64,000 nucleotides of DNA, taken from NCBI GenBank assembly GCA_001464355.1, contig LNEU01000033.1:372001-436000 (forward strand), given 5' to 3'. The notes under the pieces are model-generated. The model ran no database searches and was not told the DNA's origin. It saw nothing but the letters and a program-made list of their open reading frames with translations. Source of the stretch: Burkholderiales bacterium Ga0077544 (GTDB lineage: Bacteria; Pseudomonadota; Gammaproteobacteria; Burkholderiales; Burkholderiaceae_D). A program made the translations under genes and the position numbers. Below, in pieces: positions 1-64,000 of the stretch. How positions within the stretch are numbered: position 1 is the first letter of the stretch; every line of letters starts with the position of its first letter.

Positions 1-381
1 GCGATCGGTGCAATTTTTATACGGGTTAATCTGCCGGTTGCCGCATTCGCCACGTTTGCGACCAATCCATTTACCGTGCCTCCGCTTTATTACGCTGCGT
101 ATCGACTGGGTAATTTTTTGATTGGATCGGATCAAGTGTCGGCTGGCGCATCGCTGGGTCCGGGCGTGTTCAACAAGGTCGTCAATGAACAGGGTGAAGT
201 CAAGCACTGGTACGAAAATTTGATTGCGTGGGTACAAACAGTAGGGCCGGAATTGATGACAGGATTGCTTGTCATCGCGGTCGTGTCGGCGGTAGCTGGA
301 TACGTGCTGGTAAACGTAGTCTGGCATTTTCAGGCGCGTTATCGTTGGCGCAAACGCGGGATGCGCAAGTTTGCTGAATAG
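1..381 (+). CDS. DUF2062 domain protein, 3' part
   Basis: The reading frame is open from the first base of the window, so the true start lies outside it; 126 residues are visible. The segment with ATNPFTVPPLYY is typical of DUF2062 membrane proteins, which have a conserved NP-T-P-Y stretch. A hydrophobic segment follows near the end (LMTGLLVIAVVSAVAGYVLV), then a basic tail rich in Arg and Lys. The function of the family is not established. A bidirectional terminator lies just downstream. The family call rests on that motif and the membrane topology. Confidence 0.75.
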   Translation, partial: AIGAIFIRVNLPVAAFATFATNPFTVPPLYYAAYRLGNFLIGSDQVSAGASLGPGVFNKVVNEQGEVKHWYENLIAWVQTVGPELMTGLLVIAVVSAVAGYVLVNVVWHFQARYRWRKRGMRKFAE

Positions 382-412
382 GCGTTTCATTCAAAGCGAG
401 CTGTAGAAATAG

Positions 413-456
413 AACAAGAAAGGGGCGACATCACTAGATGCCGCCCCTTTCTTGTT
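413..456. terminator. Bidirectional intrinsic terminator
   Basis: Perfect inverted repeat with arms AACAAGAAAGGGGCG (413-427) and its complement (442-456). An inner CATC/GATG stem closes a 4-base loop. It lies between the convergent DUF2062 and TerC genes, with T-rich ends on both strands. Confidence 0.85.
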
Positions 457-488
457 ACGCTTGTCTATCAAGGATGCTTAACTAAATT

Positions 489-1241
489 TCATTCCTTTTT
501 TTGCTCTTCCGAATACGACGCATGCAAATGTACCGGTTTGGCTTTGCGCATGCGGATATTGATCATTTCCACAATCAGTGCAAAGGCCATCGCGGTATAG
601 ATAGTCGCTTTTGGCACATGGTAATCAAAACCTTCTGCAATCAGCACGACACCAATCGCCACCAGGAAGGCCAGCGCCAGGATCTTGATCGATGGATGGC
701 GCGACACGAAGCGGCCGATAGGTCCGGCAAACAGCATCATCAAACCGACCGATGCAATCACCGCTGCCACCATCACTTCGATGTGATCAACCATGCCGAC
801 TGCGGTAATGATCGAATCCAGCGAAAACACCATATCGACCACCATGATTTGCAGAATCACCGCAGTGAAGGTTGCCTGTACCGCACTGGATGCATGGCCT
901 TCTTCGCCTTCCAGCGATTGATGAATTTCGCCGGTGCTCTTCCATATCAGGAACAGCCCGCCGCTGATCAATATCAAGTCCCGCCCCGAGATTTCTTCAT
1001 TAAACACGGTGAACAAGGGTTCTACCAATCCGACTATCCACGCCAGTACCATCAACAAGCCTATGCGCATGAACATCGCGATGAACAGGCCCAGCTTGCG
1101 CGCGAATTCGCGGCGTTCGACCGGCAGTTTGTCGACCAGGATGGAGATAAAAATGATGTTATCGATACCGAGCACCAGTTCCAGCGCGGTCAGGGTAAGG
1201 AAGGCCAGCCAGATTTGCGGGTCTGTGATGAGTTCGATCAT
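489..1241 (-). CDS. TerC family integral membrane protein
   Basis: A 250-residue polytopic membrane protein. The N-terminal stretch ALELVLGIDNIIFISIL and the internal VDMVFSLDSIITAVG are the two Asp-containing repeats typical of the TerC/YkoY/Alx family. Members of this family are implicated in metal ion export (manganese in several characterised cases) and tellurite resistance. The frame extends further upstream, but the ATG at 1241 is preferred because GGAG lies about 8 bases before it and the family begins near this residue. The C-terminus is short and charged. The leader contains an intrinsic-terminator-like hairpin. The family is clear; the substrate cannot be read from the sequence. Confidence 0.88.
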   Translation of the reverse strand: MIELITDPQIWLAFLTLTALELVLGIDNIIFISILVDKLPVERREFARKLGLFIAMFMRIGLLMVLAWIVGLVEPLFTVFNEEISGRDLILISGGLFLIWKSTGEIHQSLEGEEGHASSAVQATFTAVILQIMVVDMVFSLDSIITAVGMVDHIEVMVAAVIASVGLMMLFAGPIGRFVSRHPSIKILALAFLVAIGVVLIAEGFDYHVPKATIYTAMAFALIVEMINIRMRKAKPVHLHASYSEEQKKE

Positions 1242-1275
1242 GAGCAATTCTCCAGTGACATTCGATAGGAAAGAT

Positions 1276-1296
1276 AAAAAGCAGCTTCCGTGCTGC
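1276..1296 (-). terminator. Terminator-like hairpin in the TerC leader
   Basis: Read on the minus strand, a GCAGC/GCTGC stem with a 6-base loop is followed directly by TTTTT. It lies 35-55 bases upstream of the terC start, so it would end transcription inside the leader. This suggests attenuation or a riboswitch. The conserved core of the yybP-ykoY manganese riboswitch was looked for and not found. Confidence 0.5.
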
Positions 1297-1567
1297 AGCG
1301 ACGGCATGCTGTGTGGGCCGTTGTCTCCAGTATTTTTATTTCTTGTGATGCCTGGCCTGATGCCAGTAATGATCGATAAGACATTTGAACATTAGCAGTG
1401 CGTTTGGATATAAGCAACGAACGCTGACAAGATCGTGTTTGAATCATGTTTTCTTGATGCAAATTTCACAGTTTGCTAACGTGGCGAGCCTGGTATCGTA
1501 TGTAGCCACCTTATCTCCGTCTTGCAATATGCATTGATATATCAATAGCACTTCAAGCCGTACAAGC
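1297..1567. other. Divergent intergenic region, terC / GGCT-like gene
   Basis: This stretch should hold the promoters of the two divergent genes. On the minus strand, the part nearest terC can form several short stems, for example CGGC/GCCG in 1302-1320. No strong promoter or known regulatory motif was recognised. Confidence 0.4.
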
Positions 1568-1978
1568 ATGCATATATTCACTTACGGTTCATTGATGTTC
1601 CCGCAAATCTGGCAGCGCGTCGTGCGTGGCAATTACCGTTCTGCGCCCGCGACCGCGCCAGGTTATGCACGCTATGCGCTGGCCGACGATACCTATCCCG
1701 GCATGATTGTCAGTCCGCAAGCGACGGTGGAAGGCGTACTTTACTTCGATGTGGATGCGCAAGATGTTGCCGTGCTGGATGCTTTTGAAGGCAGCGAGTA
1801 TCGTCGTGATGTAATCGACGTTGTTATAAATTCAGGTGAAACCGTGATAGCGTGTACTTACATATTTGTGGCGGAGCAGCGCCTTTCCGGCTCGCCGTGG
1901 GAGCCACAGACTTTCCAGATGTCGCGTTTCATCGGCGCTAATATTGGTACCTATTGCCGCGACAAATTGGGCGGATGA
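1568..1978 (+). CDS. Gamma-glutamylcyclotransferase-like (AIG2) protein
   Basis: 136 residues. The N-terminus MHIFTYGSLMFP contains the YGSL substrate-loop motif of the GGCT/AIG2 fold. The segment LDAFEGSEYRRDVI carries the conserved acidic residue that acts as general base in this family. Characterised relatives cleave gamma-glutamyl peptides to 5-oxoproline or process related amides; the actual substrate here is unknown. It lies about 80 bases before argS and could be co-transcribed, although a TATAAT lies between them. Confidence 0.8.
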   Translation: MHIFTYGSLMFPQIWQRVVRGNYRSAPATAPGYARYALADDTYPGMIVSPQATVEGVLYFDVDAQDVAVLDAFEGSEYRRDVIDVVINSGETVIACTYIFVAEQRLSGSPWEPQTFQMSRFIGANIGTYCRDKLGG

Positions 1979-1993
1979 ACGCTGGCTAGCCAG

Positions 1994-1999
1994 TATAAT
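1994..1999 (+). promoter_or_regulatory. Possible -10 element upstream of argS
   Basis: A perfect TATAAT 57 bases upstream of the argS ATG. No good -35 hexamer is seen at 16-18 bases, so this is a weak prediction. Confidence 0.35.
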
Positions 2000-2056
2000 T
2001 CCGCCTACGTTTATTCCAATTCAAGGCGCGGTCTTGCACCGCCAGAAACAAATCCC

Positions 2057-3808
2057 ATGCTCGCAGCACAAAAACAACGTCTCACAGAACTCTTCCAGGC
2101 CGCAGTCGCACCCTTGGTCGCCGGCACTGAACTCAATCCGACCGTCACGCTGGAGCGCCCGCGCGATCCTACGCATGGCGACGTGGCCTGCAATCTGGCA
2201 ATGCAAATTGCCAAGCCGCTCAAAAAGAATCCTCGCGAAGTCGCGCAGGCGCTGGTCGCCGCCCTTCTCGATAATCCAGCCAATCGCGATTTGATCGAAT
2301 CGGCAGAAATCGCCGGCCCCGGCTTCATCAACCTGCGCCTGACTTCAGCCTCGCGCCAGGCCGTCGTCAAAACCGTGCTGCAAGAAGGCGCGCAATACGG
2401 CAAGAGCAAGCTAGGCGCAGATAAAAAAGTCATCATCGAATTCGTCTCCGCCAACCCGACCGGCCCGCTGCATGTAGGTCACGGTCGTCAAGGCGCTTTG
2501 GGCGACGCAATGTCGTCGCTGTTCGACGCACAAGGTTACGCAGTCACCCGCGAGTTTTATTACAACGATGCCGGCGTGCAAATCGCTACGCTCGCCACCT
2601 CGGTACAAGCACGCGCCAAAGGTTTGAAGCCCGGCGTTGAAGGCTGGCCCGAGTCGGCATATAACGGGGATTACATTCAAGACATCGCCAATGATTTCAT
2701 CGCAAAGAAAACCGTTTCCGCCAGCGATGGCGTGCCGGTCACTGCCAGCGGCAACATCGACGACATCGAATCGATACGCGCCTTCGCCGTTGCGTATCTG
2801 CGCCGCGAACAGGATCTGGATTTGCAGGCCTTCGGTGTCAAGTTCGATAACTACTATCTCGAATCGTCTTTGTACAACGATGGCAAGGTTGTACAAACCG
2901 TCGATGCCTTGATCAAGGCCGACAAGACTTACGAACTCGATGGCGCGCTGTGGTTGCGCACCACCGATTATCGCGACGACAAAGATCGCGTGATGAAAAA
3001 GACCGACGGTACTTACACTTACTTCGTGCCTGACGTCGCGTATCACACAGTCAAATGGCAACGCGGCTTTACGCAAGCGATCAACGTCCAGGGCAGCGAT
3101 CACCACGGCACCATCGCCCGCGTGCGCGCCGGTTTGCACGCGCTTGATATCGGTATTCCGCAAGGCTATCCGGATTACGTATTGCACAAGATGGTCACCG
3201 TGATGAAGAACGGTGAGGAAGTGAAAATTTCCAAACGCGCCGGTTCTTACGTCACGCTACGCGATTTGATTGAATGGTCGAATGGCGAAACCGGAGAAGT
3301 TGCAGATGCGGGCGAGGCGAGAGATTTGACACGCGGCCGCGACGCCGTGCGTTTCTTCCTGATCTCACGCAAGGCCGATACCGAGTTCGTGTTCGACGTC
3401 GATATCGCGTTGACACAAGGTGATGAAAATCCGGTCTACTACGTACAATATGCACACGCACGTATTTGCTCGGTGTTGAAGCAAGCCGAAGGCGCTGACT
3501 TTGACGAAGCCGCGTTAGTGAATGTCGATCTGTCGCCATTGACTGCGCCGCGCGAAGCATCGCTGCTCGCCAAGCTGGCCGAATATCCAGAGACCTTGCA
3601 AAAGGCATTGGAAGAACTTGGCCCGCATCAAGTCGCATTTTATTTGCGCGACTTAGCAGGCGAATTGCATAGCTACTACAATGCAGAACGCGTCCTGGTA
3701 GATGACGTCGCCTTGAAGATGGCGCGCATTGCACTGATGCATGCAACCCGACAAGTATTACGTAACGGTCTGGCTTTGATCGGTGTCTCGGCACCGACCC
3801 GGATGTAA
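2057..3808 (+). CDS. argS: Arginyl-tRNA synthetase
   Basis: 583 residues, the usual length for class I ArgRS. It charges tRNA-Arg with arginine in the cytoplasm. The N-terminal about 110 residues form the Add-1 tRNA-binding domain. The HIGH signature appears as HVGH at residues 139-142 after SANPTGPL, and the KMSK-type loop as [12 protein letters not shown]. The C-terminal DALR anticodon-binding domain includes [13 protein letters not shown]. The ATG at 2057 follows a spaced intergenic region. The SPOR-domain gene begins 10 bases after the stop, suggesting co-transcription. Confidence 0.97.
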
Positions 3809-3818
3809 CAGGAAATTT

Positions 3819-4439
3819 ATGACCAAGAAGAACAGTAAAGCAAAGAGTAAAAAGCAGACAGGCGGTACGCTACTCGGTTTGATCGTCGGTTTGATACTCG
3901 GCCTCGGCATTGCCATCGCGGTGGCGATGGTGATTTATAAAACACCGCTGCCGTTTACCAACAAGGGCGGCCAGTCCGACCGTGCTGCACCGGCCAGCAA
4001 CGAGCTGAGCGATCCGAACAAACCGCTATACGGCAAAAAGCCGCCAGTCAAAGAGCCGGTGCCGGGCGCGCCGGCACCTACCGTGTCTGAAGAAACCATC
4101 AAGCCGCCGGTTGTTGACAAGGCAGCAGCGGCAAAAGAAAAAGCGCAGCAAAAAGTCGAGGCCGCCAAAGCTGAAGCCGCCAAGGCCGAAAGCGCAGATG
4201 AAAAATGGATTTACTATCTGCAGGCTGGCGCATTTGGTGCCGTGGCTGACGCAGAAAACATGAAAGCCAAACTGGCACTGATGGGTTTTGAAGCCGCCGT
4301 TTCCGAACGTCAGGCAGAAACCGGCACGCTGCACCGCGTGCGCATCGGCCCTTTCGGTCAGCTCGAAACAATGAACCGAGTGCGCACAAAGTTGTCTGAG
4401 AATGGTGTCGATGTCGCAGTTGTACGAATCGGCAAATAA
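3819..4439 (+). CDS. SPOR-domain membrane protein (FtsN-like)
   Basis: 206 residues. A short basic cytoplasmic tail (MTKKNSKAKSKKQ) precedes one transmembrane helix (about residues 17-42). A Pro/Ala/Lys-rich periplasmic linker with a probable coiled stretch (KAAAAKEKAQQKVEAAKAEA) follows. The C-terminal SPOR domain (about 128-206; YYLQAGAF, GTLHRVRIGPF) binds denuded glycan strands at division sites. The architecture matches FtsN-like proteins, and the argS-SPOR-dsbA order is common in this lineage. ATG at 3819 is chosen over an in-frame start at 3783 because AGGAA lies just before it and the upstream option overlaps argS. Confidence 0.88.
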   Translation: MTKKNSKAKSKKQTGGTLLGLIVGLILGLGIAIAVAMVIYKTPLPFTNKGGQSDRAAPASNELSDPNKPLYGKKPPVKEPVPGAPAPTVSEETIKPPVVDKAAAAKEKAQQKVEAAKAEAAKAESADEKWIYYLQAGAFGAVADAENMKAKLALMGFEAAVSERQAETGTLHRVRIGPFGQLETMNRVRTKLSENGVDVAVVRIGK

Positions 4440-4486
4440 GGGCGAATTAAGGCAAGTAAGCCGAACAATAATCGAAAGGGAATACC

Positions 4487-5146
4487 ATGCGTTTTATTCA
4501 ACATCTGTTGGCCGTAGCAACCCTGAGTCTTATGGCAGCAACCGCGGGCGCATCGCCGACCGCGCCGGTCAACGGCACTGATTACCGTACGCTTGATAAA
4601 GCGCAGCAAACCGACAGCGGAAAAAAAGTCGAAGTCACCGAATTCTTTTGGTATTCCTGCCCGCATTGCGAAGCGCTCGATCCTTCGCTCGCGGCCTGGG
4701 TAAAAAAGAATGCTGACAAGATCGTCTTCAAGCGCGTGCCGGTCGCCTTCCGCGATTCCTTCATCCCGCAACAAAAGCTCTACTACACGATAGAAGCGCT
4801 GGGTCTGGTAGACAGCTTGCATCCGCGCGTTTTCCGTGCGATCCACGTAGAACGTCAAATGCTGGATACCGATAAACAGATACTCGACTTCGTCGCCAAG
4901 CAAGGCATAGACGTGAAGAAGTTTACTGAGACCTATAATTCCTTCGGCGTACAAACCAAGGTCAGCCGCGCAACGCAATTGCAGGCAGCGTACAAGGTGG
5001 ATGGCGTGCCTATGATTGCGATTGACGGCCGTTATGTCACATCGCCATCGATCGTCGGCGCAAAGCTCGGCAATCGTCCGGAAGCGGTGCTGCATGAAGC
5101 AACCTTGCAAGTGATGGATCATCTGGTTGCCAAGTCGGCCAAATAA
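4487..5146 (+). CDS. dsbA: Periplasmic thiol:disulfide oxidoreductase DsbA
   Basis: 219 residues with a cleavable signal peptide (about residues 1-22, ending TAGA). The active site is C58-P-H-C61 in FFWYSCPHCEAL, the classic DsbA pair. The cis-proline loop appears as VDGVPMIAIDG. It introduces disulfides into exported proteins and is normally re-oxidised by DsbB, which is not in this window. A GAAAGGG ribosome site precedes the ATG, and an intrinsic terminator follows. Confidence 0.95.
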   Translation: MRFIQHLLAVATLSLMAATAGASPTAPVNGTDYRTLDKAQQTDSGKKVEVTEFFWYSCPHCEALDPSLAAWVKKNADKIVFKRVPVAFRDSFIPQQKLYYTIEALGLVDSLHPRVFRAIHVERQMLDTDKQILDFVAKQGIDVKKFTETYNSFGVQTKVSRATQLQAAYKVDGVPMIAIDGRYVTSPSIVGAKLGNRPEAVLHEATLQVMDHLVAKSAK

Positions 5147-5203
5147 TTTGTCGCATTAAGTAAATACTGTTGCTGAATTTTTCAGCAAGCACGTAGAACA
5201 AGA

Positions 5204-5238
5204 AGTCCGCAACTCGCAAGAGGGCGGACTTTTTATTT
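5204..5238 (+). terminator. Intrinsic terminator after dsbA
   Basis: Stem AGTCCGC (5204-5210) / GCGGACT (5224-5230) followed by TTTTTATTTT, 58 bases after the dsbA stop. Confidence 0.85.
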
Positions 5239-5268
5239 TGAGTAGATTTGGAATCGATGGGAAATGCC

Positions 5269-6054
5269 ATGCAAGCAAAACGAGTCTTCATCACCGGCGC
5301 TTCCAGCGGTCTGGGCGCAGCACTGGCGCGACAGTATGCGAGCGAAGGTGCAACGCTGGGTCTGGTCGCGCGGCGCGGAGAAGTCTTGCGTGAGCTCGCC
5401 GCCAGCCTGTCGAACGCAGAACGCCATCGCGTGTATGCACTCGACGTCAACGACAGCGCTGCACTCGCCAATGCCGCCGCCGACTTCATCGCCGTTGCGC
5501 AAGGCATAGATATCGTCATCGCCAACGCCGGCATCTCGCGCGGCACATTGACCGAATACACGGAAGACCTGCAAGTCTTCGAGCAGGTCTTCGCTACCAA
5601 CGTCACTGCCACCGTCGCCACGTTTGCACCCTTCATCGCGACGATGAAGGCGCAAGCGGCAGCGGGGCAAACTGGATGTCGGCTGGTCGGCATCGGCAGC
5701 GTCGCCGGCATACGCGGCTTGCCGGGCGCGGGTGCCTACAGCGCGTCTAAGGCCGCCGTCATTACCTATTGCGAATCACTGCGTGTGGAGTTGAAGAAGG
5801 ATGGCATCAAGGTCGTCACGATTGCGCCGGGGTATATCGATACGCCTATGACGCAGGTGAATGATTATGCAATGCCGTTTTTGCTGCCGGTTCAGACGTT
5901 TGCTGAGCGGGCTGTTGCCACTATTGACGCTGGCAGCAGTTATCGGGTGATTCCTTGGCAGATGGGGGTGGTGGCTAAGGTGTTGAGGTCGTTGCCGAAT
6001 TGGCTGTATGACTTTTTGTTTGCTAATGCGCCGCGGAAGAAGCGGGATCTTTGA
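5269..6054 (+). CDS. Short-chain dehydrogenase/reductase (SDR)
   Basis: 261 residues. The Rossmann cofactor motif FITGASSGLGAALA is at the N-terminus, NAG follows at mid-length, and the catalytic YSASKAAV motif is preceded by a Ser-containing strand (GIGSVAG). The glycine pattern suggests NADP(H) preference. The C-terminus (LPNWLYDFLFANAPRKK) is hydrophobic then basic, as in classical SDRs that associate with membranes. ATG at 5269 is preferred over ATG 5257 because GGGA precedes it at normal spacing. The substrate is unknown. It is followed by a dispersed repeat rather than a co-directional gene. Confidence 0.88.
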   Translation: MQAKRVFITGASSGLGAALARQYASEGATLGLVARRGEVLRELAASLSNAERHRVYALDVNDSAALANAAADFIAVAQGIDIVIANAGISRGTLTEYTEDLQVFEQVFATNVTATVATFAPFIATMKAQAAAGQTGCRLVGIGSVAGIRGLPGAGAYSASKAAVITYCESLRVELKKDGIKVVTIAPGYIDTPMTQVNDYAMPFLLPVQTFAERAVATIDAGSSYRVIPWQMGVVAKVLRSLPNWLYDFLFANAPRKKRDL

Positions 6055-6094
6055 TTTTCTTGGTCGAGATAGTTTGGCTCTTTGGTTTGTTCTT

Positions 6095-6335
6095 GCTGTT
6101 CTTCGTGGTGACTTGCCGGGGGTAGCCCGGCGGCTACTTACTTTTCTTGCTTCGCCAAGAAAAGTAAGCAAAAGAAGGCGACCGCGAAGCCACTGCCCTT
6201 CGGGTTCCCGTCTGCGCAAATCAAAAAATGGGAAGCGAACGAAACTCGCTGCGCTCAGACAACGTTCACTTCTTCTTCCATTTTCTGCTCTGCACAAACG
6301 ACAGCGTCAAAGCGGGACTCAAAACCGAGGCGCAG
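6095..6335. repeat. Dispersed intergenic repeat of Burkholderiales type
   Basis: The stretch has the characteristic order of a repeat found scattered in many beta- and gammaproteobacterial genomes: GCCCGGCGGCTACTTAC, a long hairpin, AAAAGAAGGCGACCGCGAAG, then CCCTTCGGGTTCCC and a GAAGCGAACG/CGTTCACTTC segment. It overlaps no convincing gene and ends against the stop of the HEPN-like gene. The identification is from memory of such repeats; a genome-wide search would be needed for copy number. Confidence 0.6.
6137..6168. repeat. Perfect 13-bp inverted repeat inside the dispersed repeat
   Basis: Arms CTTACTTTTCTTG (6137-6149) and CAAGAAAAGTAAG (6156-6168) with a CTTCGC loop. It has no T-tract, so it is not a typical terminator. 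Confidence 0.85.
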
Positions 6336-6341
6336 CGAAAG

Positions 6342-6938
6342 TTATTTTAAAATCGAGCTACAGGCTTTATGGAGTGACTGCATGATTACGATAACGTCTT
6401 CGATAGAAACGCTATTCGTTCGCTCTACCTCATAACAATATCTCCATTCTACAAATGCGCTGTTTATTTGAGATATCGCGTTAGCCAAATCAAATTCATC
6501 CTTTCTCCCGCGTGCGGCAAGAGATTCTGGGACAGCATCTAAGATGGCTTGTCTTGCTTCATTTGGGAGTTCGTCGAAGAGTGAGCGAAGCTTGTGACCT
6601 CGTAGCTCTGCACCATAAATTTTACCCAGTGTTTTTAAATATATTTCTATGCTGAAAGCGCCGTTCACAATCCACGGGACAAGTACATTTCCATCTCGGG
6701 GTACGGTTTTTAGGCCGCGCTCATAAAGTTCAGCGGAGGTCTTGGCGAAAGCAAAAGCTTGGTTGTACATTGATTGCTCAATAGTTATTTCTTTATGCAG
6801 ACCTTTTGCCTGAATTAGTTCGCGCCCTGCTCGCATATCCTCTAAAGCGTTAGCCTCGGCAGGTATCTCGCCGACGAATTTCCCATTTAAATATATTTTC
6901 TTCGTCTTAAGTGGTGACGGTGAGCTCGAATCAGTCAT
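6342..6938 (-). CDS. Orphan protein with HEPN-like C-terminal region
   Basis: 198 residues, with no family recognised for certain. Residues 1-90 contain a short beta-rich start (KKIYLNGKFVGEIPAE) and a helical region. Residues about 92-175 contain NGAFSIEIYLKTLGKIYG, GHKLRSLF and FVEWRYCYE, a pattern seen in HEPN-fold proteins (an AF-IE-YLK helix, then HxL--LF, then a W-R-Y-YE helix). HEPN proteins often act as RNases or in defence and stress modules, but the typical catalytic R-x4-6-H motif is not evident here. The gene is AT-richer than its neighbours, stands alone on the minus strand and abuts a dispersed repeat, all suggesting acquisition. ATG at 6938 precedes a very A-rich leader. Confidence 0.5.
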   Translation of the reverse strand: MTDSSSPSPLKTKKIYLNGKFVGEIPAEANALEDMRAGRELIQAKGLHKEITIEQSMYNQAFAFAKTSAELYERGLKTVPRDGNVLVPWIVNGAFSIEIYLKTLGKIYGAELRGHKLRSLFDELPNEARQAILDAVPESLAARGRKDEFDLANAISQINSAFVEWRYCYEVERTNSVSIEDVIVIMQSLHKACSSILK

Positions 6939-7174
6939 GAAATTTCCTTATTGAAAAAAAATTCCTGTAAGCGCGGCGCATATATAACCCAGTGCATAGT
7001 TCTTCAATTCAGGATCAACAGCTTACACCGAGAAATTGCTGATGCCGTGACTAAAATGCGTACGCTATTTCATGTCCCCTGGAAATATAGAATGCATAGT
7101 AAGCGTCAGCAGCGGATTGCTTGTTGTCGTAGACTGCATCACATCGCAGCGTCAATTCAAATGGAGAAAACATC

Positions 7175-7960
7175 ATGGATTTAGGCTTGAAGAACAAACT
7201 TGCTTTGGTATCCGGTTCAACCAAAGGTATTGGCTTTGCCATCGCGACGGGACTGGCACGCGAAGGTGCGCAGGTGATTGTGAATGGCCGATCACAGCAA
7301 TCGGTCGATGCTGCATTGGACAAGTTACGCAAGGCTGCCCAGAACGCGCAGGTCTTCGGCTTTGCGGGTGACCTTTCCGATCCGCGCCAGATCGATGCAC
7401 TGGTTGCTGCGTATCCTGCAGTCGATGTGCTGGTCAATAATCTCGGTATCTTCGATCCTAAATCGTTTGAAGAAATTCCGGATGCAGATTGGCAGCGCTT
7501 CTTCGACGTCAACGTCATGTCCGGTGTGCGACTGTCGCGCGCTTACCTTGCGGGAATGAAGAAAAAGAACTGGGGACGCGTGGTCTTTATCAGTAGTGAG
7601 AGCGGCATACAGATCCCGCTGGAAATGATTCATTACGGTGTGACCAAGAGTGCGCAGATCAGTCTTGCGCGTGGCTTGGCAGAGCATTGCGCCGGTACCG
7701 GGGTGACAGTGAATTCCGTGTTGCCGGGGCCGACGAAATCGGAAGGCGTATCAGATTTTGTTCAAAAATTATCTGGCGACTCGATCGAGGCGTTCGAGAA
7801 GGAATTTTTCGAGAAAGTACGTCCTACCTCGTTGATCAAGCGCTTCACGACGCCGGAAGAAGTCGCCAACATGGTGGTCTATATTTCCTCTGAAGCGTCG
7901 TCGGCTACCAACGGTGCTGCATTGCGTGTGGATGGTGGTGTCGTGCTGTCGGCTTTTTAA
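7175..7960 (+). CDS. Short-chain dehydrogenase/reductase, FabG-like
   Basis: 261 residues. Cofactor motif VSGSTKGIGFAIA, NNLG at the NAG position, and catalytic Ser (FISSESG) followed by HYGVTKSAQ giving the Tyr-Lys pair. The C-terminus ends in the family motif GAALRVDGGVV. It resembles 3-oxoacyl-ACP reductase-like SDRs that use NAD(P)H; the substrate is unknown. GGAG lies before the ATG (AAATGGAGAAAACATC). It is convergent with the MBL-fold gene and not obviously part of an operon. Confidence 0.87.
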   Translation: MDLGLKNKLALVSGSTKGIGFAIATGLAREGAQVIVNGRSQQSVDAALDKLRKAAQNAQVFGFAGDLSDPRQIDALVAAYPAVDVLVNNLGIFDPKSFEEIPDADWQRFFDVNVMSGVRLSRAYLAGMKKKNWGRVVFISSESGIQIPLEMIHYGVTKSAQISLARGLAEHCAGTGVTVNSVLPGPTKSEGVSDFVQKLSGDSIEAFEKEFFEKVRPTSLIKRFTTPEEVANMVVYISSEASSATNGAALRVDGGVVLSAF

Positions 7961-8035
7961 ACGACACGATCATTGATATCTAGTCGAAGCAGAAATCGAT
8001 TATGGAATGTTTAAGTTGTTGATAAAAAAGCGTGA

Positions 8036-9100
8036 TCAGTAAGTTTTAAATCTGATCGTGCCATCGACGGAAATTTCCCGCTTCAAGATTCCATCAAACC
8101 AAAGCTTGTGTAAATGCGCTAACGCTTCTCCCAACGCAAAACTCAACTGATGTGAATCCAGCTTGCGCACAAACATGATCGGCACGATGTCTGCTGCTGA
8201 TTGTGGTGTGACGCAGGCGTCCAGTACTTCTTGCAAGCGCGCGGCGTGGTGATCGACATATTGCTGTATGCGGGTGTGCAAACCGCGGAAGGGTTTGCCG
8301 TGTGATGGCAGTACTAGCGTGTCGTCTGGCAAATCCTTGTACTTCAATAGTGAATCGAGAAATTGCTGTACCGGATTTGATTCCGGTTCTATCGCAAAGA
8401 CCGAGACATTGGTCGAGATGCGCGGCAGGACCATGTCGCCGGAAATCAGTACATGCAATTCTTCGCAATACAGCGATGCATGTTCGGGCGCGTGGCCGTA
8501 GCCGGTGATGATGCACCATGTGTGTGCGCCTATGCGGATGTGTTGCGTGTCGTGTATGCGGGTGTAGGTGAGCGGCACGGCTGGCACCAGCGTCGGGTAG
8601 TAACTGCGGCGGCCTTCCAGTTCTTGCAGCATCTGCGGATCGGCGAGGCCGTGCAGTTTGAAGAAGGGGAACATCGCGGTGCCGTCCGCGCCCGGCAGGG
8701 CGGCCGACATCATGCGTGCAAATGCGTATTCGCCGGTGGTCATCCAAAGCGGCACTTGCCAGCGGCTGCAGATCCAGTCGGCGAGGCCGACGTGATCGGG
8801 ATGGCAGTGCGTGCAGATGACGCGTATGACGGGCAAGCCTTCGAGTTGCGTGGCGAAGATCTGTTCCCACGCGTCGCGCGTGGCATCGTTGGCGATGCCG
8901 CAGTCGATGATGGTCCAGCCTGTGACCGGGCCGTTGTCACTTTCAACAGTATCTTTTAGCAGCCAAAGATTGATGTGGTTGAGCGCAAATGGCAAGCCCA
9001 TGCGCAGCCACTTGACGCCGGGCGCGACCTCGAACGTGCTGCCTACGTCGGGCAAGGTGTCGTCAAAAGGGTAGTTCAGTTGGGCTTCCAGCAGATTCAT
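8036..9100 (-). CDS. MBL-fold metallo-hydrolase
   Basis: 354 residues. The metallo-beta-lactamase motif appears as CTHCHPDHVG (HxHxDH class), with further metal ligands in GYGHAPEH and ISGD, and a late VLPSHGKPF histidine. A C-terminal extension of about 90 residues (LQEVLDACVTPQSAADI) resembles the LACTB2-type winged-helix tail. These enzymes hydrolyse thioesters, phosphodiesters or lactones; the substrate is not deducible. ATG at 9100 is chosen over an upstream TTG at 9121. Confidence 0.87.
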   Translation of the reverse strand: MNLLEAQLNYPFDDTLPDVGSTFEVAPGVKWLRMGLPFALNHINLWLLKDTVESDNGPVTGWTIIDCGIANDATRDAWEQIFATQLEGLPVIRVICTHCHPDHVGLADWICSRWQVPLWMTTGEYAFARMMSAALPGADGTAMFPFFKLHGLADPQMLQELEGRRSYYPTLVPAVPLTYTRIHDTQHIRIGAHTWCIITGYGHAPEHASLYCEELHVLISGDMVLPRISTNVSVFAIEPESNPVQQFLDSLLKYKDLPDDTLVLPSHGKPFRGLHTRIQQYVDHHAARLQEVLDACVTPQSAADIVPIMFVRKLDSHQLSFALGEALAHLHKLWFDGILKREISVDGTIRFKTY

Positions 9101-9288
9101 CGAGGTCTCGCGGTGGGGCAATACGGTTCACATTCCAGTCGGGCGCGCCTACAATAGCTTCCTTGGCAGCGTTTGAACGCGTTGTATAGATGCAGCGTTG
9201 TTGTCGAACATTATTATCGAGCATCATTTTAAACGGTGCATTAGTGCTGCGCCCGAAGATTCCGTCGGGCAAGGCAGGCAAAGAAAGT

Positions 9289-9696
9289 ATGGCAAAAGCA
9301 CATCCCGCGGCGAGCGCCGCCTGCCCTTGCGGCAATCACGGCGGCAAAGACAGTTATGCGACTTGCTGCAAAGTTTTTCATGATGGCGCGGATGCGCCGA
9401 ACGCAGAAGCATTAATGCGCTCGCGTTATAGCGCCTATGTGTTGGGCTTGATGCATTATGTACATGCAACGTGGCACGCCACGACGCGTCCGCCCTTGAC
9501 CGATTTTGCGCATGATGCCGCGACCAAATGGCTGGGGCTGGAAGTGAAGAAGTTTGTATCTGGCGAAGCGGAAGCGACTGTGGAATTTGTCGCGCGCTCC
9601 AAAAGCGGCGGTCGCGCACAACGTCTGCATGAGGTCAGCCGTTTCGTCAAAGAAGACGGTCGCTGGTTTTACATCGATGGCGTGTTTCCCGAATAA
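9289..9696 (+). CDS. YchJ family protein (UPF0225)
   Basis: 135 residues. The N-terminal zinc-knuckle-like motif CPCGNHGGKDSYATCC resembles SEC-C motifs. The family hallmark EALMRSRYSAYVLG follows, and the C-terminal alpha+beta domain ends in RFVKEDGRWFYIDG. The function of YchJ proteins is not firmly established. ATG at 9289 is chosen because AAAGAAAG precedes it and homologues begin just before the cysteine motif. Confidence 0.88.
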   Translation: MAKAHPAASAACPCGNHGGKDSYATCCKVFHDGADAPNAEALMRSRYSAYVLGLMHYVHATWHATTRPPLTDFAHDAATKWLGLEVKKFVSGEAEATVEFVARSKSGGRAQRLHEVSRFVKEDGRWFYIDGVFPE

Positions 9697-9768
9697 ATTG
9701 CAACGCGCGTGCAGTGGCAGGCGCGCTGAAATAAACAATACGAAATAATAACGGCGAGGTTGGACGCA

Positions 9769-11115
9769 ATGCATCACACACCTGGCAAGCAAGACGATCT
9801 GGTCGCGCGCAGCCTGCGCAGCGTATGGCATCCGTGCACGCAGATGCAGCATCACGAAACGCTGCCGCTGATCCCTGTCAGTCACGGTCGTGGCGCATGG
9901 TTGTATGACGTCAACGGCCATCGTTATCTGGATGCGATCAGTTCATGGTGGGTCAATTTGTTCGGCCACGCCAATCCGCGCATCAATAGCGCGCTGAAGT
10001 CGCAACTCGATTTGCTGGAGCACGCGATGCTGGCCGGTTTTACACATGAGCCTGTGGTGCAATTGTCGGAACAGCTGGCCGCACGCACCGGCCATGTACT
10101 CGGACATTGTTTTTACGCATCGGACGGCGCATCGGCGGTTGAGATCGCGTTGAAGATGAGCTTCCACGCATGGCGCAACCATGGCAAAACTGCCAAGCGC
10201 GAATTCGTTTGCCTGAAGGGCAGTTATCACGGCGAAACCATAGGCGCGCTCGGTGTAACCGATGTCGCCATCTTCCGCGATGCTTACGATTCCTTGCTGC
10301 AGCATGCGCACGTCGTCACCAGTCCGGATGCGCGCGCCGCCAAGCCGGGTGAATCGGCAGCCGACGTCGCGCTTCGTGCGGCAAAAGATCTGGAAAAATT
10401 ATTGCAGGAGCGCGCACCGCACATCGCCGCCATCATCATCGAACCATTGGTGCAATGTGCAACCGGCATGGCGATGCATGATCCGGTTTATCTGCAGGAA
10501 GTGCGCTCGCTGTGCGACAAGTATCAGATCCACATGATCGCGGATGAGATTGCAGTCGGTTGCGGTCGCACTGGTACTTTCTTCGCGTGTGAACAAGCTG
10601 CGATCTGGCCTGATTTCTTGTGTTTGTCCAAAGGCATCAGCGGCGGTTATCTGCCTTTGTCCCTGGTGATGACGCGCGATGAAATTTATCAATCCTTTTA
10701 TGACGTTGATGTGAAGCGCGGCTTCTTGCATTCGCATTCCTACACCGGCAATGCGCTCGCATGCCGTGCCGCACTGGCGACGCTGGCAATCTTTGAAGAA
10801 GACGATGTCATCAACAGCAATCGCGCGCATGCCACGCATTTGACCAAGGCACTGGCACCGCTGGCGACGCATGAACAGGTCGCAAACTTCCGCCATCGCG
10901 GGATGATATGGGCCTTCGATGCGGTGATCGATAGTCCGCAAGCGGCAGCGAGTTTCTCGCAACGTTTTTTCTCGACTGCACTTGAGCATGAGCTGCTGTT
11001 GCGTCCTATCGGCAACACGGTGTATTTAATGCCACCTTATATTTTGAGCAGTGAAGAAATTGAAGGACTCGCCTCACGGGTGCAAACCGTTTTTGCAAAA
11101 GTGATGTCCGCATGA
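9769..11115 (+). CDS. bioA: Adenosylmethionine-8-amino-7-oxononanoate transaminase
   Basis: 448 residues, class III PLP aminotransferase fold. It converts KAPA to DAPA in biotin synthesis using SAM as amino donor. WHPCTQM near the N-terminus and [10 protein letters not shown] are BioA signatures. The PLP lysine is K288 in [15 protein letters not shown], and [12 protein letters not shown] is the cofactor Asp motif. ATG at 9769 follows GCGAGG; an in-frame TTG at 9760 is less likely. It is the first gene of bioAFDB, and its TGA overlaps the bioF ATG. Confidence 0.97.
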
Positions 11116-12296
11116 GCAAGTTGATCGCGGCACTGGATGCGCAGCTTGCGCAAATTGATGCGCAAAGCCTGCGTCGTCGCCGTCGCATCACCGAATCGCC
11201 ATCCACGCCGCGCGTACAAGTCGATGGTCGCTCCATGCTGGCGTTTTGCAGCAATGATTATCTGGGTTTGGCAGCGTATCCAAAAATCATCACAGCCTTG
11301 CAGCAAGGTGCCGAACTCTACGGAGCAGGCAGCGGCGCATCGCATTTGATTAGTGGTCATTCACGTGCGCATGCAGAGCTGGAAGAGCGGCTCGCTGCAT
11401 TCGTCGCGCCACAAATCGACAATGCACGCGCGTTGTATTTTTGCACCGGCTATATGGCGAACCTGGCGATGCTGGGCGCGCTGGCCGGTAATGACGCCGA
11501 TCTATTTTCCGAATCGCTGAATCACGCATCGCTGATTGATGGCGCACGCTTGTCGCGTGCGAACGTGCAGGTTTATCCGCACGGCGATATCGAAAAATTA
11601 TCTGCGCTGCTCGCTGCCAGTACTGCTGCGAAAAAAATGGTGGTGACCGACAGCGTGTTCAGCATGGATGGCGATCTGGCCGATCTGCCGCGCTTGCTGG
11701 CCTTGTGCGAACAGCACGATGCGTGGCTGGTGGTCGATGATGCGCATGGCTTTGGTGTACTCGGTGCGCACGGTCGCGGCGTGCTGGAACATTTCAATCT
11801 GCGTTCACCGAATCTGGTTTACATGGGCACGCTTGGTAAAGCAGCTGGCGTAGCCGGTGCTTTTGTCGCTGCGCATGCAAGCGTGATCGAATGGATGGTG
11901 CAACGCGCGCGTCCGTATATTTATACAACTGCTGCGCCACCTGCTGTCGCACATGCCTTGCTGACCAGCCTGGATATCATCGAAGGGGCGGAAGGCACGG
12001 AACGCAGGGCGCAATTGCAAAGTTTGATCGCGCTATGGCAACAAACTTTGAAGTTGAATAAATGGCAGGCGATGGAATCCAGTACGGCAATTCAACCCGT
12101 CGTGATTGGCGCGAATGATGTAGCGATGCAAGTCGCAGCAAATTTATACGAGCGCGGCATCTGGGTGCCGGCGATCCGACCGCCGACGGTGCCGGTTGGT
12201 ACCGCGCGTTTGCGCGTGACCTTGTCGGCCGCGCATACGGCTGATGATGTCGCGCAACTTGTCAATGTGCTGCAGCAATTAGAAAAGGAAACATGA
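11112..12296 (+). CDS. bioF: 8-amino-7-oxononanoate synthase
   Basis: 394 residues, an alpha-oxoamine synthase of PLP fold type I. It condenses pimeloyl-ACP/CoA with alanine to give KAPA. Visible motifs are [35 protein letters not shown], and the PLP lysine K243 in [11 protein letters not shown]. The start overlaps the bioA stop (ATGA), so translation is probably coupled. bioD starts one base after its stop. Confidence 0.97.
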
Positions 12297-12297
12297 C

Positions 12298-13032
12298 GTG
12301 ACGGCATCTTTCAGTTGTTTCGTAACCGGCACCGATACCGAAATCGGCAAGACGCTGATTTCGACCGCGATCCTGCATGCGCTGGTGCAAACCGGAGTGC
12401 GGGCTGCGGCCATCAAATCGGTAGCGGCAGGTGCACATCCGATTCAGACAGCCGATGGCGAGGTCTGGCACAATGACGACGCTGACGCTTTGGCGCAGGC
12501 TGCAAATGTGGTTTTGCCAAGAAATTTGGCGGTTCCATACATGTTTAAAGCTGCCGCTGCGCCGCACGTTGCAGCGAAGTTGGAGAATGTTGAAATAGAT
12601 ATCGCGCATATTCGCAGCTGTTATGCACAAGTTGTGGAAATGGCAGATGCGGTAGTGGTCGAAGGCGTAGGTGGATTCCGTGTACCTCTGACCAACGATA
12701 CTGATACTGCAGATTTGGCCCAACAACTTGCTTTGCCGGTCATAATGGTGGTCGGGCTGCGGCTCGGTTGCCTGAATCACGCTTTATTGACCGCCGATGC
12801 GATAGCCGCACGCGGTCTGAAACTGGTTGGTTGGGTCGCTAATACCGTCGATGCTGGCATGGCATATGCTGGGGATAATGTGGAAGCATTGTCGGCCCGT
12901 TTGTCTGCACCGTTGCTGGGTTGTGTGCCGCGTCTGTCTGTTGATGATGATCAGCAACATGCGCCCTTGCCTGCTGCAGCGGCTGCTTTTCTGGATTTTT
13001 CGTGTTTGCCTGGCTGGCCCAAGTCGGCCTGA
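12298..13032 (+). CDS. bioD: Dethiobiotin synthetase
   Basis: 244 residues. It closes the ureido ring of dethiobiotin from DAPA, CO2 and ATP. The P-loop GTDTEIGKT is at residues 11-19, with KSVAAG (substrate-binding Lys) and VEGVGGFRVPL further on. GTG at 12298 is chosen: it is one base after the bioF stop, has AAAGGAA upstream, and leaves the P-loop at the usual distance from the N-terminus. Confidence 0.95.
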   Translation: MTASFSCFVTGTDTEIGKTLISTAILHALVQTGVRAAAIKSVAAGAHPIQTADGEVWHNDDADALAQAANVVLPRNLAVPYMFKAAAAPHVAAKLENVEIDIAHIRSCYAQVVEMADAVVVEGVGGFRVPLTNDTDTADLAQQLALPVIMVVGLRLGCLNHALLTADAIAARGLKLVGWVANTVDAGMAYAGDNVEALSARLSAPLLGCVPRLSVDDDQQHAPLPAAAAAFLDFSCLPGWPKSA

Positions 13033-13068
13033 CAAACGCTAGTTTGAATTTTAGTCAGGAGTTTTTCT

Positions 13069-14100
13069 ATGTCGTCGCAACCATCGTCGCAAGCAGTAAC
13101 CTTCCAGGCGCCAGTCGCTCCTATCGTCCCGACCGCATGGCCGGTGGATGAAGTGCTCGCCTTGTTCAACCTGCCATTCAATGAATTGCTGTTCCGTGCG
13201 CAAACCGTGCACCGCGAACACTTCGATCCATCGGAAGTGGAATTGGCAACCTTGCTGTCGATCAAAACCGGCGGTTGCCCGGAAGATTGCGGCTACTGCC
13301 CGCAAGCTGCACGTTACGATACTGGCGTGACTGCACAAAAGATTCTGCCTTTGGAAGAAGTACTGGCCGCTGCACGCGAAGCAAAATCGCATGGCGCAAC
13401 GCGCTTCTGCATGGGGGCTGCATGGCGCGAACCAAAAGATCGCGATCTGGAAAAAGTCGAAGAAATGGTCCGCGAAGTGAAAGCAATGGGTATGGAAACC
13501 TGCGCGACACTCGGTATGCTGGGCGAAGGCCAGGCTGAAAAACTGAAAAACGCCGGTCTCGATTACTACAATCACAATCTCGATACCGCACCTGAATTTT
13601 ATTCAAACGTGATCTCGACCCGCGATTATCAAAACCGCATCGACACACTCGGTCGCGTGCGCGGCGCCGGCATCAAGGTTTGCTGTGGCGGTATCGTCGG
13701 CATGGGCGAATCGCGTTTGCAACGCGCCGGCCTGATCGCGCAATTGTGCAATATGGATCCGTACCCTGAATCGGTACCGGTCAATAATTTGGTACAGGTC
13801 GAAGGCACACCTTTGCATGGCACCGATCCTATCGATCCTTTGGAATTCGTTCGTACTGTCGCTGTAGCGCGCATCACGATGCCGAAAGCACGCGTGCGTT
13901 TGTCTGCAGGTCGTCGCGAAATGGGCGAAGCGATACAAGCGCTGTGCTTCGTTGCTGGTGCAAATTCGATTTTCTACGGAGACAAATTGCTGACGACTGG
14001 CAATCCTGAAGCAGTAGCTGATCAAGAGTTGCTGGAAAAACTCGGCATGCACACACGCAGCACCGCGATCGATGCGCGTTGCGATGTGACGCCTCAGTAA
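13069..14100 (+). CDS. bioB: Biotin synthase
   Basis: 343 residues, a radical SAM enzyme that inserts sulfur into dethiobiotin. The [4Fe-4S] cysteines C70, C74 and C77 are in [12 protein letters not shown]. Further family motifs are CATLGML, YNHNLDT (the [2Fe-2S] environment) and RLSAGR, which holds the Arg ligand. TCAGGAG precedes the ATG. It is last in bioAFDB and is followed by a strong intrinsic terminator. Confidence 0.98.
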
Positions 14101-14120
14101 TTAGAATTTGTACTGTAGAG

Positions 14121-14152
14121 ACGGCCGGTTGAATCTTCGACCGGCCGTTTTT
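14121..14152 (+). terminator. Intrinsic terminator of the bio operon
   Basis: Perfect 9-bp stem ACGGCCGGT (14121-14129) / ACCGGCCGT (14140-14148) followed by a T-run, 20 bases after the bioB stop. Confidence 0.9.
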
Positions 14153-14257
14153 CCATCTGAAACAAATTTTTCCTTGCAGTAAATTCTTGTATTAAATTTT
14201 TGCAGTAGAACTTGCCGCCAATTTCGTTTTGAATTCTGTTTTATCGAGGTCACTCAA

Positions 14258-15196
14258 TTGATTTCTTCCAGCCTGCCACCATCCGTCAAGATCATAGAAG
14301 TCGGCCCGCGTGACGGTTTGCAGAATGAACAGCAAACCATCAGCGCCGACGTCAAGATCGAACTTGTGAATCGCCTGTCGCAAGCCGGTTTCGTCAATAT
14401 CGAAGCTGCGTCCTTCGTGTCGCCGAAATGGGTGCCGCAAATGGCGACGTCGAGTGAAGTAATGGCGGGAATTACGCGCCGGCCCGGTACGCTGTACTCG
14501 GCCTTGGTACCGAACATGAAAGGCTTTGAAGCAGCATTGGCGGCTGGTGTCGATGAAGTCGTGATCTTCGCCGCCGCATCAGAAGCGTTCTCACAAAAGA
14601 ATATCAATTGTTCGATTGCAGAATCGGTAGAGCGCTTCCGTGAGGTGGCGAGTGCCGCGAAGGAAAACAATCTACGTTTGCGCGGCGCACTGAGCTGCGC
14701 CTTTGCTTGTCCGTATCAAGGTGATGTTTCGACTGATAGTGTGGCGAGCGTCGTGCAGCAATTGCGCGATCTCGGTTGCGATGAAATCGATATCGCCGAC
14801 ACGATAGGTGTGGCAACTCCACGCCATGTACAAACCGTGATGCAACGTGCAGCGCAAGAATTTCCGATTGCGGGTTTGTCTGGGCACTTCCACGATACCT
14901 ATGGTCAGGCGTTGGCGAATATTTACGCCAGCCTGGAAGTCGGCATCACGATTTATCATGCGTCGGTCGCAGGTCTGGGTGGTTGTCCTTATGCCAAAGG
15001 TGCGACTGGCAATGTGGCGACGGAAGACGTGTTGTACATGATGCGTGGTCTAGGCATCGAAACGGGTATCGATTTTGATAAGGTGGTCGATGCCGGACAA
15101 TTCATTTCTGAAAAACTCGGTCGCAAGGCAGTCAGTCGTGCGGGCAATGCGATTGCTGCAAAACGGCAAGGAGCTTCTGCCGTGCAATGTGGATGA
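14258..15196 (+). CDS. mvaB: Hydroxymethylglutaryl-CoA lyase
   Basis: 312 residues, a DRE-TIM metallolyase. It cleaves HMG-CoA to acetyl-CoA and acetoacetate, the last step of leucine degradation. The DRE-type motif is EVGPRDGLQNE. The metal-binding HFHDTYGQALAN and the active-site cysteine loop GLGGCPYAKGATGN are present. TTG at 14258 is the likely start: GAGG lies about 10 bases upstream and no ATG or GTG fits before the first strand. No other leucine-degradation genes are adjacent. Confidence 0.93.
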   Translation: MISSSLPPSVKIIEVGPRDGLQNEQQTISADVKIELVNRLSQAGFVNIEAASFVSPKWVPQMATSSEVMAGITRRPGTLYSALVPNMKGFEAALAAGVDEVVIFAAASEAFSQKNINCSIAESVERFREVASAAKENNLRLRGALSCAFACPYQGDVSTDSVASVVQQLRDLGCDEIDIADTIGVATPRHVQTVMQRAAQEFPIAGLSGHFHDTYGQALANIYASLEVGITIYHASVAGLGGCPYAKGATGNVATEDVLYMMRGLGIETGIDFDKVVDAGQFISEKLGRKAVSRAGNAIAAKRQGASAVQCG

Positions 15197-15230
15197 ATAG
15201 CGTGCGAGATTGACGTTCTGACTCAGGTAT

Positions 15231-15268
15231 AAAAACGGGGTGCAGCTTTTACGCTGCACCCCGTTTTT
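15231..15268. terminator. Bidirectional terminator, mvaB / dctM
   Basis: Perfect 16-bp inverted repeat AAAAACGGGGTGCAGC / GCTGCACCCCGTTTTT with loop TTTTAC, between convergent genes. Confidence 0.95.
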
Positions 15269-15297
15269 TAATGCGCTTTCTTTTCCTCTGATCTTAT

Positions 15298-17295
15298 CTA
15301 CTTGTACAGAACAGTCGGCAACCACATGCCGATCGCGGGGAAGGTGTAGAGAAGAATCAGGGCAATAATCTGCAGTCCCATGAACGGTAGCATCCCGAGG
15401 AAAATCTGATTCAGCGTGACGTGTGCTGGCGCCACGCCTTTCAGATAAAACGCAGACATCGCAACCGGCGGTGACAGGAAGGCAGTTTGTAGATTCATTG
15501 CAACGAGCAATCCAAAAAAGAGCGGATCGACGTTGAAGTGAGGCAGCAATGGAATGAAAATCGGCATGAAGATTACGATGATTTCTGTCCATTCCAGCGG
15601 CCAGCCGAGCAGGAAGATAATCACTTGCGCGAGGATCATGAACTGCAAGGGTGTCATGTCCATTGACAGCACCCAGTCATTGATGATTTCCTGACCGCCC
15701 AGCAAAGCAAACGATGCCGAGAATATGCTTGATCCGACAAACAGCCAGCACACCATCGCGCTGGTCTTGGTCGCCAGATAGGCAGATTCCCTGAGCATGC
15801 CGAAGTTGAAGCGCCTGTAGGCTGCGGCCAGAAAAATACCGCCAAATGCGCCCATCGCCGCTGCTTCAGTTGGCGTTGCCAGCCCGAACACGATACTGCC
15901 AAGTACCGCAAGGATCATGAACGCCAGAGGGAACAGTGAGCCCAGCAGCATCTTGAAAATCTCCAGCCGTGCAAAAGTAAAGTACGCGTAGAAGAGAATC
16001 AGCAGAGCCAGACCAACGCCGAATGTAATCCAGAAATTTTGCGGCGCTGCTTTTCTTTCCATTGGGGCAGCTTCGGTAGCGGCTGGCGTTGCCATCGGGG
16101 TGGCTTCTTGTGCCGCTACCGGGGCTGATGGTGCAGCTTCTGGCAATGGCTCGGCAAGTGCGCCTTCTACTGGCGGTTCGGCAAGCGCTCCTTCCACCGG
16201 GGGTTCAGCAAGTCCCCCTTCCATCGATGGTTCAGGGGGCGATTCTTCAGCTGGAGGCTCACCAAAGCCGCCATTCGATAAAAATTCGTCACCGCTAATC
16301 GGTGCGCCGAAGCCCATCTCTGCCAGTTCCGTTTTTGCTGCATCAGGCGCGGTGACCATCCGATAGCTCAAGCCCATGACCAGTGCAAAAGCCAGTGCCG
16401 GCAACAAGGCGATGAACAGTTGCAACAGCAATGTCGTAACCGGTACATCCGCTGCGCGCTTGCCCTTTAATGCACCCAGCAAACCGGGCACAGCCCTGTT
16501 GCTGATGTTGGTGGAGATATGTGCGGCAAAAACCGGCAGGTCCACGTGGCGGTCTGCTGCAGACAAAGGAGGCGCCATGCTGGGTCTGAGCTTGGCCAGA
16601 ATGATCACATAGCCTATGTACATCGTCGCCAGCATGACCCCTGGGAAAAATGCACCTGCGTAAAGCTGAACCACCGATACGCCCGCAGTAGCACCATACA
16701 CAATCAATAGCACTGAAGGCGGAATCAGGATACCCAGACAGCCGCCAGCCGTGATTGCGCCAGCCGACAACTGAGTGCTGTAACCAGCCTTCAACATGGC
16801 AGGCAAGGCCAGCAGGCCCATCAAGGTAACTACCGCCCCGACAATACCGGTTGCTGTTGCAAATACTGCGCAGGTAATGATGGTGGCAACAGCAAGCGAA
16901 CCAGGTACCCGCGCCATCGCAATATGCAGACTTTTGAACAGCTTCTCGATCAGATTGGCGCGTTCAACCAGATAGCCCATGAAAATGAACAGCGGAATCG
17001 AGATCAATACATCGTTGGCCATTACCGAATAGGCGCGTTGTACCATCAAGTCCAGCGTTTGCTGCGTTGCCAGACTGGGGTCTCGCGTATAAAACGCGTA
17101 CCAGGCAAACATCACGCCCATACCCATCAACGTGAACGCCGTCGGGAACCCAAGCATGATTGCTACCACCACGAGTGCCAGCATCAGCAGGCCCACATGG
17201 CCGTTTGTCATGTTTTCCGGCGATGGCATCAGGATGGCGAGTCCAACCACAATTGCCGCCAGAATGGAGAGTCCAAACCATACTTCTTTTCTCAT
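15298..17295 (-). CDS. dctM: TRAP transporter large permease with an extra linker
   Basis: 665 residues, against about 430 for a plain DctM. The DctM family fold is clear in two halves: residues about 1-235 (LMLALVVVAIMLGFPTAF; IPLFIFMGYLVERA; ITAGGCLGILIPPSV) and about 420-665 (GLATPTEAAAMGAFG; FLLGWPLEWTEIIVIFMPIF). Between them, residues 236-420 contain an added hydrophobic segment (about 287-310) and a Pro/Glu/Ala-rich low-complexity region (about 330-418) with three 9-residue repeats of LAEPPVEGA type at 362-388. The protein moves an organic acid with Na+ together with DctQ and DctP. Its start overlaps the dctQ stop by 4 bases. Confidence 0.92.
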   Translation of the reverse strand: MRKEVWFGLSILAAIVVGLAILMPSPENMTNGHVGLLMLALVVVAIMLGFPTAFTLMGMGVMFAWYAFYTRDPSLATQQTLDLMVQRAYSVMANDVLISIPLFIFMGYLVERANLIEKLFKSLHIAMARVPGSLAVATIITCAVFATATGIVGAVVTLMGLLALPAMLKAGYSTQLSAGAITAGGCLGILIPPSVLLIVYGATAGVSVVQLYAGAFFPGVMLATMYIGYVIILAKLRPSMAPPLSAADRHVDLPVFAAHISTNISNRAVPGLLGALKGKRAADVPVTTLLLQLFIALLPALAFALVMGLSYRMVTAPDAAKTELAEMGFGAPISGDEFLSNGGFGEPPAEESPPEPSMEGGLAEPPVEGALAEPPVEGALAEPLPEAAPSAPVAAQEATPMATPAATEAAPMERKAAPQNFWITFGVGLALLILFYAYFTFARLEIFKMLLGSLFPLAFMILAVLGSIVFGLATPTEAAAMGAFGGIFLAAAYRRFNFGMLRESAYLATKTSAMVCWLFVGSSIFSASFALLGGQEIINDWVLSMDMTPLQFMILAQVIIFLLGWPLEWTEIIVIFMPIFIPLLPHFNVDPLFFGLLVAMNLQTAFLSPPVAMSAFYLKGVAPAHVTLNQIFLGMLPFMGLQIIALILLYTFPAIGMWLPTVLYK
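16132..16212 (-). repeat. Three 27-bp tandem repeats within dctM
   Basis: Imperfect 27-base units encoding LAEPPVEGA, LAEPPVEGA and LAEPLPEAA in the linker of the large permease. More degenerate related sequence flanks them. Confidence 0.75.
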
Positions 17296-17918
17296 CGAGG
17301 GCTCCCGGATTGTTTGACCACTAGTTGATCCACTTCTGCGATATCACTATCCTGAACGTGCACCATCGCTTTCAGCTTGTCGACGTCCACTTCTTCCACA
17401 TCCTTCACGCGTGCCGGCCATTCACCTTCGCGCAAACAGACGATGCAGCGGACGATTTCCACCACGCCTTGCAGTAGCAACAGTGCGCCCGAGATAGGGA
17501 TCACCATCTTGAACGGATATAGCGGTGGGCCGTTGGCGGTCAGTGTCGAATGCTCATTGATTGCCAGCGATTCTGCCGCATAGGTGTAACCGGCCCACAC
17601 GAGCGCGATGACGCCAGGAATAAAGAAAACAAAGTAAAGAACAAGATCCAGCCCGGCTTGCAGTCGAGGCGGAAAAAATCCGTACAGTACATCGCCGCGT
17701 ACGTGACCGTTCTTGGCTAGCGTATAAGCGCCTGCCATCATGAAGGCAGTGCCGTACATCATGATCATCAAATCGAATGACCAGGGATTGGGTTGGTTGA
17801 GTACGTAACGTGAGAAGACTTCCCACGAAATGAGCAAGGTCAACGCTACGATAAGCCAGGAAAATGCCTGTCCTACCCAGCTACTCACCTTGTCGATGAA
17901 AAGCAGAAGATTTTGCAT
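17292..17918 (-). CDS. dctQ: TRAP transporter small permease
   Basis: 208 residues with four predicted membrane helices (for example FSWLIVALTLLISWEVFSRY and LVLYFVFFIPGVIALVWAG). The ELS-VFxRY-type first helix and NPWSFDLM segment are typical of DctQ. A longer C-terminal cytoplasmic tail (VKDVEEVDVDKLKAMVHV) is acidic. It forms the membrane complex with DctM, and its stop overlaps the dctM start (ATGA). GGAGGT precedes the ATG. Confidence 0.92.
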   Translation of the reverse strand: MQNLLLFIDKVSSWVGQAFSWLIVALTLLISWEVFSRYVLNQPNPWSFDLMIMMYGTAFMMAGAYTLAKNGHVRGDVLYGFFPPRLQAGLDLVLYFVFFIPGVIALVWAGYTYAAESLAINEHSTLTANGPPLYPFKMVIPISGALLLLQGVVEIVRCIVCLREGEWPARVKDVEEVDVDKLKAMVHVQDSDIAEVDQLVVKQSGSPR

Positions 17919-17981
17919 GACGACCTCCGATAGAAAGACAAATGACGTTGGTCGCTTCGCGACGCCAGTCAGCGTTCATAA

Positions 17982-18010
17982 AATCCCATCCAGTTGAACT
18001 GGATGGGATT
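17982..18010 (-). terminator. Hairpin between dctP and dctQ
   Basis: Long inverted repeat: AATCCCATCCAGTT and AACTGGATGGGATT separated by one base. Read on the minus strand it is followed by TTTATG. It lies about 20 bases after the dctP stop and may partly terminate transcription or protect the dctP message. Confidence 0.65.
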
Positions 18011-18028
18011 GTGTCGAACGTCGATGCG

Positions 18029-19174
18029 TCAGCCTTTCTTCGGTGCCGCTCTTTGCATGAAGTAATGGTTGTAGGCCATGCGACGATTATTGTTGGTGTC
18101 CATGTCCCACTTCATTGCGCGTTCCGCAAAGGCGCGCTGCGATTTTTCCACTTCCTGGAACAGTGCATTGTCGGCGCCTTTTTTCTTGACGACGTCGTCC
18201 CAAATCTTCAGTTGAGTTTGCAGGATGGTATCCGGCGTTTTATAGAACTTCACGCCATCCTTGGTCTGCATGTCGCGATAGTCCTTGGAATAGCGATCGA
18301 TTGCTTTCCACGACATATCCGCTGATGCAGCTTCCACTGCATTGGAAATGATCGCCTTCATTTTTGCCGGCAACGCTTCATACTTGGTTTTGTTAAAGCT
18401 GATTTCGAATTGCTCCGAGCTTTGATGGAAGCTTTGCAGCATGCAGACTTTGGAGACGTCAGGGAAGCCAAGCAGGCGATCCGAGCTGGCATTGTTGAAC
18501 TCTGCGCCATCCAGCAGACCACGATCCATCGCTGGCACAATCTCGCCGCCCGGCAATGCATTCACGGCAGCTCCCATTGCCGTAAACAAATCAATCGCCA
18601 GACCGTTGGTGCGGAACTTCAAACCTTTCAGATCTTCAGCTTTGGTGATCGGCTTTTTGAACCAGCCTAAAGGTTGCGTCGGCATCGGTCCGCTGAGGAA
18701 AGAAGTGACATTGGCACCGATGGATGTATAGAGTTTTTCCAGCAACTCTTTACCACCGCCGTATTTATGCCAAGCAAGCACCATGTTTGCATCCATGCCG
18801 AATACAGGGCCGGAGGTCCACAATGCAATCGCGCTTTGCTTGCCGTAGTTATAACCCATCACCCCGTGACCACCGTCCAGCGTGCCTTTTGAAATGGCAT
18901 CCAGCAAACCGAATGCCGGCACTACCGCACCGGCCGGCAACACTTCAATCTTCAGTTCGCCGCCGGTCATGTCATTCACTTTTTTAGCGAAATCCAGTGC
19001 GTATTCATGGAAGATATCTTTGCTAGGCCAGGTACTTTGAAAGCGCATCTGTGTCACGGATTGCGCCGTGGAGATCATCGGAAAACTGAGGGCGGCGGCG
19101 GCAGTGCCGGCGCTTGCTGTGCCCAGAAATTTGCGGCGAGCGGTGGTCTTGCTCTGATCGTGAGTCTTCTTCAT
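18029..19174 (-). CDS. dctP: TRAP transporter periplasmic binding protein (TakP-like)
   Basis: 381 residues. The N-terminus has a twin-arginine signal (ARRKFLGTASAG followed by a hydrophobic stretch to AQS), so it is probably exported folded by Tat. The mature part matches DctP-family receptors: QSTWPSKDIFHEYALDFA, GLKFRTNGLAIDLF (with the Arg that binds the substrate carboxylate) and a late GAEFNNASSDRLLGF. The closest architecture is that of TakP-type receptors for 2-oxo acids, but the ligand is not provable here. It is the first gene of dctPQM. AGGAGA lies upstream of the ATG. Confidence 0.9.
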   Translation of the reverse strand: MKKTHDQSKTTARRKFLGTASAGTAAAALSFPMISTAQSVTQMRFQSTWPSKDIFHEYALDFAKKVNDMTGGELKIEVLPAGAVVPAFGLLDAISKGTLDGGHGVMGYNYGKQSAIALWTSGPVFGMDANMVLAWHKYGGGKELLEKLYTSIGANVTSFLSGPMPTQPLGWFKKPITKAEDLKGLKFRTNGLAIDLFTAMGAAVNALPGGEIVPAMDRGLLDGAEFNNASSDRLLGFPDVSKVCMLQSFHQSSEQFEISFNKTKYEALPAKMKAIISNAVEAASADMSWKAIDRYSKDYRDMQTKDGVKFYKTPDTILQTQLKIWDDVVKKKGADNALFQEVEKSQRAFAERAMKWDMDTNNNRRMAYNHYFMQRAAPKKG

Positions 19175-19644
19175 TGTCTATCTCCTGTTATATTTTTTAG
19201 GAATAACTTTGATTCATCACCGACAGACAGCATCCATATGAAATGGCTGCCGGGCTGACGACCCTAGAATGCGCCTTCACAGAAAGAAGTCAAGGTGCGT
19301 TGCAACAAGTTCCAGGTTTTTTACTCAGTGATTTGATGCTTGGTGATGGATGTCTCCTTCATTTTTTTTGATGCCATGCCGTGATTCTTGATGACGTCTT
19401 GCGCGTCTGAGGCAAAGCAGTAAAGCAGCATGCTGGTATATGGCAGGATGGCGTGTTGACGATAAATGCCGTGACCTGCATCAATCTTGATACGGTGAAA
19501 ATACTGCCAGAGCCGACTACATTTTTTAGCCAGCGCTTTATCTGGTTAAAATGTGCTCACTATTTTCACGCATTTGATCGACATGCCATTATTCGGACCA
19601 TTCCCTTACGTGATGCTTACAGTGGCACTAACTATTCTAATCAG
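19175..19644. other. Intergenic region between dctP and the GNAT gene
   Basis: About 470 bases of divergent intergenic DNA. The GNAT frame stays open back to 19453, but that extension has no family similarity. No convincing regulator site, small RNA or repeat was recognised. Confidence 0.4.
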
Positions 19645-20136
19645 ATGCAAACTATTGAATTGATACAAATTGGTGCGTCAGGATGTCCGCTGACCGATGT
19701 TGGTCGGCTCGACGACATCGCACGCCAGGTATGTGCCGCAACTGCCGGGCTGTATCGCGTAACCGGCTTCGGCCCGCCATGGGTCGGTTATCTGGCGAGC
19801 GTCGATAAGCATTTGGTCGGTGCCTGCGCATTCAAGGCACCGCCGGTTGATGGAAACATCGAGATCGGTTATTTCACATTTCCCGATGCAGAAGGACAAG
19901 GTGTAGCGACTTTGATGGTGCGGCAGTTGCTGGAGATTGTACGGGCTGAAAATCCGGCATTGACTGTGCATGCGCAAACCGAAAATGAAGAAAATGCGTC
20001 GAACGCCGTTTTAAAGAAATTCGGCTTCAATCATGTGGGTACGGCAAGCGATCCGGAAGATGGCGAAATTTGGTTATGGCAATTGGCGGATGTCAATAAA
20101 TCGCCAGGGTTGGCGATGGGAAACCGGCATGTTTGA
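19645..20136 (+). CDS. GNAT family N-acetyltransferase
   Basis: 163 residues. The GNAT acetyl-CoA loop appears as [20 protein letters not shown] (motif A, Q/RxxGxG/A), preceded by the strand [20 protein letters not shown] is the typical last motif. The substrate is unknown. ATG at 19645 is chosen because it sits just before the first conserved strand; the ribosome site is weak. It overlaps the next gene (ynfA-like) by 8 bases. Confidence 0.8.
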
Positions 20137-20461
20137 AATCAAGACGATTGCACTGTTCATCCTTACGGCGATCGCTGAAATCGTCGGCTGCTATTTGCCT
20201 TATCTTTGGCTGCGGCACGCTGCATCCGCATGGTTGTTGATTCCGGCTGCACTCAGCCTCGCGCTATTCGCATGGCTGCTCACCTTGCATCCGGATGCCA
20301 GCGGCCGTGTCTATGCTGCATACGGTGGCGTCTACGTCAGTGCCGCGCTGGTTTGGTTGTGGGCGGTCGATGGCATCAAGCCTTCAGTCTGGGATGTGGT
20401 CGGCGTCGCTTGCACCTTGCTGGGCATGGCCATCATCATGTTTGCGCCGCGTCATGCGTAG
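20129..20461 (+). CDS. YnfA family small membrane protein (UPF0060)
   Basis: 110 residues with four predicted helices. The signature [14 protein letters not shown], the [18 protein letters not shown] core and the final [14 protein letters not shown] match the UPF0060/YnfA family, which is related to small multidrug resistance transporters. The physiological substrate is not established. The ATG overlaps the end of the GNAT gene, and its stop overlaps the DUF1289 start, so the three are probably co-translated. Confidence 0.9.
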
Positions 20462-20699
20462 GAAAACGCCTGATCCGGCAGAATTCAGCCGTCTGTTGGC
20501 TGGCATCGATTTGCAAAAAAATACAGGTGTGCTGCCATCACCATGCATCGGCATTTGCCGGATGGATGCAAGTACCGGTTTTTGCGTAGGCTGCCTGCGT
20601 ACGATAGATGAAATTGCCGCATGGGGTGGCGCCACTGAACGCGACAAGCGCATCATTTGGCAAGTGCTTCGACAACGACACGATGCAAGCTTGTGCTGA
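20454..20699 (+). CDS. DUF1289 protein
   Basis: 81 residues. [20 protein letters not shown] followed by TIDEIAAW is the conserved four-cysteine block of DUF1289, a likely metal-binding site. The function is unknown. ATG at 20454 overlaps the stop of the ynfA-like gene; an upstream extension of the frame would run through that gene and is rejected. Confidence 0.82.
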
Positions 20700-20769
20700 T
20701 GGCAAGATAGACCGAAAATTAATTAATATATGCGATGATCCGTCGCATGAAATTTTACAAAGAATCAAA

Positions 20770-21231
20770 ATGGAACTGAATTTTTACAAGCCGGCCAAAA
20801 CAGTCAGCGGTCCTGCATACAGCCGATGGTTCAAGCTTGTGGCGACAGTCTTTTCTGCTGCACTTCTGGTGTATGCGATCGATATCACACGCCGTTTTCC
20901 TTTACTGGAGTACGGATTCAGCGTTAAGGCCTTGCTGTTTTTTGCGGCATTGATGTTAACCATTAGTTACTACTGGTTCTTGCGTTCGACGATTACGATC
21001 GATGAAAAAGGCATTACGCAAACCTGGATGTATAACCGGCATGTCGAATGGCGCGATGTGCGTAGCGCCAAGATGATAGGGGTGCCGTACGCCGGCGGGC
21101 TATTCCCGCCGCGTTTGGTGGTGCGCACAGGTAATTCCTTCACTACTTTCAACGGTGGTACACAAGCTATCCTGATCGAGTTCGCACATATATCGCTGGC
21201 ATTCCAGATGCAAAAAATGGCGGGTAAATAA
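20770..21231 (+). CDS. Membrane protein with PH-like domain, hypothetical
   Basis: 153 residues. Two hydrophobic helices (about residues 22-42 and 52-72) precede a beta-rich C-terminal part: STITIDEKGITQTWMYN, WRDVRSAKM, LVVRTGNSFTTFNGGT. This pattern resembles bacterial PH/DUF304-type proteins. No specific function is recognised. ATG at 20770 is chosen because it directly precedes the conserved-looking part; the upstream frame overlaps the DUF1289 gene. Confidence 0.65.
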   Translation: MELNFYKPAKTVSGPAYSRWFKLVATVFSAALLVYAIDITRRFPLLEYGFSVKALLFFAALMLTISYYWFLRSTITIDEKGITQTWMYNRHVEWRDVRSAKMIGVPYAGGLFPPRLVVRTGNSFTTFNGGTQAILIEFAHISLAFQMQKMAGK

Positions 21232-21335
21232 ACCTGCTTGCACGTTGAAACGCGCTGTTTCCTCTCGCTATTGGCCATCCGAGTCCTGTCCGAAAACGGC
21301 TAGACGCTGATCCATCCTGCGCGTATAAATACGCC

Positions 21336-22838
21336 ATGGATACCCCTCATTTCAATGACGTGCAAGATGATGCAACGCTCACCCACGAGAGTTGTTACCG
21401 CGCATTGGCAGCAAAAGATACACGCTTCGATGGCGTCTTTTTTACCGGCGTCAAAACCACAGGCATTTATTGCCGTCCCGTTTGCTCCGTTAAAACGCCA
21501 CGCGCGTCTTCCTGCGTATTCTTCAGTACCACCGCAGCGGCAGAAGCTGCCGGCTTTCGCCCTTGTCTGCGTTGCCGTCCCGAACTCGCGCCCTATGCAT
21601 TGCAGCAAAATCTTGCGTATGCAGTGTGGCAGCGCATTGCAGCAGGTGCATTGAATGATGGTAATGCAGAGCGACTTGCTGAAGAAGTGGGCTTGTCGTC
21701 GCGACAATTGCGACGCGTCTTGCTGCAGCATTTTGGCGTGACTCCTATCGAGTTGGCACAAACGCAGCGACTCTTGTTTGCAAAGAAATTATTGCAGGAA
21801 ACCCGCCTGCCCATGAGCGATGTAGCGTATGCAGCCGGCTTTGGCAGCATACGCAGATTCAATGCATTGTTCCTGACTCGCTATGGCATGGCGCCGACCA
21901 GCATACGGCGCGCCGCAGAAAAAGCATCCGGCAATGACGGCGATGCGATTACCTTGCGCCTCGCTTACCGTCCGCCATTCGCATGGATGGAAATGCTGCG
22001 CTATTTGTCAGGTCGTGCAATCGCGGGGGTGGAAGTAGTCATCGAAGATGGCGCGGGCAGCATGTCTTATGCGCGCAGCGTACAAATCGATGGAATCAAT
22101 GGCTGGCTGCATGCAAAACATCTTCCTGAAAAAAATCAACTTGAGTTGTCACTGTCGACTACGCTGGTACAGGCTTTAATGCCTTTGCTGGCACGTATAC
22201 GCAGCCAGTTTGATCTCGATGCGAATCCGCAAATTATTGCTGCGCATTTGTCGACAGACTCGCTTCTGGAACAGCAAATCGGCAAGACGCCGGGCTTGCG
22301 TGTGCCTGGCGCCTTCGACGTGTTCGAACTGGCCATTCGTGCGGTACTGGGGCAGCAAGTCAGCGTTGCCGGAGCGACGACTTTGTCTGGACGCCTGGCA
22401 AGCAAGTTTGGCGTCGCTACGACTACGCCGTTTATCGGTGTGACGCATCACTTCCCGACGCCGGAACGATTGGCCGCGGCAAGCACTGCAGAGATCGCCG
22501 CAATCGGCTTGCCTGTTGCGCGCGCAGACGCGCTACGCAATCTGGCGCAGTTTGCCGTGCAAGGCGGCTTGAAGATCAAACCCGGAGCATCCTTGCAGGA
22601 AGTTGTTACGAATTTAAAAAGCGTGCGCGGCATAGGCGAATGGACCGCGCAATACATCGCTATGCGTGCCTTGCGATTTACAGATGCCTTTCCCGCTGGC
22701 GATCTGGGTTTGCAAAAAGCAGCAATTGAATTGGACGATGGTGTACGCCTGACGGAAAAACAATTGCTGTCAAGAGCGACGAACTGGTCGCCGTGGCGCG
22801 GTTATGCAGCGCTGTTGTTATGGCATTCGCTGGGTTGA
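21336..22838 (+). CDS. Ada-like/AlkA fusion DNA-3-methyladenine glycosylase
   Basis: 500 residues in three parts. Residues about 18-85 form an Ada-type zinc domain with C46, C50, C77 and C80 (YCRPVC and CLRC); in Ada one of these cysteines accepts methyl groups from phosphotriesters. Residues about 95-195 form an AraC-type HTH (GLSSRQLRRVLLQHFGVTP; MSDVAYAAGFGSIRRFNALF). Residues about 205-500 form AlkA: an N-terminal AlkA domain and an HhH-GPD domain with VRGIGEWTAQYIAMRAL and the catalytic Asp in FPAGDLGL. It probably senses methylation damage and also excises alkylated bases. The next gene is ogt. Confidence 0.92.
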   Translation: MDTPHFNDVQDDATLTHESCYRALAAKDTRFDGVFFTGVKTTGIYCRPVCSVKTPRASSCVFFSTTAAAEAAGFRPCLRCRPELAPYALQQNLAYAVWQRIAAGALNDGNAERLAEEVGLSSRQLRRVLLQHFGVTPIELAQTQRLLFAKKLLQETRLPMSDVAYAAGFGSIRRFNALFLTRYGMAPTSIRRAAEKASGNDGDAITLRLAYRPPFAWMEMLRYLSGRAIAGVEVVIEDGAGSMSYARSVQIDGINGWLHAKHLPEKNQLELSLSTTLVQALMPLLARIRSQFDLDANPQIIAAHLSTDSLLEQQIGKTPGLRVPGAFDVFELAIRAVLGQQVSVAGATTLSGRLASKFGVATTTPFIGVTHHFPTPERLAAASTAEIAAIGLPVARADALRNLAQFAVQGGLKIKPGASLQEVVTNLKSVRGIGEWTAQYIAMRALRFTDAFPAGDLGLQKAAIELDDGVRLTEKQLLSRATNWSPWRGYAALLLWHSLG

Positions 22839-22918
22839 CGGGGCTATGTGATTACGCAGTATTTTTTAATTAACGATTGCATATGGCGGGTCGGCGCTGA
22901 CCGCTCAAAGGGAACATC

Positions 22919-23410
22919 ATGATTTCATACATAGAACATCCAAGTCCGGTTGGCGTGTTGTTGATCGCAGCAAGCGACGTCGGCATTTGCGGCATTTATT
23001 TTGAAGAGCATAAACACTTCAAAGGCAAAGAAGGCTGGCGTGAAAAGCCGACGCAACGGGCAGCTCAACATTTGACGAGTGCAGCAACACAATTAGACGA
23101 GTATTTTGCAGGTCAACGTAAGGATTTTGATGTGCCGCTGGATATGAAAGGCACCGAGTTCCAGCACAGCGTGTGGATGGCCTTGAGTGCGATACCGTTT
23201 GGTAAAAGTGTCAGTTACGCACAGCATGCGCAAGGCTTGGGCAATCCCAAGGCGCTACGGGCAGTAGGTTCTGCCATTGGGAAGAATCCGGTATCCATCA
23301 TCGTGCCCTGCCATCGCGTGATCGGTACATCAGGTGCGGTAACAGGGTATGCAGGTGGCGTGGAACGCAAGCGCTTCTTGCTCGCGCTGGAGCATGTTGC
23401 GGTGAACTGA
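22919..23410 (+). CDS. ogt: Methylated-DNA--protein-cysteine methyltransferase
   Basis: 163 residues. It removes methyl groups from O6-methylguanine in a suicide reaction. The acceptor is C131 in IIVPCHRVIG; the FGKSVSYAQHA and NPKALRAVGSAIGKNP motifs are intact. AAAGGGAA precedes the ATG. It lies 80 bases after the Ada-like/AlkA gene, so together they supply the three activities of the adaptive response. Confidence 0.95.
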   Translation: MISYIEHPSPVGVLLIAASDVGICGIYFEEHKHFKGKEGWREKPTQRAAQHLTSAATQLDEYFAGQRKDFDVPLDMKGTEFQHSVWMALSAIPFGKSVSYAQHAQGLGNPKALRAVGSAIGKNPVSIIVPCHRVIGTSGAVTGYAGGVERKRFLLALEHVAVN

Positions 23411-23442
23411 AGCATCTGGTTAACGTTTGAGCATCCGGTTTT

Positions 23443-24243
23443 TCATTGCCGTGCGCTGATGTCCGTTGTCCAGCGAATGATCTCGGCGATGGAGGCGGAA
23501 GGTGCACCCACATGCGTGGCATCCGGTTCGTACAGCACGGTGAGAGGATTCGCTGGCAATGCGTTGAACATTTCCTGCTTGATTCTGATCAAGCCCGGAT
23601 GATCTGCTTTTGGCGCGATGAAGAGTACTGGGATGCGCGGATTCACATTCTTCGTTGCGGTGACCTGATTCATCGCGCCGTTTGGATCAAACCAGTCGAT
23701 ATACAAAGCCGCAGTGGTAGTTACCGGCGTGACGCCCTTGGACCCCTCGTAATCGGAGAAACGCGCTTTTTCATTTCCCTTGCCGTCAGCGATCATCTTG
23801 CGTGCTTCCGCAACTGCCGCTCCAAGTTTTTCCTGAAAAATGGGACTGCTTACATTGCCGCCAGGCGCCATCGCGATGATGCCGTCCACCACATGCTTGT
23901 TGGCAAAATAGAGTGCGAATAACCCGCCTTGGCTATGACCGGCGACGAACACGCGACTTGCGCCCTTGCTACGTAATGTTGCAAGCGCGGCTTCGACCTC
24001 TGCTTCCGCAACATTCACGCTGGCGTCATACTCGCGCTTTGCTGACCAAGGCATGTCGAGATTCGCAACGAGATAGCCTTTTGTTTCCAGCGCGGATGCC
24101 AGATCTGATACGTGACGCGTTGGTGTACCGCCCTTGCCGTGCATGATCACGACGCCGATTTTGGGAGTAGGTGCCACCTCATTGGCCGCAAAGGCCGTCA
24201 TCGCGAACAATGCGCTCGCCAGAAAAGCGATCAATCGTTTCAT
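23443..24243 (-). CDS. Exported alpha/beta hydrolase
   Basis: 266 residues. A signal peptide (about 1-19, ending AFA) is followed by an alpha/beta-hydrolase core: VVIMHGKGG (oxyanion loop), VFVAGHSQGGLFAL (nucleophile elbow GHSQG) and a late THVGAPS histidine. This fits a periplasmic serine esterase or lipase-like enzyme; the substrate is unknown. ATG at 24243 is chosen for the signal peptide. It is convergent with ogt. Confidence 0.82.
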   Translation of the reverse strand: MKRLIAFLASALFAMTAFAANEVAPTPKIGVVIMHGKGGTPTRHVSDLASALETKGYLVANLDMPWSAKREYDASVNVAEAEVEAALATLRSKGASRVFVAGHSQGGLFALYFANKHVVDGIIAMAPGGNVSSPIFQEKLGAAVAEARKMIADGKGNEKARFSDYEGSKGVTPVTTTAALYIDWFDPNGAMNQVTATKNVNPRIPVLFIAPKADHPGLIRIKQEMFNALPANPLTVLYEPDATHVGAPSASIAEIIRWTTDISARQ

Positions 24244-24313
24244 GTGGGTTTCCATTTCGTATTGGATCGTATGAAGCGCGGCAGACATCAAACGATATCT
24301 GCCGAAGCTTGTC

Positions 24314-24658
24314 TTATTGCACCAGACGAATCGCAAACGGATAGCGGTATGCCTGACCTTTGGATGCAGCAATTGCACCGAGTATGCAAAAAATCAGATT
24401 GGCGACATACAGAATTGGAAACAACACAAAGCCGATCAAAATAAACGCCAGCACCCACGCAATCACAAATCCTATCGTCATGGTGATCTGAAAGTTCAAT
24501 GCTTCCTTCGCCTGCGAGTTGGCAAAACCCGGACTATCTTTCTTTACTATCCAGATAATCAACGCACCGATGAAGCCGGTGAAGATTCCCAACAGATGCG
24601 CGAGCATCGCAAGATTGCAATCGTCTTTGCTTGGACTGCCTGCTTCGATTTGATCCAT
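24314..24658 (-). CDS. DUF4870 membrane protein
   Basis: 114 residues with three to four helices. The NLAMLAHLLGIFTGFIGALIIWIVKKD start and SQAKEALNFQITMTI are characteristic of DUF4870 (Tic20-like) proteins. The function is unknown. GGGAG lies before the ATG. Confidence 0.85.
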   Translation of the reverse strand: MDQIEAGSPSKDDCNLAMLAHLLGIFTGFIGALIIWIVKKDSPGFANSQAKEALNFQITMTIGFVIAWVLAFILIGFVLFPILYVANLIFCILGAIAASKGQAYRYPFAIRLVQ

Positions 24659-24814
24659 GAAAAACTCCCTGGTTGGTCGTACAAGGTTGTGTCAAAAGAT
24701 ATGCAGCATGAACTTTTGATGCGAAATGACTTTGCTTGAGAAGCAGGATAAGACTACACAGATAGTTTTATCAAGTTGAACTCATAGTTTTGCGACAAAG
24801 AGTGCTTTACAAAG

Positions 24815-24843
24815 CATTAGGGGCGCATTGTGCGCCCCTAATG
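24815..24843 (-). terminator. Terminator hairpin after topB
   Basis: Perfect 13-bp inverted repeat CATTAGGGGCGCA / TGCGCCCCTAATG with a 3-base loop, 20 bases after the topB stop. The T-run on the minus strand is weak. Confidence 0.75.
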
Positions 24844-24863
24844 TGGTTTGAAGAACGACCTTC

Positions 24864-27515
24864 TTATGCCGCCGCTTTTTTCGCTGCCGGTTTTTTGGTC
24901 GCGACTTTTCTAGCCGGCGCTTTTTTTGCAGCTGGCTTCTTAGCTGCTACTTTCTTGGCAGCCTTAGCCGGTGCTGCTTCAACCGCTGTTTCTTCCGCAT
25001 CGTCAGTTACCTTCGCTGCCTTGCCTTTACCCGGCACCTTCTCCTTGCGCGGTTCAAATTCAAAGCTGGTCTTGCCGTCTTTGCCTCTGACCAAATACGC
25101 TTTGAACGCGCGACGTGTGCGTTGCGAGACGAAGCCTGGCAACAAATCTGTCTTGCCTTCGTTGAGCAGCTTGCTCATTTGCTCGGGCAGGATTTCTTGT
25201 TGCAGGATGATGCGGCCGCTGCGGAAGTCGCAGGTTTTTGGTTTGGCTACCGAGTTTTCGCAGACATAGGACAGCGGCATTTCGTACACGCCGCCTGCGC
25301 ATTTCGGGCAAGGGCCGAGTGGTGTTTGCTCGCTGAAATCTACCGGTTCTGCATTCTCGTCATCGTTCTGGCCGAAATCGAATTCCAGTTTGAAGTTTTT
25401 GATTTCTTCATCGCGTGAAATTTTCAACACTGCGGCGAATGGACGGCCCATCTTCGAGCGGAAACCTTGCAGCGGACCGATGGTTTTATTCTGCAGCAGC
25501 TCTTCCACTTCCGCGACTTCAAACTGACGGCTGCCGGGTGTTTTGCTCATCGAAAATTCGCATTTGGTGCAAGCGAATCTACGATAGTTTTCTTTGACGA
25601 CGCTGCCACAATTTGGACATGGTGTTGTCAGTGTCGCGTAGTCGCCGGGTATCGTGTCGTTGTCGTATTCCTTGGCGCGCTTGACGATGATCTGCGTCAT
25701 TTGCGCGATCTCGCGCATGAATTCTTCGCGACTGATCTTGCCGCGTTCCATTTCCGACAGCTTGTATTCCCATTCGCCTGTCAGTTCTGGTGCGGTCAAT
25801 TCATTGACGCCCAGGCCGCGCAGCAAAGTCATTAACTGGAATGCCTTGGCGGTCGGGATCATCTCGCGACCTTCGCGCAGCAGGTACTTTTCGTTCAGTA
25901 AACCTTCGATGATGGCGGCGCGTGTGGCTGGTGTGCCCAAGCCTTTGCCGGTCATTGCGTCGCGCAGGTCGCTGTCGTCTATCAGCTTGCCAGCGCCTTC
26001 CATTGCGGACAGCAAAGTGGCTTCTGAATAGCGTGCAGGGGGTTTGGTGACTAGGCCGTTGGCGACGACGGATTCGGTTTTTACCTTCTCGCCTTTGGCG
26101 ACTGGTACCAGCGTGCCGCTGTTTTCCGGCTCTTTTTCGTCTATGACTTCCTTGCCGTACACTGCGAGCCAGCCCGGATTAGTCATGACCTTGCCTTCAG
26201 TCTTGAACTGATGGCCGGAGACTTCGGTGAAGCGCGTGGTGACCTGGAATTCCGCCGCCGGGAAGAAAATCGACATGAAACGGCGCGTCACGAGGTCGTA
26301 CAACTTCTGTTCCGGCTCGGACAAATTCTTCGGCGCTTGCGTGGTCGGGATGATTGCAAAGTGATCACTGATTTTCGTGTTATCGAAAATCCGTTTGTTC
26401 GGCTTGACCCATTTGTTGTTCAGGATCTGCTTGGCAAACTGGTGATAGTTGTTGTTCTCGGCGACGACTTCCAGCGTCTCCAGCACGGTCGGCAAATAAT
26501 CTTCCGGCAGGTGGCGCGAATCGGTACGCGGATAGGTCAATACTTTATGACGCTCGTACAAGGCTTGCGCCAGGCCGAGGGTGTTCTTCGCGGAGAAACC
26601 GAAACGTGCATTCGCTTCGCGCTGCAAGCTGGTCAGGTCGAACAATGCAGGCGCCATCGAAGTGGTGGGCTTGGATTCTTCGGTGACGTTGCCTTGCTTG
26701 CCGCCGCGACAGGCGGTGACGATCGATTCTGCAGCGGCTTTGCTCCACAGGCGTTCGGCGCGGCGTTCAGGATCGACTTCGTCTTTCTTGAATTTGGTGT
26801 CCAGCCAGCGGCCTTCATAAATGCCGGCGGCGCAGATGAATTCTGCGCGGACTTCCCAGAAGTCGCGGGAGACGAATTTTTTGATCTTCTCTTCACGCTC
26901 GACCACGATAGACAGCGTCGGTGTTTGCACACGACCAACAGTGGTCAGGTAGAAACCGCCTTCTTTGGAGTTGAATGCGGTCATCGCACGCGTGCCGTTG
27001 ATGCCGATCAGCCAGTCCGCTTCGCTGCGGCAGCGCGCGGCGTCGGCCAGTGGGGTCATTTCGCTATCGCTGCGCAAGTTCTTGAATGCTTCGCGTATCG
27101 CGGTTGGCGTCATCGATTGCAGCCACAGACGCTGGATAGGTTGCTTGGCTTTGGTATGTTGCGCGATCAGGCGGAAAATCAGTTCGCCTTCTCGCCCGGC
27201 ATCGCATGCGTTGATCAGGCCGGTGACATCTTTGCGCTTGATCAGTTTGTTCAACACCTTGAGGCGCGATTCGGTCTTGGCGATCGGGTTCAGCGCAAAG
27301 TGCGGTGGAATCATCGGCAAATGCGTGAAGGTCCATTTGCCGCGCTTGACGTCGTATTCTTCCGGCACCGCGATTTCCAGCAGGTGACCGACGGCCGATG
27401 ACAGCACGTATTCGTCGGATTCAAAGTACTCATCGTGCTTGGTAAAGCCGCCGAGCGTCTTCGCGATATCGTTCGCGACTGATGGCTTCTCGGCAATGAT
27501 GAGGGTTTTGGTCAT
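24864..27515 (-). CDS. topB: DNA topoisomerase III
   Basis: 883 residues, type IA topoisomerase. The N-terminal TOPRIM domain has LIIAEKPSVANDIA and NACDAGREGELIF (metal-binding DxDxE-type region). The catalytic tyrosine lies in LTYPRTDSRHLP. Two zinc-type cysteine clusters follow near the C-terminus (TPCPNCGSVV...CTKC; LGPCPKCAGGVYEM). The last about 65 residues are a Lys/Ala/Pro tail with histone-H1-like AAKKPAAKK repeats, probably for non-specific DNA binding. TopB decatenates replication intermediates. It is last in the lysM-dprA-smg-topB set. Confidence 0.96.
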   Translation of the reverse strand: MTKTLIIAEKPSVANDIAKTLGGFTKHDEYFESDEYVLSSAVGHLLEIAVPEEYDVKRGKWTFTHLPMIPPHFALNPIAKTESRLKVLNKLIKRKDVTGLINACDAGREGELIFRLIAQHTKAKQPIQRLWLQSMTPTAIREAFKNLRSDSEMTPLADAARCRSEADWLIGINGTRAMTAFNSKEGGFYLTTVGRVQTPTLSIVVEREEKIKKFVSRDFWEVRAEFICAAGIYEGRWLDTKFKKDEVDPERRAERLWSKAAAESIVTACRGGKQGNVTEESKPTTSMAPALFDLTSLQREANARFGFSAKNTLGLAQALYERHKVLTYPRTDSRHLPEDYLPTVLETLEVVAENNNYHQFAKQILNNKWVKPNKRIFDNTKISDHFAIIPTTQAPKNLSEPEQKLYDLVTRRFMSIFFPAAEFQVTTRFTEVSGHQFKTEGKVMTNPGWLAVYGKEVIDEKEPENSGTLVPVAKGEKVKTESVVANGLVTKPPARYSEATLLSAMEGAGKLIDDSDLRDAMTGKGLGTPATRAAIIEGLLNEKYLLREGREMIPTAKAFQLMTLLRGLGVNELTAPELTGEWEYKLSEMERGKISREEFMREIAQMTQIIVKRAKEYDNDTIPGDYATLTTPCPNCGSVVKENYRRFACTKCEFSMSKTPGSRQFEVAEVEELLQNKTIGPLQGFRSKMGRPFAAVLKISRDEEIKNFKLEFDFGQNDDENAEPVDFSEQTPLGPCPKCAGGVYEMPLSYVCENSVAKPKTCDFRSGRIILQQEILPEQMSKLLNEGKTDLLPGFVSQRTRRAFKAYLVRGKDGKTSFEFEPRKEKVPGKGKAAKVTDDAEETAVEAAPAKAAKKVAAKKPAAKKAPARKVATKKPAAKKAAA

Positions 27516-27783
27516 GATTTTTGTTCTCTAATAAAGGTGCCGGCATCCATGGCTGGGTGCAGGTTGAGGCATACAGCTTATGGCGAGGGCGGCTTTTTTC
27601 AAGAAAGCCCCGCTAATATAAGAGTTGCATAGCCGTCAAGCGGCCAATGATAAGCGCGTTGCGGCGAAATCCGCAAGCTTGTGACAAAAGAGAAGTGAAA
27701 TGGGAAAGACTGATGTTGTTGAAGTGACATGTCCGGCGGGTTTGAATTTGCCCGGCCAGACATGCGTGAGGCGCTAATACCTA

Positions 27784-28260
27784 TTAGTGCAGCATCCGTG
27801 GTTCGGCATCGTCGTCATCGAGGAAGAGTTCGTCGAAGATCAAGCCATCCGGCTCTTTGCCCTGGCTCCACAAGACCATCAAGACGATGACTTTGAGCTT
27901 ATCCAGAGAAATCGGCGATTCGCCCGCAGCCAAAGCGCGTTCGATGACGATTTCGCGTTGGATAGGGTTGATCAGCTTGGCTGATTCGAGGAATTGAATG
28001 AAGCCGATTGCCGGCGTGCCGATCACATCGGTTTCACGGTCCGCATAAATGCGGATGCCGAACGAGAACGCGGTTTGATGCGGATAGGAATCGGAAAATT
28101 CGTTGGTGGTTTCGGCCAGTGCAGTGAGCCAACCCAGTGCTTTGGAGATTTCTTCTTCCTCAAAGCCGATGGCAGACAATTTTTTTGTCAGCGCATCCGA
28201 GTCCGGGCAGGCATCAGGCCGGTAGTAGGTTTCGTACAGATAAACTAGAACATCAAACAT
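27784..28260 (-). CDS. smg: Smg family protein (DUF494)
   Basis: 158 residues. [13 protein letters not shown] and the acidic segment [15 protein letters not shown] are the hallmark of Smg/DUF494. The mid-part contains [26 protein letters not shown]. The family neighbours dprA and def/fmt in many proteobacteria, as here, but its role is not established. Confidence 0.93.
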
Positions 28261-28528
28261 GGCGTCACCGTAGCGCTTAGGTTAAGACGACACCATCGCT
28301 AGTGTCGTCAGGATCGGATGCGTATGAATCACGCTCTTTACACAACAAACATTAAAAGAGGTGTTACGACAGCGGCAGATCAAAGACAGCGCTTACTGTG
28401 TTCAAGGATACCCTAAAAATGCAGATGCCAACAGTGTTAGAGAATTTTGTGATGCAGATGGGATGTCGAAGTGAGATGACAGTTTTGAATGATGCGGGTT
28501 TGATAATTGTGCAGCTATTAACTTATGC

Positions 28529-29647
28529 TCAACCTATGCGGCGATACAGACCGCCTGGCAACATTTCCAGCATGCCACTCAGCTCTAGCGTTAGCAGTTG
28601 ACCATTCAAGGTGGCGATGTCGAGTTGGCAGCGTGTCGCTAATGTATCTGCATCGACCGGATCAAACCCCAATGCTTGCAACAGTTGCGCCGATTGTGCA
28701 TCGGGCGCGCTGGTTGCAGATGTGGGTGCCATCGATATCGCGACCGGGATGTATTGCAACTCTTCCAGTATGTCCTGCGCCGATTCGACCAGTTTCGCGC
28801 CTTGCTTGATCAGCAGATGACAGCCTTTCGACAACGGCGAATGGATGGAGCCGGGGATCGCGAACATGTCGCGCCCCTGTTCCGCCGCCATGCGTGCAGT
28901 GATCAGCGAGCCGGATTGCAATGCGGCTTCAACCACCAATACGCCGCGCGCCAAACCGCTGATGATGCGATTGCGGCGCGGGAAGTTGGATGCGATCGCC
29001 GGCATGCCGAGCGGATACTCGCTGAGTATGCAACCAGCTTCGGCGATTTGATGTGCAAGCGAGCGATTACGCGCGGGATAAACCAGATCGGCACCGGTAC
29101 CGATGACCGCAATCGTCGACCCTGCATTTTGTGCGTGTTTGATCGCCAGCAAGCCGCCTTGATGCGCTGCAGTGTCTATACCGAGTGCCATGCCGGACAC
29201 GATGCTCAAGCCGGCCAGGCTCAATGCTTCGGAAAATTTCTCTGCATTGACGATGCCTTGCGTGGTGGCGTTGCGGCTGCCGACCACGGCCAGCGATGGT
29301 CGTGACAATAAATCGATGCGACCTTTTGCGTACAGAACGATGGGTGGGTCGGGGATTTCCAGCAGTGCGGGTGGATAAGTAATATCTGCCAGCGTCAATA
29401 CGTGATTGTGTGGCTGCTCTGCCCAGGCCTGCGTTTGTTCTATCAATCGGCTAACGGTTTCAGATACAGGCGCGAGCAATGCACGCGCGATGCGATCGGG
29501 GACGACTTTCTGCAGCGCAGATAAATCGGCGTTGAATATATTGTGTGGCAGCCCGAAGGCGCCGAGCAGCTTGCGCGCCGTATCCGGGCCGACGCCGGCA
29601 GTTTGCTCGAGCCGCAACCAGCTTGCGAGATCGTCGGGTGCCGGCAT
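28529..29647 (-). CDS. dprA: DNA processing protein DprA
   Basis: 372 residues. It loads RecA on incoming single-stranded DNA during transformation. An N-terminal SAM/HhH-like region (LEQTAGVGPDTARKLLGAFG) precedes the Rossmann fold with VVGSRNATTQG, IVSGMALGIDTAAHQGGL and IAVIGTGADLVYPARNR. The C-terminal winged-helix domain (about 310-372) ends in LTLELSGMLEMLPGGLYRR. It is preceded by the LysM gene and followed by smg. Confidence 0.95.
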   Translation of the reverse strand: MPAPDDLASWLRLEQTAGVGPDTARKLLGAFGLPHNIFNADLSALQKVVPDRIARALLAPVSETVSRLIEQTQAWAEQPHNHVLTLADITYPPALLEIPDPPIVLYAKGRIDLLSRPSLAVVGSRNATTQGIVNAEKFSEALSLAGLSIVSGMALGIDTAAHQGGLLAIKHAQNAGSTIAVIGTGADLVYPARNRSLAHQIAEAGCILSEYPLGMPAIASNFPRRNRIISGLARGVLVVEAALQSGSLITARMAAEQGRDMFAIPGSIHSPLSKGCHLLIKQGAKLVESAQDILEELQYIPVAISMAPTSATSAPDAQSAQLLQALGFDPVDADTLATRCQLDIATLNGQLLTLELSGMLEMLPGGLYRRIG

Positions 29648-29768
29648 TATGTAGACACGGACAAAAGAATCTTGGGCGCCAATAAAAACCGGCCCTGCAT
29701 GCTCGGCATCAAGTCGCTCAGGGCTAAGCGGATGAAGGGCATGTCAGGGCCGAGGGTGAGTGTCTTGT

Positions 29769-30869
29769 TTACTCAGGGGATCTGGCGACGTCCGCAATTT
29801 GTACGGTATCGGTAACCTGCATTACCAGTCCGTACGAGATATTGTTAAAGACGCGGAAGATCAGCAGCGTGCCATAGGTTTCGTCGGGCAGCTTGATGAG
29901 CCCGCGGCCATTGCCTTCGGTGCGATCAGCCACCAGCAAGCCGAGGCGTTGCAGTTCTAATACGGTGCCGATATCCAGGCCATCCTTGCTGCCGCGATTG
30001 ATCGATACGATTTGATTCTGGCCAGCTTGCGAAACGCCGCCGTACACGGCCACGATTTGCGCATCCACTTGCTGTTCGGGTGCGTGTGGTACGCTATTCA
30101 TGAAGGGCTTGGGCTCCACCGCGATCAGGCGATCGCGCACGCCCATTTCTTCCTTGACGTTGGTCACGGTGAACGTGTGCGGCTCGTTTTCCGCTCTGCT
30201 CAAACGCTGCAGTTTCAAGGTGCCGAGATAGACCGATTCATAACCGATGATCTTTTTGGTCGCAGGATCCTTCAACGGTTTGCCAGGGCGGAACGCTTCA
30301 AATTCAGTATGGCCGTTCAAGTCACCACGTACATAGGCTTTGTCGCCATTGCCGAGGTAGACATGGCCTTCTTGTACTGCAACGATACGCGGTGCAGTGT
30401 TTAATTCATTTTCTTCAACAATCAGCGGTTTGGTCAGAAACGCCTGAATGGCTGCCAGGGTGACGGTAGAAATCGCCTCGTTAGGAGCATCGCTGGAGCG
30501 CACTTGTGGCGACAGGCGTACGGTAGACATATCGCCGCTATCGCTGCCAGTACCTCTGCCCAGACGCAACTTGCCGGCGACGCGATCGAAGTAAACCACT
30601 TGCCCCGGATAGATCCAATGCGGATTGCGGATTTGCTCACGATTCATGTCCCACACCTGCGGCCAGCACCAAGGACGCTGCAGAAATTTCCCCGAAATAT
30701 CCCACAAGGTATCGCCGCGCACGACCACATGCTGGTCGGGAGCATTAGGCAAAAATGCGCAATTTGTCTTACCGGCGACTGTGTTTGTCGGGGTTTGTGC
30801 GTAGGTGGTGGCGGGTAAAACGACTGCGGTGAAAGCGAGAAAGAGTGCAGCTGTGCTAAAATTTTTCAT
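29769..30869 (-). CDS. Exported LysM-domain protein
   Basis: 366 residues. A signal peptide (about 1-25, ending TYAQ) precedes a LysM domain (about 48-95) with HVVVRGDTLWDISGKFL and PHWIYPGQVVYF, which binds peptidoglycan. The remaining 250 residues form a betaproteobacterial conserved region with GVSQAGQNQIVSINRGSKDG near the end. It is conserved next to dprA and divergent from def. ATG at 30869 is chosen for the signal peptide. Confidence 0.88.
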   Translation of the reverse strand: MKNFSTAALFLAFTAVVLPATTYAQTPTNTVAGKTNCAFLPNAPDQHVVVRGDTLWDISGKFLQRPWCWPQVWDMNREQIRNPHWIYPGQVVYFDRVAGKLRLGRGTGSDSGDMSTVRLSPQVRSSDAPNEAISTVTLAAIQAFLTKPLIVEENELNTAPRIVAVQEGHVYLGNGDKAYVRGDLNGHTEFEAFRPGKPLKDPATKKIIGYESVYLGTLKLQRLSRAENEPHTFTVTNVKEEMGVRDRLIAVEPKPFMNSVPHAPEQQVDAQIVAVYGGVSQAGQNQIVSINRGSKDGLDIGTVLELQRLGLLVADRTEGNGRGLIKLPDETYGTLLIFRVFNNISYGLVMQVTDTVQIADVARSPE

Positions 30870-31044
30870 GGTTTGTCCGGTGAGCTTGACCAATTGTGAC
30901 GCCATTACTGTGCTGCAGCATGTTATGAGTGAAATAACACATTCGTCAAAAAACTTGCTAAATTGAATCAAATTCTGCACATAAATCCTTGAAGTAGCAA
31001 GAAAACCACGCTGTTAACCTGCCGCCTTGTTGCGCAAAAGCCGT

Positions 31045-31575
31045 ATGTCTATATTAAATATCCTGCGTTACCCAGATTCACGGCTGCATAAAATTGCCAA
31101 GCCAGTTACCGTATTCGATGAGCGCATCAAGACGCTGGTCGCCGACATGGCCGAAACCATGTATGACGCGCCTGGTGTCGGTCTGGCCGCGTCGCAGGTC
31201 GATGTGCATGAGCAAGTGATCGTGATCGATACTTCGGAAACCCATTCCGAACTGCGTGCCTACATCAATCCGGAGCTGGTCTGGGTCAGCCCTGAAATGC
31301 AAATCTACGACGAAGGTTGCCTGTCCGTTCCTGGCATATATGACGGTGTTGAGCGTCATGCCAAGGTCAAGGTGCGCGCCTATGATGCAGACGGCAAGCA
31401 GTTCGAGCTGGAAGCCGATGGCTTGCTGGCAGTGTGCATACAGCATGAGATGGATCATCTGAAAGGCAAGGTATTCGTCGAATATCTGTCGCCGCTGAAG
31501 CGCAATCGCATCAAGACCAAGCTGCTGAAGGAAGAACGCGAATTGAATCGACAAAACAAGGTCGCGCAACGCTGA
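31045..31575 (+). CDS. def: Peptide deformylase
   Basis: 176 residues. It removes the formyl group from nascent N-termini. All three metal-site motifs are intact: GVGLAASQ (44-51), EGCLSVPG with C92, and QHEMDHLKG with H134, E135 and H138. ATG at 31045 gives the usual N-terminus; a TTG seven codons upstream is less likely. It is followed by fmt, the enzyme that adds the formyl group. Confidence 0.96.
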
Positions 31576-31680
31576 TACCCAATGCTGCACCATCCTGGTT
31601 GCAGCAAAGCAGACTGTTCGTGCAGGCGGTAAATACGTGCAAGGGTTCGCATCTGCCGTCTGTCGTACTACAATCTGCTC

Positions 31681-32634
31681 ATGAAAATCATATTTGCAGG
31701 TACGCCTGAATTTGCGGCAGTTGCATTGACTGCCTTGCACGCGGCCGGCCACGAGATCACGCTGGTATTAACGCAACCTGATAGGCCCGCAGGTCGTGGC
31801 ATGCAACTGCATGCGTCCGCAGTCAAACAGTTCGCCGTGGCACACAATATTCCGGTGGCGCAGCCTGTCTCCTTGCGGCTCGACGGTAAATTTTCCGAGG
31901 TCGCACAGGAAGCGCATGACTTGCTGCGTTCCACGCCGCACGATGTGATGGTGGTCGCGGCGTATGGTTTGATCCTGCCGCAATCGGTGCTGGATATTCC
32001 CCCTCTAGGCTGCCTGAACATTCACGCTTCATTGTTGCCGCGCTGGCGCGGGGCCGCGCCTATTCATAGAGCGATTGAAGTCGGCGATGTGGAAACCGGC
32101 GTCACCATCATGCAGATGGAATTGGCTTTGGATACCGGTCCTATGTTGTTGATGGAACGCTTGCCGATTGCGGCTGACGATACCACCGCAACTTTGCACG
32201 ATAAGCTGGCCAAGCTAGGTGGCGAAATGATCGTCAATACCTTGCGACAATTGGAACAAGACGGTTTGACTGCAACGCCGCAGCCAGAAGCTGGCGCTAA
32301 CTACGCGGCGAAAATTGCGAAGGAAGAAGCAACACTTGACCTTACGCAGCCTGCGCAAGAACTGGCGCGCAAGATACGCGCCTTTAATCCATTTCCTGGC
32401 GCGATGGGAATCTGCAATGGCACACCGGTCAAGTTCTGGCATGCCGAAGCAGTGGAGTCTTCCAGTCACTGGCAAGCTGGCCAGGTTATTTCTGCCAATG
32501 CGCATGACGGCGTCGTGATTGCCTGCGGCAATGGTGCCCTGCGCGTGACAGAATTGCAAAAGCCGGGCGGCAAACGTTTGCCAGCCGCAGAATTCATCAA
32601 GGGCTTCCCTCTGGAAGAGCAGCGTTTCGATTGA
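31681..32634 (+). CDS. fmt: Methionyl-tRNA formyltransferase
   Basis: 317 residues. It formylates initiator Met-tRNA using 10-formyl-THF. The N-terminal domain has [13 protein letters not shown], the [14 protein letters not shown] active-site loop (Asn-His-Asp triad region CLNIHAS) and the following LDTGPML. The C-terminal OB-fold domain includes FNPFPGAM. The downstream neighbour is metH rather than the common rsmB, which lies about 12 kb away. Confidence 0.97.
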
Positions 32635-32687
32635 TTTCTCATGCTCGACGCCAGCGGTGTTGCATTTCGCAAACCCTTGATTTCACG

Positions 32688-32693
32688 TATAAT
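32688..32693 (+). promoter_or_regulatory. -10 element for the metH leader
   Basis: Perfect TATAAT eight bases before the first base of the riboswitch, placing the transcript start at about 32700. The -35 (about TTTCGC) is poor. Confidence 0.6.
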
Positions 32694-32700
32694 TTTTATT

Positions 32701-32789
32701 GCGCCGATTTGATTGAACAAGTCAAAACCAGCTTGCGGGCGCCAGAATAAATTCTCAGAGAATTTGTTCTAAAAATACTGCTAAAGCGG
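32701..32789 (+). ncRNA. SAM-II riboswitch, expanded variant, upstream of metH
   Basis: The SAM-II (SAM_alpha) conserved segments occur in order. GCGCCGATTTG (32701-32711) begins the aptamer, with GCGCC pairing GGCGC at 32738-32742 (P1). Then come AGCTTGC (32730-32736), AATAAA (32746-32751) and GCTAAAGCG (32780-32788). The same blocks recur before metX. Compared with that copy, the first loop has about 13 extra bases able to form TTTGATTG/CAAGTCAAA, and the second loop about 24 extra bases able to form AATTCTC/GAGAATT. Binding SAM should lower metH expression. Confidence 0.85.
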
Positions 32790-32797
32790 CGCTTGGT

Positions 32798-32829
32798 AAC
32801 CCGGTCCCGTTTTTACAGACCGGGTTTTT
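32798..32829 (+). terminator. Intrinsic terminator behind the metH riboswitch
   Basis: Stem AACCCGGTC (32798-32806) / GACCGGGTT (32818-32826) with a T-run to 32829, lying between the aptamer and the metH start. It is a natural expression platform for control by transcription termination. Confidence 0.85.
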
Positions 32830-32872
32830 GCATTCATGCATGGCAACGATAACCACCACTAAAGACTTCACG

Positions 32873-35800
32873 ATGAAACGCGACGCTATTTCCCCTACCG
32901 AAACTCTCTTGCGCGACTTGATGGCGCGCCGCATCCTGATCCTGGATGGCGCAATGGGGACCATGATTCAGCAATACAAGCTGACGGAAGAAGATTATCG
33001 CGGTACGCGTTTCGCCGATCTGGTGGCGGCTGGTATTAAAGTCCCGGCGGGCAGAGAGTTGTTCGTCAAAGGCAATAACGAATTGCTGTCCCTGACGCGT
33101 CCTGATGTTATCAGCGCGATCCACGAGGAATATCTGGCGGCTGGTGCTGATCTGATCGAGAGTAATACCTTCGGCGCGACGACGGTGGCGCAGGACGATT
33201 ACCACATGGGCCACCTGGCTTATGAAATGAACGTAGCGTCGGCGCGGTTGGCGCGTGCGGCATGCGACAAGTATTCGACACCGGACAAGCCGCGCTTCGT
33301 CGCCGGCGCGTTGGGACCTACGCCAAAGACCGCATCGATTTCGCCGGACGTGAATGACCCTGCTGCGCGTAACGTCACCTTTGATCAACTGGTTGCCGCA
33401 TACCTGGATCAGACGCGCGCACTTGTCGAAGGCGGCGCTGATGTGCTGCTGGTCGAAACCATTTTCGATACCTTGAATTGCAAAGCGGCCTTGTTCGCGA
33501 TTGATCAATTCTTTGAAGAGTCCGGCAAGCGTTTGCCTATCATGATTTCCGGTACGGTGACCGATGCGTCGGGACGTATTTTGTCCGGACAAACCGTTCC
33601 CGCTTTCTGGCATTCGATCCGTCATGCCAAGCCGCTGACCGTCGGTTTGAACTGTGCGCTCGGTGCTGCGTTGATGCGTCCATATGCAGAAGAATTGTCG
33701 AAGATTGCCGACACCTACGTTTGCATTTATCCGAATGCCGGCTTGCCGAATCCGATGAGTGATACCGGCTTTGATGAAACGCCGGATGTGACTTCATCGT
33801 TGCTGAAAGATTTTGCAGAGAGCGGTTTCGTCAATATTGCCGGTGGTTGCTGTGGCACTACACCCGACCATATTCGCGCAATTGCGGAAACAGTAAAGAC
33901 GATCGAGCCGCGTCTGGTGCCATCGGTAGCGCCCAACATGAAATTGTCTGGCCTGGAGCCATTCGTGATCGACGATCAATCATTGTTCGTCAACGTCGGT
34001 GAACGCACCAACGTTACCGGCTCCAAAGCATTCGCACGCCTGATCATCAACGAGCAATACGATGAAGCCTTGGCCGTCGCACGCCAGCAAGTCGAGAACG
34101 GTGCGCAAGTCATCGACATCAATATGGATGAGGCGATGCTCGATTCGCAAGCTGCGATGTCGCGCTTCCTGAATCTGGTGGCGTCCGAGCCTGATATTGC
34201 GCGCGTGCCCATCATGATCGATTCATCGAAATGGTCCGTCATCGAAGCCGGTTTGAAATGCGTGCAGGGCAAGGCGATCGTCAACTCGATCTCGATGAAA
34301 GAGGGCGAAGAGAAATTCCTGCATGAAGCGAAGTTGTGCCGCCGCTACGGCGCGGCCGTGATTGTCATGGCCTTCGATGAAAAAGGCCAGGCTGATACGT
34401 TTGAGCGCAAGATCGAGATTTGCGAACGTGCATACAACTTGCTGATCAAGGAAGTCGATTTCCCGCCGGAAGACATCATTTTCGATCCGAATATTTTCGC
34501 GATCGCAACTGGTATCGAAGAACACAATAATTACGCCGTCGACTTCATCAATTCCGTACGCTGGATTAAAGAAAATCTGCCGCACGCGAAAATCAGCGGC
34601 GGTGTCTCGAACGTCAGCTTCAGCTTCCGCGGCAACGATCCTGCGCGTGAAGCGATACACACCGTGTTCCTGTATCACGCGATCAAGGCCGGCATGACGA
34701 TGGGTATCGTCAACGCCGGTATGGTTGGTGTATATGACAATCTGCCTGCAGAGTTGAAAGAACGGGTCGAAGACGTTGTGCTGAATCGTCGCGAAGATGC
34801 AACCGAACGCATGATCGAGATCGCCTCGACCCTCAAGGCCGGCGACAAGAAGGAAGAAGCCACGCTTGAATGGCGCAGTGGCACTGTGCAGCAACGTCTG
34901 GCACATGCGCTGGTACAAGGCATCACGCAATGGATAGTCGAAGACACCGAAGAAGCACGCCAGGAATTACTGGCTAACGGCGGTCGTCCTATTCATGTGA
35001 TCGAAGGTCCATTGATGGATGGCATGAATATCGTCGGCGATCTGTTCGGTCAGGGAAAAATGTTTTTGCCGCAGGTCGTTAAATCGGCCCGTGTAATGAA
35101 GCAGGCGGTCGCCCATCTGATCCCGTTCATCGAAGAAGAGAAACGTTTGCTGCAAGAGCAGACCGGTATCGTCAGCAAACCTAAGGGCAAGATCGTCATT
35201 GCCACGGTCAAAGGCGACGTGCATGACATCGGCAAGAATATCGTGTCGGTCGTCCTGCAATGCAATAACTTCGAAGTCGTTAACATGGGCGTGATGGTGC
35301 CGTGTTCGGAAATTCTCGCGAAAGCGAAGGAAGAGAACGCGGACATCATCGGTCTGTCCGGTTTGATCACGCCTTCGCTGGAAGAAATGGCTTACGTTGC
35401 GAAGGAAATGCAGCGTGACGAATACTTCCGTGGTTTGAAAATGCCTTTGCTGATTGGTGGCGCGACCACCAGCCGTGCGCATACCGCAGTCAAGATTGCA
35501 CACAATTATGATGGCCCCGTTGTCTATGTGCCGGATGCATCACGTTCGGTATCGGTTGCACAATCATTGCTGACGCCCGAGCATCGTGATGCCTACATCG
35601 CCGAGATCGCGACCGATTACGAACGCATACGCGAACAGCACGCGAATAAAAAAGCTACGCCTATGTTGAGCCTGGCCGATGCGCGCAAGAACCGCATGAT
35701 TGTGCCCTTCGACGGCGCTGGCAAACCGGTCAAGCCAAAGTTTATCGGCCGGCGCGTCTTCAAAAACGTCGACCTGGCAACGATCGCGCAATACATAGAC

Positions 35801-36649
35801 TGGGGCCCGTTCTTCCAGACCTGGGACCTGGCCGGCCCTTATCCTGCGATCCTGACTGATGAGGTAGTTGGTGATGCGGCAACCAAGGTGTTTGCCGAAG
35901 GTCAGGCTTTGTTGAAGAAAGTCATTGACGGACGGTGGCTGACGGCCAATGGCGTGATCGCGCTTTTGCCGGCGAATACGGTGAATGATGACGACATCGA
36001 AATTTATACCGATGAAACACGCAGCAAGGTTGCCTTTACGTATTACGGTTTGCGTCAGCAGACCGTCAAACCGGTGATTGACGGCGTCGCGCGGCCGAAT
36101 CAATGTCTGGCTGATTTCATCGCACCGAAATCATCCGGCGTGGCGGATTACATAGGCTTGTTTGCCGTTACCGCGGGTCTGGGGATTGAAAAATACGAAA
36201 AGCGTTTTGAAGATGCACACGACGATTACTCATCGATCATGTTGAAGTCGCTGGCGGATCGTTTGGCCGAAGCATTTGCCGAACATTTGCATGAGCGTGT
36301 GCGCAAGGATTTGTGGGGTTATGCCAGCGATGAGCACTTAAGCAACGCAGCCCTGATCAAGGAAGAATATGCGGGAATACGCCCTGCTCCCGGCTATCCT
36401 GCTTGTCCCGAACACACGGTCAAAGCCGATATGTTCAAGGTCTTGCAGGCGGAAGAAATCGGCATGATGCTGACCGATTCATTTGCGATGTTCCCGGGTG
36501 CCGCCGTGTCAGGCTTTTATTTCGCCCACCCGGAAGCGAAATACTTTGTGGTTGGCAAGGTCGGCAACGATCAGGTCAGTGATATGGTTGAACGCCGCGG
36601 TGCATCGAAGGAAGATGTCGAGCGCTGGTTGGCACCGAATCTGTCTTGA
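32873..36649 (+). CDS. metH: Cobalamin-dependent methionine synthase
   Basis: 1258 residues from this ATG, close to full-length MetH. Four modules are visible: homocysteine-binding ([11 protein letters not shown]; zinc cysteines in [11 protein letters not shown]), methyltetrahydrofolate-binding ([26 protein letters not shown]), cobalamin-binding ([13 protein letters not shown] with the DxHxxG cobalt ligand; [14 protein letters not shown]), and the SAM-dependent reactivation domain ([12 protein letters not shown]). ATG at 32873 is chosen because an earlier in-frame ATG (32840) lies too close to the leader terminator; the ribosome site is weak for both. It is under the SAM-II leader. Confidence 0.97.
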
Positions 36650-36687
36650 TCGAACATGCCAGTCGACATTGCGTCGTGATCGCCAAT

Positions 36688-36721
36688 AAAAAAAGCTGCA
36701 AGCATGTTTGCAGCTTTTTTT
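36688..36721. terminator. Bidirectional terminator after metH
   Basis: Perfect 14-bp inverted repeat AAAAAAAGCTGCAA / TTGCAGCTTTTTTT with loop GCATGT, between convergent genes. Confidence 0.95.
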
Positions 36722-36750
36722 ATGTCTGTGTGGCGAGCATGGCATCGAAA

Positions 36751-37536
36751 TCAATGAGGATGCAACGCTTGAGATAGTGGCTGGCCGTCGATGAAGACTT
36801 TCAATTCTCCCGTCTTGAATGCCACCCACGTTTCATTCGTGGTCAATGGTTCGGTGACGATGATGGCGACGCGATCATTCGGCGTGGTCACTTCCGAAAA
36901 ATCCACTTTCATGTCTTCATCGCACAACACTGCTTCGGCAAACGGATATTGCCGCACGATGTAATGCAGATTGGTCGAGCAATGTGCAAAAAGTGCCGAG
37001 CCGTCCGACAGCATCATGTTGAAGGTGCCATGCGCTGCGATTTCGCCACACAGTACCTCGATGGCGGCAGTCAGTTGCTGCAGTGTCGGCAAGGCGTCGT
37101 CAAAGCGGCGACGCAGCTCCTGCAGGATGTAGCAAAATGCCGCTTCGCTATCGGTGCTGCCTACCGGCTGGTAGGGGCCGTTTAATTCCGGATTGAAGTC
37201 CTTCAGATCGCCGTTATGCGCGAAGACGAAATAGCGTCCCCATAATTCGCGCACGAATGGATGGCAGTTTTCCAGCGCGATGCGCCCTTGGGTCGCCTTG
37301 CGAATATGGGCGATCACATTCTTTGATTTGATCGGGCACCGTCTTATCAGCTCGGCAACTGGTGATTCGGTGGCAGATTGGTAATCGACAAAATGACGCA
37401 CGCCTGCGCCTTCAAAAAAGGCAATCCCCCAACCATCATTGTGATTATCGGTGCGACCGCCGCGTGTGGCAAAGCCGGTGAAGCTGAACACGATATCGGT
37501 GGGAACATTGCAATTCATTCCGAGTAGCTGACACAT
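36751..37536 (-). CDS. Class II glutamine amidotransferase (YafJ-like)
   Basis: 261 residues. The N-terminal nucleophile Cys2 in MCQLLGMN is exposed after Met removal, as in Ntn amidotransferases. NNDGWGIAF appears as NHNDGWGIAFF, and further motifs are VIAHIRKATQG, FAHNGDL and STDSEAAFCYIL. It is a stand-alone glutaminase domain like E. coli YafJ; the acceptor is unknown. It is convergent with metH. Confidence 0.9.
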   Translation of the reverse strand: MCQLLGMNCNVPTDIVFSFTGFATRGGRTDNHNDGWGIAFFEGAGVRHFVDYQSATESPVAELIRRCPIKSKNVIAHIRKATQGRIALENCHPFVRELWGRYFVFAHNGDLKDFNPELNGPYQPVGSTDSEAAFCYILQELRRRFDDALPTLQQLTAAIEVLCGEIAAHGTFNMMLSDGSALFAHCSTNLHYIVRQYPFAEAVLCDEDMKVDFSEVTTPNDRVAIIVTEPLTTNETWVAFKTGELKVFIDGQPLSQALHPH

Positions 37537-37707
37537 GTATTTCCGTAATTATTCGTGAGGTAAAGCGGCTGGCTTTTGTTGAACAGGGTTTTCAACACAG
37601 TATCACGACTCGCCCCGTGTTCACCGCTCGTTCGCTATTTCGCTGCCGCATTCACGTCGGATGATGTGTGGTGTTTTTCGCATAAAAGAATGAAATATCG
37701 ATCACAT

Positions 37708-37740
37708 GTCCGGTCGAAATTGAAATGTCAAAGTCCGGTC
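37708..37740 (+). promoter_or_regulatory. Direct repeat GTCCGGTC upstream of phnM
   Basis: GTCCGGTC occurs at 37708-37715 and 37733-37740, 25 bases apart. A possible promoter (TTGAAA at 37720-37725, TAATCG after a 16-base spacer) overlaps the second copy. This could be an operator; the evidence is only the repeat and its position. Confidence 0.35.
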
Positions 37741-37789
37741 ATAATCGAGAACTAGCATGGGTCTCATCAATTTATCTATCGGGTGACTC

Positions 37790-39001
37790 ATGAGCATGCG
37801 AAATCTACTGATTCAAGGTGGTACCAGCCTTGTGCAAAATGCGCAGGGCGTAACGAACTGGAGTACCAAGGCGATCGCCACTTCGCATGCCTGCATCGAC
37901 AGCATTGCGGCTATACCGAATGACGCAGTGCGTCCGCCAACGGTGTTCGACGCCGGTGGCTTGCTGGTGTTGCCGGGGATGGTGGATATTCATGGCGATG
38001 CCTTCGAGCGGCAGTTGCAACCAAGACCGGATGCGTTTTTTCCCCATGAGATCGCGCTGGCGGATACAGATCGCCAGTTAGTCGCCAACGGCATTACTAC
38101 GGCCTGCCATGGTTTGACTTATTCGTGGGAAGGCGGCTTGCGCGGGCGTGAATCCGCGATCGCACTGCTGGAACAAGTCGCACGGCAGCGCAAGATGACG
38201 CATGCCGATCATCGTATCCACTTGCGTTTTGAAAATCATCATATCGACGGTCTGGCCGATGCATTGCAGTGGATACATCAGGGGCGCATCGATTTCCTGG
38301 CCTTTAATGAGCATTTGCCTGCGATTGCAGAGAGAGCCCTGTCGCCGGAAAAGTTGGCTACTTACAGTGAGCGCGCACGGTGCGACACGAATACCTATTT
38401 GCGTCGCTTGAAAAAAGCGCAGGAGCGCTCGGATCAGGTCCCGTATGTAATCGCCACTCTGGCCAAAGCCTGCCGTACTCGTGGTGTGCCCATGGCTTCA
38501 CATGGCGACCAGACGTTTTTGCAGCGTGAGCGCTATCAGGAATTAGGTGTGACGATCAGCGAATTTCCGCGCACGCAAGAAGCGTTGTTGACGGCTATGG
38601 GACTCGACAATCAAGTGGTCATGGGCGCGCCGAATGTACTGTTGAGCGGCAGCCATTGCGGCGGTCTCGCAACCGAAGATGCAGTCAGGAGCGGCATGTG
38701 CGACATGCTGGCTTCCGATTATTATTATCCGGCGATGTTGCATGCACCCTTTAAGCTGGCGCATCTGGGTTTGTGTACACTGGCGCAGGCATGGTGTCTG
38801 GTGGCGCAAAATCCGGCTCGTGCCTTGGGTCTGGAAGATCGCGGACACATACGTGTTGGTGGTCGTGCCGATATGCTGATGGTGGATGTCTCAGCGGCGG
38901 GTAGCGCGCGCCTGGTGGCGACGATAGCGGCCGGCAAGATCGCCTACTGTGCAGATCCTGCGCGTCTGCACATGCCGCAGCCGCATGAATTGGCAGCCTG
39001 A
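37790..39001 (+). CDS. phnM: PhnM-like amidohydrolase (phosphonate metabolism)
   Basis: 403 residues, amidohydrolase superfamily. PhnM hydrolyses alpha-D-ribose 1-methylphosphonate 5-triphosphate to the monophosphate in the C-P lyase pathway. The metal motif is LPGMVDIHGDAFER, followed by ANGITTACHGL, HLRFE (metal His), MASHGDQT and GAPNVLLSGSH, all typical of PhnM. The C-terminal FGLEDRG-like LGLEDRGHIRVGGRADMLMVD closes the beta-sandwich. GGGTGA precedes the ATG. No other phn gene is in this window, so the role may be different or the rest lies elsewhere. Confidence 0.88.
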   Translation: MSMRNLLIQGGTSLVQNAQGVTNWSTKAIATSHACIDSIAAIPNDAVRPPTVFDAGGLLVLPGMVDIHGDAFERQLQPRPDAFFPHEIALADTDRQLVANGITTACHGLTYSWEGGLRGRESAIALLEQVARQRKMTHADHRIHLRFENHHIDGLADALQWIHQGRIDFLAFNEHLPAIAERALSPEKLATYSERARCDTNTYLRRLKKAQERSDQVPYVIATLAKACRTRGVPMASHGDQTFLQRERYQELGVTISEFPRTQEALLTAMGLDNQVVMGAPNVLLSGSHCGGLATEDAVRSGMCDMLASDYYYPAMLHAPFKLAHLGLCTLAQAWCLVAQNPARALGLEDRGHIRVGGRADMLMVDVSAAGSARLVATIAAGKIAYCADPARLHMPQPHELAA

Positions 39002-39056
39002 GCCCAGGCAACTGATCAAGTTTTGCCGGAGAGATCGGGACATGAAGATCGTCGTC

Positions 39057-39752
39057 TTACACGACAAGCCTGGCATGCGTGTCTGGCTCAAGCTGTATCT
39101 GGCAATGCCACAATGCATGTCCTGAAGCTTGATACTTTTGCTCGAATGGCGTCATTGCCTGTTGCGGTACATAAGGCAGGCAAGCCACTTGCTGCTGCGT
39201 TACCTGCGTTAATGCAGCACTGAATTCTTCAATATAAATACGCCAGTTGCTGCGGCATTCTAAGCTGCCACCCAGCGCAATAATCGTCGGGAAAATGGCG
39301 TGCCCATGCCAGCGCCGCGCCAAATGTCCTATCTTCGGCCACGGGTTTGGATAAAGAATGTAATGACGCTCCAGCGTTATTCCGCTTTGCAATAACAAAC
39401 GCCAGTAATCCACCAAATCGGCACGCACACGCATGAAATTTTGCGGCATCGCTTGCGGCCATTGTGTATTGCGGGCGATGCGATCTGCAGATTGATCGAC
39501 GCCAATCACAAAGTGATCGGGGAATTGCTCGGCCAGATGCAAGGTTGATAAACCCACACCGCAAGCTGCATCAAGTATCAATGGTTTTGCGCCGCTAGCT
39601 TGCCAGATAGCGATGCTGCTGTCGAAAGCCGCGCGATTGAAATCAGTGATGGGTTTTTGAAAAGGGTGCCCAAGGTGTCTGGCCAGCAGCGCGGTCAAGT
39701 CCTTGTGAACATGGTTTTGGCTGCTGCTGATTTGATGAGAGTTCGCGCGCAT
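39057..39752 (-). CDS. TrmB-like SAM-dependent methyltransferase
   Basis: 231 residues. The SAM-binding strand LILDAACGVGLSTLHLA and VIGVDQSADRI are class I methyltransferase motifs. LYPNPWPKIGHLARRWHGH is the diagnostic motif of tRNA (guanine-N7) methyltransferases (TrmB). The C-terminal third departs from canonical TrmB, and the Thr-x-x-D-type motif seen there in TrmB is not obvious. It may be a TrmB paralogue rather than the main enzyme. It is convergent with phnM, with only about 55 bases between them. Confidence 0.78.
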   Translation of the reverse strand: MRANSHQISSSQNHVHKDLTALLARHLGHPFQKPITDFNRAAFDSSIAIWQASGAKPLILDAACGVGLSTLHLAEQFPDHFVIGVDQSADRIARNTQWPQAMPQNFMRVRADLVDYWRLLLQSGITLERHYILYPNPWPKIGHLARRWHGHAIFPTIIALGGSLECRSNWRIYIEEFSAALTQVTQQQVACLPYVPQQAMTPFEQKYQASGHALWHCQIQLEPDTHARLVV

Positions 39753-39825
39753 CGCGATGAGATGTAAAAGTAAATTCTAGACGTATGCTTTTAATATCCC
39801 GCATATTAAATGAAAGTCAGGCAAT

Positions 39826-39853
39826 AAAAAAGCGATCCCTGCGGATCGCTTTT
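39826..39853 (-). terminator. Intrinsic terminator after the DUF3567 gene
   Basis: Stem AAAAGCGATCC / GGATCGCTTTT with a 4-base loop; on the minus strand the T-run continues (TTTTTTATT). It ends the DUF3567 transcript. Confidence 0.85.
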
Positions 39854-39870
39854 GCTGGCCTAAAGCAGGC

Positions 39871-40128
39871 TTAGTGAAACACCACAGCCTGACTCATGAA
39901 TGAGTCGTAGCTGCCGAGAAAATCATCGATCTCTTCCACGCTCGGTTCTGTCGCGATCAAATCCTTTACGTCGCGGCGAAACGATTCTGCCAGCGCGCCG
40001 GCGATGAATACTTCGCGCTTGGAAGGTTTGTCCATGATTTCATAACCACCAAAGCGCAATGCATCCTGATCGGCATCCGCACCGAATTCCACTACGCTGT
40101 ATTGATCGCTGTTGTAGATAACGTTCAT
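39871..40128 (-). CDS. DUF3567 protein
   Basis: 85 residues. MNVIYNSDQYSVVEFGAD and GGYEIMDKPSKREVFI match DUF3567, a small family largely confined to Betaproteobacteria. The function is unknown. AGGAGA lies directly before the ATG, and a terminator follows the gene, so it is a single-gene unit. Confidence 0.88.
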   Translation of the reverse strand: MNVIYNSDQYSVVEFGADADQDALRFGGYEIMDKPSKREVFIAGALAESFRRDVKDLIATEPSVEEIDDFLGSYDSFMSQAVVFH

Positions 40129-40274
40129 ATAATCTCCTGGCGACTATGCAATAAAATCATTGCGTTGATAGAGAAATGGCGCAGATAGCAAAAATTTCAA
40201 GCCCTGAACCAATTTCCTGGCTCATAACTTGGTAACGGCACGTAACAAGGAATATTGAGAAGAACTAACGATGG

Positions 40275-40304
40275 TTAACAATGTGAGCGAAATGACATTG
40301 TTAA
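40275..40304. promoter_or_regulatory. Palindromic site between the COG0523-like and DUF3567 genes
   Basis: Perfect 10-bp inverted repeat TTAACAATGT / ACATTGTTAA with a 10-base spacer. No T-run follows on either strand, so it looks more like an operator (upstream of the DUF3567 gene) than a terminator. Confidence 0.45.
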
Positions 40305-40338
40305 GTTGATAGCTTTTGAATTGCTTTTTTGATTTTTT

Positions 40339-40707
40339 TTATTGTGTGTGATACACGATGTCATCCGTCAGCGATAGCAAATCGTCATAAGGTGCTTGTG
40401 TGAGGAAGGTGCGGAGTTGTTCTATGTGTTCGCTATTGGCAACGCTGATGTAAAGTCGTTCTGGCTTGGTGCGCAACATACGATTCAAATGCACGCGCAT
40501 GATCATGTTGCCAACGCAGCACATGCAGCCGGGAGCAATGCGGACAATGGTCAGGTTGGGGCTGGGCGTCAGAGTATCGAGTTCACTGTTGCCGTCGGGC
40601 AGGCCTTCGAGAATAATCGCGGTCTGCAGCTTGCTATCGATGTTGCTGAAAATGACGGCTTCGCGGTCTTTGGCCCGCCCGCCCATCACCAGAGACGCCA
40701 GTGTCAT
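40339..40707 (-). CDS. Small CXCC protein, COG0523/CobW-like
   Basis: 122 residues. APGCMCCVGNMIMRVHLNRM at mid-protein is very close to the GCxCC metal-binding region of COG0523 (CobW/YeiR) GTPases, and KPERLYISVANSEHIEQLRTFL follows as in those proteins. The Walker A loop that normally precedes this part is missing, and C61, C63 and C64 are the only cysteines. It may be a GTPase-derived metal-binding or partner protein. ATG at 40707 overlaps the ntrX-like stop by 4 bases, so it is the last gene of the ntrY-ntrX operon. Confidence 0.7.
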   Translation of the reverse strand: MTLASLVMGGRAKDREAVIFSNIDSKLQTAIILEGLPDGNSELDTLTPSPNLTIVRIAPGCMCCVGNMIMRVHLNRMLRTKPERLYISVANSEHIEQLRTFLTQAPYDDLLSLTDDIVYHTQ

Positions 40708-41426
40708 ATTCCTTTTTTTGCAATCTTGCCCGGCTCTACACCTAACTGCTTGAGCTTGCGATACAGGTGCGTACGTTCCAGGCCGGTTTTTTCCGCGACG
40801 CGTGTCATGCTGCCGCCTTCCTGGCCCAGATGATGTTCGAAGTAGGCGCGCTCGAAGGCATCGCGTGCTTCGCGCAATGGCAATTCAAACGAGGCAGTAA
40901 AAAATTGCGTATCGGCCGACATCAGTGAAGCCGGAATACTTTGCTGGTAAGCGATGCCGGTTGCCGGTGGCAGATTTTTGTCCGTGACCAGATGATGTGC
41001 CTGCATGTCCGTGGATGCGATCGGTGCGCGCACCGGGATCGAGGACACGCGGGTTACTTCCTGTCCGCGCGAGATGCCTTGCTGTACGGCTTTCAACAGT
41101 TTTTGCAGCGAGATAGGTTTTTCAAGGAAGTTGAGTGCGCCTATGCGGGTCGCTTCGACGGCGGTATCGATGGTCGCATGTCCTGACATCATGATCACCG
41201 GCATCGTCAACAAGCCGTCGCGTTGCCATTCCTTGAGCAGAGTCACGCCGTCTGTGTCCGGCATCCAGATATCCAGTAAAACCAGATCAGGTTTTGCAGC
41301 AGCGCGCAATTCGCGTGCTTGCTGGGCGTTCTCGGCTGTTGCCACGACATGCCCTTCGTCCCCCAGAATTTCGGAGAGCAATTCGCGTATTCCCATTTCG
41401 TCGTCAACAACTAGAATGTTTGCCAT
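40704..41426 (-). CDS. ntrX: Response regulator, receiver plus Fis-type HTH (NtrX-like)
   Basis: 240 residues. The receiver domain (about 1-118) has acidic D8/D9, phosphoacceptor D52 (LLDIWMPDTDG) and the K in LEKPISL. A linker of about 75 residues without similarity follows. The C-terminal Fis-type HTH (about 195-235) is VAEKTGLERTHLYRKLKQLG. The AAA+ sigma-54 interaction domain of canonical NtrX (about 230 residues) is absent, so it cannot activate sigma-54 promoters in the usual way. It is the partner of the upstream ntrY-like kinase and shares a stop/start overlap with the next gene. Confidence 0.88.
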   Translation of the reverse strand: MANILVVDDEMGIRELLSEILGDEGHVVATAENAQQARELRAAAKPDLVLLDIWMPDTDGVTLLKEWQRDGLLTMPVIMMSGHATIDTAVEATRIGALNFLEKPISLQKLLKAVQQGISRGQEVTRVSSIPVRAPIASTDMQAHHLVTDKNLPPATGIAYQQSIPASLMSADTQFFTASFELPLREARDAFERAYFEHHLGQEGGSMTRVAEKTGLERTHLYRKLKQLGVEPGKIAKKGI

Positions 41427-41485
41427 CTGTTCACCTCCCTCAACGTAGTGTCATCTTCTATCCAAGTCCTGTAGTTCGAACTTTG

Positions 41486-43789
41486 TCAGGACGATAACTT
41501 TAACAGCAAAATTGCTATTTTTGCACCATTCGTGGTCGTTCGATTTTTGATGTCGATACGCCCACCGTGTTCTTCGATAATCTTCTTCACCATTGCAAGC
41601 CCCAAGCCAGTTCCGCGCGGTTTGGAAGTAATGTAGGGTTCAAATGCATGCGCCAGAATCTTGGGAGAGAAACCCGGGCCATTATCGGTAATCGATAGTT
41701 GCACCGCGTTACTGACGGCGCCATCCGAACTTCGATAATGAATTTCTTCCGTAATAATATCAATACGCGCTGGCACATCCTTGTTTGTGCGATCGCTTAC
41801 AGCGTCTTGCGCATTCTGCAGCAAGTTGTGGATGACCTGACGTAATTGTGTCGGGTCGCCCAAAATGTGCGGCAAGCCATCGCCTAAATGTGCGTGAATG
41901 ATATCGCGCTCGTCGCCTGCCAGATACAGATGCAGAATCTCTTCTATCAACGCATTCAAGTCCAGTTCGGATAACACGGCCGGTGGAGTTTTTGCGTAAT
42001 CGCGAAAATCGTCAACCATGCGTTTCATTGCCGTGACCTGGTTGACGATGGTGGCAGTGCTGCGTTCCAGCACCTGTGCATCCGCGCCGGTTAATTTTCC
42101 TTCCAGCTTCATGTGCAGACGTTCTGCCGATAATTGAATCGGCGTCAGCGGATTTTTGATTTCATGCGCTAGGCGTCGAGCCACTTCGCCCCATGCAATT
42201 GAGCGCTGGGCTGAAATTACATCCGAAATATCATCGAATACCACGACATAGCCGCTATCTCTTGCGGCGGGCAAACGCGAGCCACGGGCCAGCAGCGAAA
42301 TATCGTTTTCTGCTTCCGGTCCACCCATGCGACGCGGTACGTCAATCTGATGTTGCCAATGCAGATTCTCTGTTCCCGCTCCGCCCGCTGCCGATTGTGC
42401 ACTTTGTTCGGAAAACGATTGGGTGATGACTTGTGCGAAGGCACTCAAGCCATCGATTTCCTTGATGGGCTTGCCGATGTGCTGGGCAAAGTCATGTTCC
42501 AGTATGCGTTCTACCGATTCGTTACAGGTGACGAGCTTGAAATTGCGATCCAGCACCATCACGCCTGCCGACATATTGGCGAGTACAGATTCCAGATAAC
42601 CTTTGGCGTTTTCCAGTTCATTGCGGTTTTTTTCCACTGATGCGCGCGCGTCGAATAGCTGTCGCGTCATCGTGTTGAAAGATTGCGTGAGGGTGCCGAG
42701 TTCATCCGACGTCGCGATAATCGGTCGCGGCGACAGATTACCTTCCGCAACTGCCTTGGTACCTTCGGCCAATAATAATAGCGGTTTGGCCAGATCGCTG
42801 GCGATCAAAAATGCGCCGGCAATGGCGCCGAAAATTGCCAGCAGCAAGGTCAGTGTCAAGGTCACAATATAAATTTTGCGCAGGCCGGTCCGTGCAATAT
42901 AACGTTCCTGATATTCGCTGTAGGCCACCCGCAACGCTTCAGCATTGGCTGCCAATTGTTCCGGCACCGGCTGCAACAATTGCAGGTAGCGAGATTCAGC
43001 TTGCAAGGATAAGGTTTTGCTTGCACTCGGGATCGCGACGACGACACGCAAGCGCAAGCTGTTCCCTGGGTTGGCGGCTGGCTGTGTGATCGTATTGGTT
43101 GTGGCGTCACTGACGGCCGGGCTGTTGTCTTGAAAATCGGTATTACCTTCGATGACCGCATAACCACGCGTCAGCCTGGCCTGGCGCAACATCGCTGCCG
43201 TAGGCAGGTCGGGGAGGAACGCGCTGAGTTGCGAGCCGGAACTTGCCACCATCTGCCCGTTAGCTGTCACGATGACGGCTTCCTGCGACAGGTTTTGATC
43301 GCGTATGCGCGAGAGTTGCGTAATCTGTGTCGCTTCGGATGAGTCGGATAATTCCAGTGCCATGTTGCGCGCTTTGACACGTAGTTCATCCAGTGAAGCA
43401 TCCAGTGCGGCACGGCCGAGATTGAGGCCGGACTCCAGCGCGGATTCAACGCGTACGTCAAACCAGGATTCGATCGAGCGCGAAACAAATTGCACGGATA
43501 CTGTATAAATTACAGCGCCCGGCAAGATGCCGATCATGGCGAATAGCAAGACCAGTTTCGCCATCAGCTTGGAGCCAAACTTGCCGCGCCGATAACGCTT
43601 GTATAAACGTAACAACAACAACACAACCAAGGTCAGCAATGCCGCGGCAACGACTGCATTGAGAATCAGCAACCACGGATAATTGCGTTCGAACAGGTTG
43701 GAGTTTTCTGACGCAGAGGCCAGCAGGAATAGCAAGATACTGATAACGGCGCCGCCAACTACCAGCAAATACCGAAGTAACCTGGTCAC
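41486..43789 (-). CDS. ntrY: Sensor histidine kinase, NtrY-like
   Basis: 767 residues. Two N-terminal helices and a third frame a periplasmic region (residues about 85-310). HAMP follows (about 320-375; LAKPLLLLAEGTKAVAEGNL), then a PAS domain (about 395-510; VLDRNFKLVTCNESVERIL). The H-box is VARRLAHEIKNPLTPIQLSA, and the HATPase has N, G1 (ITDNGPGF) and G2 (GTGLGLAMVKKI) boxes. This is the NtrY architecture; these kinases relate to nitrogen or redox control. Its start overlaps the stop of the DUF4390 gene. Confidence 0.9.
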   Translation of the reverse strand: MTRLLRYLLVVGGAVISILLFLLASASENSNLFERNYPWLLILNAVVAAALLTLVVLLLLRLYKRYRRGKFGSKLMAKLVLLFAMIGILPGAVIYTVSVQFVSRSIESWFDVRVESALESGLNLGRAALDASLDELRVKARNMALELSDSSEATQITQLSRIRDQNLSQEAVIVTANGQMVASSGSQLSAFLPDLPTAAMLRQARLTRGYAVIEGNTDFQDNSPAVSDATTNTITQPAANPGNSLRLRVVVAIPSASKTLSLQAESRYLQLLQPVPEQLAANAEALRVAYSEYQERYIARTGLRKIYIVTLTLTLLLAIFGAIAGAFLIASDLAKPLLLLAEGTKAVAEGNLSPRPIIATSDELGTLTQSFNTMTRQLFDARASVEKNRNELENAKGYLESVLANMSAGVMVLDRNFKLVTCNESVERILEHDFAQHIGKPIKEIDGLSAFAQVITQSFSEQSAQSAAGGAGTENLHWQHQIDVPRRMGGPEAENDISLLARGSRLPAARDSGYVVVFDDISDVISAQRSIAWGEVARRLAHEIKNPLTPIQLSAERLHMKLEGKLTGADAQVLERSTATIVNQVTAMKRMVDDFRDYAKTPPAVLSELDLNALIEEILHLYLAGDERDIIHAHLGDGLPHILGDPTQLRQVIHNLLQNAQDAVSDRTNKDVPARIDIITEEIHYRSSDGAVSNAVQLSITDNGPGFSPKILAHAFEPYITSKPRGTGLGLAMVKKIIEEHGGRIDIKNRTTTNGAKIAILLLKLSS

Positions 43790-44370
43790 TGCCGTTCCGC
43801 CGTGTAAAGGAAGTGCTTCCAGTTTGATGTCAGGCGCCAGTCACTGCTATTGAGGGCATGGACCTGAAACGGTTTGGGCAACTGTGCGACGTCGAGTTGC
43901 ATGCGGACTGCAACAGCATAAGTTTGACCGACCTTCAATGCATTGCGGTCCGCGACCACCCAGCGATTCGGACGGCGCACAAGAGAGAGTGCATCGTCCA
44001 GCGTCGGAAAACTTTGCTGCAGGCGACCGGTAATGGCGGCGTGATACTGGCGCGTGAGCACATTGTAGGAAATGCGTATGGTTTGCGATTCAACGATTTG
44101 TTTTGCATCAAACCAGTACCAGCGCGGTTTGGTGATTTCAATCTCAGTCGTGAAGTACAAGGGAATACCACGCGTCAATGCATCTTCCAGTCCGCGATTC
44201 AAATCGAAAACAAAGGTTGATGAGAGTCGATAGCCTTCACCGCTTTCTTCCAGATGCGCCTGTTCTATCTCTATGCCGTCCGCTGCATGTGCGGTCACGA
44301 ACTGCAGCGAACACGCCAGCAGCAAGGTGGCGCATAGCCAGTAAAGGGAAATGGAGAATTTTTGTTTCAC
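43786..44370 (-). CDS. DUF4390 exported protein
   Basis: 194 residues. A signal peptide (about 1-29, ending AHA) precedes a beta-rich domain: YRLSSTFVFDLNRGLEDALTRGIPLYFTTEIEI and YWFDAKQI. This matches DUF4390. The conserved position between rsmB and ntrY suggests that it works with the kinase, perhaps at the envelope; this is inference. Confidence 0.85.
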   Translation of the reverse strand: MKQKFSISLYWLCATLLLACSLQFVTAHAADGIEIEQAHLEESGEGYRLSSTFVFDLNRGLEDALTRGIPLYFTTEIEITKPRWYWFDAKQIVESQTIRISYNVLTRQYHAAITGRLQQSFPTLDDALSLVRRPNRWVVADRNALKVGQTYAVAVRMQLDVAQLPKPFQVHALNSSDWRLTSNWKHFLYTAERQ

Positions 44371-44421
44371 GCGTGAGGACAGTGCAATCGCCTGGAAGAT
44401 TGTATCGGTTGAATAAAAATG

Positions 44422-45738
44422 TCAGATTTCGGATTTTTGAAACAATGCGTAAAACAGGCCGTCGTGATCGCTTTCCAAACTTGCGGTCGGCAACAATTGC
44501 CCTGGTGCCGGTAATCTGATTGCATTATTGCGCACAGCAAACGCGGCTGCCTGCGCCTCCGATTCCTGCGGCCACAGCGAGCATGTCACAAATAGCAATT
44601 TACCATCCGCCCGCAGCATCTGCCAAAGGTTGTCGAGAATTTCACCGGAAATTGTTGCAAGCTGTGCAGTATCACTTTTGCGTCGCAGCCAGCGTATATC
44701 TGGATGACGACGCACGATGCCGGATGCGGTGCATGGCACGTCGGCCAGAATGCGGTCGAAGGGTTTGCCATCCCACCAGCTGTTTTCACTCGCGTCGCCG
44801 ACCAACAGTGACGCCTGCAATTGCAGGCGCTCTAAATTTTCGGTGATGCGTGACATCCGGCGTTCGTCGCTATCCAGCGCGATCAGTTCTACGTTGGCTG
44901 TTTCCAGGATGTGGCCGCTTTTGCCGCCTGGTGCTGCACAGGCATCGAGTACGCGCATGCCATCTTGCAGATCAAGTAAAGGCGCTGCCAATTGAGCGGC
45001 CGCATCCTGCACAGATACCAAACCATCGATGAAGCCGGGAATTTGACTGACCGGTGTTGCTTGCAGAAGTCGTACGGCAAATGGACCTATAGGCGTGGCA
45101 GCGATGTCTTGTTGTGACAACATTGCAAGATAATCGGCTACGCTGATCTTGCGTTGATTGACGCGTAAAGTCAGTGGTGGCGCGGCGTTGCCAGCTGCCA
45201 ATATTGCTTGCCAATCTTGCGGATAGGCTGAGCGCATGCGATCTATCCACCAGTCCGGATAATTCCAGACCGCCATTTGCGTACCCGCTGCGCTTTTCAT
45301 CAATGCATCGCGTTCGCGCAGAAAGCGCCGCAAGATGGCGTTGACCATGCCTTTTGCATGTGCCATGTCAGGATCTGCGGCGGCGGCTGTTACAGCTTGA
45401 TCAACCACGGTGAAATCGCTGTAACGTGCGCCCGCTGTGGCTGCTTCCGGATCCGAAATCAGCGCTAGCGAACAACATAGCAGGCCGTGCAAAATTGCCG
45501 GTTCGGTTTGCTTGGTCGTCATCGCATTGAGCAAAGATTCTGCGCGACCGATATGGCGCATGCAATGATAAGAAATATCCTGAATCGCGCCGCGTGCCTG
45601 CGGTGTTGCATTGGTTTGCGCAAAAATCCGCGCCAGCGATTGCGGCAATGCGATGCCACGGCCAACATCGGTGACCGCTTGCGCAGCACCGTGTAAAGTG
45701 AAAGAAAGTGAGTCGGGTTTTAAATGAATGGTCGCCAC
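44422..45738 (-). CDS. rsmB: 16S rRNA (cytosine-967-C5)-methyltransferase
   Basis: 438 residues. An N-terminal NusB-like domain (about 15-140) is followed by a class I methyltransferase: VLDACAAPGGKSGHILE (SAM motif with PGGK), ALDSDERRMSRI, RILADVPCTASGIVRRHPD (catalytic PC motif) and LLFVTCSLWPQE (second cysteine). GTG at 45738 appears to be the start, overlapping a possible ATG in another frame. RsmB usually follows fmt; here about 12 kb lies between them. It leads the DUF4390-ntrYX run. Confidence 0.95.
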   Translation of the reverse strand: MATIHLKPDSLSFTLHGAAQAVTDVGRGIALPQSLARIFAQTNATPQARGAIQDISYHCMRHIGRAESLLNAMTTKQTEPAILHGLLCCSLALISDPEAATAGARYSDFTVVDQAVTAAAADPDMAHAKGMVNAILRRFLRERDALMKSAAGTQMAVWNYPDWWIDRMRSAYPQDWQAILAAGNAAPPLTLRVNQRKISVADYLAMLSQQDIAATPIGPFAVRLLQATPVSQIPGFIDGLVSVQDAAAQLAAPLLDLQDGMRVLDACAAPGGKSGHILETANVELIALDSDERRMSRITENLERLQLQASLLVGDASENSWWDGKPFDRILADVPCTASGIVRRHPDIRWLRRKSDTAQLATISGEILDNLWQMLRADGKLLFVTCSLWPQESEAQAAAFAVRNNAIRLPAPGQLLPTASLESDHDGLFYALFQKSEI

Positions 45739-46131
45739 ATTAAGTTTTCGTTATGGCGGAGTAAGCCATGCGCGATGCAATGATCGTTCAAGGCGGCTTC
45801 CTGCCTGAGTCAACTTGCAAGAATGACCATGCAAATGCTCGTGATTTTCAATGTCGTGATTGTAACGGGAGCCGCAGGTCCGCGCGCATTATGCGGGATA
45901 AATTGCCGAAGTTTCTTGCTTGGTGTGCAGACTCGAGCGCCAGTAACGAATTTGACCGAAACTTGACAAGAGGGACTGAGATTGAAGTATCAAATTTGAA
46001 TGTAGAGCCAAGCGGGAGACAGTTTCAATATTGCAAACTGCTCCGCTTGTATCATTCAGAGCTTAGCAGGTGATTGCCCGGGGAGTTAGCTAAAGATTTT
46101 AGTATGCGATTCACGGCTATTTCAGTGCCGC
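45739..46131. other. Intergenic region without recognised features
   Basis: About 390 bases between rsmB and the DUF1840 gene (both on the minus strand). Small frames here have no family similarity. No terminator, repeat or motif was recognised. Confidence 0.4.
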
Positions 46132-46476
46132 TTAAACGCCCCACACCACATCTTTGTTTTCTTCTCTTGCGGCTCGCAGCATTTCAAGCAGCGGGTAGGC
46201 GCGTGTTGAAAAATGCACCGCCTCAGGTTGTTCGTGCTCGTTGTCATCGCCGTCTTCGCCATGGTGGGCAACGACGTCGCGCAGTACTGCTTCGGATGCG
46301 AAATGCGCCTTGCTTTCGATTATTTCATTCTCCAATAATTTGATGGCATTGTCTGTTTCTGCTGCGGTAATGACGCCGCGTTTATGGTCTTTATGCAGAA
46401 GGTCGAGAATACGATTTGCATGTTCTTCATACATCATGACCTCGGCAGCAGCTTTGGATTTGAACGTAATTAACAT
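46132..46476 (-). CDS. DUF1840 protein
   Basis: 114 residues. MLITFKSKAAAEVMMYEEHANRIL is the characteristic start of DUF1840, a betaproteobacterial family of unknown function; PLLEMLRAAREENKDVVWGV ends it. ATG at 46476 is chosen because AGGAG lies 7 bases before it; the nearby in-frame ATG at 46482 is too close to the same site. Confidence 0.86.
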   Translation of the reverse strand: MLITFKSKAAAEVMMYEEHANRILDLLHKDHKRGVITAAETDNAIKLLENEIIESKAHFASEAVLRDVVAHHGEDGDDNEHEQPEAVHFSTRAYPLLEMLRAAREENKDVVWGV

Positions 46477-46596
46477 GAGCATTCTCCTAGATGTGAACTT
46501 GATAAAACGATAGCACGATTTCAAAACGGCTTCTAGCGCGCTTATGTATGCATCTTGCAAACAGGATATACCTGTAAAGACAGAAATGCTTGTGCG

Positions 46597-47151
46597 CTAG
46601 TTCAATTTGAATGAAGAGAAGAAGATAGTCACTACATCACGGCTGACCGATTTCTCGGGGCCGATCACGACCAGTTGATACACGTGCTTTTCTTTTGCCA
46701 GAAAGCGCGCAAACAAAACACGTTTCTGACCGTTCGATGTGGGGCCGCTGGCTTCAATTTCGGTGAGTGCTACGGTGCCGGGGGCATTCATCGATTGCAG
46801 CATGGTCAGCACTTTTTCCTGTCGGATGGTGCCGCCTATATTGTTGACCATCGCGGTCTTCATTGCGGCCAGCGAAACCTGAGCTTGCACAGCGTCTGGC
46901 AACTCCGCGCTACCAACGGCAAACGTAATGTCATCGACCTCGGATGCGACCATCGTCATCGATACCGGTATGCCTTTTAAATCGATTTCCCGAGTGTGTG
47001 TTGTCGGCTTGGTTGGCAAGGCAACCATGTAAGGAGCTGTTTCGCTGCGTACTTCGCGCCAATCGTACTTGGGCGAACACGCGCTCAGCAAGAAAAGGCT
47101 GGCGATGAAAATCGTATTGCGCAAGTGGGTAGGTGAAAAAATCATGGCCAT
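46597..47151 (-). CDS. Putative lipoprotein
   Basis: 184 residues. The N-terminal hydrophobic stretch ends in the lipobox LLSAC (Cys about residue 25), so it is probably lipid-anchored. The rest is a beta-rich domain (YMVALPTKPTTHTREIDL; VLFARFLAKEKHVYQLVVIG), resembling small periplasmic lipoproteins that have no known function. Confidence 0.75.
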   Translation of the reverse strand: MAMIFSPTHLRNTIFIASLFLLSACSPKYDWREVRSETAPYMVALPTKPTTHTREIDLKGIPVSMTMVASEVDDITFAVGSAELPDAVQAQVSLAAMKTAMVNNIGGTIRQEKVLTMLQSMNAPGTVALTEIEASGPTSNGQKRVLFARFLAKEKHVYQLVVIGPEKSVSRDVVTIFFSSFKLN

Positions 47152-47304
47152 GAAGTCGGATGCGGGATAGCTATGTTACACCGTGCGCTATATCGTTCTG
47201 CAATTCTCGTACTTGTATGCGGACGGAATGATTGCCGTCTTGGCAAGGCGAGTAAAATCTTGGGAACTTAGAAACTCTGTAAAACTGTCATAAGGCCATC
47301 ACTC

Positions 47305-48090
47305 ATGGGAAAACTGCTGGCAATCGATGGCTTGAACATCGTGCGGCGTGTGTACGAAGCAAATGTGGAACCCGACACAGCGGCCAAGGCGGAGGCTGCA
47401 CTGCGCCACTCGATCGCGTCGTTTAAAAAGCTTCTGGCGACGCATCAGCCTACGCATGTATTGCCGGCTTTCGATTTTGGCGGTCATACGTGGCGGCATG
47501 ATTTATATCCGCAATATCGTGAAAAACGGGAGGCAATGCCTGATGTCTTGCGCGAACGCCTGCCGGATTTTTACACGCAACTGGCGACACTCGGGCTACG
47601 GGTAGTCTCGGTGCCTGAAGTGGAAGCCGATGATGTGATCGCGACCGGTGTCATGCGCTGGCTGGCAGAAGGTCGAGGCGATGCAGTCATCGCGTCTACC
47701 GACAAGGATTTGCATGTGCTGATTGCGCACGGCGCAGTGCTGTGGGATCACTTCAAGAGCGAATGGCACGACAGTAAATGGGTGGAAGAAAAATTTGGCG
47801 TGTCGCCGGAAAAGTTGACGGATCTGTTGGCCTTGATGGGAGATGTATCGGACAGTATTCCAGGTGTTTCCAAAGTTGGCGTGAAGACTGCCGCCAAGCT
47901 ATTGCAGAGTTACGGCGATATCGCACGTATCATGGCGGGTGCCGGCATTTTGAAAGATGGCCTGGGTGAACGCTTGCGCAAGGATAGCGCGCAGCTCGCT
48001 GTATCGCGAAAACTGGTTGAGTTGAAAACCGATGTGCGGATGGGCGTGACATGGAACATGCTGGCATTCGAAGCGTCGCATATCAATTGA
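47305..48090 (+). CDS. 5'-3' exonuclease, FEN/Xni-like
   Basis: 261 residues, a stand-alone version of the PolI 5'-nuclease domain. Acidic metal-binding motifs are visible: IDGLNIVRR, PEVEADDVIAT, STDKDLHV and GDVSDSIPGVSKVGVKTAAKLL (helix-hairpin-helix). It resembles ExoIX/Xni flap endonucleases and may act in Okazaki or repair processing. It is divergent from the lipoprotein gene and followed by a small orphan gene. Confidence 0.88.
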   Translation: MGKLLAIDGLNIVRRVYEANVEPDTAAKAEAALRHSIASFKKLLATHQPTHVLPAFDFGGHTWRHDLYPQYREKREAMPDVLRERLPDFYTQLATLGLRVVSVPEVEADDVIATGVMRWLAEGRGDAVIASTDKDLHVLIAHGAVLWDHFKSEWHDSKWVEEKFGVSPEKLTDLLALMGDVSDSIPGVSKVGVKTAAKLLQSYGDIARIMAGAGILKDGLGERLRKDSAQLAVSRKLVELKTDVRMGVTWNMLAFEASHIN

Positions 48091-48131
48091 TGTAATCCAA
48101 CTACTTCACTATTTTTTGAAATCGAACTTTT

Positions 48132-48377
48132 ATGACTGAACTCGATCAACGCTATATCGTCCAGCAATGCAAAATGAACGCTGGCGAAAAAGATGCGCCG
48201 GTGTATGCGAAAGCCATGCGTAGCAAGGAAGGTGTGTTTGAGGGCGTATCCTTTATTCGCAATCGGGAAAAGGCATCCGTGATGACACTGGCAGAAGCGC
48301 AAGAAGCTGTTGCATGGGCCAAGAAAAAGAAACCGCTGGCTGGCTTGTATGAAACAAGCATTATTCCCGCTGTATAA
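48132..48377 (+). CDS. Small hypothetical protein (81 aa)
   Basis: 81 residues with no recognised family. The N-terminus (TELDQRYIVQQCKMNAGEKDAPVYA) is polar, followed by a helical segment AEAQEAVAWAKKKKPLAG. It starts 42 bases after the exonuclease stop and may be co-transcribed. Coding potential is supported by position and codon pattern rather than by homology. Confidence 0.5.
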   Translation: MTELDQRYIVQQCKMNAGEKDAPVYAKAMRSKEGVFEGVSFIRNREKASVMTLAEAQEAVAWAKKKKPLAGLYETSIIPAV

Positions 48378-48453
48378 AAATACTCTCAGTGATTAAACGC
48401 CAAGCGCCAGCGCTATTGCGAAAATTTTTGGACGTATAACTAAAAGGAAAGTC

Positions 48454-48765
48454 ATGAACTTGGCCATGCGACGCATCGTCACCAGCACTACTTTAGTTTT
48501 CGCAGTATTGGGTGTGGCCGGATCTGCGTCTGCATCTTCGCCGGATGCATGGCAGGCCTTGTACGACACAACAGGTAAGGCTTGCTTGAAGCAAAGTGGT
48601 TTGAAAAAAGCCAAGGTGATCGAAGGGCCTGTGCTGTTTTCCCATGCCGTTCTGTACAAGATCAAGGGTACTTGGCCGCAAGCGCATATGAAGGGCAAGA
48701 CAGGCAAAGTGTATTGCCTGCATCCTTATCCAAATGGCGAGCCTGAAATTGTCGATGCACCTTGA
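48454..48765 (+). CDS. Small exported hypothetical protein
   Basis: 103 residues. A signal peptide (about 1-27, ending SASA) precedes a short domain with two cysteines (KACLKQSG and KVYCLHP) that could form a disulfide. No family is recognised. AAAGGAAA lies before the ATG. Confidence 0.6.
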   Translation: MNLAMRRIVTSTTLVFAVLGVAGSASASSPDAWQALYDTTGKACLKQSGLKKAKVIEGPVLFSHAVLYKIKGTWPQAHMKGKTGKVYCLHPYPNGEPEIVDAP

Positions 48766-48821
48766 TTGAACGATCGCGTACGACTTTCAAATCTCGATTT
48801 ACTTTCCATTAGCTTTGACAA

Positions 48822-48868
48822 ATGCTGTCGCACACACCATGTTTATGCATCGATGTGTGCAGCAGCAT
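48822..48868. terminator. Hairpin between convergent genes
   Basis: Inverted repeat ATGCTG / CAGCAT continued by GCACACA / TGTGTGC around a 17-base loop. No T-run is seen, so termination would be Rho-type or absent. Confidence 0.4.
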
Positions 48869-48880
48869 CAGGATGCCAAC

Positions 48881-50437
48881 TTATTTCAATGCGGGTGTAG
48901 TGCTGGGCGGTTTGCGAACTTTCGTTGCCTGTTCAAACGCATAAGCCACTTTTACCAAGATCGCTTCGTCAAACGGCTTGCCCATGATATCCATGCCGAT
49001 AGGGACGCCTATTGGTGCATAGGCACTTGGTTTTGAAAAACCGATAGGTACGGTGAGCGCCGGGAAGCCTGTCATCGCAGCCAGAATGCCATTGCGATCT
49101 GCCTGGTTCAGTTCGCCAATTGGCACGACCAAGCGTTTTTGTAATGGATAGATGATGGTATCGACATTCTGTTCTTTCATGCGCATCAACAAGCGATCAC
49201 GCAAGCCATCCAGTTTCGACAAGCGCAGCAAATATTCCTTTTGTTCGCGTGGTGTTTCAATCGAGTTCGAAGCGCTCAAGAATTTTTCCAGCGTTGGTTT
49301 GTTGAACTTGCCGGATGCGATGAATTCGTTGAGATTCTTTATTGGCGTCGCGTCTCCCAGGCTTTGCAGATAGGCATTGAACAGCGGTTTGAATTCCCAT
49401 TTCTGTACATCGTAATCATTGTTGATTGCACCGGCATCAAACATTGGATCGTCAATTTCCACTACGGTAGCACCGGCTTTTTTCAATGCCTTGATTGCAT
49501 CTGCCATCGCGAGATTGACTTCTTCATGTTCAGGTTTGTTGCCCAAAAATGTTTTCAAAACAGCGATGCGTGCGTCTTTCAATCCGTGTGGATCGAGATA
49601 GGCGGTGTAGGTTTTTGGAATGTGACTGGCGCCACGTGCGCTTGTTACATCGGCAGCATCGAAGCCGGCGATGACGTCGAGCATGATGGCGGCATCAGCG
49701 ACTGAACGCGTGATAGGTCCGACCACGTCTTGCGTATCCGATACCGGCATCACGCCGGCACGACTGACTAGGCCCAGGGTTGAACGAAAGCCGACCAGTG
49801 AATTGGCCGACGCTGGTGAGCGTATCGAGTTGACCGTATCGCTGCCCAAGCCTGCTGTAGCAAAGTTCGCCGCAATCGCAACGCCAGTGCCGCCGCTGGA
49901 GCCGCCAGGTGTACGCGTCAGATCGTAAGGATTGCGGGTTTGGCCGCCGAGTGAGCTGACGGTAGTGCCCGACAATGCCAGTTCATGCATATTGGTTTTC
50001 ATCAAAATGATGGCGCCTGCTGCACGCAATTTGCGCGTGACGGTACTTTCCACTGCAGGGCGTACGCCTTTCAACGCTTCCGAGCCACCGGTAGTCGGCA
50101 TGTCCAGCGTGTTGTAATTATCTTTGGCAGCAATTGGAATGCAATGCAAAGGTCCGCTCAGCTTGCGAGTCTTTTTAAATTCGGCATCCTTGGCGAGTGC
50201 GAGTTCATGCGCTGCTGGATTGATCGTGAGGACTGCATTTAGCGCAGGACCTTGTTTGTCGTAGGCAGCGACGCGTGCGAGATAGGCATCCACCAAATCC
50301 GTGCAACTCAGCTTGCCGCTTTTCAGCGCCGCTTGAATTTTGCTGATTGATGCTTCTTCGATGGGAAATGGCTGTGCCGCGTGTGCTGTGATGTGTAAAA
50401 GAGCGGTGAGGGAAAAGGCAAGAGCTTTGAGTTTCAT
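48881..50437 (-). CDS. Exported amidase-signature hydrolase
   Basis: 518 residues. A signal peptide (about 1-21, ending AHA) precedes the amidase-signature fold. The Ser-cisSer-Lys triad is visible as IAAKDNYNT (Lys), SIRSPASANS (cis-Ser) and TPGGSSGGTGVA (nucleophile region). The usual DTGGSIR loop reads DTVNSIR here. It hydrolyses an amide in the periplasm, but the substrate is unknown. ATG at 50437 gives the signal peptide. It lies after comM on the same strand. Confidence 0.88.
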   Translation of the reverse strand: MKLKALAFSLTALLHITAHAAQPFPIEEASISKIQAALKSGKLSCTDLVDAYLARVAAYDKQGPALNAVLTINPAAHELALAKDAEFKKTRKLSGPLHCIPIAAKDNYNTLDMPTTGGSEALKGVRPAVESTVTRKLRAAGAIILMKTNMHELALSGTTVSSLGGQTRNPYDLTRTPGGSSGGTGVAIAANFATAGLGSDTVNSIRSPASANSLVGFRSTLGLVSRAGVMPVSDTQDVVGPITRSVADAAIMLDVIAGFDAADVTSARGASHIPKTYTAYLDPHGLKDARIAVLKTFLGNKPEHEEVNLAMADAIKALKKAGATVVEIDDPMFDAGAINNDYDVQKWEFKPLFNAYLQSLGDATPIKNLNEFIASGKFNKPTLEKFLSASNSIETPREQKEYLLRLSKLDGLRDRLLMRMKEQNVDTIIYPLQKRLVVPIGELNQADRNGILAAMTGFPALTVPIGFSKPSAYAPIGVPIGMDIMGKPFDEAILVKVAYAFEQATKVRKPPSTTPALK

Positions 50438-50534
50438 GGCATGTCCTTGGTTGGGGAGTGCCATTGGTACGCAATTACCATGCCTGTGACATGTCAGATT
50501 TTGGTGCGTTTAAGCAGTTATAGGATTTCTTTAT

Positions 50535-52058
50535 TTATTGTTCGCGCAATGCACGTCGGTATTGAATCGCTTCTGCCACATGCGCCTGGCTGATAGTTGG
50601 CGCATCGCCCAAGTCGGCAATCGTGCGTGCGACTTTCAAAACGCGATGATAAGCGCGCGCGGACCAGTTCAAGCGCGTCATTGCAGTACGCAACAATTGT
50701 TCACCCGAAGCATCTGGTTTGCAATGGCTGTCCATTTCGCTATTGGTCAACAAATTGTTGTGTTTGCCTTGTCGCGAAAGTTGTCGTGTTGATGCGTGCG
50801 CAACGCGTGCAGCGACGTGCTCGGAAGATTCACCTGTCGACTGTTTAAGCAAGTCTTCATGTGCGAGTGCGCCGACTTGAATTTGCATGTCTATGCGATC
50901 AAGCAAGGGGCCGGAAATTTTTCCTTGATAACGCGTAATTACATCAGGTGTACAGCGGCATTTGTTAGATGGGTGGCCAAAGTAACCGCAAGGACAGGGA
51001 TTCATCGCAGCGATCAACTGGAATCGCGCGGGGAAATCTGCTTGTCGTGCTGCACGCGAGATGGTAATTTGTCCTGACTCTAACGGTTCTCGTAAAACTT
51101 CTAGGACCGCGCGACTGAATTCAGGGAGCTCGTCGAGGAACAAAACACCGCGATGTGCCAGAGAAATTTCTCCTGGCCTTGGCGTCCCGCCTCCACCTAC
51201 CAATGCCACGCCAGAAGCGGTGTGATGTGGTGCACGATATGGACGGACTTTCCAGCGCGCAGTGGTAAAGCCGCTGGTCAGCGATTGCACGGCAGCAGAT
51301 TCCAAGGCCTCATCATCTGTCATCGGCGGCAGGATGCCGGCAAAACGCGCCGCGAGCATCGACTTGCCCGTGCCCGGAGGTCCAATCATCAGTAAGCTAT
51401 GCGCGCCGGCCGCGGCCACTTCCAGTGCACGCTTTGCTTGTGCCTGTCCTTTTACATCGGCCATATCTGGATAGCTCGGTCGTTCACTGAGTGGTGTGGC
51501 GACATGGCGTGTCAGCCGTGCGTCCGGATCCGTTGCGGCGAAATGTGCGCAAACCTGTAATAGCGAATCAGCGGGAAAGATCGTGACGTCGCGCACCAAT
51601 GCCGCTTCATCCGCATTCATGCGCGGCAAAATAAAGGCGCGTTGCTTGCCGCTTTTATCGCTGTTGCGATGCATCGCAAATGTCATTGCCAGTGCACCGC
51701 GGATCGGACGCAATTCGCCCGATAGAGATAGCTCGCCAGCAAATTCATATTCGCTTAGCGCTTCGGCAGGCATTTGGCCGGATGCGGCTAATATACCGAG
51801 CGCGATAGGTAAATCAAAGCGGCCGGTTTCTTTGGGTAAATCGGCCGGGGCAAGATTGACTGTTATGCGTCTGGCAGGGAATTCAAACCCTGCATTCTGC
51901 AAAGCGGCTCGTACACGATCTTTCGATTCCTTGACCTCGGTCTCCGGCAAGCCGACGATCGTAAATGAAGGCAATCCATTGGCAAGATGAACCTCTACCG
52001 TTACTTCTGGCGCTTGCATTCCTGCCAGCGCACGACTCGTCAAAACGGCTAGGCTCAT
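50535..52058 (-). CDS. comM: Mg-chelatase-like ATPase ComM/YifB
   Basis: 507 residues. The N-terminal domain has VEVHLANGLPSFTIVGLPETEV and the AAA+ core has GPPGTGKSMLAARFAG (Walker A), PGEISLAHRGVLFLDELPEF (Walker B) and ARQADFPARFQLIAAMNPCPCGY. The C-terminal domain ends in LGDAPTISQAHVAEAIQYR. ComM is a hexameric helicase that promotes branch migration during natural transformation; dprA, another competence gene, is in this window. ATG at 52058 is chosen over upstream in-frame starts. Confidence 0.95.
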   Translation of the reverse strand: MSLAVLTSRALAGMQAPEVTVEVHLANGLPSFTIVGLPETEVKESKDRVRAALQNAGFEFPARRITVNLAPADLPKETGRFDLPIALGILAASGQMPAEALSEYEFAGELSLSGELRPIRGALAMTFAMHRNSDKSGKQRAFILPRMNADEAALVRDVTIFPADSLLQVCAHFAATDPDARLTRHVATPLSERPSYPDMADVKGQAQAKRALEVAAAGAHSLLMIGPPGTGKSMLAARFAGILPPMTDDEALESAAVQSLTSGFTTARWKVRPYRAPHHTASGVALVGGGGTPRPGEISLAHRGVLFLDELPEFSRAVLEVLREPLESGQITISRAARQADFPARFQLIAAMNPCPCGYFGHPSNKCRCTPDVITRYQGKISGPLLDRIDMQIQVGALAHEDLLKQSTGESSEHVAARVAHASTRQLSRQGKHNNLLTNSEMDSHCKPDASGEQLLRTAMTRLNWSARAYHRVLKVARTIADLGDAPTISQAHVAEAIQYRRALREQ

Positions 52059-52098
52059 GACACTCCTTGAATTTACTGCAGGGCAGCGGATGCTGGAA

Positions 52099-52461
52099 TC
52101 AGTGTTTGCAGTGCCTGGCGTGTTCCAGATGGGCAATCGCTGCTTTGACGATCGCGTATCTCAGTGCCTGATCTTTGCTCGGGTGATCAGAAAAGTGCAC
52201 AACTGTGGTGCTGCCTATATGTATAGCCTTGCCATGCGAGTCGTCGGGCAGGTCGCGATAGCCGATGACCAATTCGTATTCTGCAATCAGGGGGCCGCAG
52301 GCTTTCCAGTCACGTGTCCATTTGGGTAAGACTTGAGTGCTTTCCCACAAGGAGCCGGCGCTTTCATAGAATTCTTCGATATTGTGATGCCCGCGTAATT
52401 GCGCCAAATGGCGTTCCTGGGCTACGCAACTGCGGAAATATTCTTCGTCGCTCATGCGCAT
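52099..52461 (-). CDS. Hypothetical protein (120 aa)
   Basis: 120 residues. The segment WTRDWKACGPLIAEYEL is weakly like the WxxxGPLI pattern of the DUF2591/NinX phage family, but this is not secure. DQALRYAIVKAAIAHLEHARH forms a C-terminal helix. It precedes comM with 40 bases between them and may be in its operon. No function is proposed. Confidence 0.5.
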   Translation of the reverse strand: MRMSDEEYFRSCVAQERHLAQLRGHHNIEEFYESAGSLWESTQVLPKWTRDWKACGPLIAEYELVIGYRDLPDDSHGKAIHIGSTTVVHFSDHPSKDQALRYAIVKAAIAHLEHARHCKH

Positions 52462-52632
52462 GGCACCCCCTGCAGTTTCGGCATCAATGTCCGCGTTTGA
52501 AAAAATTAAAAACAGTAAATATTAGGTAAAACAGTGTGGGGAAAAAGCCTGCACTTTCAGCGACTACATCTTTATACATGCAGATGCTGAAAATGCGGAC
52601 TTGTGCGATTTAAGCACGCTGGCGCTCTGTTC

Positions 52633-52872
52633 TTACTTCTTCAATTGCGCTTCCAGCGCGGCTACTTGCGTCTCAAGCGCTTCCAGCTTGGCGCGTGTAG
52701 TGGCAAGAACCTGCGCTTGCACATCGAATTCTTCGCGCGTAACCAAATCCAGCTTGGAAAACCCTTGATTCATCATCGCTTTTACATTTTTTTCAATGTC
52801 TTTGACAGGCGAGTTCTCCAAAACCTGATTGATCTTGTCTTGCATATCGTTAAAAAAATTAGGTTTTTCCAT
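52633..52872 (-). CDS. ubiK: Ubiquinone biosynthesis accessory factor UbiK (BMFP)
   Basis: 79 residues. An amphipathic N-terminal helix (NFFNDMQDKINQVLEN) and a C-terminal coiled coil (LATTRAKLEALETQVAALEAQL) match the YqiC/BMFP family, known as UbiK, which helps ubiquinone assembly in Proteobacteria. ATG at 52872 is chosen to match the family start. The NtrC-like sites of the divergent operon begin 28 bases upstream of its start. Confidence 0.88.
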   Translation of the reverse strand: MEKPNFFNDMQDKINQVLENSPVKDIEKNVKAMMNQGFSKLDLVTREEFDVQAQVLATTRAKLEALETQVAALEAQLKK

Positions 52873-52899
52873 TGTTTCCTCGCAAAGAGTGATTATTCC

Positions 52900-52916
52900 A
52901 GCACCGTTAAAGTGCA
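52900..52916. promoter_or_regulatory. NtrC-like binding site 1
   Basis: AGCACCGTTAAAGTGCA fits the NtrC dyad TGCACC-N5-GGTGCA at 10 of 12 positions. It lies 30 bases (three helical turns) from site 2. Confidence 0.6.
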
Positions 52917-52929
52917 TTTCGTGTTCATA

Positions 52930-52946
52930 TGCGCCATAAGGGTGCG
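52930..52946. promoter_or_regulatory. NtrC-like binding site 2
   Basis: TGCGCCATAAGGGTGCG fits TGCACC-N5-GGTGCA at 10 of 12 positions. It lies about 85-100 bases upstream of the sigma-54 promoter, as enhancer sites do. Confidence 0.65.
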
Positions 52947-53028
52947 CAAAAATGTTTGGACTGCTTAAGAAAATAGTATTGGATAAGGATTAATAGTAAA
53001 AATGATAATACATTTCAGCTGATAAAGC

Positions 53029-53044
53029 TGGCATGAGTCCTGCT
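53029..53044 (+). promoter_or_regulatory. Sigma-54 promoter of torF-glnK-amtB
   Basis: TGGCATGAGTCCTGCT matches the -24/-12 consensus TGGCACG-N4-TTGCW at all but two positions, including the essential GG and GC at the right spacing. It lies 60 bases before torF. Confidence 0.82.
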
Positions 53045-53104
53045 AAATGTAGACCTGAGGACAACCAATGTTTGGTTTCTATATTTAACTTTAAAGGGAA
53101 TATC

Positions 53105-53845
53105 ATGAAAAAACTGATTCTTGCAGTCGCTGTAATGGGTGCATTTGCTGGCGTTGCTAACGCACAAGTAGCTGCAACACCAGAACATACCTTCACAGGC
53201 AACTTGACTGTAGCAACAGATTACCGTTTCCGTGGTATTTCGCAAACATTTAAAGAGCCAACCATTCAAGGCGGTTTTGACTACGCGCATTCGAGCGGCT
53301 TCTATGTCGGCAACTGGAACTCGAACGTTAGCGGCACCTCTTTCACAAACGGTTCGATTGAAATGGATCTGTATGCAGGCTACAAGTTTGCGATTACTCC
53401 AGACATTACTGCTGACGTAGGTGCTTTGTACTACTACTATCCAGGCGCTCAAATTTCCGGTGGTCAAAAATACGACACGACCGAACTGTACGCCGCAGCA
53501 ACATATAAATGGTTCACTCTTAAGTACAGCAATGCCGTTTCCGATTTCTTTGGCGCAGCTAATTCCGACGGTTCCGACTACCTTGAGTTGAATGCAAACT
53601 TTGAAGTTGCCGATAAAACCACCTTGGGTTTCCATGTTGGTCAACAAAACGTCAAGAACGTAGCTAACGCCGATTACACCGACTATAAAGTCAGCCTCGC
53701 GCGCGACTTCGGATTTGCAACTATCGGTCTGGCTGTCATCAGTACCGACGCAGATAAGACTTTCTACTCCGCGAAGAACAGCGCTGGCAAATCGAAAAAA
53801 CTGGGCGAGACAACTGCAGTATTGTCGATTTCCAAAGCTTTCTAA
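53105..53845 (+). CDS. TorF family putative outer-membrane porin
   Basis: 246 residues. A signal peptide (about 1-21, ending ANAQ) precedes alternating beta strands: FTGNLTVATDYRFRGISQTF is the hallmark start of TorF/Gcw_chp proteins, and the protein ends in a terminal Phe (ISKAF), a beta-barrel sorting signal. It is the first gene of a nitrogen-controlled operon with glnK and amtB, so it may let nitrogen compounds cross the outer membrane; that role is inferred. AAAGGGAA precedes the ATG. Confidence 0.87.
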   Translation: MKKLILAVAVMGAFAGVANAQVAATPEHTFTGNLTVATDYRFRGISQTFKEPTIQGGFDYAHSSGFYVGNWNSNVSGTSFTNGSIEMDLYAGYKFAITPDITADVGALYYYYPGAQISGGQKYDTTELYAAATYKWFTLKYSNAVSDFFGAANSDGSDYLELNANFEVADKTTLGFHVGQQNVKNVANADYTDYKVSLARDFGFATIGLAVISTDADKTFYSAKNSAGKSKKLGETTAVLSISKAF

Positions 53846-53862
53846 TTTAAAAAATAACGTAA

Positions 53863-54210
<348 letters not shown>

Positions 54211-54220
54211 GGGGAATGAG

Positions 54221-55732
54221 ATGAGTATCAAAAAAATATTCGCAAGCGCCCTGGCAACTGGTGCTTTGTTGGTTGCCGTGGGTTTTGCGGCACCGGCCTT
54301 TGCACAGGAGGCGACTGCTCCGGCTGCAACTGAGGCCGTAGTGGCAGCACCGGCAGCCGCGCCAGCTCCAGCAGCGGCCGCAGCTGCACCAGCAGAAGCG
54401 CCAGCCGCCGCACCGGCACCTGTGCCGAATAAAGGCGACGTGGCGTGGATGTCAATTGCAACCATCCTCGTGATCATGATGTCGATCCCGGGCTTGGCAT
54501 TGTTTTACGGCGGGTTGGTCCGTTCGAAAAACATGCTGTCCGTGCTGATGCAAGTCTTCATGGTGTTCTCGGTGATCGTGGTGTTGTGGTGTGTGTACGG
54601 CTACTCGCTGGCATTCACACAAGGTAACGCGTTCATTGGTGGTTTCGATCGCTTGTTCCTGAAAGGCATCACGGCTGAAACAGTCGCTGCTACCTTCAGC
54701 AAAGGCGTTGTGATTCCTGAGTTCAGCTTTGTTGCCTTCCAAGCTACGTTCGCAGCGATTACTTGCGGCCTGATCGTCGGTGCGTTCGCAGAACGTGTGA
54801 AATTCTCTGCAGTCCTGTTGTTCATGGTTCTGTGGTTCACGTTCTCGTACTTGCCTATGGCGCACATGGTTTGGTTCTGGCCTGGTCCTGATGCTTACAC
54901 AGATGCTGCCGCTGCTGAAGCTGCGACTGCTGTTTCCGGCTGGTTGTTCGCAAAAGGTGCACTCGACTTTGCTGGCGGTACCGTGGTTCACATCAATGCT
55001 GCTATCGCAGGCTTGGTTGGTGCATACGTTATCGGCAAACGCGTTGGTTACGGCAAAGAAGCGATGGCTCCTCATTCGCTGACCATGACCATGATCGGTG
55101 CTTCCTTGCTGTGGGTGGGCTGGTTCGGTTTCAACGCAGGCTCAGGTCTGGAAGCAAACGGCTTGTCGGCTTTGGCAATCGTCAATACTCTGTTGGCTAC
55201 AGCTGCTGCAGTTTGCACCTGGACCTTCGGCGAATGGATGGCTAAAGGAAAACCTTCGATGCTGGGTGCTGCATCCGGTGCGGTTGCTGGTTTGGTTGCG
55301 ATTACACCTGCGGCCGGTTTCGTCGGCCCGATGGGCGCACTGGTAATCGGTCTGCTGGCTGGTATCGTCTGCTTGTGGGGTGTGAACGGTCTGAAACGCT
55401 TGTTGGGCGCAGATGACTCGCTCGACGTGTTCGGTGTGCATGGCGTTGGTGGTATTCTCGGTGCGATCCTGACCGGTGTATTTGCAGCTCCATCACTCGG
55501 CGGCTCTGGCGTGTACGACTATGTTGCGAACGCTGTTGCTCCTGATTACTCGATCATGGGTCAAGTCTGGATTCAAACCCAGGGTGTGATCACCACAGTA
55601 ATCTGGTCCGCTGTTGTTGCCTTCATCGCCTTCAAACTGGTTGACCTGGTTATCGGTCTGCGTGTGCCAGAAGAAGAAGAGCGCGAAGGTCTGGACATCA
55701 CCAGCCACGGTGAGTCGGCTTACCACTCGTAA
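54221..55732 (+). CDS. amtB: Ammonium transporter AmtB
   Basis: 503 residues, against about 400-430 for the transport core. A signal peptide (about 1-28, ending AFAQ) is followed by an Ala/Pro-rich linker (about 30-70), then 11 membrane helices. Visible motifs are GLALFYGGLVRSKNM, DFAGGTVVHINAAIAGLV (the first pore histidine) and FGVHGVGGILGAILTG (the second). GGGGAATGAG precedes the ATG. It is the last gene of the sigma-54 operon and is followed by a terminator. Confidence 0.96.
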   Translation: MSIKKIFASALATGALLVAVGFAAPAFAQEATAPAATEAVVAAPAAAPAPAAAAAAPAEAPAAAPAPVPNKGDVAWMSIATILVIMMSIPGLALFYGGLVRSKNMLSVLMQVFMVFSVIVVLWCVYGYSLAFTQGNAFIGGFDRLFLKGITAETVAATFSKGVVIPEFSFVAFQATFAAITCGLIVGAFAERVKFSAVLLFMVLWFTFSYLPMAHMVWFWPGPDAYTDAAAAEAATAVSGWLFAKGALDFAGGTVVHINAAIAGLVGAYVIGKRVGYGKEAMAPHSLTMTMIGASLLWVGWFGFNAGSGLEANGLSALAIVNTLLATAAAVCTWTFGEWMAKGKPSMLGAASGAVAGLVAITPAAGFVGPMGALVIGLLAGIVCLWGVNGLKRLLGADDSLDVFGVHGVGGILGAILTGVFAAPSLGGSGVYDYVANAVAPDYSIMGQVWIQTQGVITTVIWSAVVAFIAFKLVDLVIGLRVPEEEEREGLDITSHGESAYHS

Positions 55733-55765
55733 TCTGTTTCTCCCTGACCCGCGCAAGCGGGCTTC

Positions 55766-55796
55766 AAAAGCGCCTCCTTGCGGGGCGCTTTTTTCA
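55766..55796 (+). terminator. Intrinsic terminator after amtB
   Basis: Stem AAAAGCGCC / GGCGCTTTT with an 8-9-base loop, followed by TTTTTT, about 35 bases after the amtB stop. Confidence 0.9.
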
Positions 55797-55936
55797 TTTT
55801 GGGCTTTTAAATTGGCCTTCAGCCCTAATCTAGGTATGCTCAAATTAAGCTGATTTGGTAATCGGGCCAAAGGCGCGGTGGCTGTTTCCCGTTTAAAATC
55901 AGCATCAATTAACGATAGTTCAGCAAAAAGGTTTAT

Positions 55937-57235
55937 ATGGTTCCGCATCTCGTCACGGCCTTGAACGGTCCGTTGCTCGACCTTGAGAAAAAGATTCTCA
56001 CGGCTACTCCAGCTATTGAGCGCTGGTTTCGGCTGGAATGGCAGGAACATACGCCGCCTTTTTATTGTTCGGTCGATCTGCGTAATGCAGGTTTCAAACT
56101 GGCACCTGTCGATACCAATCTGTTTCCCGGTGGGTTCAACAACCTTTCCCCGGAAATGCTGCCTTTGGCGGTGCAGGCGGCGATGGCCGCGATTGAAAAA
56201 TATTGTCCGGACGCCAAGAATTTATTGCTGATTCCAGAAGGCCATACACGCAATACCTTTTATCTGCAAAACGTCGCACGTCTGATGCAGATCTTCCGTC
56301 AAACCGGGTTGAATGTACGTCTAGGCTCCCTTAATCCGGATGTGACCGGACCTACACCGATAGAGCTGCCGGATGGCACGACCTTGACGCTGGAGCCGCT
56401 GGAGCGTTCGCACAATGGTCGTCGCGTCGGGCTTAAAAATTTCGACCCCTGCACCATCTTGCTGAATAACGACTTGTCTTCCGGCTTGCCGTCGATACTG
56501 GATAACGTCAACGAACAAAACCTGCTGCCGCCTTTGCATGCCGGCTGGGCGGTGCGCCGCAAGACCAATCACTTCGCGGCCTACGATGACGTGGTGAAGA
56601 AATTTGCCAAGATGATCGATGTTGATCCGTGGATGTTGAATCCTTATTTCATGAAGTGCGAAGGCGTCAACTTCAATGAAAATATCGGTGCGGATTGTCT
56701 TGCTTCAAATGTCGATACCCTGCTCGCCAAAATACGCAAGAAGTACAAGGAGTATGGCATCAAGGAAAAGCCATTCGTGATCGTCAAGGCCGATGCCGGC
56801 ACCTATGGCATGGGCATCATGACGGTACACGATGCGAGCGAGCTGAAGGATTTGAACCGCAAGCAGCGCAACAAGATGGCCGTCGTCAAAGATGGTCTGG
56901 AGGTCACGGACGTGATGATCCAGGAGGGTGTGCCGACTTTTGAGCACATCAATGAATCAGTCGCGGAACCCGTCGTCTACATGATCGATCGCTACGTGGT
57001 CGGCGGCTTCTATCGGGTTCATGCCGAGCGCGGCAATGATGAAAACCTGAATGCGCCAGGCGCACATTTCGTGCCGTTGGCATTTGCGCATCAACATGCG
57101 TTGCCTGATTACCAGGCCAAACCGGGCACTGCTGCGCCGAATCGTTTTTACATGTACGGTGTCGTTGCGCGTCTGGCTTTGCTGGCCGCTTCGCTGGAAA
57201 TGGAAAAAACCGATCCTAATCCGGAAGTATATTAG
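55937..57235 (+). CDS. gshA: Glutamate--cysteine ligase (proteobacterial type)
   Basis: 432 residues. It joins Glu and Cys as the first step of glutathione synthesis. It matches the GshA type found in Beta- and some other Proteobacteria rather than E. coli GshA: LAPVDTNLFPGGFNNL, NPYFMKCEGVNF, FVIVKADAGTYGMGIMTV (nucleotide site) and VVGGFYRVH. AAAAAGG precedes the ATG. gshB lies about 130 bases downstream. Confidence 0.94.
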   Translation: MVPHLVTALNGPLLDLEKKILTATPAIERWFRLEWQEHTPPFYCSVDLRNAGFKLAPVDTNLFPGGFNNLSPEMLPLAVQAAMAAIEKYCPDAKNLLLIPEGHTRNTFYLQNVARLMQIFRQTGLNVRLGSLNPDVTGPTPIELPDGTTLTLEPLERSHNGRRVGLKNFDPCTILLNNDLSSGLPSILDNVNEQNLLPPLHAGWAVRRKTNHFAAYDDVVKKFAKMIDVDPWMLNPYFMKCEGVNFNENIGADCLASNVDTLLAKIRKKYKEYGIKEKPFVIVKADAGTYGMGIMTVHDASELKDLNRKQRNKMAVVKDGLEVTDVMIQEGVPTFEHINESVAEPVVYMIDRYVVGGFYRVHAERGNDENLNAPGAHFVPLAFAHQHALPDYQAKPGTAAPNRFYMYGVVARLALLAASLEMEKTDPNPEVY

Positions 57236-57369
57236 CGCCTCAAGCGTGTCGTTGTCGGGCTGAAAAATGCTGCATGAGTGAGGCAGAAAAATCACGTTGC
57301 AGCAGTTTTCCTGTATTTAAAACCTGCTCGCCATTATGGCAGGCAGTATGATTTTTCAAGGTGTGCCGG

Positions 57370-58323
57370 ATGAAAATAGCGTTCATATGCGATCCGCTGG
57401 ATGGCTTCAAGATATACAAGGACAGCACTTACGCGATGATGACGGAGGCGGCGCGTCGCGGTCATGCAATCCATGTATTTCAGCACAAGGATATGGCGTT
57501 TGAAGGCGGCAAGGTGGTGGCCAATAGTTCTCGGGTGACACTGACGGACGACCCTGTCAATTGGTATAGGCGAGACGTGCCGCAGGCGCAGGATTTGACC
57601 GCTTTCGATGCGATTCTGGAGCGCACGGATCCGCCCTTCAATATGGAATACATATACGCCACCTACCTGCTGGAGCTGGCGCAACAGCAAGGCGCACGCA
57701 TCTTCAACAAGCCGGAAGCCATACGCAGCTTTAATGAAAAACTCGCGATTGCGCAATTCCCGCACTACATCACGCCGACCTTGGTCAGCAGTGATGCCGC
57801 GCGGGTGCGGGCGTTTCATGATGAGCACCGGGATATCATTCTGAAGCCCCTGGATGGCATGGGCGGCGCCGGAATTTTCCGTGTCATGGACGATGCACTG
57901 AATCTCGGTTCCATCATAGAGACGCTCACGGACAATGGCCGTCGAACCATCATGGTGCAGCGTTACATTCCGGAAATTACGCAGGGTGATAAGCGCATTT
58001 TGCTGATCGGTGGCCAAGTCGTGCCTTATTGCCTGGCACGCATTCCGCAGGGAACAGAAATTCGCGGTAATCTCGCAGTTGGCGGTGTCGGCGTGGCGCA
58101 TGAAATTTCGGCCCGCGATCGAGAGATTGGCGAAGCCTTGGCCCCTGTCCTTTTAAAGAGAGGCTTGTTGCTGGTAGGATTGGACGCGATTGGCGATTAC
58201 ATGACCGAATTAAATGTCACGAGCCCAACCTGCTTCCAGGAAATCCGGCAGCAAACCGGTTTCGATGTCGCCGCCATGTTTGTGAATGCGTTGGAGCAGC
58301 AGGCCGACACATGGAATTCGTAA
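57370..58323 (+). CDS. gshB: Glutathione synthetase
   Basis: 317 residues, ATP-grasp fold. It adds Gly to gamma-glutamylcysteine. The N-terminus MKIAFICDPLDGFKIYKDST, the VYRKDPPFN-like ERTDPPFNMEYIY, KPLDGMGGAGIF (ATP-grasp Lys/Gly loop) and the late LNVTSPTCFQEI are all GshB motifs. ATG at 57370 matches the family start; a GTG three codons upstream is possible. The PTS genes follow on the same strand. Confidence 0.96.
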   Translation: MKIAFICDPLDGFKIYKDSTYAMMTEAARRGHAIHVFQHKDMAFEGGKVVANSSRVTLTDDPVNWYRRDVPQAQDLTAFDAILERTDPPFNMEYIYATYLLELAQQQGARIFNKPEAIRSFNEKLAIAQFPHYITPTLVSSDAARVRAFHDEHRDIILKPLDGMGGAGIFRVMDDALNLGSIIETLTDNGRRTIMVQRYIPEITQGDKRILLIGGQVVPYCLARIPQGTEIRGNLAVGGVGVAHEISARDREIGEALAPVLLKRGLLLVGLDAIGDYMTELNVTSPTCFQEIRQQTGFDVAAMFVNALEQQADTWNS

Positions 58324-58401
58324 GAAAATGAAAGACTGTTTGAGCTGCTGTGTTACAAAATCTGCGCAAGTTAATGCAAGAATTCGGGTGAAAAAAAGCT
58401 G

Positions 58402-58809
58402 ATGGTTGGTATCCTGTTATTGACGCATGCACCATTGGGGCAAGCCTTTATCTCGGCGGCGACCCATGTGTTCCGTTCGCGTCCGGAAAGACTGGACGCG
58501 ATAGATGTCAACGCCGATCAGGATACTTGCGAAGTCGAGCAACTGGCCAAGAACGCCATCGTGCAACTGGATGACGGGTCCGGCGTACTGGTGATTACCG
58601 ATGTCATGGGTGGCACGCCTTCAAATTGCACTCTGGGTTTGTGTCATGTTGAAAATGTTGCAGTGATTGCCGGAATCAGTTTGCCGATGTTATTGCGGGC
58701 AATTACGTATCGGCACGACACTTTGGATGTTGTAGTAGAAATGGCATTAGCCGGTGGCCAAGGAGGCGCGGTCAGGGTGGATAACCGTGTAAGGCTCTCG
58801 GCGAATTGA
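58402..58809 (+). CDS. PTS EIIA component, mannose/PtsN-regulatory type
   Basis: 135 residues. The EIIA-Man fold starts MVGILLLTHAPLG with the phospho-accepting H9, and VITDVMGGTPSN is the second hallmark. No EIIB, EIIC or EIID follows, so it is probably a regulatory phosphoacceptor rather than part of a sugar transporter, as known for PTS without permeases in other Betaproteobacteria. Confidence 0.92.
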   Translation: MVGILLLTHAPLGQAFISAATHVFRSRPERLDAIDVNADQDTCEVEQLAKNAIVQLDDGSGVLVITDVMGGTPSNCTLGLCHVENVAVIAGISLPMLLRAITYRHDTLDVVVEMALAGGQGGAVRVDNRVRLSAN

Positions 58810-58841
58810 TTAATTTGATGTAAATAATTCTTATAAGAAAA

Positions 58842-59111
58842 ATGATCGAACAAGAAATTGAGATTGTCAACAAACTGGGTCTGCATGCGCGTGCTTCTGC
58901 CAAGCTGACACAGCTCGCCGCAAAATACCAAAGCGAAGTCTGGATGACGCGCAACAAACGCCGCGTCAACGCCAAGTCCATCATGGGCGTGATGATGCTG
59001 GCAGCTGGCAAAGGCTCCAAGGTCATGCTGGAAACCAACGGCCCCGATGAAAAGGAATGCTTCGACGCGCTCGAATTGCTGATTCAAGATAAGTTCGGTG
59101 AAGGCGAGTAA
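58842..59111 (+). CDS. ptsH: Phosphocarrier protein HPr
   Basis: 89 residues. The phosphorylated H15 lies in NKLGLHARASAKL and the regulatory S46 in NAKSIMGVMML, which would allow HPr kinase control. It passes phosphate from EI to EIIA. It is between EIIA and ptsI. Confidence 0.96.
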   Translation: MIEQEIEIVNKLGLHARASAKLTQLAAKYQSEVWMTRNKRRVNAKSIMGVMMLAAGKGSKVMLETNGPDEKECFDALELLIQDKFGEGE

Positions 59112-59217
59112 TCAAGAATAATCAAGCCGGAGCAAATGGCAGGCGTTTTGCTTGCATGCACTGGTCTGTTTTTCACATTGCCTTCAGTTTTAATGACACG
59201 GACTGGACCTGATTTTG

Positions 59218-60966
59218 ATGACTTCTTTCACGTTACATGGCATTCCGGTATCCCGCGGTATTGCGATCGGCCGCGCGCACATCCTCGCTCCTGCCGCACT
59301 CGACGTCCAGCATTACCTGATTGCTGATGATCAGGTAGAAGCGGAAGTCGCGCGGCTGCAATGCGCGATTACAGCTGTACATTCCGAGCTGCAAACCATC
59401 TGGAATGAATTGCCGAAAGACGCCCCGGCTGAATTGGGTGCATTCATCGATGTACATGCATTGATCCTGTCGGATCCCATGATTTCCGAAATGCCGCTCG
59501 ATATCATTCGCTCACGTAACTACAACGCCGAGTGGGCACTGGTTACACAGATTGAAGAATTGTCGGCGCAGTTCGAAGAAATTGAAGACACCTATCTGCG
59601 TGAACGCAAGGCCGATATTCAACAAGTCGGTGAGCGTGTACTCAAGGCGTTGACTGGTAGTGCGAACTTCCTGCCGAAAGTCGATGCTGCAGAAGGTGTT
59701 GCCAGCATGATCGTCGTGGCGCACGATATTTCACCGGCCGACATGCTGCAGTTTCGTGATAGCGCTTTTAGTGGATTCATCACCGACGTTGGCGGGCAAA
59801 ACTCACATACCGCCATCGTGGCGCGTAGTCTGGACATTCCGGCGACGGTAGGCGTCTCCAATGCCTCAGTTCTGATAGAACAAGGCGATTGGCTGATCAT
59901 TGATGGCGATGCCGGTGTGGTGGTGGTTGCACCCACCTCAGTAGTGCTTGATCAGTATCGCGAGAAACAGGCGCGCCAGATACGTGATCGGAAAAAGCTC
60001 GGCAAGCTGAAAAAAACGCCATCGCTAACCATCGACGGCACAGCAATCACTTTGCTTGCGAATATCGAATTCCCCGACGATTGTGCGCACGCGATGGATG
60101 CCGGTGCACATGGTATCGGCTTGTTTCGTTCTGAATTCCTGTTCATGGGACGTACCGGACACGCGCACAAACTGCCGTCGGAAGACGAGCAATTCGAATC
60201 TTACAAAAAAGCTGTGATTGCGATGAAAGGTCGTCCGGTCACGATACGTACGCTGGATATCGGTGCCGACAAGCCTATGGATTTTGCGGAGCAGACCGCG
60301 CTCAACCCGGCGTTGGGTTTGCGTGCGATTCGGCTCTGCCTGTCGGAACCGCAAATGTTCATGACGCAGTTGCGTGCGATCTTGCGCGCATCTGCATTTG
60401 GTCCGATCAAATTACTGGTGCCTATGCTGGCGCATGCGTTTGAAATCGATCAAACCTTGCTGATGATTGCGCAGGCAAAAGCGCAATTGCGTGAAGAAAA
60501 AATCAAGTTTGATCCGATCCTGCCGATCGGCGCGATGATTGAAATTCCAGCCGCCGCATTGACGCTTCCCCTGTTCATCAAGCGACTCGATTTTCTGTCA
60601 ATCGGCACCAATGATTTAATCCAGTACACGCTGGCCATCGATCGCGTCGATCATGAAGTTGCTCACCTCTACAACCCTTTGCACCCGGCCGTGTTGTATC
60701 TGCTCTCGACCACGATTGCGATCGCCGCAAAAGCGGGGATAGAGATTTCTGTCTGTGGTGAAATGGCAGGTGATATTCAGATGACGCGTTTATTGCTGGG
60801 CATGGGCTTGCGTGAATTTTCCATGCATCCATCGCAATTGCTCGCAGTGAAGAATGAAGTATTGAATAGTGATTTGAATGTATTGATCCCGGCTACGCGC
60901 AAGATCACGCGTCTGTATGAGCCGCAGGCAATTACTGAGGCGGTGGAACGTTTACGATTGCTGTAA
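59218..60966 (+). CDS. ptsI: PTS enzyme I
   Basis: 582 residues. It autophosphorylates from PEP and donates to HPr. The active-site H197 lies in DVGGQNSHTAIVARSL. The PEP-binding barrel has FRSEFLFMGR, DIGADKPM and the LSIGTNDLIQYTLAIDR signature, with the cysteine loop ISVCGEMAGD. ATG at 59218 is preferred over an overlapping TTG at 59215. It closes the EIIA-HPr-EI run. Confidence 0.97.
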   Translation: MTSFTLHGIPVSRGIAIGRAHILAPAALDVQHYLIADDQVEAEVARLQCAITAVHSELQTIWNELPKDAPAELGAFIDVHALILSDPMISEMPLDIIRSRNYNAEWALVTQIEELSAQFEEIEDTYLRERKADIQQVGERVLKALTGSANFLPKVDAAEGVASMIVVAHDISPADMLQFRDSAFSGFITDVGGQNSHTAIVARSLDIPATVGVSNASVLIEQGDWLIIDGDAGVVVVAPTSVVLDQYREKQARQIRDRKKLGKLKKTPSLTIDGTAITLLANIEFPDDCAHAMDAGAHGIGLFRSEFLFMGRTGHAHKLPSEDEQFESYKKAVIAMKGRPVTIRTLDIGADKPMDFAEQTALNPALGLRAIRLCLSEPQMFMTQLRAILRASAFGPIKLLVPMLAHAFEIDQTLLMIAQAKAQLREEKIKFDPILPIGAMIEIPAAALTLPLFIKRLDFLSIGTNDLIQYTLAIDRVDHEVAHLYNPLHPAVLYLLSTTIAIAAKAGIEISVCGEMAGDIQMTRLLLGMGLREFSMHPSQLLAVKNEVLNSDLNVLIPATRKITRLYEPQAITEAVERLRLL

Positions 60967-61001
60967 GGCGTCAGCGTCCCGAAAATTTTTCTGCGGGAGG
61001 T

Positions 61002-61586
61002 TTACACGACGCCCAACCATCCCAATAGCGCCGCGGCAGCCAGCAGCCACAGGATGTGAATCCTGGTTCTCAATATCAGTACTATCGTAATAGCCGTCAG
61101 TAGCCACAGCGGCCAGTCTGTGGATGGCACGTCATGTATGCTTGCCAGTATCCAGCCAGTGGCGAACATCAGGCCGACGACGACTGGCCCCATTCCTGAT
61201 TTGAATGCGCGTACCGCACGCATATCCCGATTGCGATGTACCCAGCGCGTGGCCAAATAAGTGAACGCAGTGCTCGGCAAGAGAATGCCGACCATGCTGA
61301 GCATCATGCCAAGCAGGCCGCTCGTCATGCTGCCGGCATTCAAGCCGATGTTCCATCCCATCAATGCAACGAACAAAATATTCGGACCGGGTGCGGCCTG
61401 CGCAATCGTGATCGATGAGCTGAATTGCGCTTCGCTTAACCAGTGCTGATCCGCAACCAGATAGCGATGCATCTCGGGTGCCGCAGCAAGCGCCCCTCCG
61501 ATTGAAAGCAGCGACAGCGACATGTAATGCAGAAATAGCTGCAGCCAGTCGCTTGCTTGCAAAGATAGATGAATGGGTTCGGTCAT
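61002..61586 (-). CDS. Chromate transporter, second half
   Basis: 194 residues, a single CHR domain. The motif LFLHYMSLSLLSIGGALAAAPEM and the later APGPNILFVALMGW match the C-terminal-type half of two-gene chromate ion transporters; 5-6 helices are predicted. Its ATG overlaps the stop of the first half by 4 bases, so they are translated together and probably pair. A single long ChrA would have the two domains fused. Confidence 0.88.
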   Translation of the reverse strand: MTEPIHLSLQASDWLQLFLHYMSLSLLSIGGALAAAPEMHRYLVADQHWLSEAQFSSSITIAQAAPGPNILFVALMGWNIGLNAGSMTSGLLGMMLSMVGILLPSTAFTYLATRWVHRNRDMRAVRAFKSGMGPVVVGLMFATGWILASIHDVPSTDWPLWLLTAITIVLILRTRIHILWLLAAAALLGWLGVV

Positions 61587-62173
61587 GCGGGCAACTTCCG
61601 ATAGGCGAGCGCGCAACCGACAAAACCCAGGCCAAACAAAGGATAGGCTAAGGGTAATCGCAATAATGCGACGGCGATAAAGCACAGCAAGCTCAAGCCT
61701 ATGCAGATGCGCAAGCCCATCGGATTTTTCTTGAGTGCACTGCTTAGTCTGAAGCCGGTTGCCAATATCAGTCCGGCAGCAACAGCGCCCATCGCGCGCA
61801 AGGCGTGGGTGACGCCATGATGGTTGGCATAAGGCGCATACAGGATTGCTATCAGCAGGATCAGCACGAGTGGCATGACTAACATTCCGGCGCATGCCGA
61901 TAGCGCGCCAGGTAGGCCGAAGTAACGTCCGCCGATGATGATCGATAGATTGACTACGTTCGGCCCCGGCATGATTTGCGCGACAGCCCAGTCTTCAATG
62001 AACTCTTCGTGTGTCAGCCATTTCTTTTTTTCGACCAACTCATGCTGCACGATGGCCATGACGCCACCAAACCCCTGCAAGGCGAGAACTGTAAATGACA
62101 CGAAAAGATCAATGAGAGACTGCGGACGTGGCTTTTCCTGGGGTGGTTGCTCGTTCGCTGGCTGAATATTCAT
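61583..62173 (-). CDS. Chromate transporter, first half
   Basis: 196 residues. The N-terminal-type CHR motif is present: LFVSFTVLALQGFGGVMAIVQHEL and WAVAQIMPGPNVVNLSIIIGG. Six helices are predicted. It pairs with the next gene as a split ChrA, which exports chromate or a related anion; the true substrate is not shown by the sequence. Confidence 0.88.
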   Translation of the reverse strand: MNIQPANEQPPQEKPRPQSLIDLFVSFTVLALQGFGGVMAIVQHELVEKKKWLTHEEFIEDWAVAQIMPGPNVVNLSIIIGGRYFGLPGALSACAGMLVMPLVLILLIAILYAPYANHHGVTHALRAMGAVAAGLILATGFRLSSALKKNPMGLRICIGLSLLCFIAVALLRLPLAYPLFGLGFVGCALAYRKLPA

Positions 62174-62262
62174 AGATAGGGGGCGATGTTAACTCTATTG
62201 CTTTGAAGTGCAGCTACATTATTCCAGGTCTTTTATGACACGTATGATGAAGCCAGCGATTG

Positions 62263-62445
62263 CTAAAAAATAAAAAAATCGGCCGCGAAGAAAATAGTTA
62301 GCAATGCTGCGACAGCGATAGTTTTCAGGACTGACACCCCGGTTTCCGGTGACGAATCGACCAGACAAAGAACAATAAGTACGTATGCCGTTCCGATCAG
62401 GGCATACCAAAATGATTTGGATGTAAGACCCGCTTGCTTTGTCAT
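62263..62445 (-). CDS. Possible small membrane protein (60 aa)
   Basis: 60 residues: a short polar start (MTKQAGLTSKSF), then two hydrophobic segments WYALIGTAYVLIVLCLV and IAVAALLTIFFAADFFIF. Clean two-helix topology supports a real gene, but there is no recognised family and the ribosome site is not clear. A second, overlapping frame looks less like protein. Confidence 0.4.
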   Translation of the reverse strand: MTKQAGLTSKSFWYALIGTAYVLIVLCLVDSSPETGVSVLKTIAVAALLTIFFAADFFIF

Positions 62446-62603
62446 GTCGCCCAGTCGATGCAGCGCTGCCAATGAACACGAAATGAATCCATTATAGATT
62501 TAGATGCACTATTGATTCTTGCACGTACACTCGTATCCTCTTAAGTTATCATTTTTGCACTTCGTTCCACTTGATGTTCCTGCCTGGCGATCCGCTGTCG
62601 CGT

Positions 62604-62632
62604 TTGACGGCGACGGGCGACTTGTTTATTCT
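62604..62632 (+). promoter_or_regulatory. Sigma-70 promoter of metX
   Basis: TTGACG (62604-62609), 17-base spacer, TATTCT (62627-62632). The start would fall at about 62639, immediately before the riboswitch. Confidence 0.65.
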
Positions 62633-62640
62633 TACGCCAT

Positions 62641-62692
62641 GGCGCCGATTTGACATCAGCTTGCGGGCGCATAATAAATACGGCTAAAGCGT
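62641..62692 (+). ncRNA. SAM-II riboswitch upstream of metX
   Basis: A compact SAM-II (SAM_alpha) aptamer. GCGCCGATTTG (62642-62652) begins it, with GCGCC pairing GGCGC at 62666-62670 (P1). AGCTTGC (62658-62664), AATAAA (62673-62678) and GCTAAAGCG (62683-62691) follow in the family order. Bases of the first loop probably pair with the segment after GCTAAA to form the pseudoknot. GGCTAAA can instead pair with TTTAGCC at 62713-62719, the left side of the terminator, giving a simple SAM-dependent off-switch. Confidence 0.92.
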
Positions 62693-62715
62693 GCTCGCAA
62701 TCGAGTTTCGAATTT

Positions 62716-62749
62716 AGCCCGCCAAGCTGACCGCTTTTCGGGCTTTTTT
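62716..62749 (+). terminator. Intrinsic terminator behind the metX riboswitch
   Basis: Stem AGCCCG (62716-62721) / CGGGCT (62739-62744), with an inner AAGC/GCTT, followed by a T-run. Its left arm overlaps TTTAGCC, which can pair with the riboswitch GGCTAAA, so the two structures exclude each other. Confidence 0.9.
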
Positions 62750-62828
62750 GCTTTTTGGAATACCAGAGAAAACCAGTGCCGTTCAGTATCAATGTACCAA
62801 CTCAGCACTCTTCTCGTGAATAGATAAC

Positions 62829-63986
62829 ATGACCTCTCTCGGAATCGTTGCACCGCAATCCATGTTTTTTTCAACGCCGCTGCCTTTGCAGAGCGGTGCG
62901 GAATTGTGCGATTACACGCTGGTGTATGAAACTTATGGCACCTTGAATGCCGACCATTCGAATGCGGTACTGGTTTGTCACGCATTGAACGCCTCGCATC
63001 ATGTCGCGGGAAGTTACAGTGAAGATGCCAGCACCAGAGGCTGGTGGGACAATATGGTCGGTCCCGGCAAGGCACTGGATACGAATAAATACTTTGTTAT
63101 CGGCGTCAATAACCTCGGTTCCTGCTTCGGTTCGACCGGGCCGATGCACACCAATCCGGCGACCGGCAAACCGTATGGCGCGCGCTTCCCTGTCGTAACG
63201 GTGGAAGACTGGGTGCAATCGCAAGCACGTCTGGCTGATGCCTTGGGAATTCAGCAATTCGCTGCAGTGATGGGCGGTTCGCTGGGTGGTATGCAGGCGC
63301 TGGCGTGGAGCATTCTGTTTCCCGAGCGCTTGCGTCATTGCATCGTGATTGCCTCGACGCCAAAATTGACGGCACAAAATATTGCGTTCGATGATGTGGC
63401 CCGCCAGGCAATTTTGACTGATCCTGATTATCACGGTGGCGATTTTTACGAGCATGGCGTGGTACCGAAGAATGGCTTGCGCGTCGCGCGCATGCTGGGT
63501 CACATTACTTATTTGTCGGACGACGACATGGCCGTCAAATTCGGCCGCGATCTGCGTTCAGGCGCGTACCAATTCGGCTTTGGTATCGACTTTGAAATTG
63601 AATCGTACCTGCGCTATCAGGGCGACAAGTTCTCCGAATACTTTGACGCAAATACCTATTTGCTGATTACCAAGGCGCTCGATTACTTTGATCCGGCCAA
63701 AGACTTTGGCGGCGACCTGACCAAGACCTTGTCGAATACACGTGCAGAATTTTTGTTGGTGTCGTTCTCTACCGATTGGCGTTTTGCGCCAGAGCGCAGC
63801 CATGAAATAGTGCAGGCATTGGTCAACAACAAGCGTACGGTCACTTATGCGGAAATCGATGCGCCCCATGGTCACGACGCCTTCTTGCTCGACGATCAGC
63901 GGTACATGAATGTGGTAAGTGCGTATTTTGCGCGGGCCTACAAGGAAATCGATGGTGGCAGTTTGAAAGCAGGAGCACGCGCATGA
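62829..63986 (+). CDS. metX: Homoserine O-acyltransferase MetX
   Basis: 385 residues, alpha/beta-hydrolase-type acyltransferase. It activates homoserine with an acyl group from acyl-CoA for methionine synthesis; members are acetyl- or succinyl-transferases and the donor is not resolved here. The nucleophile is S151 in [26 protein letters not shown] and the late His motif APHGHDAFL are typical. It is under the SAM-II leader. The next gene (metW) starts at its stop (ATGA overlap). Confidence 0.96.
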
Positions 63987-64000
63987 ACTTTGAACAATTA
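63983..64000 (+). CDS. metW: metW, first six codons only
   Basis: Only MNFEQL is visible before the window ends. The overlap with the metX stop and this N-terminus fit MetW, the SAM-dependent methyltransferase-like partner that follows metX in Betaproteobacteria. The call rests mainly on context. Confidence 0.7.

What the first reader, a model, noticed from the sequence alone, without database searches (positions are those of the whole stretch)
32701..32829. Expanded SAM-II riboswitch variant before metH
Seen: the same core blocks as before metX (GCGCCGATTTG, AGCTTGCGGGCGC, AATAAA, GCTAAAGCG), but with about 13 and 24 extra bases in the two loops, each able to fold into its own hairpin, then an intrinsic terminator. 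Known: SAM-II aptamers are usually very compact and best described in Alphaproteobacteria. Inference: a loop-expanded SAM-II that controls methionine synthase by transcription termination. The inserts sit where they could alter pseudoknot folding speed or ligand affinity.
Basis: partly seen in the sequence, partly recalled or inferred. Interest (0 to 1): 0.85.

Follow-up and report, generated by a model that had tools for sequence, protein, structure and literature searches.

The report
Hairpin-expanded SAM-II riboswitch before metH
The start of the methionine-synthase messenger RNA in this Herminiimonas-like bacterium carries a known type of SAM-sensing RNA switch that has grown two extra hairpins, a form also found in many of its relatives but missed by the standard RNA-family models.

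Summary
At 32701-32829 lies a complete SAM-II core with two inserts relative to the metX copy at 62642 (L1 19 vs 6 nt, L3 37 vs 12), then a terminator, then metH. Rfam misses it: RF00521 scores 10.2 bits here and 27.5 at metX (cut-off 36), although some compact copies with the same core in the order reach 41.7-52.5. In relatives both inserts mostly fold as hairpins of unrelated sequence at fixed places. The L3 hairpin starts 0-2 nt after P1 in 82 of 84 elements and shows compensatory changes; it sits where SAM-V carries P3, a helix reported absent from SAM-II. The L1 hairpin replaces the turn before P2. The expansion is not specific to metH: 36 of 50 metX elements sampled have both inserts. 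The doubly expanded pattern was found in 4 of 10 family genomes and 1 of 290 others of the order. Best reading: a transcriptional SAM-II OFF switch with two capping hairpins. In metX the core probably pairs with the terminator arm as antiterminator; in metH the P2 3' strand may do so with the terminator loop (weaker support). SAM binding is untested. New variant of a known kind.

The parts
32688..32693 (+). -10 box TATAAT; expected transcription start near P1
   Evidence: TTCGCA-16-TATAAT, 10 of 12; CGTATAATTT also seen in several related metH leaders. Start site inferred, not measured
32701..32705 (+). P1 5' strand GCGCC
   Evidence: pairs with 32738-32742
32706..32711 (+). GATTTG, the strand expected in the P2 major groove (ligand pocket)
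   Evidence: role by comparison with SAM-V/SAM-II structures (and recalled knowledge)
32709..32725 (+). L1 insert hairpin: TTGATT 32709-32714 with AGTCAA 32720-32725 (one more pair outside it in some folds)
32728..32736 (+). P2 5' strand CCAGCTTGC
32738..32742 (+). P1 3' strand GGCGC
32744..32770 (+). L3 insert hairpin (SAM-V-P3-like): 12 pairs, 32744-32755 with 32759-32770, loop CAG
   Evidence: positional conservation; covariation in relatives
32771..32779 (+). A-rich strand AAAAATACT leading to P2 3' strand
   Evidence: AAAT within the last 8 nt of L3 in 97 of 108 elements
32780..32789 (+). P2 3' strand GCTAAAGCGG; AAAGCGG (32783-32789) is also the proposed antiterminator strand
32798..32829 (+). 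intrinsic terminator: arms 32798-32806 / 32818-32826, T tract 32825-32829; CCGTTTTTA 32807-32815 can pair with the AAAGCGG strand
32873..36649 (+). metH, methionine synthase (another in-frame ATG at 32840)
   Evidence: NF007024 2119 bits (cut-off 1497)
62642..62691 (+). compact SAM-II core before metX, in the same window
62717..62744 (+). metX terminator region; GCCCGCCAAGCTG 62717-62729 can pair with the core TCAGCTTGCGGGC as antiterminator
   Evidence: -24.4 vs -10.8 kcal/mol, 0 of 2000 shuffles as low; pairing also in the folds, which as whole folds are no better than shuffles (47 and 33 of 200 as low)
62829..63986 (+). metX, homoserine O-succinyltransferase type
   Evidence: NF047916 677 bits (cut-off 560)

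Best explanation
[quoted passage not shown] Transcription starts next to P1. P1, the L1 hairpin and the L3 hairpin fold as each emerges. Without SAM the 3' strand of pseudoknot helix P2 (AAAGCGG) pairs with the upper arm and loop of the terminator (CCGTTTT), so RNA polymerase reads on into metH. When SAM is abundant it locks the P2 pseudoknot, takes that strand away, the terminator forms and metH is shut down. The two hairpins sit at the outer ends of the coaxial P2-P1 stack: the L3 hairpin at the open end of P1, like P3 of SAM-V, and the L1 hairpin at the far end of P2. They probably speed or stabilise co-transcriptional folding rather than contact the ligand. Shown here: core identity with SAM-II, hairpins and their conservation as structure, terminator, gene context. 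Inferred: SAM binding, OFF direction, antiterminator, 3D placement and role of the hairpins.
For: Compact elements with the same core in other families of the order score 52.5, 44.3 and 41.7 bits for RF00521; RF00521 matches at E<=0.01 in 69 of 150 order genomes, 26 over the cut-off, 0 of 14 control genomes. L1 inserts (11 nt or more, folded with the UUG before them): 77 elements, mean z -2.4, 45 of 77 at p<=0.05 against 300 mononucleotide shuffles each; L3 inserts (18 nt or more): 84 elements, mean z -2.6, 56 of 84. L3 hairpins begin 0-2 nt after P1 in 82 of 84 and end 7-13 nt before GCTAAA in 83 of 84; native arms fold to -10.3 kcal/mol, swapped arms to -5.4. In 13 alignable metX relatives all both-side changes fall in the L3 helix: 3 pairs, 7 cells (cells: 1 of 500 shuffles as high); covariation score 0.115 vs 0.077, 0 of 500. 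The outermost P2 pair is C-G in 39 of 56 metH and U-A in 34 of 50 metX elements. Terminator-like hairpin in 98 of 108. 75 of 77 elements present in loci found by DNA pattern precede metX or metH. Folds of the growing leader form P1, then the L1 hairpin, the L3 hairpin and AAAGCGG-CCGTTTT. SAM-V carries P3 at the same place (PMC6061858, passages).
Against: No Rfam family reaches its cut-off, and the metH leader is not among the 13 RF00521 matches up to E 10 in its own genome. P1 and the inner P2 pairs do not vary in the family set, partly because my patterns demanded them, so they give no covariation. The metH L1 stem varies on one side only (0 pairs changed on both sides; all five whole-structure measures no better than shuffles). 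In one search the number of both-side pairs (79 of 500 shuffles as high) and of pair types (273 of 500) are not beyond chance. Outer pairs of the metH L1 stem use UUG of GATTTG, which the bound triplex should need. The full-length minimum-energy fold pairs the P1 5' strand with a downstream GGCGC instead of the P1 3' strand (the program cannot draw pseudoknots). The metH antiterminator has p 0.065 in the window itself and p<=0.05 in 14 of 32 L1-long relatives. The window metX leader shows the same P2-strand complementarity (p 0.03), although metX elements as a group do not (0 of 33). No chance control was run for the terminator count. Close relatives such as H. fonticola lack the aptamer before metH yet keep the terminator hairpin.
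Confidence: 0.8

Rival explanations
1. A SAM-II aptamer with the same ligand, whose inserts are drift: loop ends that tolerate anything, with no role in folding or affinity (compatible with the rest of the best explanation).
For: Insert sequence and length vary widely (L3 12-71 nt in the set, 153 nt in L023); compact forms persist in metH of Undibacterium and in the window's own metX; 28 of 84 L3 and 32 of 77 L1 inserts do not beat 95% of shuffles.
Against: More inserts fold well than chance gives (56 of 84 and 45 of 77 at p<=0.05), the L3 helix starts at a fixed distance from P1 and covaries. That argues for selection for a hairpin as such.
Confidence: 0.3
2. The element is a SAM-II relative that has changed its ligand, for example to SAH or another methionine-cycle compound, because metH is a methyl-cycle gene.
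For: Changed specificity in riboswitch variants is documented for SAM-I turning to spermidine (PMC10853860, passages).
Against: In that case the binding core mutated; here the core letters equal those of compact SAM-II members over Rfam's cut-off, and the same expanded form precedes metX.
Confidence: 0.05
3. It belongs to SAM-V or is a SAM-II/SAM-V intermediate rather than SAM-II proper.
For: A stem-loop directly 3' of P1 followed by an A-rich strand is the SAM-V P3 arrangement (PMC6061858, passages).
Against: No SAM-V family among the 6 matches up to E 10; the core is the betaproteobacterial SAM-II core; a terminator precedes the gene, whereas SAM-V acts on translation. Convergence is simpler.
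Confidence: 0.05
4. The leader is a decayed, non-binding SAM-II remnant; regulation is by the terminator alone or by another factor.
For: At least 12 of 26 aptamer-less metH loci outside the Methylophilales clade keep both the -10 box and a CCCGG terminator, so the hairpin may have a role without the aptamer.
Against: The window core has no deviation from the core of its relatives, and its two hairpins have 6 and 12 pairs.
Confidence: 0.06

Closest known systems
SAM-II riboswitch (Rfam RF00521 SAM_alpha)
   Same: P1, GATTTG, GCTTGC, GCTAAAG, H-type pseudoknot, terminator, methionine genes; the core equals that of compact members in the order scoring up to 52.5 bits
   Different: two extra hairpins; scores 10.2 bits over 32761-32805 only, below the cut-off of 36; gene is metH
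metXZ element of Betaproteobacteria (Leyn 2014, PMC4239095; abstract passages and section 10 read)
   Same: conserved regions with a pseudoknot of regions 1-4 and 2-6, terminator downstream, before metX; the authors speculated on an antiterminator involving GC-rich regions 3 and 4
   Different: not identified as SAM-II in the text read; reported before metX and metZ, not metH; its figures with the alignment were not available to me
SAM-V riboswitch (PMC6061858, passages read)
   Same: stem-loop P3 directly after the P1 3' strand, then adenines in the P1 minor groove; core nearly superimposable on SAM-II
   Different: that paper states P3 is absent in SAM-II; SAM-V is translational and marine; no SAM-V match here
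SAM-II long loops (RF01726, PMC2864571, passages read)
   Same: SAM-II core with longer loops (by name and table entry)
   Different: listed for Bacteroidetes and marine sequences; 13.7 bits here against a cut-off of 44, over 32752-32794 only; details lie in an additional file I could not open
RF02424 Bp2_287, 'Burkholderia sRNA' (PMC3521395, passages read)
   Same: its homologues were reported upstream of methionine genes (metX, metZ named in the figure legend)
   Different: matches the opposite strand of these leaders, all below its cut-off, so it reads as the reverse complement of this riboswitch

Membership tests
SAM-II (RF00521) | conserved core GATTTG / GCTTGC / GCTAAAG with P1 and P2 pseudoknot | tested here: met
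   core letters and 5 (P1) + 8 (P2) pairs present in the window
SAM-II (RF00521) | covariance-model score at or above 36 bits | tested here: not met
   10.2 bits at metH, 27.5 at metX; compact relatives with the same core 41.7-52.5. The failure goes mainly with the inserts, but the compact Undibacterium leader L053 also had no match at E<=0.01
SAM-II (RF00521) | upstream of methionine-pathway genes | tested here: met
   metH NF007024 and MetX NF047916; 75 of 77 elements in pattern-found loci before metX or metH
SAM-II (RF00521) | binds SAM and rejects SAH | not testable with these tools
   needs in-line probing or calorimetry
SAM-II (RF00521) | terminator or ribosome-site expression platform | tested here: met
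   terminator in the window and terminator-like hairpin in 54 of 56 metH elements
SAM-II long loops (RF01726) | covariance-model score at or above 44 bits | tested here: not met
   13.7 bits, E 5.3
SAM-V | covariance-model match | tested here: not met
   no SAM-V family among the matches up to E 10
SAM-V | P3 stem-loop between P1 3' strand and the A-rich strand | tested here: met
   L3 hairpin 32744-32770; 82 of 84 elements start it 0-2 nt after P1. Likely convergent
SAM-V | translational control through P2a and the Shine-Dalgarno sequence | tested here: not met
   a terminator lies between the aptamer and the start codon
metXZ element (Leyn 2014) | six conserved regions, pseudoknot and downstream terminator before metX or metZ | tested here: inconclusive
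   the topology fits the text but the published alignment could not be seen

The most novel reading that the evidence does not exclude
In this family SAM-II has independently gained the P3 stem-loop that was thought to separate SAM-V from SAM-II, plus a hitherto undescribed L1 hairpin whose UUGA-UCAA stem in metH competes with the triplex strand that holds SAM. The L1 hairpin would then itself be a ligand-responsive switch element, and metX and metH would use one aptamer with two different antiterminators (core strand versus P2 3' strand).
Probability: 0.3. Interest if true: 0.68.

Novelty: new variant of a known kind. Interest (0 to 1): 0.5.

Why it matters
SAM-II is a very compact pseudoknot riboswitch and a model for folding studies. 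A natural series of compact, singly and doubly expanded forms with one core, sometimes two forms in one genome as here, lets the effect of peripheral hairpins on pseudoknot folding and ligand affinity be measured directly. It shows that Rfam misses members of SAM-II in a bacterial family where they are common, adds metH to its likely targets, and narrows the structural gap between SAM-II and SAM-V.

Tried and rejected
Rejected: chance resemblance. Rejected: an insert specific to metH; metX leaders of other genera carry both inserts.

One search showed a full core with a 153-nt L3 insert that my 110-nt limit had hidden. carry the wrong label; one search is corrected. No direct evidence of loss remains: presence and absence on the metH tree need at least 9 changes, 6 forced by well-supported branches, direction open.

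Weak or negative: A2 gave no both-side changes in P1, P2 or the metH L1 stem. The L3 stem could not be aligned across genera, so it was parsed per sequence. The core-terminator pairing for metX depends on how the terminator is cut: 25 of 34 at p<=0.05 with the whole 5' half, 11 of 33 when trimmed to CCCG. For metH it is 6 of 49, or 0 of 32 L1-long and 7 of 15 L1-compact. The metH P2-strand hypothesis came from the window's own fold and was then tested on relatives: 14 of 32 L1-long, 5 of 15 L1-compact, metX 0 of 33. Among the named metH loci, 8 of 18 distinct aptamer-bearing and 1 of 10 distinct aptamer-less terminators pass. The metX leader as a whole folds no better than shuffles. The papers (passages only) added nothing on this element.

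Rows dropped: 8 of 116 parsed entries lacked a GCGCC P1 or were overlapping misreads. Identical elements were counted once. Alignment A1 was discarded because three rows were on the wrong strand. From the pattern hits, whose list was itself cut short, I fetched a hand-picked part. Core conservation within the set is partly by construction of my patterns, and relatives share ancestry, so the p values are not independent.

Literature: ten searches. None of the listings or passages I read describes extra hairpins in SAM-II or SAM-II before metH; subscription papers, preprints and supplements were not searchable.

Full report
What is there. Upstream lies an ORF (31681-32634; fmt by recall, not searched), then 238 nt, then metH (32873-36649; NF007024, 2119 bits against a cut-off of 1497). 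The leader has a -10 box at 32688-32693 and, from 32701, P1 5' strand GCGCC, GATTTG, an L1 insert, P2 5' strand CCAGCTTGC, P1 3' strand GGCGC, an L3 insert that forms a 12-pair hairpin with loop CAG, an A-rich strand, P2 3' strand GCTAAAGCGG, and an intrinsic terminator at 32798-32829. A compact version with the same blocks precedes metX at 62642. L1 is 19 nt here and 6 at metX; L3 is 37 and 12.

Rfam. No family reaches its cut-off anywhere in the window. With permissive settings RF00521 gives 10.2 bits and RF01726 13.7 at metH, and RF00521 27.5 at metX, which is the best of 13 matches up to E 10 in the window's genome; the metH leader is not among them. RF00521 matches at E<=0.01 in 69 of 150 genomes of the order, over the cut-off in 26 and in none of 14 controls. 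Its best order hit, L210, before an ORF that looks like metX by eye, scores 52.5 bits and has the same core as the window. Doubly expanded leaders were not found: 0 of 5 loci at E<=5 (L163 there is the same leader as L023) and 0 of 4 at E<=0.01 (L042, L129, L189, L194). So the failure of the model goes mainly with the inserts. It is not only that: the compact Undibacterium leader L053, with GATTGC for GCTTGC, also gave no match at E<=0.01, and the window's metX stays under the cut-off.

Relatives. By gene and loop length (L1 11 nt or more, L3 18 nt or more) these are: metH with both inserts 38, compact 11, L3 only 6, L1 only 1; metX with both 36, compact 10, L3 only 4; unassigned gene, L1 only, 2. 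The patterns required the core, so core conservation inside this set is not independent evidence, and the loci are a hand-picked part of a cut list. Of 77 elements present in pattern-found loci, 49 precede metX, 26 metH and 2 neither. The strict core pattern occurs in 206 of 392 family genomes. The doubly expanded pattern occurs in 4 of 10 family genomes and in 1 of 290 genomes of other families of the order. Named relatives with the metH element include Oxalicibacterium, Noviherbaspirillum, Paucimonas and Undibacterium, which points to Oxalobacteraceae (recalled taxonomy).

The inserts are hairpins. Against mononucleotide shuffles, 45 of 77 L1 inserts and 56 of 84 L3 inserts fold better than 95%; the rest do not. 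The L3 helix begins 0-2 nt after P1 in 82 of 84 and ends 7-13 nt before GCTAAA in 83 of 84. There are 42 different combinations of the outermost pairs. Native arms give -10.3 kcal/mol on average, arms swapped between elements -5.4. In 13 alignable metX relatives the L3 helix has 3 pairs changed on both sides (79 of 500 shuffles as high) in 7 cells (1 of 500), further pair types 8 (273 of 500), and a covariation score of 0.115 against 0.077 (0 of 500). The metH L1 stem is paired in 93.6% of cells but varies on one side only. L1 inserts of metX leaders have quite different sequences, for example GGCTGCC...GGCAGCC or TGGT...ACCA stems. L3 can reach 153 nt (L023).

Structure by comparison. In SAM-V a stem-loop P3 follows the P1 3' strand, adenines after it lie in the P1 minor groove, and a 3-nt turn links the third strand to P2; the same paper states that P3 is absent in SAM-II (PMC6061858, passages). 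The L3 hairpin and the A-rich strand after it reproduce that layout, and the L1 hairpin takes the place of the turn. Both should therefore cap the ends of the P2-P1 stack; no 3D model was made. Outer pairs of the metH L1 stem use UUG of GATTTG, which the bound triplex should need. Either only the inner pairs exist in the bound state or the stem belongs to the SAM-free state; this is open.

Switching. Terminator-like hairpins follow 98 of 108 elements: 54 of 56 metH, 44 of 50 metX, 0 of 2 unassigned (no chance control). In metX leaders the L1/P1 3' core pairs with the terminator 5' half: 25 of 34 at p<=0.05, mean -17.3 against -9.8 kcal/mol; trimmed to CCCG, 11 of 33. The window's own metX gives -24.4 against -10.8, 0 of 2000 shuffles. 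This agrees with the antiterminator that Leyn 2014 speculated on (PMC4239095, section 10). In metH leaders that pairing is weak (6 of 49; 0 of 32 L1-long, 7 of 15 L1-compact). When the window's metH leader is folded up to the terminator loop, P1, both hairpins and a new helix AAAGCGG-CCGTTTT form. Tested on relatives, the P2 3' strand matches the terminator loop at p<=0.05 in 14 of 32 L1-long and 5 of 15 L1-compact metH leaders and in 0 of 33 metX leaders, and in 8 of 18 aptamer-bearing against 1 of 10 aptamer-less metH terminators. In the window itself p is 0.065, and the window metX shows 0.03 for the same strand, so this step is plausible but not shown. In the full-length fold the P1 5' strand pairs with a downstream GGCGC instead, which may be a further alternative state.

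Prior knowledge. SAM-II was defined in Alphaproteobacteria, with Bordetella among the organisms of a figure legend (PMC1273637, passages). Terminator-linked SAM-II in alpha- and beta-Proteobacteria was noted in 2007 (PMC2258182, passages). Leyn 2014 reported RF00521 only in Rhizobiales and Rhodobacterales and described the metXZ element separately. The metZ SAM-II leader of Sinorhizobium was predicted to terminate transcription on SAM binding, and its short RNA rises under high-SAM conditions (PMC9373788, abstract and passages). What appears new is that the metX element of this family and the metH leader share one SAM-II core, that it is widely elaborated with hairpins in both loops in this family, and that metH is a likely target. 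Ten library searches turned up no such description in what I read.

Verdict. The finding is real and mostly correctly read: a new variant of a known riboswitch class, with a clear experimental handle. Interest 0.5. Confidence was lowered from 0.82 to 0.80 on checking, because the compact L053 miss and the alternative P1 pairing count against the reading.

Noticed in passing
window 62619-62748 (-), 32667-32830 (-); L211:1479-1598 (+), L217:1483-1601 (-): Rfam RF02424 Bp2_287, a 'Burkholderia sRNA', matches the strand opposite to SAM-II leaders (26.4, 15.8, 32.6 and 37.1 bits, all below its cut-off of 70); its consensus holds the reverse complement of the SAM-II core, so the family looks mis-stranded.
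   Followed up: partly
L217:1501-1573 and 2916-2994: In a genome of another family of the order a SAM-II element (41.7 bits) precedes an ORF that looks like metK (named by eye), with an SAH riboswitch further downstream.
   Followed up: no
L203, elements around 131-195 and 1158-1221 (genome G036): Two near-copies of a SAM-II-like element with an L1 insert only and a hairpin downstream lie about 1 kb apart with no metX or metH match behind them; possibly stand-alone small RNAs.
   Followed up: partly
L010, L011, L018, L022, L024, L028, L029, L030, L040, L044, L047, L051 upstream of metH: At least 12 of 26 aptamer-less metH loci outside the Methylophilales clade keep both the -10 box and the CCCGG terminator hairpin; what the hairpin does without an aptamer is unexplained.
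   Followed up: partly
L023:1232-1435: A SAM-II aptamer with a 153-nt folded insert in L3, closed by GGG/CCC next to P1, the largest expansion seen.
   Followed up: partly
L013:1232-1296, L019:1260-1319, L042:1060-1123, L046:1138-1200: RF02278 Betaproteobacteria toxic small RNA lies upstream of metH in four of the relatives scanned.
   Followed up: no
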